This document shows, piece after piece, positions 1 to 55,849 of a stretch of 55,849 nt of DNA; the stretch's first letter is position 1, and the number at the start of each line of letters is the position of its first letter. The notes under the pieces were generated by a model. It was not told the DNA's origin, ran no database searches, and saw only the letters and a program-made list of their open reading frames with translations. The DNA comes from Microcaldota archaeon (GTDB taxonomy: Archaea > Micrarchaeota > Micrarchaeia > Anstonellales > SKW190), in contig JAOAJI010000003.1 in the NCBI GenBank assembly GCA_026414265.1, positions 1-55,849 of the forward strand, written 5' to 3'. The position numbers and the translations under genes were made by a program.

Positions 1-1005
1 GGCTTAGCGAGTGGAAGGCTTAGTGAAATTTATCCTATAATAGGGTATGTCGAAAGGTTGAAAAACCAAGAAGGGTTGTCTAATCAACAAATAGCAACAA
101 TATTAAATCAAGAACTACAAAAACTTGGACTTAACATAGTTAGTATCACAGCTACTGACGTGCAAAACTTCTTGAACATCGCTAGAAATAATACTAGCAA
201 TAACCTTGGAGAAATGCGCTCTCTTGAAAAGGCTATTGCTATTACATCTGCCGCTACACATAAAACTCACAAAAAAGAAGAAGCAGAGTCTCTGATTAAA
301 CAAGCTTATGAATTAACTGTCACAGTCATAGCTCATTCAAAAGTTTTTCAACTCGCTGAAGATATCTCTAAAGAAAATGCAATAACTAAAAGTATTGAAG
401 AAGTCGCTAAAGCTCTCGCTGAATTGTTCAAGAAAATCGCTGAAAACGTAAATAAAATTCTTGAAGAAAGGGAAAAGCAACAACAGCAAACTGGAGAAAA
501 TGAAACACGAAAATTGGAACTGACAAACAATTTCATCGAGGGAGTAGTAATAGCTGTAACAGGAAACCTAAGTGATTCAGTTAAAGAAGTTGTAGGGCAT
601 GCAGCAGAGGTTATTAACAATTTACATAGAGAAGACAGTTCTTTGAGGACAAACGACTATTTAGAAGAAGGCTCGATCAAGTTATCTGCTCTAGTAGCTA
701 TTGCTTGTAGCGAGTTGGAACGTGGTGAAAGACTGAACAGACAGCCACAACAAAATCACACATATGTTACAGGATTGATAAAAGCTATGCTGATTAATGA
801 AGGAGTGGAAGAGAAAAATGCGGAAGAAATGTCAAAAGCCATAGTTGCAGCTGCTTCTAAGATAATCGAAGTTATGAAAGATCCTAGCCTTTCAGAACAA
901 CAAAAAACAGAAAATATAAACAAAATTTTAGAAGAGACCTTGACTACACATGGACCTAAGTTGGTTAATTTGAAAGACATGATTCCTACTCTAACATACG
1001 CCTAA
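1..1005 (+). CDS. C-terminal part of a helical protein of unknown function, 5' truncated by the window edge
   Basis: The frame of the 58..1005 ORF stays open to base 1 (GLASGRLSEIYPIIGYVERLKNQEG...). The listed start at 58 is TTG. The protein is alpha-helical and Lys/Glu/Gln-rich with no recognised domain. Confidence 0.6.
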   Translation, partial: GLASGRLSEIYPIIGYVERLKNQEGLSNQQIATILNQELQKLGLNIVSITATDVQNFLNIARNNTSNNLGEMRSLEKAIAITSAATHKTHKKEEAESLIKQAYELTVTVIAHSKVFQLAEDISKENAITKSIEEVAKALAELFKKIAENVNKILEEREKQQQQTGENETRKLELTNNFIEGVVIAVTGNLSDSVKEVVGHAAEVINNLHREDSSLRTNDYLEEGSIKLSALVAIACSELERGERLNRQPQQNHTYVTGLIKAMLINEGVEEKNAEEMSKAIVAAASKIIEVMKDPSLSEQQKTENINKILEETLTTHGPKLVNLKDMIPTLTYA

Positions 1006-1069
1006 GTTAGTTTGAATGCTGACAAAGGCAAAAGGCAAAAATGAATTGAATTTATTGAAGAGGAATTTT

Positions 1070-1981
1070 TCAAAGGTCTATGTCGATCTTGAGCTCCTTC
1101 TTTAGCTCTCTGTATCTGTTTCTTATCGTGACTTCTGTCACACCTGCAACGTCAGCAACCTCTTTCTGCGTCCTCTTTTCAGAATGCAGAGCTGAAGCGA
1201 TGTAGACTGCTGCTGCCGCAACACCAGTTGGACCTCTGCCAGAAATCAAACCGCCTTTCAAAGAGTCCTTGAGAAGTCTTATCGCAGTTTCTTGAACCTC
1301 ACCGCTCAACTTCAAAGCAGCTACAAATTTAGGCACGTACTGAGTAGGATCAGTGAGTGGCACGTCAAGCCCGAGTTCACGTCTGATAAAACGATAAGCT
1401 CTGCCTATTTCTTTCTTTTCAATAGAAGATACTTTGGCTATTTCATCGAGAGTTCTCGGAATGCCGTTCATCCTGCAAACTGCGTAAATGACTGCAGCTA
1501 CGACGCTTTCTATAAGCCTGCCCCTTATGAGCTCTGCCTTTATGCACCTCCTGTAGAGGACTGCTGCAGCCTCACGGATGTCAGGAGACAGTCCAAGGTA
1601 AGAGGCTATCCTGTCTAGCTCTGTGAGGGCTATAGCCAAATTCCTTTCAACTGAAGAAGCTATCGAAGCCCTCTTGTGCCATTTCCTTATCCTGTACATT
1701 TGAGCTTGTTTTTGAGCAGAAATCCTACCACCCTTGAGATCTACATTTTTCATGTCAATTTCTGTAGACAAACCCTTGTTAGGTCTTGTGAACCTTGTAG
1801 GTGCTCCACCCCTTGCACGTTTTTCTCTCTGCTCTGCGTCAAAGGCCCTCCATTCAGGACCGAAGTCAGCGACGTTGTCACTGACAACTGTACCGCAATC
1901 TGCACAAAGTATTTCTCCTCTTTCGTAATCTTTCTGTAGTTTTTTCGAGCCACAAGATGGACAAGTGTTTTCGTCAGTCAT
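1070..1981 (-). CDS. tfb: Transcription initiation factor IIB (TFB)
   Basis: N-terminal zinc ribbon CPSCGSKKLQKDYERGEILCADCG, followed by two cyclin-like repeats (ASIASSVERNLAIALTELDRIASYLGL; ETAIRLLKDSLKGGLISGRGPTGVAAAAVYIAS). Confidence 0.97.
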   Translation of the reverse strand: MTDENTCPSCGSKKLQKDYERGEILCADCGTVVSDNVADFGPEWRAFDAEQREKRARGGAPTRFTRPNKGLSTEIDMKNVDLKGGRISAQKQAQMYRIRKWHKRASIASSVERNLAIALTELDRIASYLGLSPDIREAAAVLYRRCIKAELIRGRLIESVVAAVIYAVCRMNGIPRTLDEIAKVSSIEKKEIGRAYRFIRRELGLDVPLTDPTQYVPKFVAALKLSGEVQETAIRLLKDSLKGGLISGRGPTGVAAAAVYIASALHSEKRTQKEVADVAGVTEVTIRNRYRELKKELKIDIDL

Positions 1982-2110
1982 GGAATCAGCTCCAGAAGAA
2001 TAAGGTTTTTAATAATTACTAATCTATACGAAAGATTTATAAACGTTTGTAGCATTGTTTTGTTAAAAGTACTGTTTATATTTTCTTAAACGAAATTATT
2101 ATGTGATTCT

Positions 2111-2626
2111 ATGAATTTAATTGATGAATCTGAAAAGAAATTTGAAGAACTTGCTAAAAAGTATGAGGAAAAAAATTACGTCTATTCGATAATATACATT
2201 GACATGCACGGTAAAGATGAAGATGATGTGAGAAATCTTTTGGTTGAATTACTTACGAGAATAAACAAAGAAGACAACGTCATTGCGTATTATGGAAAAA
2301 TCCTAGAACCAATAAAGGAAAACGACATAGTTTCAACCACAGCTGAAGTTAAATTAATCACCAAAGATTTGTTGAGCCTGTCAAGGATTTGTAACAAATA
2401 CAATCCTTTCGCAATAGAAATACTGAAGCCAGAAAAGTACGTAATAAATGCGAACGAAGCGGCATTACTTTTGCTTGAAGCATCAAATCAGATCTACAAC
2501 TATTCCGAGTACATAGTAAAAAATTCTCTAGATATAGACAAGCTCAAGAAGTATCTACAGGAACAAGAAAACAGAAAACTGTTGGGCAAAAAGCTTTTGG
2601 AAGAGTTTGAGAAGAAAAAGAAGTGA
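2111..2626 (+). CDS. Hypothetical protein, charged C-terminal coiled coil
   Basis: 171-aa ORF with ATG start, divergent from tfb, TATA-like tttatatt at about 2075; stop abuts the next gene. Confidence 0.7.
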   Translation: MNLIDESEKKFEELAKKYEEKNYVYSIIYIDMHGKDEDDVRNLLVELLTRINKEDNVIAYYGKILEPIKENDIVSTTAEVKLITKDLLSLSRICNKYNPFAIEILKPEKYVINANEAALLLLEASNQIYNYSEYIVKNSLDIDKLKKYLQEQENRKLLGKKLLEEFEKKKK

Positions 2627-2630
2627 TACC

Positions 2631-3509
2631 ATGACATATGCTAATGATGAAGACAAAGAATTGCCCTTGGACCCAGTATTGGCAAAGAGGGCAGAGCACT
2701 TGGAAAAATTGAGAGAGATGCTGCTGAAGTCTATCGAAGTAAAGAAGAAACAGATACAAGAAAAAGGGTTTGTTTTAGCTCGAACCAACTTAGGTATCCA
2801 TGGAATAGAAAAAATTGTTTTTGACATGCCTAAGAAAAACAGCATAATAATCTTAAACGGCCCATTCGGTTCAGGCATGACTATATTTGCTCTGAAATTT
2901 TTATATCATGGTATAACAAAGGAAAACGAGAACGGGATTTACATATCCTTTGACGAGACTAAAGACAGTATTTTAACCACTGCAAAGATATTCAACATGG
3001 ACTTCGAAATTTTAGAAAGAGAAAAGAAGTTCTTGTTTATAGAGTACCCTTACAACGAGCTCAACCACTTCGACGACAAAGAGTCAGTCATCAAAGACTT
3101 TATTTACAGTATTGACGCAAAAAGGCTGGTAATCGATTGCATAACACCATTTATGCTTTTGCACGATAATCAGTTGCAGTTGAGGAAAAGGACCAAGGAA
3201 CTCTTTGAAAGACTGAGAAGCTGGGAATGCACTACTTTGATGATAGCAGAAAACTTGAGTTTTGAAGAAGCGAACAGAAATCCTTTTGTCAAACTTTCCG
3301 ATGGCTTCATCCAATTCTATTTCAACAAAATAGGGAACCATAGGATAAGAGAGATAGAAATAACCAAACTCAGGGGCAGTAGACACAGTTACGATACTTT
3401 TGTTTTCGAGATAAACGAAAAGGAAGGGATAAGAATACTTGAAAAAGTGATAAGTAATGAAGAAAGATCTAAACAAAGAAGAGTTAAATCCTTGGGAAAA
3501 CGACCTTGA
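2631..3509 (+). CDS. KaiC/RecA-superfamily ATPase-like protein with degenerate Walker A
   Basis: GIHGIEKIVFDMPKKNSIIILNGPFGSGMTIFALKFLYHGITKENENGIYISFDET and KRLVIDCITPFMLL follow the KaiC/GvpD-like fold pattern. ATG at 2631 is preferred to the TTG at 2607. Confidence 0.75.
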   Translation: MTYANDEDKELPLDPVLAKRAEHLEKLREMLLKSIEVKKKQIQEKGFVLARTNLGIHGIEKIVFDMPKKNSIIILNGPFGSGMTIFALKFLYHGITKENENGIYISFDETKDSILTTAKIFNMDFEILEREKKFLFIEYPYNELNHFDDKESVIKDFIYSIDAKRLVIDCITPFMLLHDNQLQLRKRTKELFERLRSWECTTLMIAENLSFEEANRNPFVKLSDGFIQFYFNKIGNHRIREIEITKLRGSRHSYDTFVFEINEKEGIRILEKVISNEERSKQRRVKSLGKRP

Positions 3510-4593
3510 CAGGGAGTCCTTTGATTACACCAAATACTTCAGAGAATTCGGTTTAAGAGAGATAGAAAATTCGTTACTATTTGAAGTAAACAAACTGATA
3601 GAGGAAAAAAAAATTTCAGGAATAAACTATTTCAAGAGAAAAATTCTTTTTGCCCACAGAGACTTTGACAAATTCCTTGATGCATACAAAAAAAGAAAGA
3701 GAATAGCTATTTTATCAGGCATAAAACCTTCCAACGACTTCCACTTGGGCAGTAAACTGGTTGCTGACATACTTGTTTTTTTACAAAAGGTTTTCGATTG
3801 CAAAATTTATTACTGCATAGCAGATCTAGAAGCTATCGCAGACAACAATTTGTCTGAATCTGAATGCAAAAGCTATGCGATCTCAAATTTAACAGATTTG
3901 TTGGCTTTGGGGATAGACACAAAAAATCTTTACGTGTATTTCCAGTCACGTGAAATAAGGGTTCTTAGGAAAGCGTTTCTGTGCTCTACAAAGACAACTA
4001 ATTCTACGTTAAGAGCGGTTTACGGAGATAGAGAAATAGACTTGTTTTTCAGTGCAATGACACAGATGGGTGACATTTTCCTGCCTTACGAAGATAATTA
4101 CGATCTTGTTCTTGTGCCTGTTGGAATTGATCAAGATCCACACATAAGGCTTGCCAGAGACCTTGCGATCAAACTAGGATATGATCAGCCGTGCTCCTTG
4201 TACATCAAGTTCATGCGCGGTTTAGACGGTAGCTTTAAGATGAGTAAGAGAAACAGACAGAACATTTTGAGCCTTTCCGAAGACGTTTCTGTAGTAAAAA
4301 CCAAGTTAAGGAACGTATTTACTGGTGGCAGAAACACTGCTGAAGAACAGAGAAGGTTAGGTGGAGAGATAGAAAAATGCGTTTTTTACGAGCTCTGCGA
4401 ATCACACTTTATCAAAGAACAAGAATTGCTTGAACAGATGAGAGGAGATTGTCTAAGTGGCAGAATACTCTGTGGTGAATGCAAAAACCGTTACGGGAAG
4501 ATTGTGACTGAGTTCTTTGAGCAACACAAAGAGAAAAGAGAACTAAACAGAGCACTGGCAGAAAAGATGATAGAAAAAAGTTTGAGCAGATGA
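3457..4593 (+). CDS. trpS: Tryptophanyl-tRNA synthetase
   Basis: Class I aaRS motifs FHLG (HIGH-like) and KMSKR. Archaeal TrpRS-like tail TGGRNTAEEQRRLGGEIEKC...GRILCGECK. Confidence 0.85.
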   Translation: MKKDLNKEELNPWENDLDRESFDYTKYFREFGLREIENSLLFEVNKLIEEKKISGINYFKRKILFAHRDFDKFLDAYKKRKRIAILSGIKPSNDFHLGSKLVADILVFLQKVFDCKIYYCIADLEAIADNNLSESECKSYAISNLTDLLALGIDTKNLYVYFQSREIRVLRKAFLCSTKTTNSTLRAVYGDREIDLFFSAMTQMGDIFLPYEDNYDLVLVPVGIDQDPHIRLARDLAIKLGYDQPCSLYIKFMRGLDGSFKMSKRNRQNILSLSEDVSVVKTKLRNVFTGGRNTAEEQRRLGGEIEKCVFYELCESHFIKEQELLEQMRGDCLSGRILCGECKNRYGKIVTEFFEQHKEKRELNRALAEKMIEKSLSR

Positions 4594-4598
4594 TGATA

Positions 4599-5156
4599 CT
4601 ACACTTCTACGTAAGAATAACCTGCTACTAACTTCAGATCAGAAATATCTAGAACGTTAGGCAAAAATTCAACTATCCTGTAGTCGTTTTCTGAATTGCT
4701 TTTTAAAACAATAGAAATGGCTTTTGAATAGTTGTCTATTATCATAATGTTGGAAAATTCAAGAAAAGAATCGTCTTTCAGCTTGAGCCTGAGAGGAAAA
4801 CTGAACATAATTGTTACTCTGTTTATTTTGTCTAGATCGTTTATCTGAAAGCCTATAATTTCTTCGTTCTTTTTCAAGTAATTCAATTTCAAATCATTAA
4901 CTCTGTCTTCTGCAGTAATACAAGTTTCAATCAATTCCTGTAATGCATGTATCTTTTGTATGAAAGAGGTGTATTCTTTTTTTGAAACAATTACTAGAGC
5001 AAAATTAGAAGACGATCTGATTATACATATTTCTTTTTGCTCAAGGTTGATATCGAGTTTTTTTCTCACGTTTATGCATGCACATGAAATTATTTTTCCG
5101 AATTCGTTGATCTTGTTGTAGAAAGCAAAAAAACTGATCATAACAACATCAGACAC
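4599..5156 (-). CDS. Hypothetical protein
   Basis: 185-aa ORF directly downstream of the 5157..5528 ORF on the same strand; no recognised domain. Confidence 0.6.
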   Translation of the reverse strand: MSDVVMISFFAFYNKINEFGKIISCACINVRKKLDINLEQKEICIIRSSSNFALVIVSKKEYTSFIQKIHALQELIETCITAEDRVNDLKLNYLKKNEEIIGFQINDLDKINRVTIMFSFPLRLKLKDDSFLEFSNIMIIDNYSKAISIVLKSNSENDYRIVEFLPNVLDISDLKLVAGYSYVEV

Positions 5157-5528
5157 TTATTTTTGAGCATTATCCACGAAGATCAATTTGTCTTTTGTTA
5201 TACCAGCAATGAATTTTTGACCTTCTTTGGTTGTTATTTCAACTTTGTTGTAGTTGTTGGTCCCTGTATTAACAATGTTAACGCTATTGACTGATGTAAA
5301 GTTTCTCTTCAAGTAAGTGATTAGATCGTTCAGGTTTCGGAAGTTCGGATCTCTGAGCAATCTTTGGATCATCCTTGCCAAATCCTTTGTAGAAAAATAA
5401 GGTTTTTTTAGAATATCTTTTGAAGGTATTACGTTCGTATTTGGTATTGTTACACGAGCACGTATCGTATTCAAAGTGTTTTTCTCGATGTTTGTTTTTT
5501 GTTGTTGCTCAAGCATATTACTTGTCAC
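5157..5528 (-). CDS. Hypothetical protein, Q/N-rich N-terminus
   Basis: 123-aa ORF adjacent to its neighbours on the same strand; no recognised domain. Confidence 0.6.
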   Translation of the reverse strand: MTSNMLEQQQKTNIEKNTLNTIRARVTIPNTNVIPSKDILKKPYFSTKDLARMIQRLLRDPNFRNLNDLITYLKRNFTSVNSVNIVNTGTNNYNKVEITTKEGQKFIAGITKDKLIFVDNAQK

Positions 5529-5533
5529 TGCTC

Positions 5534-6871
5534 TTACATCAGGTTCAATTCTTTAAGGTAGTTAAGCTTTTTATAGATTAGCTTTTGTGTGCCTATGTCG
5601 CTTCTGTGGTACAATTCCCCTGCAAAAGAAGTTCTTATGTCCATTTCAACCCTTCTTTCTGCAGAATAGAAATCGATGTCTTTTGCTATTACTGCAATTG
5701 CCCGTGAAGAAGTCGTGAATATCTTTCCTTCTTTCTCGTACACTGAAGCAAAATAGAACTTTTCCCTTGGCTTTGCTATGATGATTTCCTTGTCTTTGGC
5801 CGGGTTATCAGGATAACCATTAGGTACTAGATACTTGCACACTGTAGCGTTTCTTTTAAAAGACACCTTTTTGCTTGAAATCAGCCTGTTGTTTGCTATC
5901 GATTCTAAAACTTCTGCGAGATTACCTTGGAAAATCGAGAGGACGTTGATCGCTTCAGGGTCTCCGAAACGTGAATTGAACTCTATAACTTTTATTCCTT
6001 TGGTAGAGAGCATGCATTGGAGATAAAGTACTCCTTTGAAGTATTGCTTGGTCTCTTTGTAGAAAGCGTTCAATGTCTTTTTGGCTATTTCAATAGCTTC
6101 TTCGTAGTCAGAAATGCTTATAAAAGGCAAAAGATGATTTTGTGTAGAATAAGAGCCCATACCACCAGTGTTAGGCCCTTGATCGTCTTCGAGTAGATTT
6201 TTATGGTCCTGTACTAGTGGCATAGGTATTATGTTTTTCCCGTCAGTGAATATTTGTAGCGTAAACTCTTGGCCCAAAAGCCTCTCTTCTATCACAACAG
6301 TTTCTATTCCAGAGTACTTGCTTTCAAGTAACTCTTTTGCATAAGCTTTTGCCTCTTCTTCATCTTTGAGTTGTATTCCAGTCACCTTGACGCCCTTGCC
6401 TCCAGTGAGTCCAGCAGGCTTGACAGCAACTTGCTTGTGCTTCTCTATGAAATCGTTCAATTCCTTGATGTCATTAGAGGCTATGAACTCTGGAACTCCT
6501 TTAATTTTGTGCTTTTTCATGAGTCTTCTGGCAAAAGATTTATCCCATTCGATCATTGCCTGAGCCTTTGTAGGAGAGGCTACTTTAACTTTGTGCTTTT
6601 TTATCATGTCAGTAACTCCCTTGAAAAGCAACCCGTCTGGAGAAACAAAAGCGAAATCCACTTTGTTGTTTTTGAGTATTTCGTTTATTGTCTTTTCGTT
6701 GATCTCGGAAGAATAGAATTTGCCTGATGAGAGTATCGCGAGTCTCTTTATTCCAGGATGATCTTTAGAGCATAAGCAGATTAGTTTAGCGTTAGCCTCA
6801 CTGAGCTTCTCTGCTATTATGTGCTCTCTTGCGCCATCGCCCACCAACAAAATGCTTGGCTTTCTTTCCAT
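5534..6871 (-). CDS. purD: Phosphoribosylamine-glycine ligase
   Basis: N-terminal LLVGDGAREHIIAEKL; ATP-grasp core VKPAGLTGGKGVKV; QDHKNLLEDDQGPNTGGMGSYS; EFNSRFGDPEA. Confidence 0.95.
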   Translation of the reverse strand: MERKPSILLVGDGAREHIIAEKLSEANAKLICLCSKDHPGIKRLAILSSGKFYSSEINEKTINEILKNNKVDFAFVSPDGLLFKGVTDMIKKHKVKVASPTKAQAMIEWDKSFARRLMKKHKIKGVPEFIASNDIKELNDFIEKHKQVAVKPAGLTGGKGVKVTGIQLKDEEEAKAYAKELLESKYSGIETVVIEERLLGQEFTLQIFTDGKNIIPMPLVQDHKNLLEDDQGPNTGGMGSYSTQNHLLPFISISDYEEAIEIAKKTLNAFYKETKQYFKGVLYLQCMLSTKGIKVIEFNSRFGDPEAINVLSIFQGNLAEVLESIANNRLISSKKVSFKRNATVCKYLVPNGYPDNPAKDKEIIIAKPREKFYFASVYEKEGKIFTTSSRAIAVIAKDIDFYSAERRVEMDIRTSFAGELYHRSDIGTQKLIYKKLNYLKELNLM

Positions 6872-6911
6872 ACCTTCACCCGATTCTTAATTATTAATTA
6901 CATTCATGAAC

Positions 6912-8075
6912 TTATAATAATCTTTGAGAGGTTGTTATTATATAGTTTAGAGCTATCGAGCCCATGCCAAGGAACCGTTTAATATTGTTATAGTATGGTA
7001 TGAAGCCAAGGATAGAGAACAAGAAAAGAAATACAATTCCAGTATAAGAATTGATAACGTAATTAGAAATTACGATAAGAATCAAATAGAACGCACGCAA
7101 GTTGTTCATGACATAGCTCTTAATTTCATTTATTTTTTTCAAAAGAATGAATATCGTTATCACTGATGCGATTAATGATAAGAATATTGTGAATATAATT
7201 ATAACGAGATTATCGTAGCCTGTGATCGATTCGATCGATGCTGAGAAACCAGTTCTTTTCAGTGAAACTGAATAATTTGAAATTACTGTAGTGAATAGAT
7301 GAGATGCGCTTATTGCAGACAATAGTATTATACAACTGTAATCGTTTTTCAAAAAAGGCAGTGCTAAAAAAGCCAGTTGCGCGTCACTTGAAATAGTAGG
7401 CAATACTTCTGCTACTGTAGATAACAATATCGCTATTAATATCACGTTCAAATTCCTGAATATCAAAGCTAATGCTTTTTCAGTATCTTTTCGAGTGAAT
7501 GAAAAAGATATTTGGTTGTGATTGGTATTGCTTGACGAGATTATTGCAGTCACTCCGAACAAGGCTGAAAATATTGTAATGAAAGGATTGCTCAAGTGAT
7601 TGAATGCAAGAATACCAAGATAGCCGCAGAGCAAAAAATATATCAGAGCAATTAATTTGTTGTTTTCTGCAAGTATGGCATATGTTGTGAAGATAATTAC
7701 GAAAAATAACAACAATGCCTGATTGAAGTAATTAGTATAGCCCTTGTAGAAATCAATGATCAAGTTATGAATTAAGAGACAGATCAAAGAAGTGAGAATT
7801 GTAGTAAATGCTATTAAAAGGATTGCCAACATAGTCTTGTTTTTGAGCACTAGCCTTTGTGCTGGTAAAGGCATTATCGTAGTAGAACTGTCTGGTATAA
7901 AGAACAGAGTGCTTATTATCATAGTGAAAAACGCTTGTGAGGAATACAATACAGCCAATGAAAGCTCTCTACTATTGAAATTACTGAACAAAAAGCTGAT
8001 GTTGTTAGGATGGAATGCAGGAATGAGTGATGTGACAAAAGCAGTGAAAAAAGCCAAAACTATTTCCAAAGGCAT
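6912..8075 (-). CDS. Polytopic membrane protein resembling the archaeal TctA-like family (COG1784)
   Basis: Multiple TM helices. LAFFTAFVTSLIPAFHPNNI resembles the family's GxxxGxxPGxHxN segment, and FFIPDSSTTIMPLPAQRLVLKNKTMLA its second motif. Confidence 0.55.
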   Translation of the reverse strand: MPLEIVLAFFTAFVTSLIPAFHPNNISFLFSNFNSRELSLAVLYSSQAFFTMIISTLFFIPDSSTTIMPLPAQRLVLKNKTMLAILLIAFTTILTSLICLLIHNLIIDFYKGYTNYFNQALLLFFVIIFTTYAILAENNKLIALIYFLLCGYLGILAFNHLSNPFITIFSALFGVTAIISSSNTNHNQISFSFTRKDTEKALALIFRNLNVILIAILLSTVAEVLPTISSDAQLAFLALPFLKNDYSCIILLSAISASHLFTTVISNYSVSLKRTGFSASIESITGYDNLVIIIFTIFLSLIASVITIFILLKKINEIKSYVMNNLRAFYLILIVISNYVINSYTGIVFLFLFSILGFIPYYNNIKRFLGMGSIALNYIITTSQRLL

Positions 8076-8109
8076 CAGATATGTTTTTGGTTGAACGGTA
8101 TTTTATTAT

Positions 8110-8835
8110 ATGATTATAAACGTTATATTCGATAGATTTATGAATATTATGCTTTGGTCTGTGTCTGCCAAAATACGGTTCAAGTTATTTGTAATCATTA
8201 CTCTGTTTTTGGTATTCAATGAAACGAGTTTGTTACATGCATCTGTTACTCTGAGCAAGACCAACATAACTTGCTGTGATTACTTCGATACAGTTTTAAC
8301 AGTAAAAGACCCTTACGGCAAAGAAGCAGAAAACGTTGCAGTAAAAGTTTATATTGTTACAAACGATGGTGTGAAAAAAGACCTGAGCAAATACCCTTAC
8401 TACACTGATAAGAAAGGCCAGGTAAAGATTTTGTACAAGCCCATGCCAGGTGAAGCACTGAGAATAGAGATAGACGAACCTTGGTTGAGCTATTCAGCAA
8501 TAATACCTGTTAAAGTACCTGATAAAACTAAAGAAAATTTGATTTTTTTGGTTCTTGGCAGTGTTTTTGCCTTGATATTTATGTTTTTCTTGATAAAACA
8601 ACTCAAGTTAAGGTACCACATAAACTTACTGTTGACGAACATAAAAAAGAAGATGGAGTTGATGAAGAAGAAGAAACAGGAACAGCAGCTTGGCTTGGGA
8701 AAGTCAACCGAAAAAGGAAAAATTACACCTACGATTGCTCAACCACAAAACAAAGCAGCAACGGCTTGGGTTTATACAACAAAGAGCGTGACAAAGAAGC
8801 CTGTTGCACAGGCTAAACCTTTTGGCAAGAAGTAA
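8110..8835 (+). CDS. Membrane-anchored protein with extracytoplasmic Ig-like domain and Lys-rich cytoplasmic tail
   Basis: N-terminal hydrophobic segment; VTLSKTNITCCDYFDTVLTVKDPYGKEAENVAVKVY...GQVKILYKPMPGEALRIEI (Ig/Big-like); TM ENLIFLVLGSVFALIFMFFLI; KKKMELMKKKKQEQQ tail. Confidence 0.65.
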   Translation: MIINVIFDRFMNIMLWSVSAKIRFKLFVIITLFLVFNETSLLHASVTLSKTNITCCDYFDTVLTVKDPYGKEAENVAVKVYIVTNDGVKKDLSKYPYYTDKKGQVKILYKPMPGEALRIEIDEPWLSYSAIIPVKVPDKTKENLIFLVLGSVFALIFMFFLIKQLKLRYHINLLLTNIKKKMELMKKKKQEQQLGLGKSTEKGKITPTIAQPQNKAATAWVYTTKSVTKKPVAQAKPFGKK

Positions 8836-8849
8836 AAATTTTTAGGAAC

Positions 8850-10724
8850 GTGATGATAGAAATGACTTACAAGGCTCTTGAAAGGAAATTAAATTTGATC
8901 GATAAAATATTTATGATTCGCTACTATTTGTTACTTGTTGTTGTAGTGTCATTGCTATCAGTAGAAATCACTTATCCAGTTAAGCACGAACTACTAAAGT
9001 ACATTAACATGCAGAATTCAAGAGAAACAGAGATAAAAGTAAGAAACACCAACTATTACTGGATATATGCGAATGACGTAGATTTGCTGTTCAAAAATGG
9101 CAATGAAACTGAAGACATAGTAGTTACAGACGAATACGAGGCAATGTATGTTCTGAAGACTTACTACAACCAGAAATACCTGCAATCGATTGACAGTATA
9201 ATCAATTACGTGACACAGTTCAATGACAGCAGAAGAGATAGAGAATTCAATTGCAAAAACATGCTTGGACATTACCTATACGATTGCAACGACCTTTATT
9301 CATGTTACAAAGCCTGTTATTATCATCCAAATTGCCAGTTTGGACTCATCAAAGTATATACTGCTAACATGACTAACGCAAACAACCAGACAGAAAGTGT
9401 TATTATACAAACACTCAAGCCACTAAATCAAAGTGACATCGTGGAAGCGAGTTATGCGCTTAGCGTAGGTACTAAGAATCTGGACAAATTGGTAGAGAGA
9501 GTAATAAAGAAATTATCAACTTTTAGGGAAAGCTTCCAATTCAAGTTTGATATAGACAACGACTTGGTACAGATTTTAGGGACTATAAGGACTATTAATG
9601 ACAACCCTGTTTTTGATAAAAACAAGTTGAACTACTGCAGAAAAATAGATTACCCTGTTGGGTTTATCAACTCAGCGATTTCTATGAGCAGAACAATAGA
9701 AGACAAAGAGATAGACATCAATGCCACTGCAAAAAGGATGGTTGAAAAAGCAAACTACTATCTTTCACTTCTGAGGAAAGAAAAGGGGGAGGAACAGGAA
9801 GCGATATTCAACCTCACAAACAAATACGAACAGATATTTTTGGAATTCAATCAGACTCTAAGTAATGCTATTCAAAAGTTCAGGTATGCCAAATACTTTG
9901 AGATAAGAGAAAACCTTGAATCGCTATATGACAAAATCAAGAACGCAAAGAGTTATTCTGAAGCATTGAACTTCTCTCAGCAGTTCGATAACATAACTTC
10001 CACTGTAAACGATACTGTTCAGAAGACAGAGCAAAAGGTTCAGAGGATTAATTTGCTTAGAAACGCTGCACTCAACTCTGCGTTGAACGCAGAAAAAGAC
10101 AACTACAATGCTAAAGTTATAATACAAGAGCTTGAGAGGATAGACAGGTTGCTCAAGAAGGAAAGGATAACAGACAGTGATATAGTAGATGCAATAACCA
10201 CCCTTGAAAAAATCAAGTCTGAAGAGTTCATTAAATCACAACAAAATCAAGAAGAACTCAATATAGAAAAGCTCTTAAACGATTATTTGATATTCATAAT
10301 AGCTTTTGCTGTAATTGTATTAGGTATAATTGCATACATGTCAAGGAACTTGATATTCAAACAGAAGCCAGGCATAACTACCATAGTCTATAAAAACGCG
10401 CAAAACTTGTATGAAACAACACTGTCGGTGAAACTAGAAAAAGATAACAATCCTCTACCAGATGGCACCCCAGTAACTTTCTTTGTTGGAAAAGGAGCAG
10501 AAGTAGGAAACACGTATATCCAGAACTCTTATGCACACGCCACGTTAACTTTTGAAGAGTTCCCTAAAGAGGACATGGACATAAAAATAGTGACTACAGA
10601 TGTTGAAGTCAAACTGAAACTCCATTTCGTGCCTTCAGAAGACTTGCAAAGGGAAATGATGACTGAGAAAAAGAAAAAGACTTTGTTTGACCAAGTTTTA
10701 GAAAACATCAATGTCAAGAAGTGA
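8850..10724 (+). CDS. Two-TM surface protein with Cys-rich ectodomain and C-terminal Ig-like domain
   Basis: N-terminal TM YYLLLVVVVSLLSVEI; CKNMLGHYLYDCNDLYSCYKACYYHPNC; long helical region; TM YLIFIIAFAVIVLGIIAYM; beta-rich C-terminal domain. Confidence 0.65.
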   Translation: MMIEMTYKALERKLNLIDKIFMIRYYLLLVVVVSLLSVEITYPVKHELLKYINMQNSRETEIKVRNTNYYWIYANDVDLLFKNGNETEDIVVTDEYEAMYVLKTYYNQKYLQSIDSIINYVTQFNDSRRDREFNCKNMLGHYLYDCNDLYSCYKACYYHPNCQFGLIKVYTANMTNANNQTESVIIQTLKPLNQSDIVEASYALSVGTKNLDKLVERVIKKLSTFRESFQFKFDIDNDLVQILGTIRTINDNPVFDKNKLNYCRKIDYPVGFINSAISMSRTIEDKEIDINATAKRMVEKANYYLSLLRKEKGEEQEAIFNLTNKYEQIFLEFNQTLSNAIQKFRYAKYFEIRENLESLYDKIKNAKSYSEALNFSQQFDNITSTVNDTVQKTEQKVQRINLLRNAALNSALNAEKDNYNAKVIIQELERIDRLLKKERITDSDIVDAITTLEKIKSEEFIKSQQNQEELNIEKLLNDYLIFIIAFAVIVLGIIAYMSRNLIFKQKPGITTIVYKNAQNLYETTLSVKLEKDNNPLPDGTPVTFFVGKGAEVGNTYIQNSYAHATLTFEEFPKEDMDIKIVTTDVEVKLKLHFVPSEDLQREMMTEKKKKTLFDQVLENINVKK

Positions 10725-11880
10725 GTTCTACAAAATCTACTATTTGTTTTGCAAGCAATTCTCTGTTACCTGTTAAAGTCTTTAGCACTTTGTTTGTTTT
10801 ATCACAAACTATCAGCTCGAGATTTTCTTTTGAATACTTTCGAGGGTCAGAGTAAATGATCAGTTTAACGTTATTGTAATTAAAAGTTTTTTTGCTATCG
10901 CTCATAGAAAAAATTATCAAGTTTTTCACATCTGAAAAATATTTCAAGACCTTTTCCCTAGGAATAAGCCTGATGCCGTGCTCTTTTTCAGATGATAATT
11001 TTGCTATTTGCTCCTTATGTGATGAATGATCAACAACAGGCTTGAAATCAGATACTGCAATCGTAGAAAAGTAAAAATCATAGCTTTGTTGTGTAAGTTT
11101 TTTTGCCAGTTCTTGGAGTTCATCATAAGTAGATATCTGGTGAGTGCTTATTTTTTTTGGAAATACATGATTAGTGTTACCTTGAATGACAGTTACTTCA
11201 CAACCTCTTTTGTAAAGCTCTAAAGCTATGTTGTAGCCGAGCATTCCAGAAGCTATGTTTGTGATTATTCTTACGTCATCTATTTTTTCTATAGTTTTTC
11301 CCAAAGAGATGATTGCTTTTTTGCCAGCAAAAGATTGGTTTGTAAATGCCTTCTCGATTTCAATGAACAAAAGATCTAGTTCAGGAACTTTGTACTTATC
11401 CTCTTCTTCTTTAGGATCAATAAATTCTAGGTTTAAGGTTTTTAAGTATTCAATGTTTTTAATCAAAATTTTGGAATACAATTCTTTATGCATCAGAGGT
11501 AGAACTAACACTTTCTTGTTGTTTGTTATTGCGCATGTTATCGTTAATGACGCTAAATCATCCGTAATACCATTTGCGATTTTAGAGATGAAATTAGAAG
11601 TTGCAAAAACAAAAAAGACATCGTATTCTTTAGCTATTTTAAGATAACTTGTCTGTGAATCCACTAATGATAACACTCTGTTGTTTGAAGCCCATTCTAA
11701 AGAAGTCTCAGATACTATTTTTTTTGCTTCTTCTGTCAATATTATTTGCACCGAATAATTGTTTTTTACAAGGAGCCTTGTCAAGTCAAATGCTTTTACA
11801 GAACCTATAGTGCCTGTCAATACCAAACAGACTCTTTTGTTCATGTTCTTTTTATCATCCATCTTATTTTTTAACTCCAT
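10714..11880 (-). CDS. coaBC: Bifunctional phosphopantothenoylcysteine decarboxylase/phosphopantothenate-cysteine ligase
   Basis: LTGTIGSVKAFDLTRLLVKNNYSVQIILTEEAKKIV flavoprotein domain. Ligase motif RIITNIASGMLGYNIALELYKRGCEVTVIQGNTNHVFP. Last ~11 bp overlap the convergent 8850..10724 gene. Confidence 0.88.
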   Translation of the reverse strand: MELKNKMDDKKNMNKRVCLVLTGTIGSVKAFDLTRLLVKNNYSVQIILTEEAKKIVSETSLEWASNNRVLSLVDSQTSYLKIAKEYDVFFVFATSNFISKIANGITDDLASLTITCAITNNKKVLVLPLMHKELYSKILIKNIEYLKTLNLEFIDPKEEEDKYKVPELDLLFIEIEKAFTNQSFAGKKAIISLGKTIEKIDDVRIITNIASGMLGYNIALELYKRGCEVTVIQGNTNHVFPKKISTHQISTYDELQELAKKLTQQSYDFYFSTIAVSDFKPVVDHSSHKEQIAKLSSEKEHGIRLIPREKVLKYFSDVKNLIIFSMSDSKKTFNYNNVKLIIYSDPRKYSKENLELIVCDKTNKVLKTLTGNRELLAKQIVDFVELTS

Positions 11881-11886
11881 AAAAAA

Positions 11887-12699
11887 TCATTCCCGTGTTA
11901 TTTTTCTTACCGATTCTTCAATTCTGGTAATTTCGTTCATATCTAAGGTAGACAATAAGTTCCTTTTGTGATACGAGTTTCTGTATTTATCTATCACTAG
12001 AGCTATTTCTTGGTCATCGAAATCTTTTAACTGTTTGAGGTCATTGGTCAATGCATATAAGATCTGGTCTGCCTTTTCATACGAGATACCGAGCTCGTCT
12101 TCTGCTCTTTGTCCTTTCCAGAGCGCTGGTGACGGCTCTTTTACTGCTATTTCCGGAAAGCCGAGCTTTTCTAAAGCATACCTTACTTGCGTTTTGTAGA
12201 GATTTAGAATTGGAAATATGTCTGCACCAGCATCGCCATATTTTGTAAAGTAACCCAAAAGGTATTCGCTTTTGTCTCCTGTGCCTATGACTATGCCGTT
12301 ATTTTCGTTTGCTTTAGCGTACAAAATAGTCATCCTTATCCTAGCAGAAAGATTGCCTGCTACTATTCTTTGATCGTCACCGATTCCTAATAGTTCCTTG
12401 TATTTCTGTTCTATTTCAGAGATTCTTATTATCTCGTATGGTATGTCTAATTTTTTGCATACGTGCTGTGCTTCGATAATTTGAACCGATTCGTTTGCCT
12501 TTCCAGGTAGTATCAAGCCAACTACTTCAAAACCTGTTTGCTTACACAGATAAGCAGACAAAGTAGAGTCTGCTCCAGAGCTTATGCCTATGAAACACTT
12601 GTCTATTTTATTTGTTTTCCTGAATCGGTTAAGGAATAATTTACTTTGCTCAAGTAAGTTGAAAGTTTCTGATTTTATCTTGTTAATTAAATACTTCAT
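11887..12699 (-). CDS. nadE: NAD+ synthetase (NH3-dependent type)
   Basis: PP-loop FIGISSGADSTLSAYLCKQTG; RIRMTILYAKANENNGIVIGTGDKSEYLLGYFTKYGDAGADIFPI; KEPSPALWKGQRAEDELG. Confidence 0.95.
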   Translation of the reverse strand: MKYLINKIKSETFNLLEQSKLFLNRFRKTNKIDKCFIGISSGADSTLSAYLCKQTGFEVVGLILPGKANESVQIIEAQHVCKKLDIPYEIIRISEIEQKYKELLGIGDDQRIVAGNLSARIRMTILYAKANENNGIVIGTGDKSEYLLGYFTKYGDAGADIFPILNLYKTQVRYALEKLGFPEIAVKEPSPALWKGQRAEDELGISYEKADQILYALTNDLKQLKDFDDQEIALVIDKYRNSYHKRNLLSTLDMNEITRIEESVRKITRE

Positions 12700-12729
12700 A
12701 AAAGAATTTCAACCAAATATTAATTTAAA

Positions 12730-13800
12730 TCAGATATGTTTGTGCTTTTTACATAGCTCTGCTATCCAGATAGCCCCTTTTGCAGCACCTAGTTTAGTGT
12801 TATGAGAAAGTAAAACGTATTTGATACCTTTGAAGGCTGAGTCAATTCTTATCCTGCCTATTGATACAGTCATTCCATCGTTAATTTCTCTGTCAAGTCT
12901 TGGCTGTGGCCTGAAGTTGTCTTCGTGGACATAAAATATTTGCTTAGGAGTAGAAGGCAAATCCATGACATCGCTGTTTCTGTAATTAATAAACAAGTTC
13001 TTTATTGACTCCAAATCGAAATCAGAATCCAATTTCAGATTTACTATCTCAGTGTGCCCATCCAATACTGGCACTCTTGTACATGTAACAGATACTTTTA
13101 AGTCGCTATGGATTATTTTATCGTTTTGGAGTTTGCCAAGAATTTTTTTAGTCTCTTTTTCTACCTTTTCCTCCTCCTTAGGGATGAACGGAATGATATT
13201 ATCGATTATGTCCAAGGCTAAGACTCCTGAAGTTCTCCCTGCTCCTGAAACAGCTTGCATGGAAGTCATTATTGCTAAATCGATTTTGTGATTGTTTGCA
13301 ATAGGTTTAAGTGTTGATACGAAACCTGTTGTTGTACAATTAGGTATAGGTAATATGTAACCTTTCCAATTTCTGTTTGATTTTTGAACTTCGACAAGTT
13401 TCAAGTGATCAGAGTTAATTGACGGGATTAGCAGAGGCGTATCATCTTCGTATCTGAAAAACGAAGCAGTAGAAATGACAGGCTTTCTTTCTGCATAAAA
13501 AGGCTCTAAATCTTTGGCTATTTCTGACTCAACAGCAGAAAAAATGAGGTCAATTTTGGACAAATCTAATTCATCTGATTTACATAACTTCATTTCAAGA
13601 ATCCTTTTTGATGGTAAATCACCGCAGAACCAGTTTAATTTACCGTTATGATCCTTTAAAGCATTCAGATACGTTTTTCCTGCGTTTTTCTCCGAAGCCG
13701 ATAATTCAGCAACTTCAAAAAATTCGTGGTTTTGCAATGCAGATATAAATTGTTGTCCCGCAATTCCTGTTGCTCCTATTATCGCTACCCTCTTCTTCAT
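12730..13800 (-). CDS. asd: Aspartate-semialdehyde dehydrogenase
   Basis: Rossmann AIIGATGIAGQQFI; active site PIPNCTTTGFVSTLKP; SGAGRTSG; C-terminal region typical of archaeal ASADH. Confidence 0.93.
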   Translation of the reverse strand: MKKRVAIIGATGIAGQQFISALQNHEFFEVAELSASEKNAGKTYLNALKDHNGKLNWFCGDLPSKRILEMKLCKSDELDLSKIDLIFSAVESEIAKDLEPFYAERKPVISTASFFRYEDDTPLLIPSINSDHLKLVEVQKSNRNWKGYILPIPNCTTTGFVSTLKPIANNHKIDLAIMTSMQAVSGAGRTSGVLALDIIDNIIPFIPKEEEKVEKETKKILGKLQNDKIIHSDLKVSVTCTRVPVLDGHTEIVNLKLDSDFDLESIKNLFINYRNSDVMDLPSTPKQIFYVHEDNFRPQPRLDREINDGMTVSIGRIRIDSAFKGIKYVLLSHNTKLGAAKGAIWIAELCKKHKHI

Positions 13801-13884
13801 AAGAACCACTTAAGAATGGATTAAAAGAGAGTTTTTATAAATTTATTTGATAAAAAAGTCCATAAAAAAGAAGTTAATAATATT

Positions 13885-14340
13885 TTATTTCTTTTTTAAC
13901 GAAACAGAAAAATTGTTGTTTGAGAAAGAAAACTCAAGCTTTTCTTTGTATCTCTGGTTGAGCAAGTTTATGTATTCATCAATTGAATTCTGGTCATTTT
14001 TTTCAGCTAGTTCAAGCATTTTAATGTAGATTTTCACAGTTTCCAAAGTCTTGTTCTTAATTTCCAGCTTTTGTTCTTGAGAAAGCGTAGGATCTCTTAC
14101 AGATCTCTCAAATCTTGCAAGTGTTTCGTCAAGAATCGCGAAAGTGTTTGCTATTCTCACTGCGTTCAGCCTGGTTTTTGGATCGTTGTAAAGTTTTTCA
14201 AATATAGGTAGAAAAACAGAGTTGAAATATGCGTGCACATCGTCAATCTGTCCTTTTGCATGAATCGCATCTCTGTCATTTTTATCATTATTAAGGTTTT
14301 CAGACATTTTTTTGACCTCATACATTTCTGTTTTCAACAC
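13885..14340 (-). CDS. Hypothetical helical protein
   Basis: 151-aa ORF, largely alpha-helical, same strand as and overlapping the 14318..14545 gene. Likely start at the internal Met of MSENLNND or MYEVKK. Confidence 0.6.
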   Translation of the reverse strand: MLKTEMYEVKKMSENLNNDKNDRDAIHAKGQIDDVHAYFNSVFLPIFEKLYNDPKTRLNAVRIANTFAILDETLARFERSVRDPTLSQEQKLEIKNKTLETVKIYIKMLELAEKNDQNSIDEYINLLNQRYKEKLEFSFSNNNFSVSLKKK

Positions 14341-14545
14341 TATTAGCTATTGTAGTTAGAGCCGAGATTAGTCGTTGTTTAGAACTATTGTCTATTAGAT
14401 TTCCTAAATTCTGATTAAAAGCTTGTGCTGCAACTCTTGGTACTACTTCATGAATGTTTTGCATGTTATTTTTTTGTTGGTTTTTTTCTTGTTGGTTAAT
14501 GATTTGTCCAGTGGAAACTTGTTGTAGTACAGGCATATTAACCAT
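14318..14545 (-). CDS. Small Q/N-rich hypothetical protein
   Basis: MVNMPVLQQVSTGQIINQQEKNQQKNNMQ... The longer ORF (to 14611) would run through the divergent promoter, so the internal Met start is preferred. Confidence 0.5.
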   Translation of the reverse strand: MVNMPVLQQVSTGQIINQQEKNQQKNNMQNIHEVVPRVAAQAFNQNLGNLIDNSSKQRLISALTTIANSVENRNV

Positions 14546-14562
14546 AGAGATTTTGAAGTTAA

Positions 14563-14572
14563 AGTATAAAAG
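14563..14572 (+). promoter_or_regulatory. TATA box of the phosphoribosyltransferase gene
   Basis: agtataaaag about 25-30 nt upstream of ATG 14595. Confidence 0.55.
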
Positions 14573-14594
14573 GGTTATGATATTTAGAAGGTAT

Positions 14595-15089
14595 ATGGGT
14601 TTGAAGTACAAGAAATTGAGCTTTGACGACGTTTATGCTCTGTGCTTAGAACTATCAGAGAAACTAATCGACTACTATGGCAAGGACTTGGAAAAGGTTG
14701 TTTTCGTAGCTATTTCGAGAGGTGGCTTGATACCTGCAAGAATATTGGCTGACATAGTTGGCAAAAGAGACATTTGGACTATTTCTGCCAAGTCTTATGT
14801 TGACGTGAACAAAAAAGAGGAATTGGTAATCACACAAGACATCAAAATGAACTTAGAAAACAAAAAAATTTTGATTATAGACGATATAGCTGACACTGGG
14901 TTTACTATAAAGACCATAAAAGAACTCTGCGAATTAAGAAACGCTTCTGAAGTTAAGACTTGCACGCTTCATTACAAGAACAAAAGCGTAACAAAACCTG
15001 ATTTCTTTGCAGACAAAGTGAGTGATGATGTTTGGATAGTTTATCCTTGGGAGATTCATGAGTTCAACAACTCTAAAAAGCATGGTTGA
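14595..15089 (+). CDS. Purine (xanthine/hypoxanthine-type) phosphoribosyltransferase
   Basis: VVFVAISRGGLIPARILADIVGKRDIWTI and PRPP-binding motif KKILIIDDIADTGFTIKTIKEL. Start moved to the ATG just downstream of the TATA box. Confidence 0.82.
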   Translation: MGLKYKKLSFDDVYALCLELSEKLIDYYGKDLEKVVFVAISRGGLIPARILADIVGKRDIWTISAKSYVDVNKKEELVITQDIKMNLENKKILIIDDIADTGFTIKTIKELCELRNASEVKTCTLHYKNKSVTKPDFFADKVSDDVWIVYPWEIHEFNNSKKHG

Positions 15090-15090
15090 T

Positions 15091-15678
15091 ATGAAGAAAA
15101 GGCATTTGATTATTTATTTAATCATTGCTGCACTTCTAGTTTTGAATCTGGTTATCATTTTAACGCCATTTCTTTTACTAATAAACAACAGCCTAGGATC
15201 ATTATTTTACAAATCGCTTTCACCTCTTTGTCATCAGATAGACAGCAGGAGCATTTGCTTAGACAGTTTTCTGAAAATAACTGATTGTATTGAAAATAAA
15301 AAATTCATGGACACGACTAGATCACCAGATGGAATTGTGATAGACAACGATCAGATCAAGTACAAGTTCCCAGTCTGTTCCAGAGACGTTACAATTTATC
15401 TCTTTTTATTGATTGGTATGATTTATGGGATTATGAAATTCGGTATCGATTCTGACAAGATAACAGGATTTACTCTTTTATACGTGAGTCTCGTTCCCAT
15501 AGGGATAGATGGCATACTCCAAACACTGACAGAATTCAACATCATTTTACCTTTCATAGGAACTTATGAGAGCACGAACCAGCTGAGACTGCTTACTGGT
15601 GCAATTGCAGGTTTTGCTTGTGGCATGTATTTGATTCCGCTTTTGAACTACTATTGGAAGTGGTTGCTCAAGGAGTAA
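15091..15678 (+). CDS. DUF2085-type membrane protein
   Basis: PLCHQIDSRSICLDSF...FPVCSRDVTIYLFLLIGMIYG...IGIDGILQTLTEF...TNQLRLLTGAIAGFACGMYLIPLL match the conserved Cys/His and Asp-Gly pattern. Confidence 0.75.
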   Translation: MKKRHLIIYLIIAALLVLNLVIILTPFLLLINNSLGSLFYKSLSPLCHQIDSRSICLDSFLKITDCIENKKFMDTTRSPDGIVIDNDQIKYKFPVCSRDVTIYLFLLIGMIYGIMKFGIDSDKITGFTLLYVSLVPIGIDGILQTLTEFNIILPFIGTYESTNQLRLLTGAIAGFACGMYLIPLLNYYWKWLLKE

Positions 15679-15691
15679 TAGGTTATGTTTT

Positions 15692-17602
15692 TTACTTGAG
15701 CCTGATTGTTTCCATTAGTTGAGGAGCGTATGCCTGAGCCCTAAAGGCTTTTGCCAGAGTACTTGCAAATTCAACTGTTTTAATAGCCTCTCCATGCACT
15801 GTGAAAATTTTTGGTATATGATTCCTTATCTTTTTCAGGTATTGTATCATGTGGACTCTGTCAGAATGTCCAGAAAAGCCTTCTATGGACTTTACTTCCA
15901 TGTTGACTTTGATTAGGTCTGTTTTGCCGTTTGAACTCCCGTTTTGTAGAGGTATCTCTTTGATTCCCTGTTGGATTTTCCTGCCTAAAGAATTAGCTGC
16001 TTGGTATCCTACAAAAATGAGTTTATTGTTAGGATTTTCTGCCATGAGCCTGAAAAAGTCCACTACAGGCCCTCCTGACATCATACCTGATGGAGCAAGG
16101 ATTATACATGGCTCTGATTCAGCGATTTCTTCTCTTGATTTGCCCTTTGCTATCTTGAAGATTTCGCTCTCAAAAGGCGAATCATTTGTTAATATTCGTA
16201 TTTGCACGTTTCTTTTCAGGTATTCTGGATATGCTGTATGAATAGCAGAAGCTTCCAAAATCATACCGTCTAAGTAAACAGGCACGTTGAAGTCTTTGTT
16301 GTTCCTTGCATACTCTTCAAGAACGAGCATGATCTCCTGTGCTCTTCCTACTGAAAACACAGGTATGAGCACTTTTCCTTTCTTTGAGAGTGTTTGATTA
16401 ATTTCGTCAATGAACTGTTTCTCCATTACTTCTCTTTCAGGCATGTTGTCATTTTTTCCACCATAAGTTGCCTCTATGATCAGTGAATCTATTTTCGGTA
16501 TGCTTGTGTCTGCAGTATTAAAGAGCCTTGTGGAAGAGCACTTGATATCCCCACTATAGACCAAGTTATGCATCCCATCTCCTATGTGTAGATGCGTTAT
16601 AGCGCTACCCAATATATGGCCTGCATTGTAGAACGTGAGCTTAACGTTTGGACTTATGTCAACGACCTCGCCATAATCTATAGTTATCATGTGCTGTAGC
16701 ATATTGTATATGTCCTTTTTGGAATAAGGTACGTTAAAGTCCTTCATAGAGCTCTTTTCCCAAATTTCGAGCAAGTCAGTGATTAGTAAGGCAGTTAAAT
16801 CCCTCGTAGGGGGAGTGCAATAAATAGGACCTTCGTAGCCCATTTTATACAGGAAAGGCAAAAAACCACAGTGGTCGAGATGTGCATGAGAAAGTATGAT
16901 ACCGTCTAATTTTTCCAGAATTACATCAAACTCGCCTATGGCAGGGAACATAGATTTCAGATCAGAAGTATCAGGATTGATACCGCAGTCAAGCAAAAAC
17001 CTTTCTTTACCTGTTTTGAGGTAAATGCAACTTCGCCCTACTTCCTGTGTAGCGCCCAAGAAAGATACCGTAATCCAGTTTGGGTTATCTGGAACTTGAG
17101 AAACCAGTTTCTTACCCAAGTTTAGCAATGTTTTTTTAATTGATTTAGAATGGACTTGACATCCTTTTCTGAGCATGTCTAGAGTTGTTGACTGTATAGT
17201 AGGGGTTCTCAAAATTTTAGGCGTCCAGCCAGTTGTAAATATAATTTCTTTCATTTTCAGTCCTTGTTTTCCTATGACCAAACCTGGTTTAAATGCTTCG
17301 ATCATCACTTTAGAGAAATCAGGCAAGAAATAAATATTTGTGATCTGAGCCTCTTTAGGCACAATTTCCATGATTTTCTCTTTTGCCTGTTCAGGAGGCA
17401 TAAGAACAGAAGCATCTGCTCTAACAGAAACCTTCTTTTTTAGAGTAGAAGCTAATCTGATTATGATTTGTTCTTGCTCGTAGAAGAGTTTGATATTTTT
17501 CATATAGATTACGATTTCCAAGCCTTCTGGATAGATGCCTGTTATTTCGCATTCTTCAGGAACTATTTTCCTTATTTCTTCTTCGATTGCTTGTAAGTCC
17601 AA
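15692..17602 (-). CDS. aCPSF1/FttA, beta-CASP ribonuclease with N-terminal KH domains (transcription termination factor)
   Basis: KH region GLVIGKQGLKMKEI; MBL motif SHAHLDHCGFLP; ATYGGKND; PVFSVGRAQEIMLVLEEY; APSGMMSGGPVVDFF; FSGHSDRVH. Confidence 0.97.
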   Translation of the reverse strand: MDLQAIEEEIRKIVPEECEITGIYPEGLEIVIYMKNIKLFYEQEQIIIRLASTLKKKVSVRADASVLMPPEQAKEKIMEIVPKEAQITNIYFLPDFSKVMIEAFKPGLVIGKQGLKMKEIIFTTGWTPKILRTPTIQSTTLDMLRKGCQVHSKSIKKTLLNLGKKLVSQVPDNPNWITVSFLGATQEVGRSCIYLKTGKERFLLDCGINPDTSDLKSMFPAIGEFDVILEKLDGIILSHAHLDHCGFLPFLYKMGYEGPIYCTPPTRDLTALLITDLLEIWEKSSMKDFNVPYSKKDIYNMLQHMITIDYGEVVDISPNVKLTFYNAGHILGSAITHLHIGDGMHNLVYSGDIKCSSTRLFNTADTSIPKIDSLIIEATYGGKNDNMPEREVMEKQFIDEINQTLSKKGKVLIPVFSVGRAQEIMLVLEEYARNNKDFNVPVYLDGMILEASAIHTAYPEYLKRNVQIRILTNDSPFESEIFKIAKGKSREEIAESEPCIILAPSGMMSGGPVVDFFRLMAENPNNKLIFVGYQAANSLGRKIQQGIKEIPLQNGSSNGKTDLIKVNMEVKSIEGFSGHSDRVHMIQYLKKIRNHIPKIFTVHGEAIKTVEFASTLAKAFRAQAYAPQLMETIRLK

Positions 17603-17888
17603 GTAAAAACACCTTTTATAGACTCTTAGATAAACCGAATTTTTCAGCAGGTTTTCAACACAAGGTAATTTGATATGTTATTGGTATTAAAGATTCAGAG
17701 TTTATAGAACCCACCAAAACAATTTGATTAAAGGTTTGTGAAAAATTAGAAAAAACAAAAAACTGGTCTGGAATATAACAAGTTATGATAATATAATCAT
17801 ACAAAAGAATATAAACGTTATGATTAGAAATGGGGCAGTGTCATTTCATTCGTGATTTATTTTGTGTCAATCTTTAATAAGGCTTTGA

Positions 17889-17896
17889 TTTATAAG
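17889..17896 (+). promoter_or_regulatory. TATA box of psmB
   Basis: tttataag centred about 25 nt upstream of ATG 17917. Confidence 0.6.
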
Positions 17897-17907
17897 AAGA
17901 ATAGGGT

Positions 17908-18582
17908 GTGATGGTAATGGACAATTTAGTAAACCATTCTTATGCTTCAGAGAGTGAAAAAGTGAAGAAACTCAATACAGGTACAACTACTGTATCTTTG
18001 GTTTGCAAAGACGGGATAATTTTTGCTGCTGACAAGAGAGCGACTATGGGCTTCTTCATAGCAAGTAAAACAGCTGAAAAGATCCATCAATTAGATGATA
18101 AGATTGCCATGACGATAGCAGGCTCAGTGGGAGACGCCCAGGCTCTTGTAAGGATAATGCGCGCAGAGATACAGTTATATAGAGCCAAGCACTCCAAAGT
18201 GCCTACTGTAAAAGCAGTCTCAACTTTGTTATCGAACATTCTTTACGCTTATAAATGGTATCCTTATTTCGTACAGTTAATAGTAGGAGGCTATGACAAC
18301 AAGCCTGTGATGTATACATTAGACGCTTTAGGTGGTATGACAGAAGAAGAAATGTTTTCTACAGGCTCAGGCTCTCCGATAGCTTTAGGTCTGTTGGAGG
18401 CACATTATTCCAAGGACAAACCAGTTAAAGAAAACTTGAAATTGGCTGTAAAAGCAGTTAAGATGGCAATGGAAAGGGATGCAGGCTCTGGTGAAGGCGT
18501 AGACGCTGCTGTAATAGACGCTAATGGCTTCAAAAGGCTCAGCAAAGAAGAAGTAGAAAACTATTTGAGACAGCCTCTGTGA
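17908..18582 (+). CDS. psmB: Proteasome subunit beta
   Basis: Propeptide followed by GTTTVSLVCKDGIIFAADKRATMGFFIASK, with catalytic Thr after Gly; SGSPIALGLLEAHY. The real start may be the ATG at 17911 or 17917. Confidence 0.96.
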   Translation: MMVMDNLVNHSYASESEKVKKLNTGTTTVSLVCKDGIIFAADKRATMGFFIASKTAEKIHQLDDKIAMTIAGSVGDAQALVRIMRAEIQLYRAKHSKVPTVKAVSTLLSNILYAYKWYPYFVQLIVGGYDNKPVMYTLDALGGMTEEEMFSTGSGSPIALGLLEAHYSKDKPVKENLKLAVKAVKMAMERDAGSGEGVDAAVIDANGFKRLSKEEVENYLRQPL

Positions 18583-18608
18583 TCTCTGACAAAAAGTTTG
18601 TGCTCATC

Positions 18609-20456
18609 CTAATTAACAAATATTATAGTTGCAACCACAAAAGCCAAAACTGAAATGAAATAGGCTTGAGCAAAAGAAAAAAACAAGTAAATTATCGTGT
18701 TTTTTACGCTTTTTAGTTGCGTAAACATCGCTATTGAAGTAGGCAGACACGGATTATAGAAGAGTATAAATGCAATCAAAGCCAACTTTGCGTTAGTTGA
18801 ACTCAAGTCATGATTAATTTTTGCGCTCAATTCTTTTATCAGTACTTCAGAATTAGAATCAAAGTCTTCGTAAAACAATTGATTTGGTTGTAGATAGGTC
18901 ATTGCAAGAGAAGCTATGATTAATTCTTTTCCTACTATTCCGTTAACTATAGCCAACCCTAGTTGCCATGAGTTTATGCCCAATAATTTTAAAGGAGCTA
19001 TTACAACGTTACCGATAAGAGCGGCAAAAGAATTATCTAATGTGCCTGAAGGGAATTTAGAAAGCAGGTAAATTACGATTGCACCGAAGAACAAGATAGT
19101 GAAAAGCTTGGTTCCAAAGTGGCTCAAAGTAGGTCTGACATCGTTAACTACCAATGAAAGGTTAGGCACTCGTATTTGAGGCAATTCGACCAATATCCAA
19201 GAACTATGTGTAAGAACTTTTTTATAGAAAATAGCTCTAGCGAAAACTGATGCTATAACCATGGATACTATACTCAACAAATACATTATGAACATGACTG
19301 TTGTTACGCTTTGAGGAAACAGTAATTTTGCAAAGAAAAGCAATACTATATACCTTCCTGAACAAATTATTGAAGGTACACAAAAAACTGTCAAAAACTT
19401 ACTTATTTCATCTTTTATCATGTTGGTTGCAAGTATTCCTGGAACGTTGCAAGAAAAGCCTAATATCAAAGGCACTATAGACTTATCGTCGAGAGCCAGC
19501 GGTTTGAGCAGTTTATGGAATAGTAAAACTGGCCTAACCACATAACCAGAGTGCTCCAAAATCGTTATAAGAGTGATAATGATTATCATGGAAGGAAAGA
19601 GATAGAGTAAGGAACCTACGCCTATTATTATTACAGTGTATAAAAAACTGTGAATTATGATGTTAAATGAAAAAATTACTATAGTTTGTTTAAACAAATC
19701 AATCAGCTTATCAATAAGGATGGTGTTTAAAAAATCCGCTATTGTATTTGACAAAAAGAATATAGAATACATTACAGCAAAGAAAATAATGAATCCATAA
19801 ACAGGATGCAATAAAAAATAATCATAATCGGTTTTATTTGTTTGTTTTTTTGTAGTTTCTATCAATTCCACTAGCAGTTTATCATTTAACAAATCAAGGT
19901 TTTGCGATATTTGGAATAATGTTTGTTGATTTTCTGAACAAGCTTTTATGACATCATCTAAGAACGTATGAACGAATTCTTTATCCTTGTAATTCACTGC
20001 TAATGACTTGATTTGATGTGCTTCTTCAAGCCTTTTTTTGATTTCTTGAATAACTTGTTGATTACTAATATGATCAGTAAAAGAAAACGCGAGCACGAGA
20101 CTATTATGAGGTACATAGCCAAGTAGTTTATTTGTAAAATAAAGCGATCGTTTTAGTTTAGTTGAATCTATCACTTGGACAAAAACTACTTTGTTTGATT
20201 GCCCGTAATCTTTTAGTATGCTATCAATGAACTCTCTTATGTCTGAGTCACTAAAAGAGTCGATTCCAGGGGTATCGACTAATTCTATAGTAAAATTTTT
20301 GTGTTTGATAATCGTACTGATGTTTTCGTATGTTTTACCGAAATAGTTGCCTGTTTTCTGAAAAGAGTTAGAAATTTTATTGAAAAGCGTTGTTTTCCCT
20401 ACATTTGGAAGACCTAATAAGACTACTTTGATAACATTAGGTTTGGAATTTTGCAT
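18609..20456 (-). CDS. feoB: Ferrous iron transport protein B
   Basis: G1 GLPNVGKTTLFNKIS, G3 ELVDTPG, TM core with GFSCNVPGILATNMI and GIVGKELIIASLAM. Confidence 0.92.
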   Translation of the reverse strand: MQNSKPNVIKVVLLGLPNVGKTTLFNKISNSFQKTGNYFGKTYENISTIIKHKNFTIELVDTPGIDSFSDSDIREFIDSILKDYGQSNKVVFVQVIDSTKLKRSLYFTNKLLGYVPHNSLVLAFSFTDHISNQQVIQEIKKRLEEAHQIKSLAVNYKDKEFVHTFLDDVIKACSENQQTLFQISQNLDLLNDKLLVELIETTKKQTNKTDYDYFLLHPVYGFIIFFAVMYSIFFLSNTIADFLNTILIDKLIDLFKQTIVIFSFNIIIHSFLYTVIIIGVGSLLYLFPSMIIIITLITILEHSGYVVRPVLLFHKLLKPLALDDKSIVPLILGFSCNVPGILATNMIKDEISKFLTVFCVPSIICSGRYIVLLFFAKLLFPQSVTTVMFIMYLLSIVSMVIASVFARAIFYKKVLTHSSWILVELPQIRVPNLSLVVNDVRPTLSHFGTKLFTILFFGAIVIYLLSKFPSGTLDNSFAALIGNVVIAPLKLLGINSWQLGLAIVNGIVGKELIIASLAMTYLQPNQLFYEDFDSNSEVLIKELSAKINHDLSSTNAKLALIAFILFYNPCLPTSIAMFTQLKSVKNTIIYLFFSFAQAYFISVLAFVVATIIFVN

Positions 20457-20490
20457 TAAAGTTGTTATGTGGATTTGAATTGATAAACCT

Positions 20491-20808
20491 TTATTTTAGT
20501 AAATAATCAATTACTTTAATTCTTCTTGAAAGCTCTGAATCTATGGCATAATCAGAATCTAAGAAATTGATTACAATGAAATCCAAGACTTTCCTTTTTA
20601 CAAAAATTACTGAACCTTTAGCCAATCCAAATCTTTGGAGTTTTATTACTGTCGCGTTTTCTTTTTCATCTATTTCATGAATAACGTATCCTTTATTGAT
20701 TTTAGCTGCGCTAAGACTTATGATTTGACTGTTAATGTTATTTAGACCTGAATTCTGAACTATTTTTGCATCTGTTGAAGGCTCGGAGCTATTGGCATTG
20801 GCATCCAC
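20491..20808 (-). CDS. feoA: FeoA-domain protein
   Basis: SH3-like IISLSAAKINKGYVIHEIDEKENATVIKLQRFGLAKGSVIFVKRK, immediately upstream of feoB on the same strand. Confidence 0.8.
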   Translation of the reverse strand: MDANANSSEPSTDAKIVQNSGLNNINSQIISLSAAKINKGYVIHEIDEKENATVIKLQRFGLAKGSVIFVKRKVLDFIVINFLDSDYAIDSELSRRIKVIDYLLK

Positions 20809-20829
20809 TAAATATCACTTTGTTTAAAT

Positions 20830-21921
20830 TTAGTCTCCAAAAAGCTTTTTGTGCAATTCTTGAAGAACCTTTTTTTCAGATTCCTTTATGTTATCAGGGA
20901 ATTTAGGGTAAATTTCGACTACGTGGTCAGTAGAATTGAACAATGATTTTCGTATTCCATGGTTTTTTATAACTATCCTTTTTCCAGGCTTCGTGTTTGG
21001 AGGAATTTCTATTTGTGCTTTGCCCCAAAGCGTTTCTACAGTATGTTTACCGCCTATCATGAAAAGCGTAAATGGTACATATTCAACAGAATAGATGTTG
21101 TCTTCGATTCTTTTGAACTTTTTATGCTCACTGACAATAAATTCTATCAACAACTTTCCATAAGTATCTCGCTGAGACGAGTAATTCCCTTTTCCATTAA
21201 TCACCAAGTGCTGGTTATTCTCTACACCTGGAGGTATTTCTAGTTGAACAGACTCGTGTTTTGCAACTTTTCCTTTGCCGTTACAAGCTTTACATGCTTT
21301 CTCAGGTATTTGGCCACTGCCATTACATGTTTGACAAACAGAAGTTGAGCTCATCATGAAGAAGCCCATTCTTTTAGTCGTTTTGACATACCCTCTACCA
21401 TTGCAAGTCTGACAAGTGATTATTTTACTTCCTTTTTCTGCCCCACTACCGTTACAAGAATCGCATTTAACTAGTCTATTATACTCAATTACCTTTTTAC
21501 CACCTTTGATAGCTGTCTCGAAATCTAAATAGGCTTGAAGATATATGTCTATTTGTTCTTTTTTCCTTCGCTTTGAAGCAAAAGGAAAAAAGTCTTCGTC
21601 AAAAGCTGAGAAAGCAAAATCATCTATGTTAAAGCCCATTTCTTCAAATATTGAAGAAAAATCAAAGCCTCTGAATATGTCTTCATCAGTGTACTTCTGA
21701 TGGAAACTTGAATAACCCATGGTATCGTAAGCCTTTCTTTTTTCAGGATCGCTCAACACTGCATAAGCTTCGTTTATTTCTTTGAACTTTTGTTCTGCAT
21801 CAGGGCTTTTGTTTCTGTCAGGATGGTACTGCATTGCTAATTTTCTGTAGGCTTTTTTGATTTCGTCCATGGAAGCGTTCTTAGGCACGCCAAGAATCTC
21901 ATAATAGTCTTTGTCTGGCAT
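20830..21921 (-). CDS. dnaJ: Chaperone DnaJ
   Basis: J-domain [33 protein letters not shown]; four CxxCxGxG zinc-binding repeats. Confidence 0.97.
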
Positions 21922-22021
21922 ATTAATCAATTTTTTTATTTAGTGATGATAGAATTTAGTATTACCATAAAAAACACATAAAAAACAAAAAAGATTTCAT
22001 AATTTAATACTACTCGATTTT

Positions 22022-23833
22022 TTATTTGCTATTGTCACTTGGCTTGCCATCTGAACCGTTATTATAGCTTCCCGTTCCTGGTCCTTGGCCTTGTTGATAG
22101 TACTTGCTACTTATTTCGCTCAATAGCCTCTTGAACTCTTCAAGTTTTGTTTGAATGGCATCTTTGTTATCAGATTTTATTGCAGCATTCAGTTCCTCTT
22201 TCTTAGTATTTATCTGTTTCTTCTCATCGTCTTTCAAAGGCAAGCTAGAAATAGCCTTTTCAGCAGAATAAATGAAAGCTTCCGCGTCGTTCTTTAGTTG
22301 AGCAAGCTCTAATCTTTCTTTGTCCTTTTGTGCGTATTGCTCTGCTTCTTTCCTGTGCTTCTCGATGTCGTCTTTGGACATTTTATGCGGAGCTGTTATT
22401 TTTATTTTTTGTTCTTTGTTAGTGGCCAAATCTTTTGCTGATACGTGAAGAATTCCATTTGAATCTATATCAAACGTGACTTCGATTTTAGGCACGCCTC
22501 TGGGTGCAGGAGGGATACCATCTAGTACAAAGCTGCCTAAGAAGATGTTGTCTCTAGCAATAGGCCTTTCCCCTTGATAAACCTTGATTTCTACAGATGT
22601 TTGGTAGTCTGCTGCAGTAGAGAATATTTCTTTTCTGGATACAGGAATTGTAGTGTTTCGTTCGATTAGTTTGGTAAACACTCCACCTAATGTTTCTATT
22701 CCTAAAGAAAGCGGAGTAACGTCCAGAAGCAACACGTCTTTTACTTCGCCTGCAAGGATACCTCCTTGTATTGCTGCACCAAAAGCTACTGCTTCCATAG
22801 GGTCTACCCCTCTCTCAACTTTCTTACCAAGCATTTGTTCAACGAACCTCTGGACTATAGGCATTCTTGTAGGTCCTCCAATCAGGATAACTCTTGAAAT
22901 GTCAGATGGCTTGACTTTGGCATCCTCTAGCGCTCTTAACACAGGGCCTCTGCATCTTTCAACAATAGGGCCCACTAGTTCTTCTAGCTTTGCCCTTGTC
23001 ATTCTATAAACAAAATTCACGGGCTGTTTGTTTTCATCGATAGCAATAAAAGGCACGTTTATGTCAGTTTCAGTCAGTGTAGATAGCTCTATTTTCGCTC
23101 TTTCTGCTGCTTCTCTTAGACGTTCGATTGCCTGTCTGTCATGCTCAATTGAAACTCCTCTTTGGTTTTTGAGCTCCTTTATCAAGAACTCTAAGATTGC
23201 CTGGTCCATGTCCCTTCCTCCTAGTTGCGTGTCTCCAGAAGTTGCTTTGACCTCGAAAACACCTTGACCGAATTCCATTACAGTTACATCAAGTGTACCT
23301 CCTCCTAAATCGAACACGACTATTTTTTCTTCTCTGTCGCTTTTATCTATACCATAGGCTAGAGCTGCTGCAGTTGGCTCATTAATTATTCTTACCACCT
23401 CTAGGCCTGCTATTTCTCCAGCATCTTTTGTTGCCTGTCTCTGGTTATCATCAAAGTACGCAGGTACAGTAATCACTGCCTTTTTGACTTCTTGACCCAA
23501 AAATGCTTCTGCGTCCCTTTTGATCTTCTGTAGAATGAACGCAGACAATTGCTGAGGCGTGAACTCTTTTCCTCCTAATGTATACTTGTAGTTTGTGCCC
23601 ATCTTCCTCTTAAAGCCAGAGACTGTATTGTTAGGGTTACTTATTGCTTGTCGTTTTGCAGGCTCACCCACAAGTAGCTCACCTTTTTCTGTTATAGCCA
23701 CATAAGAAGGAAATGCCTTGCCATACAGACTCATTCCTTCTGCGCTTGGAATTAGCACAGGTCTACCAGCTTCGATTACAGCTGCTGCTGAATTACTTGT
23801 ACCTAAATCGATTCCTATGATCTTTTCAGCCAT
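22022..23833 (-). CDS. dnaK: Chaperone DnaK (Hsp70)
   Basis: [54 protein letters not shown]. Confidence 0.98.
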
Positions 23834-24431
23834 TTACATCACCTTTTTGATTGTTTTGATTCTGGTTAACATTATTAGAGTTTTTATCATCATTGTTTTG
23901 ATGATTAAACTTAAACACAACAACAGTTGAAAATCTGATTATTTTGTTTTCAGTTCTGTAGCCCTTTTTAACAACTTCTGCGATTTTATTGTCTTTATTT
24001 AGGTCATTAGTAGGCATAATCGCCAATACATCGTAAAGATTGTGGTCGAATTCTATTTCTTCTAATGAATTTTCCTCAGGGTATTGATAAATTCCGTTCT
24101 TTTTCAAGATGGAAAGCAATTGTTCGTACAAAGGGTTTATAAGTTCATGGTTACTTTTTCTCGCAGATTCAATAGAATCTATGAAAGGCAAAATCTCATT
24201 AAAGAATTCTAGTTTACCGAGTTCTTTGGAAGTTAGTAGTTCCTTTTGTGTTCTTTTTTTAAGATTATCATAATCTGCTAGTGCTCTCATGTATTTTTCT
24301 TTCAGTTCATTTATTTGGTTGGATAACTCTTGAATTTGAGCTTCGTAGTCATTTTTTTCAGTTTGTTCTGCAAATCTTTCATGAGTCTTTGAATCTTCAT
24401 TAGCTTTATTCTCTTGCTTGTTTGTTTTCAC
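23826..24431 (-). CDS. grpE: Nucleotide exchange factor GrpE
   Basis: Coiled coil followed by [18 protein letters not shown]...[38 protein letters not shown]. Overlaps the dnaK start by 8 bp. Confidence 0.93.
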
Positions 24432-24459
24432 GATATCACCAATTAATTTTGATTAGTTC

Positions 24460-24840
24460 TCAGAGCTCTTCGAGCTCTTTGATGAGCTTTTCTAGCATCT
24501 GCAACCTCTTTTGCATCATTTGCTTGTAGAACTTATAGAACTCTTCTAGGTCGTTGAGCTCGTAAAAGTTGTTTCTTTTGACGATTAAGCCAGCTATTTG
24601 CAGCTTTCTTATGTGATGTATACACGTAACTCTGTTTATTCCTGTCTTCTGAGATAGTTCAGTTGTTCCAAAAGGCTTTTTTTCTTTTGCAATTGCTGAA
24701 AGTAATTGTATTAGAGTTTTTTCTGTATCTCTGCCTGTCAAAAGATCAAGATTTATACAGAGTTGTTCAATGGTATTTCTGATATGAGTGTCGTCAGACA
24801 TTGGATTTGTCAATTCCTTAGCACTCTTGTGCTTAGGCAT
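24460..24840 (-). CDS. Winged-helix transcriptional regulator, probable heat-shock operon regulator
   Basis: wHTH FGTTELSQKTGINRVTCIHHIRKLQIAGLIVKRNNFYEL plus C-terminal dimerisation helix; first gene before grpE-dnaK-dnaJ. Confidence 0.75.
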   Translation of the reverse strand: MPKHKSAKELTNPMSDDTHIRNTIEQLCINLDLLTGRDTEKTLIQLLSAIAKEKKPFGTTELSQKTGINRVTCIHHIRKLQIAGLIVKRNNFYELNDLEEFYKFYKQMMQKRLQMLEKLIKELEEL

Positions 24841-24862
24841 AATTAGATTAATTGTAAAAACA

Positions 24863-24872
24863 AGTATATAAA
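24863..24872 (-). promoter_or_regulatory. TATA box for the wHTH-grpE-dnaK-dnaJ cluster
   Basis: Minus-strand atttatatac, about 25 nt upstream of the regulator's ATG. Confidence 0.65.
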
Positions 24873-24882
24873 TGTTTGCTTT

Positions 24883-24908
24883 TTTTCTACAGTAGAAAAG
24901 ATTTCTAC
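24883..24908. promoter_or_regulatory. Candidate operator: three half-sites TTTCTAC-A-GTAGAAA-AGA-TTTCTAC
   Basis: ttttctacagtagaaaa (24883-24899) is a perfect 8-bp inverted repeat around one A. A third half-site tttctac at 24902-24908 forms a second 7-bp inverted repeat with a 3-nt spacer. It sits just upstream of the TATA/BRE. Confidence 0.55.
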
Positions 24909-25004
24909 ACAGTTATAATTTCATTTCATAAATCTTGAGTCTCGAATTAAAACATTTTTTGCTGATTAAGGATGAAGAGTGGCTATTTTAATTGTTTTAG
25001 TTGT

Positions 25005-25427
25005 TTATTCAACTCTAATTTCAAACGACTTTTTGAATTGTCGTAAGATTTGATTGAAGTCTTTGTCATGGACGTTAGCAACCAATTCAACTTTGTAGTT
25101 TCCTTTTGGAGTGTTGACAGTAGAGAATATTTCTATCTCGAAGTCCTTTTTTTCATTGTTGTTCATTTCTCCAATACGTATAACTTTCTTTTTGTTGATG
25201 TTAGTCGAATCAAAAGACAACCCTGTTTGCAAGTTTATTTCAAAAGAGATTAGGGCAGGCATTTCTCCAGTATAAGTTAAAGTTGCATTTAGCCTCAGCT
25301 TTTCGTTTGAATAAGCTTTGAGTCTTAGAGGAGAGATGGAATAAGTTATTCCTACGAAAGGATTTTTGAGTTGTTTTTGGTCTTTTTTAGATGAAAATAT
25401 AGAAAACATTTTGTCAAATACAGCCAT
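25005..25427 (-). CDS. Hypothetical protein with Ig-like beta-sandwich pattern
   Basis: 140-aa ORF: GITYSISPLRLKAYSNEKLRLNATLTYTGEMPALISFEINLQTG..., resembling Ig-like domains. Confidence 0.6.
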   Translation of the reverse strand: MAVFDKMFSIFSSKKDQKQLKNPFVGITYSISPLRLKAYSNEKLRLNATLTYTGEMPALISFEINLQTGLSFDSTNINKKKVIRIGEMNNNEKKDFEIEIFSTVNTPKGNYKVELVANVHDKDFNQILRQFKKSFEIRVE

Positions 25428-25533
25428 TTCATCAACCTCATAGCATAGTTAGGTTATTTCAGATGTTACTTTAATAAAAAGAAAATTTAAAATGATAACA
25501 TTTAAAGCAAGAAATTACAAATAGATTATAGCT

Positions 25534-27231
25534 ATGGGATTAGACACTATAACTGAATTCGATTCTATTACTGATGCAAAGTCTTATTTTAACAAAGGGA
25601 ATATCCATTACGAGAAAGGCGAGTACAAGAAAGCTATTGAGCAGTATACGAAAGCCATTGTTTTGAACAGACTATATAGCGAAGCATATTTCAACAGAGC
25701 ACTTTGCTATTACAACTTGAAAGACTATGATTCAGCCATAGAAGACTACACGAAAGCGCTTGAACTAGATCCAAATAACCCCATACTTTATAATAACAGA
25801 GGAGATGCTTTTTACTTAAAGGAAGATTACAAAAAAGCAATAGAAGATTATTCAAAGGCATTGACTTTGAACAACAAATACATGAAGGCATACTATAATA
25901 GGGGATTGGCGCATGCATGTATTGAAGAGTATGAAAAAGCCATAGAGGATTTCTCTAATGCAATAGACTTGGCGCCTAGTTTTGCACAGTCATATCACTT
26001 AAGAGGAATGTGCTATGAATATTTAAAGCAGTACGAAAAAGCAAAAGAAGATTTCACAAAAGCGTTAGAGCTTAATCCAGACTTTGAAGAAGCGAAGGAA
26101 AGGCTTCAAACAGTAGAAAATGCTTTACAAAACCCTGATGCATTAACCTCTTCAGGAGGGACTGAAGGCCAGAACCAAGGCATAAATGCAATAAAGTTCT
26201 TGAAAAAGCCGAACATGACTTTCAATGACGTTGCAGGGATGGACAAGCTAAAAGAAGAAATAAGAGAAGCTATAGTTTATCCTTTGTTGAAGCCTGATTT
26301 GGCTAGAGCGTATGGTAAGAAGGCAGGAGGAGGAATTTTACTATATGGTCCTCCTGGATGCGGTAAAACGTTCATAGTAAAAGGTGCTGCAGGGGAATGT
26401 AATGCCAATTTCATAAACGCTAAAATTTCAGACTTACTTGACATGTACGTAGGAAACACAGAAAAAAATATCCATAATTTGTTTGATACTGCAAGGAAAA
26501 ATGCTCCTTGTATAGTGTTCATTGACGAAATTGAGGGTATTGGAGGCAGAAGAGAAGAGTTAGGCGGTCAGCAACAATACTTGAAAATGGCAATAAACCA
26601 ATTACTGTACGAAATGGACGGTTTAGAAGCAAACAATGAAAATGTATTGACGATCGCAGCCACCAACGCACCTTGGGATGTTGATCCTGCACTCAGAAGA
26701 TCAGGTAGATTCTCCAAGCTGATTTATGTACCTGAACCTGACTTCAAGTCGAGAATACAGATCTTGCAGATGCATTGCAAAGGTAGACCTATTGAAACGA
26801 AAAACCCTTTAACAAGAGTAGATTTCAACAGATTAGCTATTTGTACTTTAGGCTATTCTTCTTCTGACCTGAAGACAATAGTAGAAGATGCGGCTTCCAT
26901 ACCTTGGAAGGAAGCCTTCAAGACAGGTAGGATGCGAACTATCCAGATGAAGGACTTCATCCAAGCGATAAAGAAAAGAAAGAGTTCTTTGCCTCCTTGG
27001 TATCAACAGGCTAAAAAGCAGATAGGCAAGCAAGAAGAAATTTCTTACATAGACGGTAAAGAACATAAAACAGTGAAAGAATCTAAAATGGGTCCAGCTG
27101 AAAGAGAAGTTTTCCAAGACTTGATAAAGGTAATAGAAAGAAACAACAAATGGTACTATAAATGGGCAAAGGAAGGCTTTAGACAATTTTTCTTATACTT
27201 TCCTATTGCTCCTCCGTGGTGCCCTTGGTAA
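25534..27231 (+). CDS. TPR-AAA+ ATPase fusion
   Basis: Five TPRs (for example EAYFNRALCYYNLKDYDSAIEDYTKALELDPNN), then an AAA domain: Walker A GGGILLYGPPGCGKTF, Walker B APCIVFIDEIEGIGG, arginine region DPALRRSGRFSKLIYVPEPD. Confidence 0.9.
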   Translation: MGLDTITEFDSITDAKSYFNKGNIHYEKGEYKKAIEQYTKAIVLNRLYSEAYFNRALCYYNLKDYDSAIEDYTKALELDPNNPILYNNRGDAFYLKEDYKKAIEDYSKALTLNNKYMKAYYNRGLAHACIEEYEKAIEDFSNAIDLAPSFAQSYHLRGMCYEYLKQYEKAKEDFTKALELNPDFEEAKERLQTVENALQNPDALTSSGGTEGQNQGINAIKFLKKPNMTFNDVAGMDKLKEEIREAIVYPLLKPDLARAYGKKAGGGILLYGPPGCGKTFIVKGAAGECNANFINAKISDLLDMYVGNTEKNIHNLFDTARKNAPCIVFIDEIEGIGGRREELGGQQQYLKMAINQLLYEMDGLEANNENVLTIAATNAPWDVDPALRRSGRFSKLIYVPEPDFKSRIQILQMHCKGRPIETKNPLTRVDFNRLAICTLGYSSSDLKTIVEDAASIPWKEAFKTGRMRTIQMKDFIQAIKKRKSSLPPWYQQAKKQIGKQEEISYIDGKEHKTVKESKMGPAEREVFQDLIKVIERNNKWYYKWAKEGFRQFFLYFPIAPPWCPW

Positions 27232-27257
27232 AAGTGCTTGTAATACTTTGAATTACA

Positions 27258-28523
27258 ATGTTTAACGTTATTCAAAAAATAAGAAAAGCTTTTATGCTTA
27301 GTTTTAGAAAGAAAATTGTGGAAAAAAAAGAGAAAAAAATTAACTTTGTTCTGATGATTTATTTCCTAATTCTACTTTTAGGGCTATTTCAACTGAGGCC
27401 TATGAACATTTTAGGCAACATAGAACCTAAATTGATGAGCTATGAAGAGATACAAGAAATTGCAAACACGTTGGTATTAGGAGGTATATTCTTTGTACCT
27501 ATTCTATCTGGCTTAGCTGCAAGTTCACTGATTTTAGCCATTTACGAGTTTTTAAAGGACAAAAGAGGTCAAGATTTACTTAAATTTTTCATCCCAAAAG
27601 AAAAAATCCATAAGATAAATGATTTAGGTTCATTTATTACTTCTCTTTTATCAACTGTTGAAGTTCAGGCATTCATGATTTTTTTGGTAGGCTTTACGCT
27701 TTTCAGGATATTTATAAGTTTGTCGATGGCGCACGGAGAAACTGTTATAGGCATTCTATATTTGTTTGCAATCCCTATTTCTTTCGCCTTGCCTCTGATT
27801 TTAGCTGCTATTTCGATTTATTTCCTGAAGTCAAAAATAGACATAAACATATTTCTTTTTTGTTTTGTTTATGGACTGTTCATAGCAATGATTGTTTTAT
27901 TTTTGAATGAACAGCTCTTGTCAGGAGTAAGTGATTTCTTTGGCATGTTTAAATCCCTTATTTTTAGTCCTGTTATGGAAGAGTTTTTGAAAGGACTGTT
28001 GATAATAGTTTTAGCGACCAGAAAAGATTTTGTTAGCATAAAAGATTTTGCTTTGGCAGCAATTCTCATAGGTTTAGGGTTTGCCGCTTTTGAAAACTTC
28101 TTATACTTTGTTGCAAAAGTTTCTCCATACATATATGGCATGAGTTATTGGACGAGCCTGATAATCTACAGGTCAGTGTTCAACTTACTGGCACATGGTT
28201 TGTTCACTTTCAGTTTGGGCTTTTTTATTTACTTATACAAGCAAGGTCATTTTGAATTGCATTCTGCACTTCCATTAGGACTATTTTTTGCCTTTTTAAC
28301 ACACAGCATGTTTAATTTTTCAGCTATTGTTGACGTAGTAAGTATTAAAGAATTCAAATTTCCTTTTATCATATTCAATCCTTTTATAGTAGTAGTCATG
28401 TTTATAGGTTTCACTTATTTCGTTATACATTTCAATAACGAGGAGTTACAAAATTCTAAACAAACTCCGACAAAGAAGAATACCCGTACCAAGAAATTAA
28501 CAAATAAAAAAACACGAATATAA
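27258..28523 (+). CDS. PrsW-family intramembrane metalloprotease-like protein
   Basis: Polytopic, with conserved motifs PVMEEFLKGLLI, GFAAFENFLYF, HGLFTFSLG and LTHSMFNFS. Confidence 0.82.
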   Translation: MFNVIQKIRKAFMLSFRKKIVEKKEKKINFVLMIYFLILLLGLFQLRPMNILGNIEPKLMSYEEIQEIANTLVLGGIFFVPILSGLAASSLILAIYEFLKDKRGQDLLKFFIPKEKIHKINDLGSFITSLLSTVEVQAFMIFLVGFTLFRIFISLSMAHGETVIGILYLFAIPISFALPLILAAISIYFLKSKIDINIFLFCFVYGLFIAMIVLFLNEQLLSGVSDFFGMFKSLIFSPVMEEFLKGLLIIVLATRKDFVSIKDFALAAILIGLGFAAFENFLYFVAKVSPYIYGMSYWTSLIIYRSVFNLLAHGLFTFSLGFFIYLYKQGHFELHSALPLGLFFAFLTHSMFNFSAIVDVVSIKEFKFPFIIFNPFIVVVMFIGFTYFVIHFNNEELQNSKQTPTKKNTRTKKLTNKKTRI

Positions 28524-28592
28524 GATAATACGTATGATGACTCACAAGCAAACTCAATACACTTAATAAACTATAAACTTAAATTGATTAAC

Positions 28593-29543
28593 ATGTCTAA
28601 AATTAAAAACTCTGGCAATTTAAATGACGACAAACTAAGTGTAGTTTTGAGCAAAGATCTGTGTTTAAAAAACCCGTGCATACTCGCTTCTGGGATAAAC
28701 GATATCTCTGTCTCTTTGCTCAAAGAGGCAGAAAAGAAAGGAGTTGGTTGCGTAACCACCAAATCCTGTAATTTGAATGGCAGAATAGGATACAAGAATC
28801 CTACTATGGCCTGCAGAGGCAAATACTTTCTGAATGCGATTGGCTTGTCTAATCCTGGAGCAGAGAAAGAAGCAGAAAAGATACGAAAAGCCAAGAAAGA
28901 ACTAACAATACCCATTATCGCAAGCGTTTTTGGAGAAAGCGACTCAGAGCTCAAAAAAGTTGTTGAGGTAATTACATCTGCGGAACCAAATGCTATAGAA
29001 GTAGACTTGTCTTGTCCTCACGCAGGTAACATAAATTTGTTTGAGGACCTAGAAGCATTATCAAGTTCGTTAGATGCTGTTGTTACTGCAACTGACTTAC
29101 CTGTGTTTGCAAAAGTTTCGCCTGCAATGACGATAAAAAGATTGCACAAGGTAGTAAAACTTATCGAGGAAAAAAAGTTTACTGGGATAACAGCTATTAA
29201 TACCATGCCTGCGATGTTGATAGACATAGAGGCAAGAGCACCTATTCTGTCTAACAGAGTTGGTGGCTTGAGCGGTTACTGCCTAAAGCCTATAGCTTTA
29301 AGGTACGTTTACGAGATAAGGAGGATAAGCAAATTGAAGATTATAGGAACAGGAGGCATTTTCGATTACAAGGATGCTGTAGAAATGTTGTTGGCAGGAG
29401 CAGACGCGATAGGCATAGGTACTGCTACTTACCAAGGCTTTGAAGTTTTCGGAAAAATAAACAAAGGGATTTTAAATTACATGAAGAAAAAAAGTTTGAC
29501 TAATATCAGTCAAATCAAGTTAGATAGCAAGTGGTTTGTTTAG
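28593..29543 (+). CDS. pyrD: Dihydroorotate dehydrogenase
   Basis: NPCILASGIND; EVDLSCPHAGN; FAKVSPAMT; RVGGLSGYCLKPIALRYVYEI; IIGTGGIFDYKDAVEMLLAGADAIGIGTA. Confidence 0.88.
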   Translation: MSKIKNSGNLNDDKLSVVLSKDLCLKNPCILASGINDISVSLLKEAEKKGVGCVTTKSCNLNGRIGYKNPTMACRGKYFLNAIGLSNPGAEKEAEKIRKAKKELTIPIIASVFGESDSELKKVVEVITSAEPNAIEVDLSCPHAGNINLFEDLEALSSSLDAVVTATDLPVFAKVSPAMTIKRLHKVVKLIEEKKFTGITAINTMPAMLIDIEARAPILSNRVGGLSGYCLKPIALRYVYEIRRISKLKIIGTGGIFDYKDAVEMLLAGADAIGIGTATYQGFEVFGKINKGILNYMKKKSLTNISQIKLDSKWFV

Positions 29544-29625
29544 AATTCCAAAGATACGATTGTGGTATTTTCACTATAAACAACACAACATAATAAATTA
29601 TAAACTATAGTTCAGAAAGATATTT

Positions 29626-30375
29626 GTGCAAGAAAACATAGATTTCTTTGAACTTGTATTACTTCAAACCATAAACTCAAAGAAAGACACTGCTTATTTA
29701 GAGAAGTTGCCTGCTGAAATGAATTCGAGTTTTTACGAGATCGCAAACAGAACAGGCAGTCTGAGGTTAAAAGAGCTCATAGAAATAAAGAGCTCTATAG
29801 GCACTACAGAACTAGTTCTTACTGCTAAGGCAAAGGACTTTTTGTCGATGATTGAGAAAAAAACAGAGGAAAAACAGCATTTAGATCACTTGTCAAAAGA
29901 AGTTCTGAAATGCATTGCCAACAACATGAATGAACTTTATGAAATACAAAAGAGCTTGAACATAAGAGAAACTGATTTGACAATAAATCTTTATACTTTG
30001 TATAAAAAAGAGTTGATTGACTACACTTGCCAAAACAACACAGTTAAGTTTGTTTTGACAGAGAAAGGTTTTTCAAAAGCTTACGCAGAGAAGCTCAGGT
30101 CAGAAGATGTTAAGGAAAAGGCAGAAAAGAGGGATGAAAAACCAAAAGATCAAGAAGAAACCGAAGAAGACGTAAAGGAACTTCTGAAAGAAGATTCAAA
30201 TACTAAATCAAGTGAAAAAAAAGTTGAAGTAACGAACGATAAGAAAGATGAGACAAACAAAATAAAGGTTTATGATTCTAAGTTAGAATATTATTTGCAC
30301 AAGTATTGGATTGTTTTGTTATTAATATTAATTGTTGTTTTTGGTATCGTCGTTTACTACCTCATGAACAGATAA
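29626..30375 (+). CDS. Hypothetical winged-helix-like protein with C-terminal TM anchor
   Basis: GTG start; two wHTH-like segments (VLKCIANNMNELYEIQKSLNIRETDLTINLYTLYKKELIDYT); acidic/Lys linker; C-terminal TM WIVLLLILIVVFGIVVYYLM. Confidence 0.55.
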   Translation: MQENIDFFELVLLQTINSKKDTAYLEKLPAEMNSSFYEIANRTGSLRLKELIEIKSSIGTTELVLTAKAKDFLSMIEKKTEEKQHLDHLSKEVLKCIANNMNELYEIQKSLNIRETDLTINLYTLYKKELIDYTCQNNTVKFVLTEKGFSKAYAEKLRSEDVKEKAEKRDEKPKDQEETEEDVKELLKEDSNTKSSEKKVEVTNDKKDETNKIKVYDSKLEYYLHKYWIVLLLILIVVFGIVVYYLMNR

Positions 30376-30413
30376 TAATCACAGACGAATAATTACATGA
30401 AGGTGTTTAACAT

Positions 30414-31055
30414 ATGCCTCAGAACAAGTTCAGTAGATTGGAAACTATCGTATTCCCTGAGCTAAAGGAATATGGTATAGAACTGATAGATAATGTGATC
30501 ATAGAAAACAAGAACGACTTAAAAAAAGGTTTAGAACTTATATCTTTGCCTTGTTATGCTAAGCTGATTGCAAGAGAAGAGCTGCACAAATCAGACAAAG
30601 GACTCGTAAGGGAAATAACTAACGAAAAAGAATGCATAATGTTTTTTGAAGAAATGGAGAACTTAAACAAAGAAAAAAAAGTTTACAGTTTTGTTTTACA
30701 AAGACGTGTTAAAGGAGTAGAACTCTTTTTAGGCATAAAGAAAGACAATTTGTTTGGCCATGTGCTTTTATTTGGTTTTGGAGGCATCTTTGTAGAGGTT
30801 TACAGAGATATCGCTTATGCGGTATTACCGATAAAAAAGGACGAGTTCTTAGAACTTGTTGAACAGACTAAAATAGGTGAAAGATTATTGAAGGGCTACA
30901 GAGGCTATGGCATTGACTTAGAAAAACTGTATGAAGTGATCAAAAACAGTTACAGACTAATGAAGCAAAAGAACTACTCTGAAATAGAATACAATCCTAT
31001 CATAGTGAGCAAAGAAGGTATAACCTCAATTGTAGATATAAAAATAGTCAAATAA
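30414..31055 (+). CDS. acdB: Acetyl-CoA synthetase (ADP-forming) beta subunit, ATP-grasp
   Basis: PCYAKLIAREELHKSDKGLV; FVLQRRVKGVELFLGIKKDNLFGHVLLFGFGGIFVEVYRDIAYAVLPI; LLKGYRGYGID. Confidence 0.88.
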   Translation: MPQNKFSRLETIVFPELKEYGIELIDNVIIENKNDLKKGLELISLPCYAKLIAREELHKSDKGLVREITNEKECIMFFEEMENLNKEKKVYSFVLQRRVKGVELFLGIKKDNLFGHVLLFGFGGIFVEVYRDIAYAVLPIKKDEFLELVEQTKIGERLLKGYRGYGIDLEKLYEVIKNSYRLMKQKNYSEIEYNPIIVSKEGITSIVDIKIVK

Positions 31056-31085
31056 ATGCTTATCTTGATTTAAGAGGTTTATGCT

Positions 31086-32477
31086 ATGAAAAACATACGT
31101 TATGTTTTCTACCCTCAGAGTATTGCTATCATAGGCGCTTCAAGGGAACCTAATAAAATAGGCAATGTGATAGTAAAAAATTTGGTTGAAGGAGGATATA
31201 GGGGTAAGATTTACCCTGTCAATCCTAATACTGAAGAAATTTTAGGATTAAAATGCTATAAGAGCATAAGCGAAATCCAGAACTCTGTTGACTGTGCTGT
31301 CATCTGCATAAAGAAAGAATTCGTTTTAGATGTTGTTCAACAATGTGCTAACAAAAAGGTCAAATCAATAATCATGATTACTTCAGGCTTTTCAGAAACA
31401 GGAAACGAGGAGATGGAAAAAAAGATCTTGAGCATATGCAAGCAAAACGAAATAGCTTTGATAGGTCCAAATTGTATGGGCGTTATCTATACCAAGAATA
31501 GAGTGGATTCAGTCTTTTTACCTGTTTACAAGATGGGCAGGCCAAAAATTGGAGGTATTTCTTTCATTTCGCAAAGCGGTGCAATAGGCGGTTGTATCCT
31601 TGACCTAGCTGCCTATTACGGCATAGGAATGAACAAGTTCGTTTCTTACGGGAATGGAAAACTCATAGGCGTTGAGGAACTACTTGAATACTTTGAAAGC
31701 GATAACGAAACAAAGACACTTGCATGTTATTTTGAGGGCATAAGAGACGGAAAAAGGTTCATTAACGCGCTTGACAAATGCACTCTAAGAAAACCAGTAG
31801 TGGTATTAAAAGGCGGTAAGACGTCCAAATCTGCTAAAGCAATTGCCTCTCATACTTCTTCATTGATGGGCAACCATAGCTCTTTCAGAGCAGTGTTCAA
31901 AAAGACCAATACGATAGAAGTAGAGAGCATAGATGAGCTTTTTGATGTTGTAAAAGTCTTCATGCAACCAAAAATTAAGGGTAAAAGAATAGGCGTCATA
32001 ACTAACGGAGGGGGTTTAGGTATATTGGTAGTTGATAAACTAGTAGAAAACGACTTCGAACTATCTGAGATACCACAGCAGAAAAGAGAAGAGCTGAGGA
32101 AAATCTTTCCTTCTGAGCTAAACATAGAAAATCCACTTGATTTACTTGGAGATGCCAACACTGCAAGGTTTGAAGTAGCTTTGAATACAATGATGAACGA
32201 AGAATCAGTTGATGCAATAATAGTTTGCTTGTTGTTACAAACAATTTCCCTAGATGCGACAATAATCAACGTTTTAGTCAGAACCAATTATTTCAGCAAA
32301 AAACCAATCCTAATAGTTGCAGTTGGTGGAGAGTACACGAATTCGATTGTCAGGGTTTTGGAATCCAACAATTTGCCATGCTATCCATCACCAGAGAGAG
32401 CTGTTAACGCTCTGAGGAAAATGTATGATTACTATGAGAATCTTAATCACAGGCTGTCCGGGAACAGGAAAAACTAG
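31086..32477 (+). CDS. acdA: Acetyl-CoA synthetase (ADP-forming) alpha subunit
   Basis: FYPQSIAIIGASREPNKIGNVIVKNLVEGGYRGKIYPVNP; GPNCMGV; FISQSGAIGG; KSAKAIASHTSSLMG; VITNGGGLGILVVD. Confidence 0.92.
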   Translation: MKNIRYVFYPQSIAIIGASREPNKIGNVIVKNLVEGGYRGKIYPVNPNTEEILGLKCYKSISEIQNSVDCAVICIKKEFVLDVVQQCANKKVKSIIMITSGFSETGNEEMEKKILSICKQNEIALIGPNCMGVIYTKNRVDSVFLPVYKMGRPKIGGISFISQSGAIGGCILDLAAYYGIGMNKFVSYGNGKLIGVEELLEYFESDNETKTLACYFEGIRDGKRFINALDKCTLRKPVVVLKGGKTSKSAKAIASHTSSLMGNHSSFRAVFKKTNTIEVESIDELFDVVKVFMQPKIKGKRIGVITNGGGLGILVVDKLVENDFELSEIPQQKREELRKIFPSELNIENPLDLLGDANTARFEVALNTMMNEESVDAIIVCLLLQTISLDATIINVLVRTNYFSKKPILIVAVGGEYTNSIVRVLESNNLPCYPSPERAVNALRKMYDYYENLNHRLSGNRKN

Positions 32478-33120
32478 TTTAGCAAACAAATTAATTGAGT
32501 TAGCTTCTGATTCTGATAAGATAGCAGTAAAGAACAGAGAAACAAAAAACTTGTTGAAAAAATTTTCTTTGAAAATTATTTCGTTAAACGATATAGCTGA
32601 TGAATTTTCACTTTACGAGTTCTATGATAATTTGACAGAGTCTAAGGTAGTCAATCTAGAAGCTCTCGAAAGAGTTACAAACACTGTGTTAGATGTTGAA
32701 GAAGACAACTTCAAATCAAAAAAAAAGAAGAAGAAAAATAGTAAAGAATTGCTGATAGTAGTAGAGGGTCATTTGGGCGCAGAGATAAGGATAAGAAAAA
32801 TAAGCAAAGTCTTTGTGCTGAGAACAAATCCTAAAGAACTTGAGAAGCGTTTATTGGAAAAAGGCTATGGCAAAAAAAAGTTATCTGAAAACATAAACGC
32901 AGAACTTGTTGACTATTTTACAATCAAAAGCGAAAAACTTTACGGAAGAGATAGAGTGATAGAGCTTGATACCAGCTCTAAAAGCGTAAATGCTTTGGCA
33001 GAAAAGTTAATCAAACACTTGAAAAACCAAAAAAATAGAAAAACAAAAAAAACTAAGAGCATCTCTTGGGCAAATGTGTTCAACACAGAAATAGAGTTTG
33101 TGAAGAAACACTTGTTGTAG
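32434..33120 (+). CDS. Fap7/AK6-like adenylate kinase
   Basis: P-loop MRILITGCPGTGKTSLANKL; VVEGHLGAEI; KVFVLRTNPKELEKRLLEKGYGKKKLSENINAE. The 5' end overlaps the acdA 3' end. Confidence 0.82.
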   Translation: MRILITGCPGTGKTSLANKLIELASDSDKIAVKNRETKNLLKKFSLKIISLNDIADEFSLYEFYDNLTESKVVNLEALERVTNTVLDVEEDNFKSKKKKKKNSKELLIVVEGHLGAEIRIRKISKVFVLRTNPKELEKRLLEKGYGKKKLSENINAELVDYFTIKSEKLYGRDRVIELDTSSKSVNALAEKLIKHLKNQKNRKTKKTKSISWANVFNTEIEFVKKHLL

Positions 33121-33158
33121 TTTTGTAGTTTTTACTGAGTAACTTTATAATTTTTCAC

Positions 33159-34187
33159 TTACTTAGATAGGACTTTTGTCAATACATCAATCATTCTGCA
33201 AGAGAACCCCCATTCGTTGTCGTACCATGCAAGGACTTTTACCATGTTGCCTATAACATAAGTGCTCTGTGCATCAAATATCGAAGAAACTTCTGTGTGA
33301 ACTACGTCTGAGCTTACTATAGGATCTTCTGTGTATTCTAGAACGCCTTTTAGATTACCTTCTGCTGCTTTCTTCATGACTTTGTTGACTTCGTCTTTAG
33401 TTGTTTGTTTCTTGACATCGACTACGAGATCAACTATGGAACCACATGGCACAGGCACTCTTAGAGCCAAGCCGTCCATCTTACCTTTGAGTGAAGGTAT
33501 TACTAGTCCTATTGCTTTAGCAGCTCCTGTTGTAGTAGGGATTATGTTCTCTGCAGCAGCCCTAGACCTTCTCAACTCTTTTTTGTGCACCACATCTAAT
33601 ACCATTTGATCATTAGTGTATGCGTGAACCGTTGTCATGAAACCTTTTTCGATTTCGAAGTTATCGTTGAGAACTTTGGCTACTGGAGCCAAACAGTTAG
33701 TTGTACAAGAACCGTTACTAATTATATTATGAACTTTAGGGTCATAGATTTCGTGATTGACCTTATAAACTATGGTTACACAGTCCTTGTCCTGGTCAGA
33801 GTACTTTGCAGGCGCAGATACGAAAACTTTTTTTGCACCAGCAGTAAGATGTAATCTGGCTTTTTCAGCGTTAGTGAAAGCACCAGTACACTCTAAAACA
33901 ACGTCTATGTCGTTTTTCTTCCACGGCAATTTAGTAGCATCAGGCTCTGCTAAGAAAGGTATTTCATAGTCACCTACTACTAAGTTGTTGTTTTTTGCCG
34001 AAACCTCTTCAAACCTTCCGTGAACAGTATCGTATTTAGTCAAATACACTCCTCCCTCTATTCCTGTTAAATCGTTTATTGCTTTCACTTCCACTGTTTT
34101 ACCGAGAAGCTTCTTCTCGTACAGTATCCTCAAAAGGCTTCTGCCTATTCTACCATAGCCGTTTATAGCTACGTTTATTTTTCCCAT
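33159..34187 (-). CDS. gap: Glyceraldehyde-3-phosphate dehydrogenase, class I (bacterial/eukaryotic type)
   Basis: INGYGRIGRSLLRILYE; IISNGSCTTNCLAPVAKVLNDNF; RSRAAAENIIPTTTGAAKAIGLVIPSLKGKMDGLALRVPVP; WYDNEWGFSCRMID. Confidence 0.96.
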   Translation of the reverse strand: MGKINVAINGYGRIGRSLLRILYEKKLLGKTVEVKAINDLTGIEGGVYLTKYDTVHGRFEEVSAKNNNLVVGDYEIPFLAEPDATKLPWKKNDIDVVLECTGAFTNAEKARLHLTAGAKKVFVSAPAKYSDQDKDCVTIVYKVNHEIYDPKVHNIISNGSCTTNCLAPVAKVLNDNFEIEKGFMTTVHAYTNDQMVLDVVHKKELRRSRAAAENIIPTTTGAAKAIGLVIPSLKGKMDGLALRVPVPCGSIVDLVVDVKKQTTKDEVNKVMKKAAEGNLKGVLEYTEDPIVSSDVVHTEVSSIFDAQSTYVIGNMVKVLAWYDNEWGFSCRMIDVLTKVLSK

Positions 34188-34360
34188 TAAACCACCTTTA
34201 TGTAAATCGTTGTTATAATAACCTAATTAAATAATATAAACCATAGTGTTTAGAAGAAGAATTTGGAACGAAATTTTATTTAGAGTCTGAGCGGAAGAGA
34301 AAGAGTTAAAAAGATTTTCATAAGAATCTTAACATATTCTTTGATTAACAGAGTGATGCC

Positions 34361-34540
34361 ATGATTTGTGAGGTAACAAAAAAGCACACTTATTTTCTGC
34401 AGAAGTGCAACTATTGCGGTAGAAAGGTAAGCTATTACGGGATAAAGAGTAGTAAGATTGTAGACAAAAAGAAACGACTGATAATTTGCAAATTGTGTTG
34501 GTCGCATTTACCTTCAAGAAAAGCCTACAAGTCAGCATAG
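34361..34540 (+). CDS. Small (59 aa) zinc-ribbon-like protein
   Basis: Not in the ORF track. ATG 34361 to TAG 34538-34540: MICEVTKKHTYFLQKCNYCGRKVSYYGIKSSKIVDKKKRLIICKLCWSHLPSRKAYKSA. Paired CxxC motifs and strongly basic. Confidence 0.65.
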   Translation: MICEVTKKHTYFLQKCNYCGRKVSYYGIKSSKIVDKKKRLIICKLCWSHLPSRKAYKSA

Positions 34541-34549
34541 AACTTTCTG

Positions 34550-37500
34550 TTATTTAGGCAAAACCTCAATCATTATTACTACATTAATGTCTTTGATGTT
34601 CCATTCCTTTTTGTAAACATTTGGTTTGTTGAAAATATGATTATCGAAAGTTCCGTTGACTGCTTTCTCTATTTCTTTAATTTCTTTGTTGGGTATTTGT
34701 CCCTGTAGTTCATTGAAGTAAAACTTGATTTTGTCTTTTTCATTCAGTTTTAGTTGTTTTCGCATTTCCTGGATTCTTCTAATCATTTCTCTTATCATTC
34801 CTTCTTTTTGTAGCTCTTCTGGTATTTCTTTTTTCAATAAAACAATACCGAATTTAGTTATCAAGCCTTCGTAACCTGGGTATTTAACTGAGTGCTCAAA
34901 AAAGTCGATATTTAGTTTGACATCGTTAAACTGATAAAAGCCATTGACTATCATCTCTCTTAAAAATTGATTCTTCTTGTCCTTGTGATCAAGCACCTGC
35001 ATTATTTCATTAACTGCATTGCTCGTTTTTTCTTTGAAATGAAGTCCGAATTGATTAGCTTTCGGTTTTAATGATATTTCCAGGTTATCATCTAATTCCA
35101 CAACCATTTTAATGTGTTTAACGTTAGCAAGGTTAGTTATTATTGATTCTGTATCGTTTAATGATGAAATCACTTGCGAAGAAAAAGAGACGAAGATTGC
35201 TTCAGCCATAGGTTGTCTGACATTGATACCGAGCCTGTTCCTAAGATTGAGAATAGCAGACTTTATTTCTAAAGCTATCTCGAATTTCTTTTCCAGTTCA
35301 TAGTTAACGTAGATTTGGTTGTACTTAGGATAATCAAGTAAAGCTATTGATTTTTGTTTGATTATTTTCCTGAAAACTTGCTGATAAACGTATTCAGTAA
35401 TGAAAGGTGTAAATGGATGTAAAAGAACCAGTGAGTTAAGATAGACGTAGAAGAAAACATTGAGTGCTATTTCGTTTTTTGATTCTATTCTTTCCCTCAC
35501 TACCTTGAGATAAGTCCTACTCAGATCCTCTACTAAGAAATTAGTGATCTCAACAGCTGCTTTGAAAGTCTCATATCTACTGAAATAAGTTTCAACGTTT
35601 TTGATCAATGAATTGAATTTAGAGATGAGCCATTTGTCTTCATTCTTCAGTTCATCTTCTTTGAGCTCGTTCAGATTGTTTATGTAGTGTTTTAAGATAT
35701 AGTTTTTTTGGAGATACATGCCTATGTTGTATATTATCTCCAGTGCCCTTGATGAATCATCCATTTCGTCCCAAGAAAATTTGAGGTCATCCCATGTAGT
35801 GGATTTTAGTGACCATAACCTGAAGGAGTCTGCACCGTACTTTTCTATTATTTCATCCAACGGAACGTAATTCCCTAAGCTCTTGCTCATCTTTTCGCCT
35901 TTTGCATCCACGAAAAAACCGTGCATAAGTACGTTCTTGTAAGGCGCGATACCGTTATAAGCTACACCCATGCCGAGCAATGAATAGAACCAACCTCTGG
36001 TTTGGTCCTTTCCCTCTACTATGAAATCACATTGTTTTAATTGTTTGTTTTCTTGTTCTTCGTAGTTATAATTGCCTGCCCAGACTGCATTTCCAGAATC
36101 GAACCAGACATCAAGTATGTCTTTGACTCTTACCATGTCATTCCTGCATTTTTTACACTTTAAAACAACTTCATCTATAAAAGGTCTGTGCAAATCATTT
36201 ATAGTGTGATAATTTCCCAGTTCTTTCTTAGAGCCTATGAATGTTATGTTATTACATTCCGGATTCACGCATTTCCATATCGGCAGAGGTATACCCCAAT
36301 ATCTTTGTCTGCTAATGCACCAATCAGGTGCGTCTTTGACAAAATCATAGAACCTTGTTTTTGCAAAGTCAGGATACCAATTAACATTGTCTATTTGCTC
36401 GAGCATTTTTTCTTTGATTTCTGAGATATTGATGAACCACTGTTTTGAGGAAATGAATATCAGAGGAGTTTTACATCTCCAGCAGTGAGGGTATCTGTGA
36501 ACGTATTTCGTTTTATAGAGCAAAACGCCTTTCGCCTTTAGGTCGTTTATTATAATGTCATTGGCATCAAAAACGTACATGTTTGCATATTTTTTTGCAG
36601 TTATATCGTATTTTCCATTTTCTTCTACTGGACAGTAAATTTCTATATTGTATCGTTTTCCAATCATGTAGTCTTCTGGACCATGGCCAGGTGCAGTGTG
36701 AACTAATCCTGTACCTTCTTGTGTAGAAACATATTCATCTGACATAACTACTTTTCTTTCATATTCTTTACCTATGAAGTCTTGAAGAGGGTGTTCATAT
36801 TCTAGCTTATCAAGAGCCTTACCGTGGAATTGTTCGACGACAGTTAAATTTGTTTTTGTTATTTTGCTTATATTGTCAAGTAAACTCTTTGCAATTATCC
36901 AGTATTCATCGTATTCTTTTGCATAGACTTTGACGTATTCAACTAAAGGATTCGCCATTATAGCCATGTTCGCTATAAGTGTCCAAGGGGTAGTAGTCCA
37001 TATTATTAGGTACTCATTAGTTTTATTTTTGACTTTAAATTTGACATAAATTGAAGGACTGGTATGTTCATCGTATTCTAGTTCATAGTTTGCAACAGTT
37101 GTTTCACACCTTGGGCAATGTGCTAATACATACAAATCTTCATAGATAAGTTTTTTGTTCCAGACTTCTTTGAGTGCAGTCCAAGTACTCTCTATGTACT
37201 CGTTCTTGTAAGTTATGTATGGATTATCCCAGTCCATCCAGACTCCGAGTCTTTTGAATTGGTCGCTCATTATGCCCATGTATTGAGATGCATAAGCTTT
37301 GCATTCATCTACGAACCTTTCAACCCCTATTTTTTCCTCTATTTCCTTTTTATTTTTGAGCTCTAGTTTTTGTTCTACCTTCACCTCAATCGGTAAACCG
37401 TGAGTGTCATAACCAGGTCTTGCTGTACATTTATAGCCATTTAGCCAGTGATACCTTAATACACAGTCTTTGATGCATTTGTTCCACGCAGTACCGGGAT

Positions 37501-37654
37501 GAATTTGCCCTGTGGCATATGGCGGTCCATCGATAAATACAAACTTTTTCTTAGATTTCTTAGTTTTTTCTTTTAGCTCATGGTATATCCTCTCTTTTTC
37601 CCATAACTCTAAAACATATGACTCGATTTCTTTGTGATTTCGCATATAATTCAT
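34550..37654 (-). CDS. ileS: Isoleucyl-tRNA synthetase
   Basis: FIDGPPYATGQIHPGTAWNKCIKD; WTTTPWTLIAN; WCISRQRYWGIPLPIW; DVWFDSGNAVW; GEKMSKSLGNYV. Confidence 0.97.
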   Translation of the reverse strand: MNYMRNHKEIESYVLELWEKERIYHELKEKTKKSKKKFVFIDGPPYATGQIHPGTAWNKCIKDCVLRYHWLNGYKCTARPGYDTHGLPIEVKVEQKLELKNKKEIEEKIGVERFVDECKAYASQYMGIMSDQFKRLGVWMDWDNPYITYKNEYIESTWTALKEVWNKKLIYEDLYVLAHCPRCETTVANYELEYDEHTSPSIYVKFKVKNKTNEYLIIWTTTPWTLIANMAIMANPLVEYVKVYAKEYDEYWIIAKSLLDNISKITKTNLTVVEQFHGKALDKLEYEHPLQDFIGKEYERKVVMSDEYVSTQEGTGLVHTAPGHGPEDYMIGKRYNIEIYCPVEENGKYDITAKKYANMYVFDANDIIINDLKAKGVLLYKTKYVHRYPHCWRCKTPLIFISSKQWFINISEIKEKMLEQIDNVNWYPDFAKTRFYDFVKDAPDWCISRQRYWGIPLPIWKCVNPECNNITFIGSKKELGNYHTINDLHRPFIDEVVLKCKKCRNDMVRVKDILDVWFDSGNAVWAGNYNYEEQENKQLKQCDFIVEGKDQTRGWFYSLLGMGVAYNGIAPYKNVLMHGFFVDAKGEKMSKSLGNYVPLDEIIEKYGADSFRLWSLKSTTWDDLKFSWDEMDDSSRALEIIYNIGMYLQKNYILKHYINNLNELKEDELKNEDKWLISKFNSLIKNVETYFSRYETFKAAVEITNFLVEDLSRTYLKVVRERIESKNEIALNVFFYVYLNSLVLLHPFTPFITEYVYQQVFRKIIKQKSIALLDYPKYNQIYVNYELEKKFEIALEIKSAILNLRNRLGINVRQPMAEAIFVSFSSQVISSLNDTESIITNLANVKHIKMVVELDDNLEISLKPKANQFGLHFKEKTSNAVNEIMQVLDHKDKKNQFLREMIVNGFYQFNDVKLNIDFFEHSVKYPGYEGLITKFGIVLLKKEIPEELQKEGMIREMIRRIQEMRKQLKLNEKDKIKFYFNELQGQIPNKEIKEIEKAVNGTFDNHIFNKPNVYKKEWNIKDINVVIMIEVLPK

Positions 37655-37848
37655 CCCTAATAAAGAATATTTAAAGTATGAACCATTCCTAATAAGCTTA
37701 CGTTGATTAATTCATTTCTGCACTTACATAATTTTATATTAGTTATTTTTAAAAGATGTTAGAAAATATAGTTAAAAAGTTGATATAGTGGTTTTTTTAT
37801 ACCTAAATTTTATGTTAAAAAAGCATATATTAAGAAGGTTGTTGAATT

Positions 37849-38883
37849 ATGAGTATTAGAAAACTGAACGAACATGAAGAAATTGAAAAATCTGATCAAG
37901 CAAAACCAAAAGAACATGATTTATTAACTTTTTTGCCTTTCACAGAAAAGTACAGGCCTCAAACATTAGACGATGTAGTTGGCCATCACGAAATTGTGAA
38001 AAGTTTAAAACACTTTGTTAAAACGAAGTCTATGCCAAACTTACTATTTGCAGGAAGTCCTGGAATAGGGAAAACAACTTGTGCGATTGCACTTGCAAAG
38101 GATTTATTCAAGGAAAACTTCAAGGGCTCTTTTTTGGAATTGAATGCAAGCGACGAGCGTGGCATAGACGTAGTAAGGGGCAAAATAAAGGACTTTGCAA
38201 GAATGTCATCAATTACAAACGTACCGTTTAAGATAATTTTCCTTGACGAAGCAGATGCTTTGACTACAGAAGCGCAACAGGCGCTAAGGCGTACCATGGA
38301 GATTTATTCAAGTGTCACTAGATTCATTCTATCATGTAATTATTCAAGTAAAATAATAGAGCCTATTCAAAGCAGGTGTACAATCTTCCGTTTCAGGAGC
38401 TTAAAAAAAGAAGACATTTTGGAATTGGTCAAAAAGATCAAAGAAAAGGAAGGAATAAACATAGAAGAAAATGGATTAGAATTGCTGATTAATATTTCTG
38501 AGGGCGACTTGAGAAAATTTTTAAACGTTTTACAGGCATGTAGTATGCATTCGAAAACTGTGACAAGGGATTTGGTAGAAAAGGTAAGTGGTACAGTCTC
38601 GCTTTCAGGTTTAGAAAGATTAGTAGAAAATATCAATTCGGGGAAGTATTTGGAAAGTGATGAACTCGTGCAGAAGTACCTAATTGAATACGGCCTAAGT
38701 GCTGAGGATTTTATTTACCAACTTTACAAATATGTTATTATTGCTAAAATTGACGAAAAAAAGAAGATGCAATTCATAGAAACATTAGGTGAGTTTCATT
38801 ACAGGATAACAGAAGGCAGTAATGAACAAATACAGCTGAAGGCAATGATAGCTAAGCTTTGTTTGATCTCGTTAAATGATTGA
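37849..38883 (+). CDS. rfcS: Replication factor C small subunit
   Basis: PFTEKYRPQTLDDVVGHHEIV; Walker A AGSPGIGKTT; LELNASDERGIDVVRGKIKDFAR; FLDEADALTTEAQQALRRTMEIYS. Confidence 0.97.
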   Translation: MSIRKLNEHEEIEKSDQAKPKEHDLLTFLPFTEKYRPQTLDDVVGHHEIVKSLKHFVKTKSMPNLLFAGSPGIGKTTCAIALAKDLFKENFKGSFLELNASDERGIDVVRGKIKDFARMSSITNVPFKIIFLDEADALTTEAQQALRRTMEIYSSVTRFILSCNYSSKIIEPIQSRCTIFRFRSLKKEDILELVKKIKEKEGINIEENGLELLINISEGDLRKFLNVLQACSMHSKTVTRDLVEKVSGTVSLSGLERLVENINSGKYLESDELVQKYLIEYGLSAEDFIYQLYKYVIIAKIDEKKKMQFIETLGEFHYRITEGSNEQIQLKAMIAKLCLISLND

Positions 38884-38942
38884 ACAACATGCATTCTGAT
38901 ATCTGAAAGTTTTTTGAATGGTTTTTTCCTCAAGTGGTTATT

Positions 38943-40193
38943 ATGAAGGATGGCTTATCTAAAGAAAAACAATTTGAAAAAATCTACGACGTTGTTATTG
39001 TAGGTGCAGGTCCTGGAGGAAGCGCGTGTGCATGCTTTTGCGCGATCAAGGGCTTGAAAACATTGCTAATTGACAAACAAAAATTTCCAAGAGAAAAGAT
39101 ATGCGGAGACGCACTGAGTGGCAAAAGCATAGAAGTGTTGAATAAATTAGACTTGATACCTGAATTAGAAAAGCAACAACATGCCTACATAAAGTCCATC
39201 ATCTTTTCAGGACCAAATGGCAAAGAAATAGAGATAAGCTTTGAAAAAGAAAAGGGTGATTACCACGGTTACTGCGTAAAAAGAACAATTTCCGATTACG
39301 TGATTTTCAAAAAAGCTAAAACTCTATGCGATACCATGGAAGAAACTGAATTGATTGATTTGAATTATACAAATGACTATGTTGAACTCAAGTGTATCAA
39401 TAAAAAGGACAGTAAGGAAATTAATATAAAATCAAACCTGGTTATAGGCGCTGACGGCGCTTACTCCTTAGTTGCCAAGAAAAATAATCTACATTTAATT
39501 GAATACGATCATCATTGTACTGCCTTAAGAACTTATTATAATAACGTTAAAGGCAACAACAATGAATCAGCAATAGAATTACACTTTGTTGACGAAGCGA
39601 TCCCAGGTTACTTCTGGATATTTCCAGTTGGTAACAACGAATGGAATGTAGGAATTGGAATGATAACGAAAGACATGCAACAAAAAAAGGCAAATCTAAA
39701 AGAAATCATGATGAAAGTAATAAATTCTGAAAAGTTTAGAGATAGGTTCAAAGAAGCAGTCATGATAGATAGCATAAAAGGCTGGACACTGCCATTCGGC
39801 TCAAAAAAGAGAAAGCTTTATGCATACAGAACGATGTTGGTAGGTGATGCTGCACAGTTGATAGACCCATTTACTGGAGAAGGACAAGGAAATGCACTAC
39901 TGAGTGGTTTGATTGCTGCAGAAATAGCCAAAAAAGCGTGTGAAAAAAATAACTTTTCTGAAGATTTTTTGAAAGAATATAACGAGAAAATATATGAGCA
40001 TCTTTGGAAAGAATTAAATACTAGTTATCAGCTACAAAAAATGACTAGATTCAAATGGCTGATGAACTTCGTTTTGACCAAAGCAAACAAATCAGAAAAG
40101 GTGAGAGAAACTATTACTTCTATGCTTTCAGGAAGAAAGCCGAAAAATCACTTGTTTAACCCTTTGTTCTATGTAGAACTTTTATTCAGCTAG
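38943..40193 (+). CDS. Geranylgeranyl reductase family FAD-dependent oxidoreductase
   Basis: FAD-binding YDVVIVGAGPGGSACACFCAIKGLKTLLIDKQKFPREKICGDALS; YFWIFPVGNNEWNVGIGM; LVGDAAQLIDPFTGEGQGNALLSG. Confidence 0.88.
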   Translation: MKDGLSKEKQFEKIYDVVIVGAGPGGSACACFCAIKGLKTLLIDKQKFPREKICGDALSGKSIEVLNKLDLIPELEKQQHAYIKSIIFSGPNGKEIEISFEKEKGDYHGYCVKRTISDYVIFKKAKTLCDTMEETELIDLNYTNDYVELKCINKKDSKEINIKSNLVIGADGAYSLVAKKNNLHLIEYDHHCTALRTYYNNVKGNNNESAIELHFVDEAIPGYFWIFPVGNNEWNVGIGMITKDMQQKKANLKEIMMKVINSEKFRDRFKEAVMIDSIKGWTLPFGSKKRKLYAYRTMLVGDAAQLIDPFTGEGQGNALLSGLIAAEIAKKACEKNNFSEDFLKEYNEKIYEHLWKELNTSYQLQKMTRFKWLMNFVLTKANKSEKVRETITSMLSGRKPKNHLFNPLFYVELLFS

Positions 40194-40239
40194 TTATAAA
40201 AGAGCCAACTTTTAAATAAGTTAAATCAGATACTTAAAC

Positions 40240-43200
40240 GTGAGTATCTTATATACTAATTTGAAACAGTTATCAACGTTTAAGAACATAATAATAATTT
40301 TGGTTTTGTTAACGCTACTTGTTCAGATAGCATACTCTCAGATAGAAAAGATATCTACTAGAATAGAAGTTGAAAAATATGACGTTATTAACCAACAAAC
40401 TGGAGAGATTCAGGAAATACATGTAACTGCATATCTTTTTCAAGACTTCACGTTTCCTAAAAAACTACTCCCAGGGAACATCATATACGTACAATGGAGT
40501 GATTCTGGTACTGAAGCGATAAGTAATCCTGCTAACACATGTTATGCCATAACCGATTCAGAAGGAAAGATAAAGCTTAACTTGAGTACGAGCAACACAA
40601 TAAACAAGCCACCAATGCCTTTAGCTGGAAACTACCTAATAATGAGATTCGTTTTCTGTGGCAACTCAAACGAAATTTCTGATATAAAAAGTTGTACTGG
40701 GATACCTAATCTGAATCCTTATACCATAAACCCTTGCAATAATCTTTTGGCAGGCTCTACTTCAGGATATGCAAGTAAACTGGTTCCTCAATATAAGACT
40801 CCTTTCGCAAGAAGTAACACAAAAACAGTGCCTATTGTAAATTCACAAAGGAATAGACTTATGCCGATAGACAATTTCCTGTTTTGCTTCACTCTTTCAG
40901 TCATTTTTGCTTTGTTAGCTTCTGCCATGTACGTTACTGGGAGGAATCCTTTCTCTGCTTTTGACATAACGCCTCCAAGATTTAAAGTAATGAGACTGAC
41001 TGACCAAGGCATATTTCATACTAACCTATCCTTAGGTGCTTTCACATCTCGTGCGATACAAAATTTTATGAGCAAACAAATTGCAAAAGTTGAGAAAGAA
41101 CAAACAAAAACAAAGGATGGACGTCATGAAACCAAGGTTAGAATAAAATCTAACGTGATGAAAGACTTAGGAGAAAGCTTGTACGAAGCAACTCCTACTT
41201 ATGGAGCACAAAAAGTTATAGGAAACATAAATAATACTTGGAACATGGCAATGCGAATGGTAAAAGGCAGAAAAACTATCAATGTCAGGCAAAAAGACGA
41301 GGAAGATAAGAAAGGTCAACAACAACCTAAAGATGGACAAGTACATCAACCAGTAAAACAAGAAAGAGAAACAACTACAATTCAACGAGATCAAGAAAAT
41401 CAAAGAAGTATTAGGATAGAAGGCACATTAATCATGAAGGACAATAAGGCATATATAGTAAAAGAAAAAGACGGAAAAGTAGAACTTTTTGAAATTAAAA
41501 GATCTGAAAACGGAAACTTACAGCTCGTTCACATAAAGAATCAAGATGAATTAACTAAAATATTCGAACCTATAAAAATTAAAGGTAAAACTGTTGAAGT
41601 AAGGATAGAAAAAGGTCAATTAGTATACTACGAGATTCAAGGTGATAAAAGGACTTTGATAACAGATAGCGAAAGAATAAGAGAGATTAATTCTATGCTT
41701 AAGAGCAGGAGTTCTAGTTATTATATTAGTCAAAGCTACGTGATAGATGCAAACAAAGGAAATGTATTTACTTTAGTAGAGCGAGATAATACAGGAAGAC
41801 TAGGTCTGAGTGAAATCCGAGGGGACAAGGCACTTGTGATATATTATCAAGTACTCACTAGTGAAAAAAATCAAATTGAAGAACAACTTAAACAAAGCAT
41901 AAGTGTTGAGCATAATGGAAAAACTTATGTTGTAAGATTACAAGATGGTAAAATAAAGGTATTTGATGGAGAAGTTGAAGTAACAGACCAAAAAATAAAA
42001 AGAGCTGTTGTTGAAAAGGCAACACAATCATATTCAGATAAGTTAGAGAGATTTTCATCTATGTTGACCAGAGAGAATAAAAGAATCAGTATTGAGGATG
42101 CACAAGCTCTAATGCTTCCAAAAGACGAAACAAAAAAAAGTGAAGATGAAAAACCAAAAAGTAAAAGAGACTCAGCACTTATTGAAGAATTAAGATTACT
42201 AATCATACCTGTGCTATTAGCACTAAACAAACAACCATTTTACAAAGTGATGTCTCATTATGTTTTTTATAGAGCCACTCACGTAATGGACAAGCAATAT
42301 AAGAATTCCACAGACACACTGGAAGAAAGGCTTACAACAAAAGGCATGCGAGGATTTACAGGAAGTAATTTTATTGACACTGTTACTATTTTGATGGCAA
42401 CACAACATTTAGCATCTATCAGCGGATTGAATAAATTGAAAGAAGTTCTAGGTCTATCGAAAAGAACTGAAGAAGATAGCATCATGGAGAGACTTAATAA
42501 AATAGGTGAGAGCATGGGAGCTAAATCAGCTTACTTATCAGTAGCGTTCATGGAAGACCTAGGATTAACAAAAATTGGCTTTATACGACGCACTGCTAGT
42601 GAGGTTAGTAACATTTTAGTTGAGAACAGTGCTAAAATATTTGGTAACTTGTTTGGATTACCTGAGCTCAAACATGTCAACTTTAATTCAGATATCAGCT
42701 ATAATGAAGAGGCTATGAGTATCATAGTGTTAAGCGCACACTATGCGATCCAATATGTAAGATACGTTGAACTTGATAAGTATTTTAAGCAAAATAAAGA
42801 TGAACTAAAAGACATAAATCCTATCGAAAGAGAAAAAAGAAGCCTCTTATTAAAAGAATACCTGTATTTGAAAAGCTATTTTGAAGGCCCAAAAGTAGAT
42901 CGCAATTACTGGAGCAACCTAATCAGAGTTTTAATTTTTTTAATGATAATGAACAACATACGAGCGTCTAAATTTAGAAAAACCGCCCTAGGCCAAACAT
43001 TGAGATTTATTTATGACCCAAGATTAGGATTTGCAAGAGACGTTTTCAACTACATATATGCATGTCTAACAGCAAATCAATTCATAGAAAGAGAAGTTTA
43101 TACGTTAGAAGGTAGAGCAGAGAAACTTGCAATTCTGATTTCTCAAACCAATAAGTTATTGTCAGATACGTTAAATGAAAATGAAAAAGAATCAATAATG

Positions 43201-46200
43201 AATAAAATTATTCGCACACTTGAGAGTTTTGGAGTTAAAATAGATTTACAAGAATTTAATAGAAACTCAGGGGATCAAAAAATCAATATAATCGATCAAA
43301 AAATCAATAGAATCGTAGATAAAGTGTATGAGCTATTACTACAAAACCAAGATATGTATATTAATGAGCTTGCAATAAGACACCATAACGGAAATGTAGA
43401 TTCCTTAATTGCTCAACTAACTAATGATGCTAATCAAAAAACAGAGATACAACAAATTATTCAATCTAAAGACAAACCACAGAATGTACCAGAAGATGAG
43501 AAAAAAAAGGATTTCATAAGAAAAAGAGCGCTATTAAGTGAAAAATTAAACAGCTACCTACAAAAGCTATTCGAAGAAAATAAAGCACAAAAAACAACTA
43601 TTATTGTTAATAAGGGGTATGCAAAAGTAAGACTTGGTGCTGATTCTGACATAGTAGGTGTCATGCCTCTAGATGGCCTCAGATATTGGTTAAGCGGTTA
43701 TGGTGAAGTAATTAATAGAAGCTACAGAGACATGGTTTTAATCAATCAAAGAATCAATGCTTTGTTGGACTATAAACTTGCTCAGAATAAAGAAGAAACA
43801 AAAATGGTATTAGAACAAAAATATAAATCTAACATAAAAGAGATAAACGAATTAATTAAGCAGTTAGAAGAAGAGAAAACAGATCAAAGAAAGAGAGAAG
43901 AATTGAAACAGGACATAAGCAAGAAATTAAATGAACTTTTTTCGATTCTATCAGACGATTTTGTGACTAAAGAAGAACGTGAGGATATAACGAAAGCTCT
44001 AAACGATGGAAATTATGAAGCTCTAAAAAATCAATTAAACTCTTTACTTACAGATAGTGGAAGACTTATTAGATTTGAACAAAATATTCACAATAGACTG
44101 AAAAACTTAGGAATCACTTTGCATCAAAATTCAGACATTGACGCTCTTATCGAAAGAGAAAGACAAGAAATGCTTAAAAGGCTAGTCAGTTTCTATTACG
44201 GAGTTTCTATGGCACCTCTGTTTTTCCAGCCCGGCGATATGACACCAAATAAACAACAATTCGTAAGAACAGTAGGAACTAAATTGAATGAAATGCAAAA
44301 AGCAGCAATTTTATTATTTAATAACTTGGTATTAAACGACAAAGCCATTTTAACATCAACGAGCAGAGCGTTTGCTGATTATCTGTCTGGGAAAATTGAT
44401 GCTCGACAATTTGAAATTATAGCGTCTAATCCAGATTCTATTTATGATAATATTACAAGAACTACCATAGGTAGACAGATTATTTCATCTTCTAATGTCA
44501 CTGTGGGAGATAAAACATTAACAGAAGTAGTGATTTACATTAAAAGCAACAAGTTAGTGGCAAGAAAAGCTAACGGACTAGAAATAGATTTAACTGAAAG
44601 TGTAAACGATGGACAAACTGTGAAGATAAAAATAGATGATGAAGAATACACGATTTCAACAAAAAAAGAGGCTGAAAGCCTAGTTGTGATTAACAACGCA
44701 AACCAAGAAGTTATTAGCATTGAATTTAAAACTGGTAAAATAAAACTCGTGGATCCACCTAAGGATGAAGCAAAAAGATTTAGGTTAGCTCAAATTATGT
44801 ATATCACTACTGTCTTAGCGAAACATGAACTTGTCAAAAAACTTGATTCAAGTGAAAGAGAGCTTAGAGTATTGAGAAATCAACAAAACTTCGGTTTACT
44901 TATAACAGATGAAGAAACAATTTTAAAAATTTTGAAGGCTTTTGATGATAAAACAGACCAAGATCAGCATAGCTCTATTAAATATATAAAGGTCTCACAA
45001 GGTACTATACAAACAAAAAAAGATGAGGTCCAACAAGGAGAACAAGGTTGGATTAAAGTAGAAGATATAGAATACGTTGAAGTTTCAAATGGACTAATTA
45101 AAATAAAATTGAAAGATAATAAAGAACCTTTGATTATACAAGCACAAACAAGTATTGAAAATGATATATTAAAGATTAAAGATGTTAATGTTGGTATAGA
45201 TGACCAACAATTCATTTACTCAGCAAATAGCGTAAACCTTTCTGAAACAGCAACAAAGAAGATTCAACCTATGAAACTAGATCAGCATTCTTATGTAAAA
45301 TATGATAGCACAAAAAAGTGCTATATGTTCTTCAGATTAAACGAAAGAAATCAACTTGAACTAGCCCATACATTATCTACATTAGATCCAACAAAAATTA
45401 AATTGATGCATTTTATCAATAGTATAGATCAAACAGATAGTGCCACAAGAATAATAGATTCGTTCTTCTATCTACTTGGAGACGAAAGATTCAAAGACGA
45501 TCTAAATCTTCAAACACTACTAATTAATGCAGATACTAGCCACACTCTTGGACTGCTAGAACAAAGAAAAAAAGTACTTTCAAACCTTGATGTCTTTGAT
45601 AGAGCAGAATATATAATGCAAACTCTGTATTTGAGTGCAGGACGTAATTTACCACGTTTAGAACAAGAACTACCGTTTTCTTCTGAACTAAACAGAAGGT
45701 TTGCAGAGTTAAATGATACGCTGTATAAAGAACTTGAACCAGAAAAAAGACTGTATGATAGACTCAACAAGATTTTGCCAGGTATAGATATACTTAGCAT
45801 GGACTATAATTTAGAACTTGCCCAACAAGCATTGATTAGACTTAATGAAGAAACGTTTAAACTACAAAATATGTTGATAGATAAAGCGATGCTAGAACTG
45901 GACCCAGAAAAAAGAAGTATTATGTTAGGTATGGCCTCAGATTTGGAATTTTTAAGATGTTTAGCAGGGATTGATAAAACAGATTTTGGCATGTTAGTTG
46001 AATTCAACTCAGAAAAAGCGGCAGAACAAGTTGATTTCTATGCGAGAAATTTTGAAGAAAACATGATAAAAATAAATAAAATACTAGAAGACCAAGCTAA
46101 ACAAAACCAAATACCTCAAGATCAGAAACAATTTATTCAAGATAACCTCATTAAGCTAAGGAAATTGCTTGCATACTATAGTAGTAGAATAAATAATGAA

Positions 46201-47430
46201 GATTTGAGTTACGAAGAAAGAGCACTTGCTGCAGCAAGAATTATACAAATAGGTTCGGTGATTGAAACTGTATTACGTACAAGAGATGTAACAATCTTTG
46301 AAAAACTCAGTGGAGAACTTGAAAAAGATTATTCTGTTGTTCAAAACGAAGAAATAAAACTTCAAGCAGTAAGTAAATCCAAAGTTAAAAGTATATTTGA
46401 AAGAACTATAGCAGAAGGGCTTCTAATTCACGGAATAAGTGTAGATGATGCACTCAAGCTAAAAGATAATCTAAGATATTGGTTCAGCTCGGCAAAGTCT
46501 AACCTTGACTACGAAAATTTAATGAAAGCCTATATGGCCTATAAGATAATGACAAAAAATCAAGATTCTACACAAGTTACATACACTCCTTACCAATTGA
46601 AATTACTTGCAATGATGTCAGATCTAGAAGAAGCAAAAAAACTTGATCAATTGATACATTCTCAAAATGCTCAACTTTTATTCCAAGAAGCACTAGCAAC
46701 TGATGAAACGATTAAATCACATGGTCTCTCATCACCTTTCTCATCGCTACTCCCTTCATTGTTTTATTACTCATTAAACAATAATCCAGAAAACCTTCCA
46801 ACTAAAAGCACACATGATGGTATTCAAATATCTGATGAAGCCATTTTTTCCTATCTAATAACTGACCCTAGCAATCCTCAAAGTAAAACAACCACAAATT
46901 CTGAACACATTGAGATAGCAAAAGAAATCTCTGTCATGTTATACAACAGATCAAAAAAAGAAATTGAAGAAAGAATCGATGCCTTTTTAAAGAAAACACC
47001 CATTATAACTCAAGGTGTTACAGAAATGCCTACAGATCAAAATAACAGTTTGAGCGTTTATGATGTGTATTCTACAATTAGATCTGTTAATCCAGTATTA
47101 GCTGAATTCATATTAAGCGTCAACCCAGATTATTATGAAGCACTAGCAAAAAAATACGTAAAAAAAGATGAAGAAAAAGGTACTACATTTTTTGATTCAG
47201 AAAAACTTAATAAAGCACTTCAAACATTGGTTGATGATATGCTAGTCATTTCTGGCACGTATGATACATATCAAAGAAGTAGACTCTTAGAACAAAACTT
47301 CGAAAGCGTAGCTAACTACTCAAAGGCGATTGGCGGATCAGGACTATCGCTTGAGAACTATGGAGTATCGCCAGATTTACAAATGTCAAGAATAATACAA
47401 ATGCAAAACCTTGGAGGGCAAAAATTCTAA
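40240..47430 (+). CDS. Giant membrane-anchored protein of unknown function (2396 aa)
   Basis: GTG start; signal/TM NIIIILVLLTLLVQIAYS; ~190-aa ectodomain with several Cys; TM FLFCFTLSVIFALLASAMYVTG; then ~2150 aa of charged helical sequence with interspersed short beta-rich modules. Confidence 0.85.
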   Translation: MSILYTNLKQLSTFKNIIIILVLLTLLVQIAYSQIEKISTRIEVEKYDVINQQTGEIQEIHVTAYLFQDFTFPKKLLPGNIIYVQWSDSGTEAISNPANTCYAITDSEGKIKLNLSTSNTINKPPMPLAGNYLIMRFVFCGNSNEISDIKSCTGIPNLNPYTINPCNNLLAGSTSGYASKLVPQYKTPFARSNTKTVPIVNSQRNRLMPIDNFLFCFTLSVIFALLASAMYVTGRNPFSAFDITPPRFKVMRLTDQGIFHTNLSLGAFTSRAIQNFMSKQIAKVEKEQTKTKDGRHETKVRIKSNVMKDLGESLYEATPTYGAQKVIGNINNTWNMAMRMVKGRKTINVRQKDEEDKKGQQQPKDGQVHQPVKQERETTTIQRDQENQRSIRIEGTLIMKDNKAYIVKEKDGKVELFEIKRSENGNLQLVHIKNQDELTKIFEPIKIKGKTVEVRIEKGQLVYYEIQGDKRTLITDSERIREINSMLKSRSSSYYISQSYVIDANKGNVFTLVERDNTGRLGLSEIRGDKALVIYYQVLTSEKNQIEEQLKQSISVEHNGKTYVVRLQDGKIKVFDGEVEVTDQKIKRAVVEKATQSYSDKLERFSSMLTRENKRISIEDAQALMLPKDETKKSEDEKPKSKRDSALIEELRLLIIPVLLALNKQPFYKVMSHYVFYRATHVMDKQYKNSTDTLEERLTTKGMRGFTGSNFIDTVTILMATQHLASISGLNKLKEVLGLSKRTEEDSIMERLNKIGESMGAKSAYLSVAFMEDLGLTKIGFIRRTASEVSNILVENSAKIFGNLFGLPELKHVNFNSDISYNEEAMSIIVLSAHYAIQYVRYVELDKYFKQNKDELKDINPIEREKRSLLLKEYLYLKSYFEGPKVDRNYWSNLIRVLIFLMIMNNIRASKFRKTALGQTLRFIYDPRLGFARDVFNYIYACLTANQFIEREVYTLEGRAEKLAILISQTNKLLSDTLNENEKESIMNKIIRTLESFGVKIDLQEFNRNSGDQKINIIDQKINRIVDKVYELLLQNQDMYINELAIRHHNGNVDSLIAQLTNDANQKTEIQQIIQSKDKPQNVPEDEKKKDFIRKRALLSEKLNSYLQKLFEENKAQKTTIIVNKGYAKVRLGADSDIVGVMPLDGLRYWLSGYGEVINRSYRDMVLINQRINALLDYKLAQNKEETKMVLEQKYKSNIKEINELIKQLEEEKTDQRKREELKQDISKKLNELFSILSDDFVTKEEREDITKALNDGNYEALKNQLNSLLTDSGRLIRFEQNIHNRLKNLGITLHQNSDIDALIERERQEMLKRLVSFYYGVSMAPLFFQPGDMTPNKQQFVRTVGTKLNEMQKAAILLFNNLVLNDKAILTSTSRAFADYLSGKIDARQFEIIASNPDSIYDNITRTTIGRQIISSSNVTVGDKTLTEVVIYIKSNKLVARKANGLEIDLTESVNDGQTVKIKIDDEEYTISTKKEAESLVVINNANQEVISIEFKTGKIKLVDPPKDEAKRFRLAQIMYITTVLAKHELVKKLDSSERELRVLRNQQNFGLLITDEETILKILKAFDDKTDQDQHSSIKYIKVSQGTIQTKKDEVQQGEQGWIKVEDIEYVEVSNGLIKIKLKDNKEPLIIQAQTSIENDILKIKDVNVGIDDQQFIYSANSVNLSETATKKIQPMKLDQHSYVKYDSTKKCYMFFRLNERNQLELAHTLSTLDPTKIKLMHFINSIDQTDSATRIIDSFFYLLGDERFKDDLNLQTLLINADTSHTLGLLEQRKKVLSNLDVFDRAEYIMQTLYLSAGRNLPRLEQELPFSSELNRRFAELNDTLYKELEPEKRLYDRLNKILPGIDILSMDYNLELAQQALIRLNEETFKLQNMLIDKAMLELDPEKRSIMLGMASDLEFLRCLAGIDKTDFGMLVEFNSEKAAEQVDFYARNFEENMIKINKILEDQAKQNQIPQDQKQFIQDNLIKLRKLLAYYSSRINNEDLSYEERALAAARIIQIGSVIETVLRTRDVTIFEKLSGELEKDYSVVQNEEIKLQAVSKSKVKSIFERTIAEGLLIHGISVDDALKLKDNLRYWFSSAKSNLDYENLMKAYMAYKIMTKNQDSTQVTYTPYQLKLLAMMSDLEEAKKLDQLIHSQNAQLLFQEALATDETIKSHGLSSPFSSLLPSLFYYSLNNNPENLPTKSTHDGIQISDEAIFSYLITDPSNPQSKTTTNSEHIEIAKEISVMLYNRSKKEIEERIDAFLKKTPIITQGVTEMPTDQNNSLSVYDVYSTIRSVNPVLAEFILSVNPDYYEALAKKYVKKDEEKGTTFFDSEKLNKALQTLVDDMLVISGTYDTYQRSRLLEQNFESVANYSKAIGGSGLSLENYGVSPDLQMSRIIQMQNLGGQKF
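43273..43314 (+). repeat. 21-bp tandem duplication (2 copies, one mismatch)
   Basis: gatcaaaaaatcaatataatc followed directly by gatcaaaaaatcaatagaatc, encoding DQKINIIDQKINRI within the giant ORF. Confidence 0.85.
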
Positions 47431-47431
47431 A

Positions 47432-47440
47432 TTTTTTTTT
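47432..47440 (+). terminator. Poly-T terminator after the giant gene
   Basis: T9 run 2 nt after the stop codon, inside the 14-nt gap to the convergent gene. Archaeal termination commonly uses T-runs. Confidence 0.5.
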
Positions 47441-47444
47441 ATTA

Positions 47445-50400
47445 TCATCTACCAAATCTTAAGACGTATCTCAATGTATTTTCTTTAATATTTTCCAATA
47501 CTTCACTGTTTTGATATTGCATGATGTCAGAAGTAATGACAGCTACTCTACCAAACCGATAAATACCTAATCCTAATTTACCTGCAGTCCTTGTACTCGT
47601 ACCTTGAGTGTCCAATCCTGAAACTACTATTAAAGATGACTTAAAAGTACTACTTAGATTTTTTTTGTCTAATATACTTAATATGCCAGGTAACTGTGTA
47701 GAATCTATCTCGTAAAGCCTGAAATCATCATCAATAGTAACTGAAGATATGTTAATACCAACATCGGAGTAGCTTATTGTAGATTCATTTATCTTAAATT
47801 CAAATTCTTTTAACAAACCGTTATTTATAAAATCAGCAATGATGAGCACTCCTTTTCCTTGACCGACAAACTCTAACAGATGTAATTTTTCCATTCTAGT
47901 AAAAGGTACTGATGTTGTAGTAACAAAAAGACTACAGTTTTTATTATATTTGGAAGACAACTCAGTTCTTTCCACAAATTTTTGTTCTAAGGAAATTAAA
48001 GACCGCTGATCTGGTGGAACTTCAATCAGAATTCTTTGCATTAAGTTGTTTACAATATTACTATAGGAGTTTATGTTTGGGACATTGTTGTCATAACAAA
48101 TGCTGATATTTACGTTCCTGCCAAGTTTACATTCAAGTATTCTTTCATCATCTATTCTAACAAAGTTAAACATGTTAATGTTGTATTCTGCTTTACCTAA
48201 ATGTACATTTACAAAATTTGTTCCTTTTTTTGAGAAGATTATCGTCTCTGGTGAAGCTACTCGATATACCTCTCTCATAAACGTGTAATAATTAGTCATG
48301 TTTGCTGTATTTGATAAACCAAAACTATAAATAGCTCTAGCTTGATATGGATTGTAGTCTTTGTCTATCAAACAACAATATATAGGCATATCATTAGAAT
48401 CATACATGGCAGATATAATATCCATATCCCACGGCTTTAATAGAGACGGAGAAAATGGATATTCTGCTAATTTAAAACCTGTAAAGGAATTCATTAAGTA
48501 GCACGATCCGTAAGAAGTATTGTATTTACATAGACCACATTTAACAAAAGACAGAGGCTCGTTAACAGGATGTAATTTTTTAACATCATCTGGTATAGGT
48601 GGTTGGTTAGATATATCAAGTTTATACTCCATAGGATCTGCATTTTCCGGAACTTTGCAAAATACACCATCATCTGAAACCTGGTATTTTGGCCCGCATT
48701 TGCCTTCACTTAACTCTAATGTAGAACACTTTACACAATAAGGAACTTCATCATATTTTGTATAATTAGTTAATACACAATTCGGATCAGGTGCATAATA
48801 ACCAACAGGTGAAGAAGGATCTGCAAATGATAGATAAGTACAATTATCTACAGCATAGTGCCGAGTGTATAAAACCATATCTCTCTGACCTGTTATCAAT
48901 CTGCCGTATTTCTGCAAAGTTTTTGCTACTTCAGATTGTTGGTAGCCATATTTATCTCTACTAGCTTTATCTTCTCTAATTTCACCAATACCGCATATAC
49001 CTATGTTTGTCCTCCATATTATTGGTATTAAAGGATAACCATCTACATCTTTTTGTGGATTGTCTCTGTCATTAATAGATGTAAGTATAGCACCTATAGT
49101 AACTGAATCTGTCAATATTCTTTGATTTTCTAACAAGAATCTGATAAACATTCCATGTATTTTTTCATTCCAATAAAGATCTACACTATCTTTATAAGCA
49201 GGCATTTTATCTTCGCAAAGAGAAACATTTAATAACAATCTCATAAATGGATTTGCCTCATCTTTTGTATTGCCTGCTAAGCCTAAGAAACCATTAGATA
49301 TGGATGCTAAATACGTTATGTCAGAAGTAACACCTTGTTTTAATTCTGAAATGCTGTAGCTGTACCAAGAGGTGGAAAAACGATTAACAACATCAAAATT
49401 AAAGCGAGTATGATCGCCACAACAATCACAGTCAGTACCGCTAGGAGTAGATACATCCCAATTAGGATATCTAACGGGGTGTCTAACTTGAATTTCATCA
49501 TTGTCTAGGATCGCTCCTCCTGTTGTAATAAGTTTCATGTATAAAACTACTCTTTGATTTTGATCTGCAGCTTTAAGAGCCCTAAACGGATATAACCCAT
49601 TTGCATCATCTAGAATACTCGGGCAGATGAACCAAGAAGTTCCACCAACAGAAGATATGAAAGTCTGTTGACTTTCTATATATTCTGGATGCGGATTCCT
49701 ATTATTATTCATATTTATTATTGTTGAATGCTCCTGTTTAGTGTAGTTAGTTATACCCCACAGTGGTTTGATAATAACAAACTTTTGCCATCTATCATAA
49801 ATCTTACGTGATAGGTTGGCGTGAAATTGTAACATTGAAGCAAAAGCTCTTTCCAAAGATAAATCCTGATACCAAAGATAATATCTATGAGCCGGAAAGT
49901 CTATAGCAATAAAATCTAATTCTCTATCTAAATTTTTTTGGTGAACGTTTTGAGATGTAGCAGTACCTAACATAGATTCCAAATAATTGAACACCGCATT
50001 TTCGTAATCCTGAGGATTTTTGATATTATAAATGCCTAATCTAACTGAATCTACTTGCAAACCAACAAAACAGGTTGGTGAACATCCTTTTAAATGAACC
50101 CACTCAGGGTCGTTAACATTCCCGACTCGAGTACCTGTATTAACATCATACCATTGAGCATACCTGAAAGGAATAATTCTTTTTAGTACTTCTTCAGGTC
50201 TAGTAAAGTTCTTGAAATTTAGCATTACAGGTCCTCTATTACCAGAATTATGAGAACTTACAGCAGAAAATACACTATCTCTACATCTTTGATCATCATA
50301 AGATAACATATCATCAATATCAACTATAGGAAATACATTTTGTGATAAATATTTAGTAAGATAATATGCTAGAAGTCCAGGATGTGGATAATGCTGATTC

Positions 50401-51932
50401 CATTTTTCACTAGGCCATCTTCCACAGTTTATTTCAGGTCTAGTTCCAAAACCTATATAACTTTCACTAAAGCTTAAATCACAATACCTTCTCGTACTAC
50501 TAAATAATCCACCTCCCTTTTTAGATGGACTAGCAATCTTAGCGAGTACATGAGAGGTGTCAATTAGTTCATCATAGATAGTATGGTATGCTGGGCAGAG
50601 CTCTGCGAAATTGCGATATCTATGTTCTGTATACTGCGTAGCCATAGTCATATAAGTACATGGTTCACACCAACCATAATTTTCTAATAAAAGGCCTTGT
50701 GCATCATCAGAACAAATCCCAGAACCAACATTGATTCTTACATTATGGTTATTTTTCTTAACACCCCCTCCTAGTTTTATTTCTAATGGTGTTGTGTTTA
50801 CAATAGAATCTTTAGGAATTTCACAATTACTAACGAAATTAGAATTTTTTATTAAATTAAAAATATCAACATTTGTATACTTGTCTCTGGCTGATTTCTC
50901 TACCATCGAAAAATCAAATATTTCGTCTGTCAAAAAATAGTATCCCGAAGAGTCCTTATTCAGTTTTATATAGATTTCATTTGTATTTCTTGTTAGTCTA
51001 CAGAAAACACCTGAATAAAAATTATGGCCTATAAAAAATCTTTTATATGTACAATCACATGGAATGTTGATACCACTAACTTTGTGCTTACATACGCCTC
51101 TGGAATAGAAATCTTTGGAACATACTCCTGAAAAGCATTCGTTGGAATTCTTACATTCAAATTTGACTGAATCATTTTTATCATATGCTCTCCATGCTCT
51201 AGGCAATACTCTTCTGTAAAAGTATGGATTAATCTTTATTACTAAATTTCCAGCACCTTGGTTAAACAAATCTTCTGCTCTCTCGTCTCTTTCGTCCACA
51301 TAAAACCATTTCTCATCTAAATAGTTGTAATTACCTAATCTCAAGAACGGGTAGTTAACTCTTTCACCAACAGCAAGTTTATCGATTAAAGGATCTACAT
51401 CAAACCTACACCACGAAGATGCTAAATAGCATAAATAAGAAGGTGCAGCATAATTCATATATCTATCCTTTCTTACATCACTTGTTTTTACCTTTGGATT
51501 AATGTTACACTGCGAATCGCTTATCGGAACTAAATTTTTTATTATTTCAAAATCATTAAACTCACCATCAACACCTATTCTAAAAGTATTGATAAATGCA
51601 GAGGATCTCGTAAGTTTGTATTGTAACCTGTTATCAAGACTTTCAAAAGTACATACACTGCCAAGTAAATTTTGTTGTATAGATACATTTGTGTTAAGTT
51701 CAGAAATTTGTTTGTTTTTTAAAACATCTATTGGCGAATCTTTAGTTTCTAGCCTCTTTGCGTTTGGAGAGAATCCACAAACCATTGCAATAAGATTTTG
51801 ATCGATACACCTATCTTCCTGAAAAGGTGAAAGCGTAGAATTAACAGAAGAAGCGTTTACGTCACAACCACTCAAAGCAAAAAAAATAACAAAAATGAAA
51901 AAAAGAATGAGTAGATATTGCTTGGAATTCAT
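47445..51932 (-). CDS. Large Cys-rich surface lipoprotein (about 1495 aa)
   Basis: Signal peptide with lipobox-like FFALSGC at the N-terminus; many Cys, including CDCCGDHTRF and CxxC pairs; no cytoplasmic domain recognised. Confidence 0.8.
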   Translation of the reverse strand: MNSKQYLLILFFIFVIFFALSGCDVNASSVNSTLSPFQEDRCIDQNLIAMVCGFSPNAKRLETKDSPIDVLKNKQISELNTNVSIQQNLLGSVCTFESLDNRLQYKLTRSSAFINTFRIGVDGEFNDFEIIKNLVPISDSQCNINPKVKTSDVRKDRYMNYAAPSYLCYLASSWCRFDVDPLIDKLAVGERVNYPFLRLGNYNYLDEKWFYVDERDERAEDLFNQGAGNLVIKINPYFYRRVLPRAWRAYDKNDSVKFECKNSNECFSGVCSKDFYSRGVCKHKVSGINIPCDCTYKRFFIGHNFYSGVFCRLTRNTNEIYIKLNKDSSGYYFLTDEIFDFSMVEKSARDKYTNVDIFNLIKNSNFVSNCEIPKDSIVNTTPLEIKLGGGVKKNNHNVRINVGSGICSDDAQGLLLENYGWCEPCTYMTMATQYTEHRYRNFAELCPAYHTIYDELIDTSHVLAKIASPSKKGGGLFSSTRRYCDLSFSESYIGFGTRPEINCGRWPSEKWNQHYPHPGLLAYYLTKYLSQNVFPIVDIDDMLSYDDQRCRDSVFSAVSSHNSGNRGPVMLNFKNFTRPEEVLKRIIPFRYAQWYDVNTGTRVGNVNDPEWVHLKGCSPTCFVGLQVDSVRLGIYNIKNPQDYENAVFNYLESMLGTATSQNVHQKNLDRELDFIAIDFPAHRYYLWYQDLSLERAFASMLQFHANLSRKIYDRWQKFVIIKPLWGITNYTKQEHSTIINMNNNRNPHPEYIESQQTFISSVGGTSWFICPSILDDANGLYPFRALKAADQNQRVVLYMKLITTGGAILDNDEIQVRHPVRYPNWDVSTPSGTDCDCCGDHTRFNFDVVNRFSTSWYSYSISELKQGVTSDITYLASISNGFLGLAGNTKDEANPFMRLLLNVSLCEDKMPAYKDSVDLYWNEKIHGMFIRFLLENQRILTDSVTIGAILTSINDRDNPQKDVDGYPLIPIIWRTNIGICGIGEIREDKASRDKYGYQQSEVAKTLQKYGRLITGQRDMVLYTRHYAVDNCTYLSFADPSSPVGYYAPDPNCVLTNYTKYDEVPYCVKCSTLELSEGKCGPKYQVSDDGVFCKVPENADPMEYKLDISNQPPIPDDVKKLHPVNEPLSFVKCGLCKYNTSYGSCYLMNSFTGFKLAEYPFSPSLLKPWDMDIISAMYDSNDMPIYCCLIDKDYNPYQARAIYSFGLSNTANMTNYYTFMREVYRVASPETIIFSKKGTNFVNVHLGKAEYNINMFNFVRIDDERILECKLGRNVNISICYDNNVPNINSYSNIVNNLMQRILIEVPPDQRSLISLEQKFVERTELSSKYNKNCSLFVTTTSVPFTRMEKLHLLEFVGQGKGVLIIADFINNGLLKEFEFKINESTISYSDVGINISSVTIDDDFRLYEIDSTQLPGILSILDKKNLSSTFKSSLIVVSGLDTQGTSTRTAGKLGLGIYRFGRVAVITSDIMQYQNSEVLENIKENTLRYVLRFGR

Positions 51933-51945
51933 AATTATCACTCTA

Positions 51946-53115
51946 TCACGTTAATTTATTAATTACTGAAAAGAGCTCTACGCTATCAGAACCAAGCAAT
52001 GGTGCTGTAAATCTTATGAAAATCGCAGTGACTGCTAAAGCAACAAATGGAATTATCCATTCGAAAATTCTTAGCTGTGCTATGAAATCAGTCATTACGT
52101 CAATGATTGAAAATGTTGTTAAAAAGCTACTCATCCAAGATTCATAAGTAGAAATTACACCCGCAAAAGAAGGGTAACATACCTGCCCTGGAATAGTAGT
52201 CCTTTCAACTAATTCACCTGCAGGTATTTCAAGTGCAACGAAATATGCTAATGGGAAAACAAAATAGAAGCCTATGGCTGTGGCTAGCATTAAACCTCCT
52301 ATTCCCCTAGTTATTGGCAGTATCCTAAGTGCTATTCCATAAGGTAAGAGAATCGACAATGAAGTGTAATTTATTAATCTCAAAAGTTGCATCTGTGCAG
52401 CTAGAGAAATCTGCAGATTAATCGCCATGTCACCAAGCATGTGTGCTCTAATTACTCTCTGAAAGATATTATAATACCTTGAACTTCCTGTTAAATAATC
52501 CATTAATCCAGGGCAAAACTGAAAACCAAATATTGAAAAACACCTTGAAAGTTCTCTTTCTCCTTGAAAGACTTCTCTTATCAGTTGATTATAATAAATG
52601 TTTAATTTGTATAGTGCATAATCAATGTTTGCTGCCGCAAAACAAGCTAGAGAATATTTTTGAACTGGACCAACTATAGGCCTAAGGTGAGGATTAAAAG
52701 CATTTATATATGGCGTGATAATATTTATGGATGTTTCAACTAGAAATACTATTGTAAGTAATATGACGAAACTTGCAACTAGTTGTAAAAACTCTGCTTT
52801 GATAAATATTTCAAACTCCGCATTCTTAACGAAAAAGTGCTGTAACATGTATAATACTGTTAAAATAATGAATCCTGTAAATATAATCAAAAAAGATAGT
52901 ATAGCGTAGTTAGATAATGGACTTAAACCAATCCTCTGATTAAATAATAGAGTATCGATCATTAAGTCGCAAGTAAAGCCCTGATATTGAGCATATGCAT
53001 TATTGGTCAGAAACAACAATAAAAATAATTCCAATACTAAATGCACTTTGTTAGATTTTGATGAAGAAAGATTTGAATTAATCATTATTTTCATAATTCC
53101 CATAGATTTCCTCAT
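51946..53115 (-). CDS. Polytopic membrane protein, paralog A of the cluster
   Basis: Several TM helices. Core motif SLSILLPYGIALRILPITRGIGGLMLATAIGFYFVFPLAYFV; C-terminus FIRFTAPLLGSDSVELFSVINKLT. Confidence 0.8.
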   Translation of the reverse strand: MRKSMGIMKIMINSNLSSSKSNKVHLVLELFLLLFLTNNAYAQYQGFTCDLMIDTLLFNQRIGLSPLSNYAILSFLIIFTGFIILTVLYMLQHFFVKNAEFEIFIKAEFLQLVASFVILLTIVFLVETSINIITPYINAFNPHLRPIVGPVQKYSLACFAAANIDYALYKLNIYYNQLIREVFQGERELSRCFSIFGFQFCPGLMDYLTGSSRYYNIFQRVIRAHMLGDMAINLQISLAAQMQLLRLINYTSLSILLPYGIALRILPITRGIGGLMLATAIGFYFVFPLAYFVALEIPAGELVERTTIPGQVCYPSFAGVISTYESWMSSFLTTFSIIDVMTDFIAQLRIFEWIIPFVALAVTAIFIRFTAPLLGSDSVELFSVINKLT

Positions 53116-53130
53116 TTAATATTAAAAATT

Positions 53131-54159
53131 TTATATGAAATCAAAAAATCTACCTGTGAATATATCAACATCTATTAATCGCCCCAAATGCTTAACACTG
53201 GCTATTAAAATAATCGCATGCAATATTGGCATAAAGATCGTTGTGGCTAAAGAAAGAAAAGTCAGATATATCATTCTTTGATTTCTAATCGGATTGTCAC
53301 TAGGTATAATGAAATTGTCAATAGAACTGATACAGGTTGTTAAAGGCAAATAATTATTCGGATGATATGTAACACCTAATTGATTAACTATTGGAAACCA
53401 CAACATACCGCTTATTGAAAGTATCAAAGGATACAAAACATAAACAACTAATAAAAATGCAATTATTGCACTGCCCATTACTCTTGTTCCTGGTAGGCTT
53501 CTAATGATAATTCCTAAAGGCAGTAAAAAATCAAGAAATCCATGTTGTATAAACAACAAAAATTTCATTTGTGTTAAGGTAGTAAAAATACCTGTCACCA
53601 AAGAATATAACTTTATTTCTAGTAAACGTATTTCTACAGATATTCCTGCATTAGGTCTCTGGTTTAGACCTATTCCTCCAACCAAACAAAGAACTGCAGC
53701 AAGGCCACGTTCCCCACACTTCCATTTGTTAATACTCGAAAGCAATATTGCATCTCTAAGAGCATTGCGCGTATCTGTAATTTCTTTGTGGACAACTAGT
53801 TTTACCCAACTCAAATAAAATATAGAAAAATTGTAAATATTATTATGTTCAGGTAATAAAGAAGATAACTCAATTGGTGTTTTTTGAGAAGGATTTAAAG
53901 ATAGAGGTCCTGTTTCCAAGGTTTGTAGTAAAAGATCTACTTTGATAGCACATGTCAAGTTAAGAATCAATACAACAACGATAACTAATATGAAAGTACT
54001 TATGATTGAAACAAAAGTCATTATTGCAGTGACTTTCAATCTATCATTACTCAAAATATTTGCTAAAACATACATAATTAAACCAATTAACACAGATATG
54101 ATGTTCGCAATAACTATCAACGCACCTTGTTGATATATTGCATCAGCACTACATAACAT
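53131..54159 (-). CDS. Polytopic membrane protein, paralog B of the cluster
   Basis: Core motif GFLDFLLPLGIIIRSLPGTRVMGSAIIAFLLVVYVLYPLILSI; C-terminus SVKHLGRLIDVDIFTGRFFDFI. Confidence 0.8.
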   Translation of the reverse strand: MLCSADAIYQQGALIVIANIISVLIGLIMYVLANILSNDRLKVTAIMTFVSIISTFILVIVVVLILNLTCAIKVDLLLQTLETGPLSLNPSQKTPIELSSLLPEHNNIYNFSIFYLSWVKLVVHKEITDTRNALRDAILLSSINKWKCGERGLAAVLCLVGGIGLNQRPNAGISVEIRLLEIKLYSLVTGIFTTLTQMKFLLFIQHGFLDFLLPLGIIIRSLPGTRVMGSAIIAFLLVVYVLYPLILSISGMLWFPIVNQLGVTYHPNNYLPLTTCISSIDNFIIPSDNPIRNQRMIYLTFLSLATTIFMPILHAIILIASVKHLGRLIDVDIFTGRFFDFI

Positions 54160-54165
54160 AATCCT

Positions 54166-55248
54166 TCACTGTATTCTTTCCAATCTAAATACTTCTATAT
54201 CAACACCCATCATCCTTGAAAGCGAATGAATAACTCCAAAAGTGACTAAAAAAACAAACGCAGGCATCAACATATAAAAGAAATAAACATCGAACAGAAT
54301 AGGTTCAAATACTTTAAGGTTATATAACTGTTTTATGTAATTTACTTTAGAAACCAATGAACTATCCTGTGGATCACATGAATAAGATCTAAGACTATCA
54401 AACTCATTCAAGCTCAAAATATAAGAATAATCAATGTTTGAATATCCTGACTTTTCTTTCATTAAATTCGTCATTCCACCTTCTTGATTAGGATAATTAG
54501 AATTTACGACAAAAAACTTAATTTCTTGATAGATTGTTCTATAACCAATTATTACCAAAGGCATAACAAAAGTAAATGCAATAAATATAGCTATTAAAGC
54601 ATTGCCAGTACCTCTTGTGTAAGAAAATGCTCTAGCTATAACTCCCAAAAACAAAAATAATAAACCGTTTCTTCTAAAAAACTCAAGGACACTAAGAAGA
54701 GTAGAAAATAAACTGACAGACGCAACTAATGTAGAATGCAATATGTTTAATGAAGCAATTGGAACAGATACCACAGCACAGACATTAATAGTATAGCCGA
54801 CACCCAAAAAACCACAATACACGGATTTAGAAGATTCAACGGCTATCTTCTGAATTAAAGTATAAACCTTGTTAGCTAGTATAAGCAATTGTTTTAAATC
54901 TTGCTGTAGAAAGCCATATGCATAACCATCTATAGACTCGTACGCATAATTTGAATTACTTAATAAGCTTCCCAAAAAAGCTTTTGTGATTTCATTGAAA
55001 AAAGATGCAGATAAAGTAAATATAACAATTATCAAAAACGTAATTATTGTGCTTTTTCCTTCTTCTTTTGCAAAGATCTCCAACTTAACATTCCCCGACA
55101 GTTTAGCAGCCATAAAAATTATAGCAATGATAAAGATTGAAGTAAATATACCTAGTAACCCAATTCCACTAGCAGAAAGATAAGAATTCTGCGCAAACAT
55201 GAGCGATACTTGAATAATCGAATATAATAATATAATAAATTTTTTCAT
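54166..55248 (-). CDS. Polytopic membrane protein, paralog C of the cluster
   Basis: Core motif NGLLFLFLGVIARAFSYTRGTGNALIAIFIAFTFVMPLVIIG; C-terminus GVIHSLSRMMGVDIEVFRLERIQ. Confidence 0.8.
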   Translation of the reverse strand: MKKFIILLYSIIQVSLMFAQNSYLSASGIGLLGIFTSIFIIAIIFMAAKLSGNVKLEIFAKEEGKSTIITFLIIVIFTLSASFFNEITKAFLGSLLSNSNYAYESIDGYAYGFLQQDLKQLLILANKVYTLIQKIAVESSKSVYCGFLGVGYTINVCAVVSVPIASLNILHSTLVASVSLFSTLLSVLEFFRRNGLLFLFLGVIARAFSYTRGTGNALIAIFIAFTFVMPLVIIGYRTIYQEIKFFVVNSNYPNQEGGMTNLMKEKSGYSNIDYSYILSLNEFDSLRSYSCDPQDSSLVSKVNYIKQLYNLKVFEPILFDVYFFYMLMPAFVFLVTFGVIHSLSRMMGVDIEVFRLERIQ

Positions 55249-55849
55249 ATTACCTTCCCTATTCCAGGTATATCAATATCACCACCTAAAAACGCAGATA
55301 GAGCCCTTATACCAGCCAAAATCAACATAAACATAAACAAAGGCAAAACATAAGCTGGTATGTAAATAACACTGACTGCAGCTATATCCGCTGGGGTGCT
55401 TGTACCTCCAAATGATTCTGATAATAGACTATCTATTACTGAATTAGGGTCTACTCTACCAAATTCCTCAGATGTTCCACATAACTCATTACAATTTGTT
55501 CTGAGTGGAGGGATAGTAATACACGCAGGATCGCATTTGTTATAGCAATTTTCACATTCATCTGTAATAACTACATCAATTTTGGATTTAGTGATAGGAC
55601 AAAACTCTGCAAATTTATTAGGGAGCTCTACTATATTAAAACAATAATCTGGACATTTCTCTTCGTATCCTGGATCTCGCATTGCACAGCTCATAGAGCA
55701 ACCAAGACATTGACCAACGTATGATATTGATTTAGATAGTGGAATCGGAGGATCTACTTTACAACTATCTGAACAATACGGTGGAGAACACAATACAGTT
55801 AAACCCTCTTTACAAACAAATGACCTTTCTTGATTGCTTGATTCATTTA
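55245..55849 (-). CDS. Cys-rich membrane protein related to the same family by its C-terminus, truncated by the window edge
   Basis: Frame open to the window edge (upstream reads NESSNQERSFVCKEGLTVLCSPPYC); the listed start is TTG. Repeated CxxC/CxxxC; last TM PAYVLPLFMFMLILAGIRALSAFLGGDIDIPGIGKVI. 4-bp overlap with the next gene. Confidence 0.75.
   Translation of the reverse strand, partial: NESSNQERSFVCKEGLTVLCSPPYCSDSCKVDPPIPLSKSISYVGQCLGCSMSCAMRDPGYEEKCPDYCFNIVELPNKFAEFCPITKSKIDVVITDECENCYNKCDPACITIPPLRTNCNELCGTSEEFGRVDPNSVIDSLLSESFGGTSTPADIAAVSVIYIPAYVLPLFMFMLILAGIRALSAFLGGDIDIPGIGKVI

Follow-up and report, generated by a model that had tools for sequence, protein, structure and literature searches.

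Among archaea, the closest described systems are Ced and Ted of the Sulfolobales and Thermoproteales, in which a channel protein with six to seven transmembrane (TM) segments is joined to HerA/VirB4-type ATPases, and in which a VirB4-like N-terminal domain corresponds in part to CedB and in part to CedD (PMC9905601, PMC11868833). The type IV secretion system (T4SS) of R388 has an inner membrane complex of VirB3, VirB4 and VirB6. A reduced T4SS is known from Patescibacteria (PMC12102498), and giant surface proteins of the SPEARE type from Nanohaloarchaeota (PMC10266531).

The machine considered here is apparently undescribed and occurs in nearly all Micrarchaeota, tiny archaea that depend on a host. 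Literature on DPANN archaea and T4SSs, and on Micrarchaeota and type IV secretion, yielded no title or abstract describing it (preprints and most subscription papers lay outside the scope of this survey). The genomes of two cultured Micrarchaeota measure 989,838 bp (Ca. Micrarchaeum harzensis; PMC8975820) and 952,257 bp (Mia14; PMC5498576). The word ‘secretion’ is absent from the main text of the M. harzensis paper (PMC8975820), and the Mia14 paper names only type IV pili, Sec and Tat in its section on secretion (PMC5498576).

The locus and its missing half

The window, by which we mean the whole stretch of DNA analysed, is the complete contig C50 (55,849 bp) of a Ca. Micrarchaeota genome of 1.18 Mb in 117 contigs; the source is thus a DPANN archaeon, as the initial annotation had assumed. 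Most genomes of the order contain two related gene clusters, system A, to which the window belongs, and system B. The right-hand part of the window encodes the following.

40240..47430, + strand: giant protein, 2396 aa (open reading frame; N-terminal region conserved in the giants of systems A and B, the rest variable)
47445..51941, - strand: Cys-rich lipoprotein of system A, 1498 aa, 44 Cys (open reading frame, lipobox, family alignment)
51946..53115, - strand: P6, polytopic paralog, 389 aa, motif LLPYGIALRILPITRG (in a P6 clade of 26, support 0.97)
53131..54159, - strand: P5, polytopic paralog, 342 aa (clusters with P5 from other operons)
54166..55248, - strand: P4, polytopic paralog, 360 aa (clusters with P4 from other operons)
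55245..55847, - strand: C-terminal 200 aa of P3, a Cys-rich polytopic paralog (matches the C-termini of P3 homologs of 650–1140 aa)

The reading frames lie where the initial annotation had placed them, and its account of the spacing is borne out: the intergenic gaps of the leftward operon are 4, 15, 6 and -4 nt, and the giant and lipoprotein genes converge with 14 nt between them. The lipobox is LSGC, at Cys26. Pfam searches with the six proteins gave nothing convincing. The rightmost frame is open at its 5' end, being cut by the end of the contig; it had been described as a Cys-rich membrane protein and is the truncated C-terminus of P3, a fourth polytopic paralog. Likewise, the three paralogs reported earlier are the ones complete in the window, but relatives and contig C83 show that the series has six members. 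Elsewhere in the window, inspection by eye picked out a fusion of TPR repeats and an AAA-ATPase (25534–27231, + strand), followed by a polytopic membrane protein (27258–28523, + strand).

At the end of contig C83 lie the initial 807 aa of P3 together with P2 (332 aa) and P1 (1717 aa, 113 Cys), and this arrangement is collinear with that of complete P3 homologs. No sequence overlap was found between the right end of C50 and the left end of C83; from the collinearity, the two contig ends most likely share one P3 gene. The window holds half of system A. System B is represented on contig C30 by P1–P5, the last genes before that contig breaks off. Transcribed divergently from the system-B P1, 50 bp away, is a protein of 712 aa in which an SLT transglycosylase domain is combined with an M23 peptidase domain (L158:2963-5101, - strand); it has no predicted signal or TM segment, and none of the other loci compared has a close relative of it. 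It is puzzling that an archaeon should encode a murein hydrolase, and a bacterial target is one possibility.

Six polytopic proteins in fixed order

Relatives were sampled as 20 selected stretches of at most 20 kb each. These show a fixed series of six proteins of six to seven TM segments, P1–P6, followed in system A by the Cys-rich lipoprotein (1100–1640 aa) and then the giant. A giant likewise belongs to system B of relatives, and in several of them a lipoprotein of ~730 aa adjoins it. P4 was present in 55 of the 59 genomes of the order. The recurrence of this layout across many genomes is far beyond chance.

The paralogs keep their identity by position. Across 27 operons, 161 P proteins were aligned over 279 columns; the nearest protein outside a protein's own operon occupied the same operon position in all 161 cases, where chance would give about one in six; the six subunits are therefore not interchangeable. 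When neighbours were restricted to a different system type the position still agreed for 135 of the 161. Each position class forms a single clade spanning systems A and B (support 0.90–0.97), from which it follows that the six subunits are older than the duplication that gave A and B and have not replaced one another since. The five operons that come from other families within the class are all represented in the P6 clade; P1–P5 of the four acidophile operons fall outside the position clades. A seventh P-like protein (L055:656-1585) lies upstream of the TM2–ATPase 2 genes described below, and L126, L130, L132, L135 and L137 have similar proteins in that position.

In the P6 family the loop carrying invariant Arg residues is positively charged (on average 2.0 K+R and 0 D+E) and is for that reason probably cytosolic; the segments after the second and fourth TM helices are acidic. 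The P3 of L044 carries an insertion of 638 aa with 67 Cys in the loop after the fourth helix, which on the predicted topology probably lies outside the cell.

The initial annotation had called the polytopic proteins VirB6/TrbL-like, and comparison gave no significant match to these families. Searches of Pfam and of PDB sequences with the polytopic families gave nothing convincing, and the TrbL profile PF04610 gave nothing above its cut-off. The best match in a profile comparison of P6 with VirB6 joins the conserved motifs LLPYGIALRILPITRG and GLGPLFILALIWQPTH with a P of 0.11. A structure model of P6 (pLDDT 75.7) drew generic helical matches from Foldseek, none of them significant, the T4SS chain 8rtd_L ranking 13th with an E of 0.83. 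Sequence homology to VirB6 was thus not detected and the fold match is insignificant. Pfam matches to SecD/F and DUF389 among 40 polytopic proteins were set aside, each being confined to a single member; the former came from an included reading frame that probably encodes a genuine SecD/F protein and does not belong to the P series.

The ATPases and the TM2 protein

The window's genome has two operons for VirB4/HerA/TraG-type ATPases. One, on contig C72, comprises a TM2 protein, ATPase 1, dn1 and dn2; the other, on C24, comprises the further P-like protein, a TM2 protein, ATPase 2 and dn2. The ATPases exceed the Pfam cut-offs for the DUF87, AAA_10 and TraG P-loop families, match a VirB4 profile with an E of 7.8e-12, and match PDB chains of HerA (4d2i) and VirB4 (4ag5), the resemblance to HerA being at least equal to that to VirB4. 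The dn1 protein has a zinc ribbon and two TM segments, its match to PrgI (E 0.023) lying below the cut-off. C24 also encodes, at a distance of 5 kb from its ATPase genes, a protein of 2939 aa with LamG and beta-helix domains (L055:9122-17941, - strand), a likely giant adhesin.

It is the linkage seen in relatives that ties these operons to the polytopic series. In G004 (L127) a single strand reads P3-P4-P5-P6-lipoprotein-giant-TM2-ATPase-dn2, and acidophilic Micrarchaeota (L075–L085) have P1–P6, two TM2 proteins and the ATPase in one operon, with dn1 and dn2 where the stretch reaches that far and, in many, a two-TM protein of ~800–910 aa after it. No match to the giant or to a large lipoprotein was found in the acidophile loci examined. 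The secretion ATPase that the initial annotation had expected thus belongs with the cluster, but beyond the right edge of the contig, where it had been suggested to lie, P3-P2-P1 (C83) most likely come next. Soluble proteins of ~925–1000 aa beside system B, which had been suspected of being ATPases, are class I tRNA synthetases.

Each of the 59 relatives has a match to ATPase 1 (E <= 1e-10), as a rule with some 60% identity, that of G005 being a more distant one only; ATPase 2 is more divergent. The idea of one ATPase per system is weakened, because family f8 and G008 lack ATPase 2, and so have one ATPase of this type each, despite possessing system-A-like P genes and a large lipoprotein. The numbers of ATPases and of systems are not one-to-one.

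The TM2 family combines two TM segments with a cytosolic alpha/beta domain. It was not matched by PF03135, and Pfam and PDB-sequence searches gave nothing convincing; a comparison of its profile with eight VirB4 sequences aligned a stretch of 143 columns without reaching significance (P 0.053). For an AlphaFold2 model (pLDDT 73.9, pTM 0.52), three of the top four PDB matches in Foldseek were chains of VirB4 length from the R388 T4SS inner membrane complex (probability 1.00, E 0.06, TM-score 0.41, rmsd 5.3 Å for 190 aligned columns). An unrelated recombinase ranked first by E value but superposed poorly (TM 0.18). On the evidence of this model, TM2 is likely to be a VirB3-like anchor and a VirB4 N-terminal-like domain on a gene of their own, and its two TM segments could serve as an anchor of the VirB3/PrgI type.

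The giant and the lipoproteins

The giant was said to have two N-terminal hydrophobic segments and a cytosolic part of ~2150 aa; both stand, with the first segment now refined to a signal peptide. An ectodomain of ~180 aa follows, then one TM segment at about residue 214. Conservation among the giants of relatives is confined to the ectodomain and the juxtamembrane region. The system-B lipoproteins (~730 aa) have a lipobox and are Cys-rich, and some have an SLT (lysozyme-like) domain near the C-terminus (e.g. L162:11945-14152 and L161:6787-8955), two exceeding the Pfam cut-off and three falling below it. No SLT domain was seen in six of the ten system-B lipoproteins of one Pfam scan, nor in the system-A lipoproteins scanned. 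Hydrolases of the VirB1 type act on bacterial murein.

Distribution in the phylum

A scan of GTDB species genomes for P6, made with two short peptide patterns from a narrower alignment since one spanning both systems was too diverse, returned 29 loci of Micrarchaeota type and two from MAGs titled Candidatus Marsarchaeota, and no others, a pattern-limited result that leaves room for remote relatives elsewhere. The two titled Marsarchaeota (L079 and L084) carry a Micrarchaeota-type operon and are probably mislabelled. The pattern scan found no relative of P6 in viral contigs, and on this and on the distribution we reject a viral or mobile origin.

Within the phylum, 265 of 303 genomes match the P6 profile and 267 the TM2 profile. 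Both are found in 264 and neither in 35 (phi 0.94), and the four discordant genomes have TM2 only (G023, G172 and G262) or P6 only (G272), the 264 and 35 and the status of G272 being derived arithmetically from the tallies and the listed genomes. The Fisher P-value for this co-occurrence is too small at face value because the genomes share ancestry. P6 is absent from 8 of the 97 genomes of best quality. The genes are thus strongly conserved in their organization with one another. The operon could be read in the genome matching cultured Ca. M. harzensis in length (L164; the stretch stops before P1), and the genome matching cultured Mia14 in length has matches to the P6 and TM2 families.

A putative envelope translocase

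We regard the cluster as probably encoding an envelope translocase related to T4SSs and Ced, with an unusual channel of six paralogs, half of whose system-A version lies in the window. This reading builds on the observed gene order, paralogy, conservation and ATPase linkage and on the predicted VirB4-like fold of TM2; the assembly of a channel, its cargo and direction, and a role in partner contact are what we infer from them. P1–P6, with their six to seven TM segments and their lack of interchangeability, would form a hetero-oligomeric membrane channel, the Cys-rich extracellular loops of some P proteins, the lipoprotein and the ectodomain of the giant facing the outside or a partner cell. 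The TM2 protein would dock the VirB4/HerA-type ATPase beneath the channel, and the ATPase would power the passage of a macromolecule, be it DNA, protein or both; the cytosolic part of the giant and the coiled-coil/winged-helix protein dn2 could act as a scaffold or cargo adaptor. Such a machine may mediate host attachment or macromolecule transfer, as the initial annotation had suggested, and may be a route for the exchange of material with partners. A more specific form, which we put forward tentatively as a possibility, is a translocase peculiar to Micrarchaeota whose membrane channel is obligately hetero-oligomeric, its six subunits having arisen by ancient duplication and some of them bearing a Cys-rich domain outside the cell. 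Many cells would possess two parallel machines of this kind, moving DNA or protein to or from partners.

The same core mechanism might run in another direction and for another purpose, as a domesticated Ced/Ted-like system for the uptake or exchange of DNA, used for repair or for recombination between Micrarchaeota or with DNA from the host, and not as a host-directed exporter. The channel protein and ATPases of Ced and Ted are joined in the same manner (PMC9905601, PMC11868833), and vertical inheritance across the phylum is what a housekeeping function would lead one to expect. However, in place of a fixed set of six paralogs Ced has a single CedA (plus CedE in Saccharolobus), the cluster showed no pilin resembling CedA1, and the accounts of Ced cited here include no exported Cys-rich proteins of very large size (PMC9905601, PMC11868833), so we think this unlikely. 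Less probable again is a complex for attachment or envelope organization that transports nothing, in which the polytopic proteins would hold the giant surface proteins in place, while assembly, disassembly or DNA end processing would be the task of the ATPase. The largest parts are surface proteins, the PDB matches of the ATPase include HerA and the fold search with P6 gave no significant channel homology, all of which would suit it, but the ATPase and TM2 share an operon with P1–P6 in many genomes. Moreover, as the acidophile loci examined lack a match to the giant or large lipoprotein, the conserved core consists of channel-like proteins and an ATPase, which argues against attachment as the sole function. 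An integrated conjugative element, for which ATPases of T4SS type would be typical, is hardly credible given P6 in so large a share of the phylum, the fixed gene order with position-wise orthology and the lack of a relative among viral contigs in the pattern scan.

It is an open question by what physical means DPANN archaea and their hosts interact, and if the translocase reading is true, most Micrarchaeota gain a candidate apparatus for contact or transfer. Its genetic core is defined (P1–P6, TM2, the ATPase, dn1, dn2 and the two-TM protein of ~800–910 aa), and the presence of the operon, or of its P6 and TM2 families, in genomes matching cultured strains in length makes it testable in existing co-cultures.

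Comparison with known systems

The cluster shares with the R388 T4SS the family of its ATPase, a polytopic candidate channel component and, as predicted from the TM2 model, a resemblance to the N-terminal region of VirB4; the SLT hydrolase of some system-B lipoproteins recalls VirB1. It differs in having the VirB4 N-terminal-like part on a separate gene from the P-loop domain and in its lack of detectable VirB6 homology, and no VirB8, VirB9, VirB10, VirB11, coupling protein or pilin was recognized among the cluster genes. The SPEARE-type giants are also from DPANN archaea and also tie a giant surface protein to a VirB4-like ATPase, but there the ATPase domain is fused to an Ig-repeat protein of ~9000 aa, and the description consulted mentions no series of polytopic paralogs (PMC10266531).

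The reduced T4SS of Patescibacteria likewise belongs to a host-dependent lineage with reduced genomes and has a chromosomal, widely conserved core with wall hydrolases nearby, but it is bacterial, with recognizable VirB/Prg homologs and pilin arrays and without a series of six paralogs (PMC12102498). If the translocase reading is true, the Micrarchaeota machine would be a parallel to this system of host-dependent CPR bacteria. Ced and Ted come close in another way, being archaeal and pairing a membrane protein of six to seven TM segments with a HerA/VirB4-type ATPase, and the splitting of a VirB4-like N-terminal domain over polypeptides (CedB and CedD) fits, by description, the presence of TM2 and the ATPase in one operon (PMC9905601, PMC11868833). 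P1–P6 are likened to CedA and TedA by this number of TM segments and by description, not by sequence. The machine of Micrarchaeota stands apart from both in the absence of any noticed pilin, in its Cys-rich extracellular insertions and its giant and lipoprotein partners, and in having six fixed polytopic paralogs where Ced and Ted have one or two.
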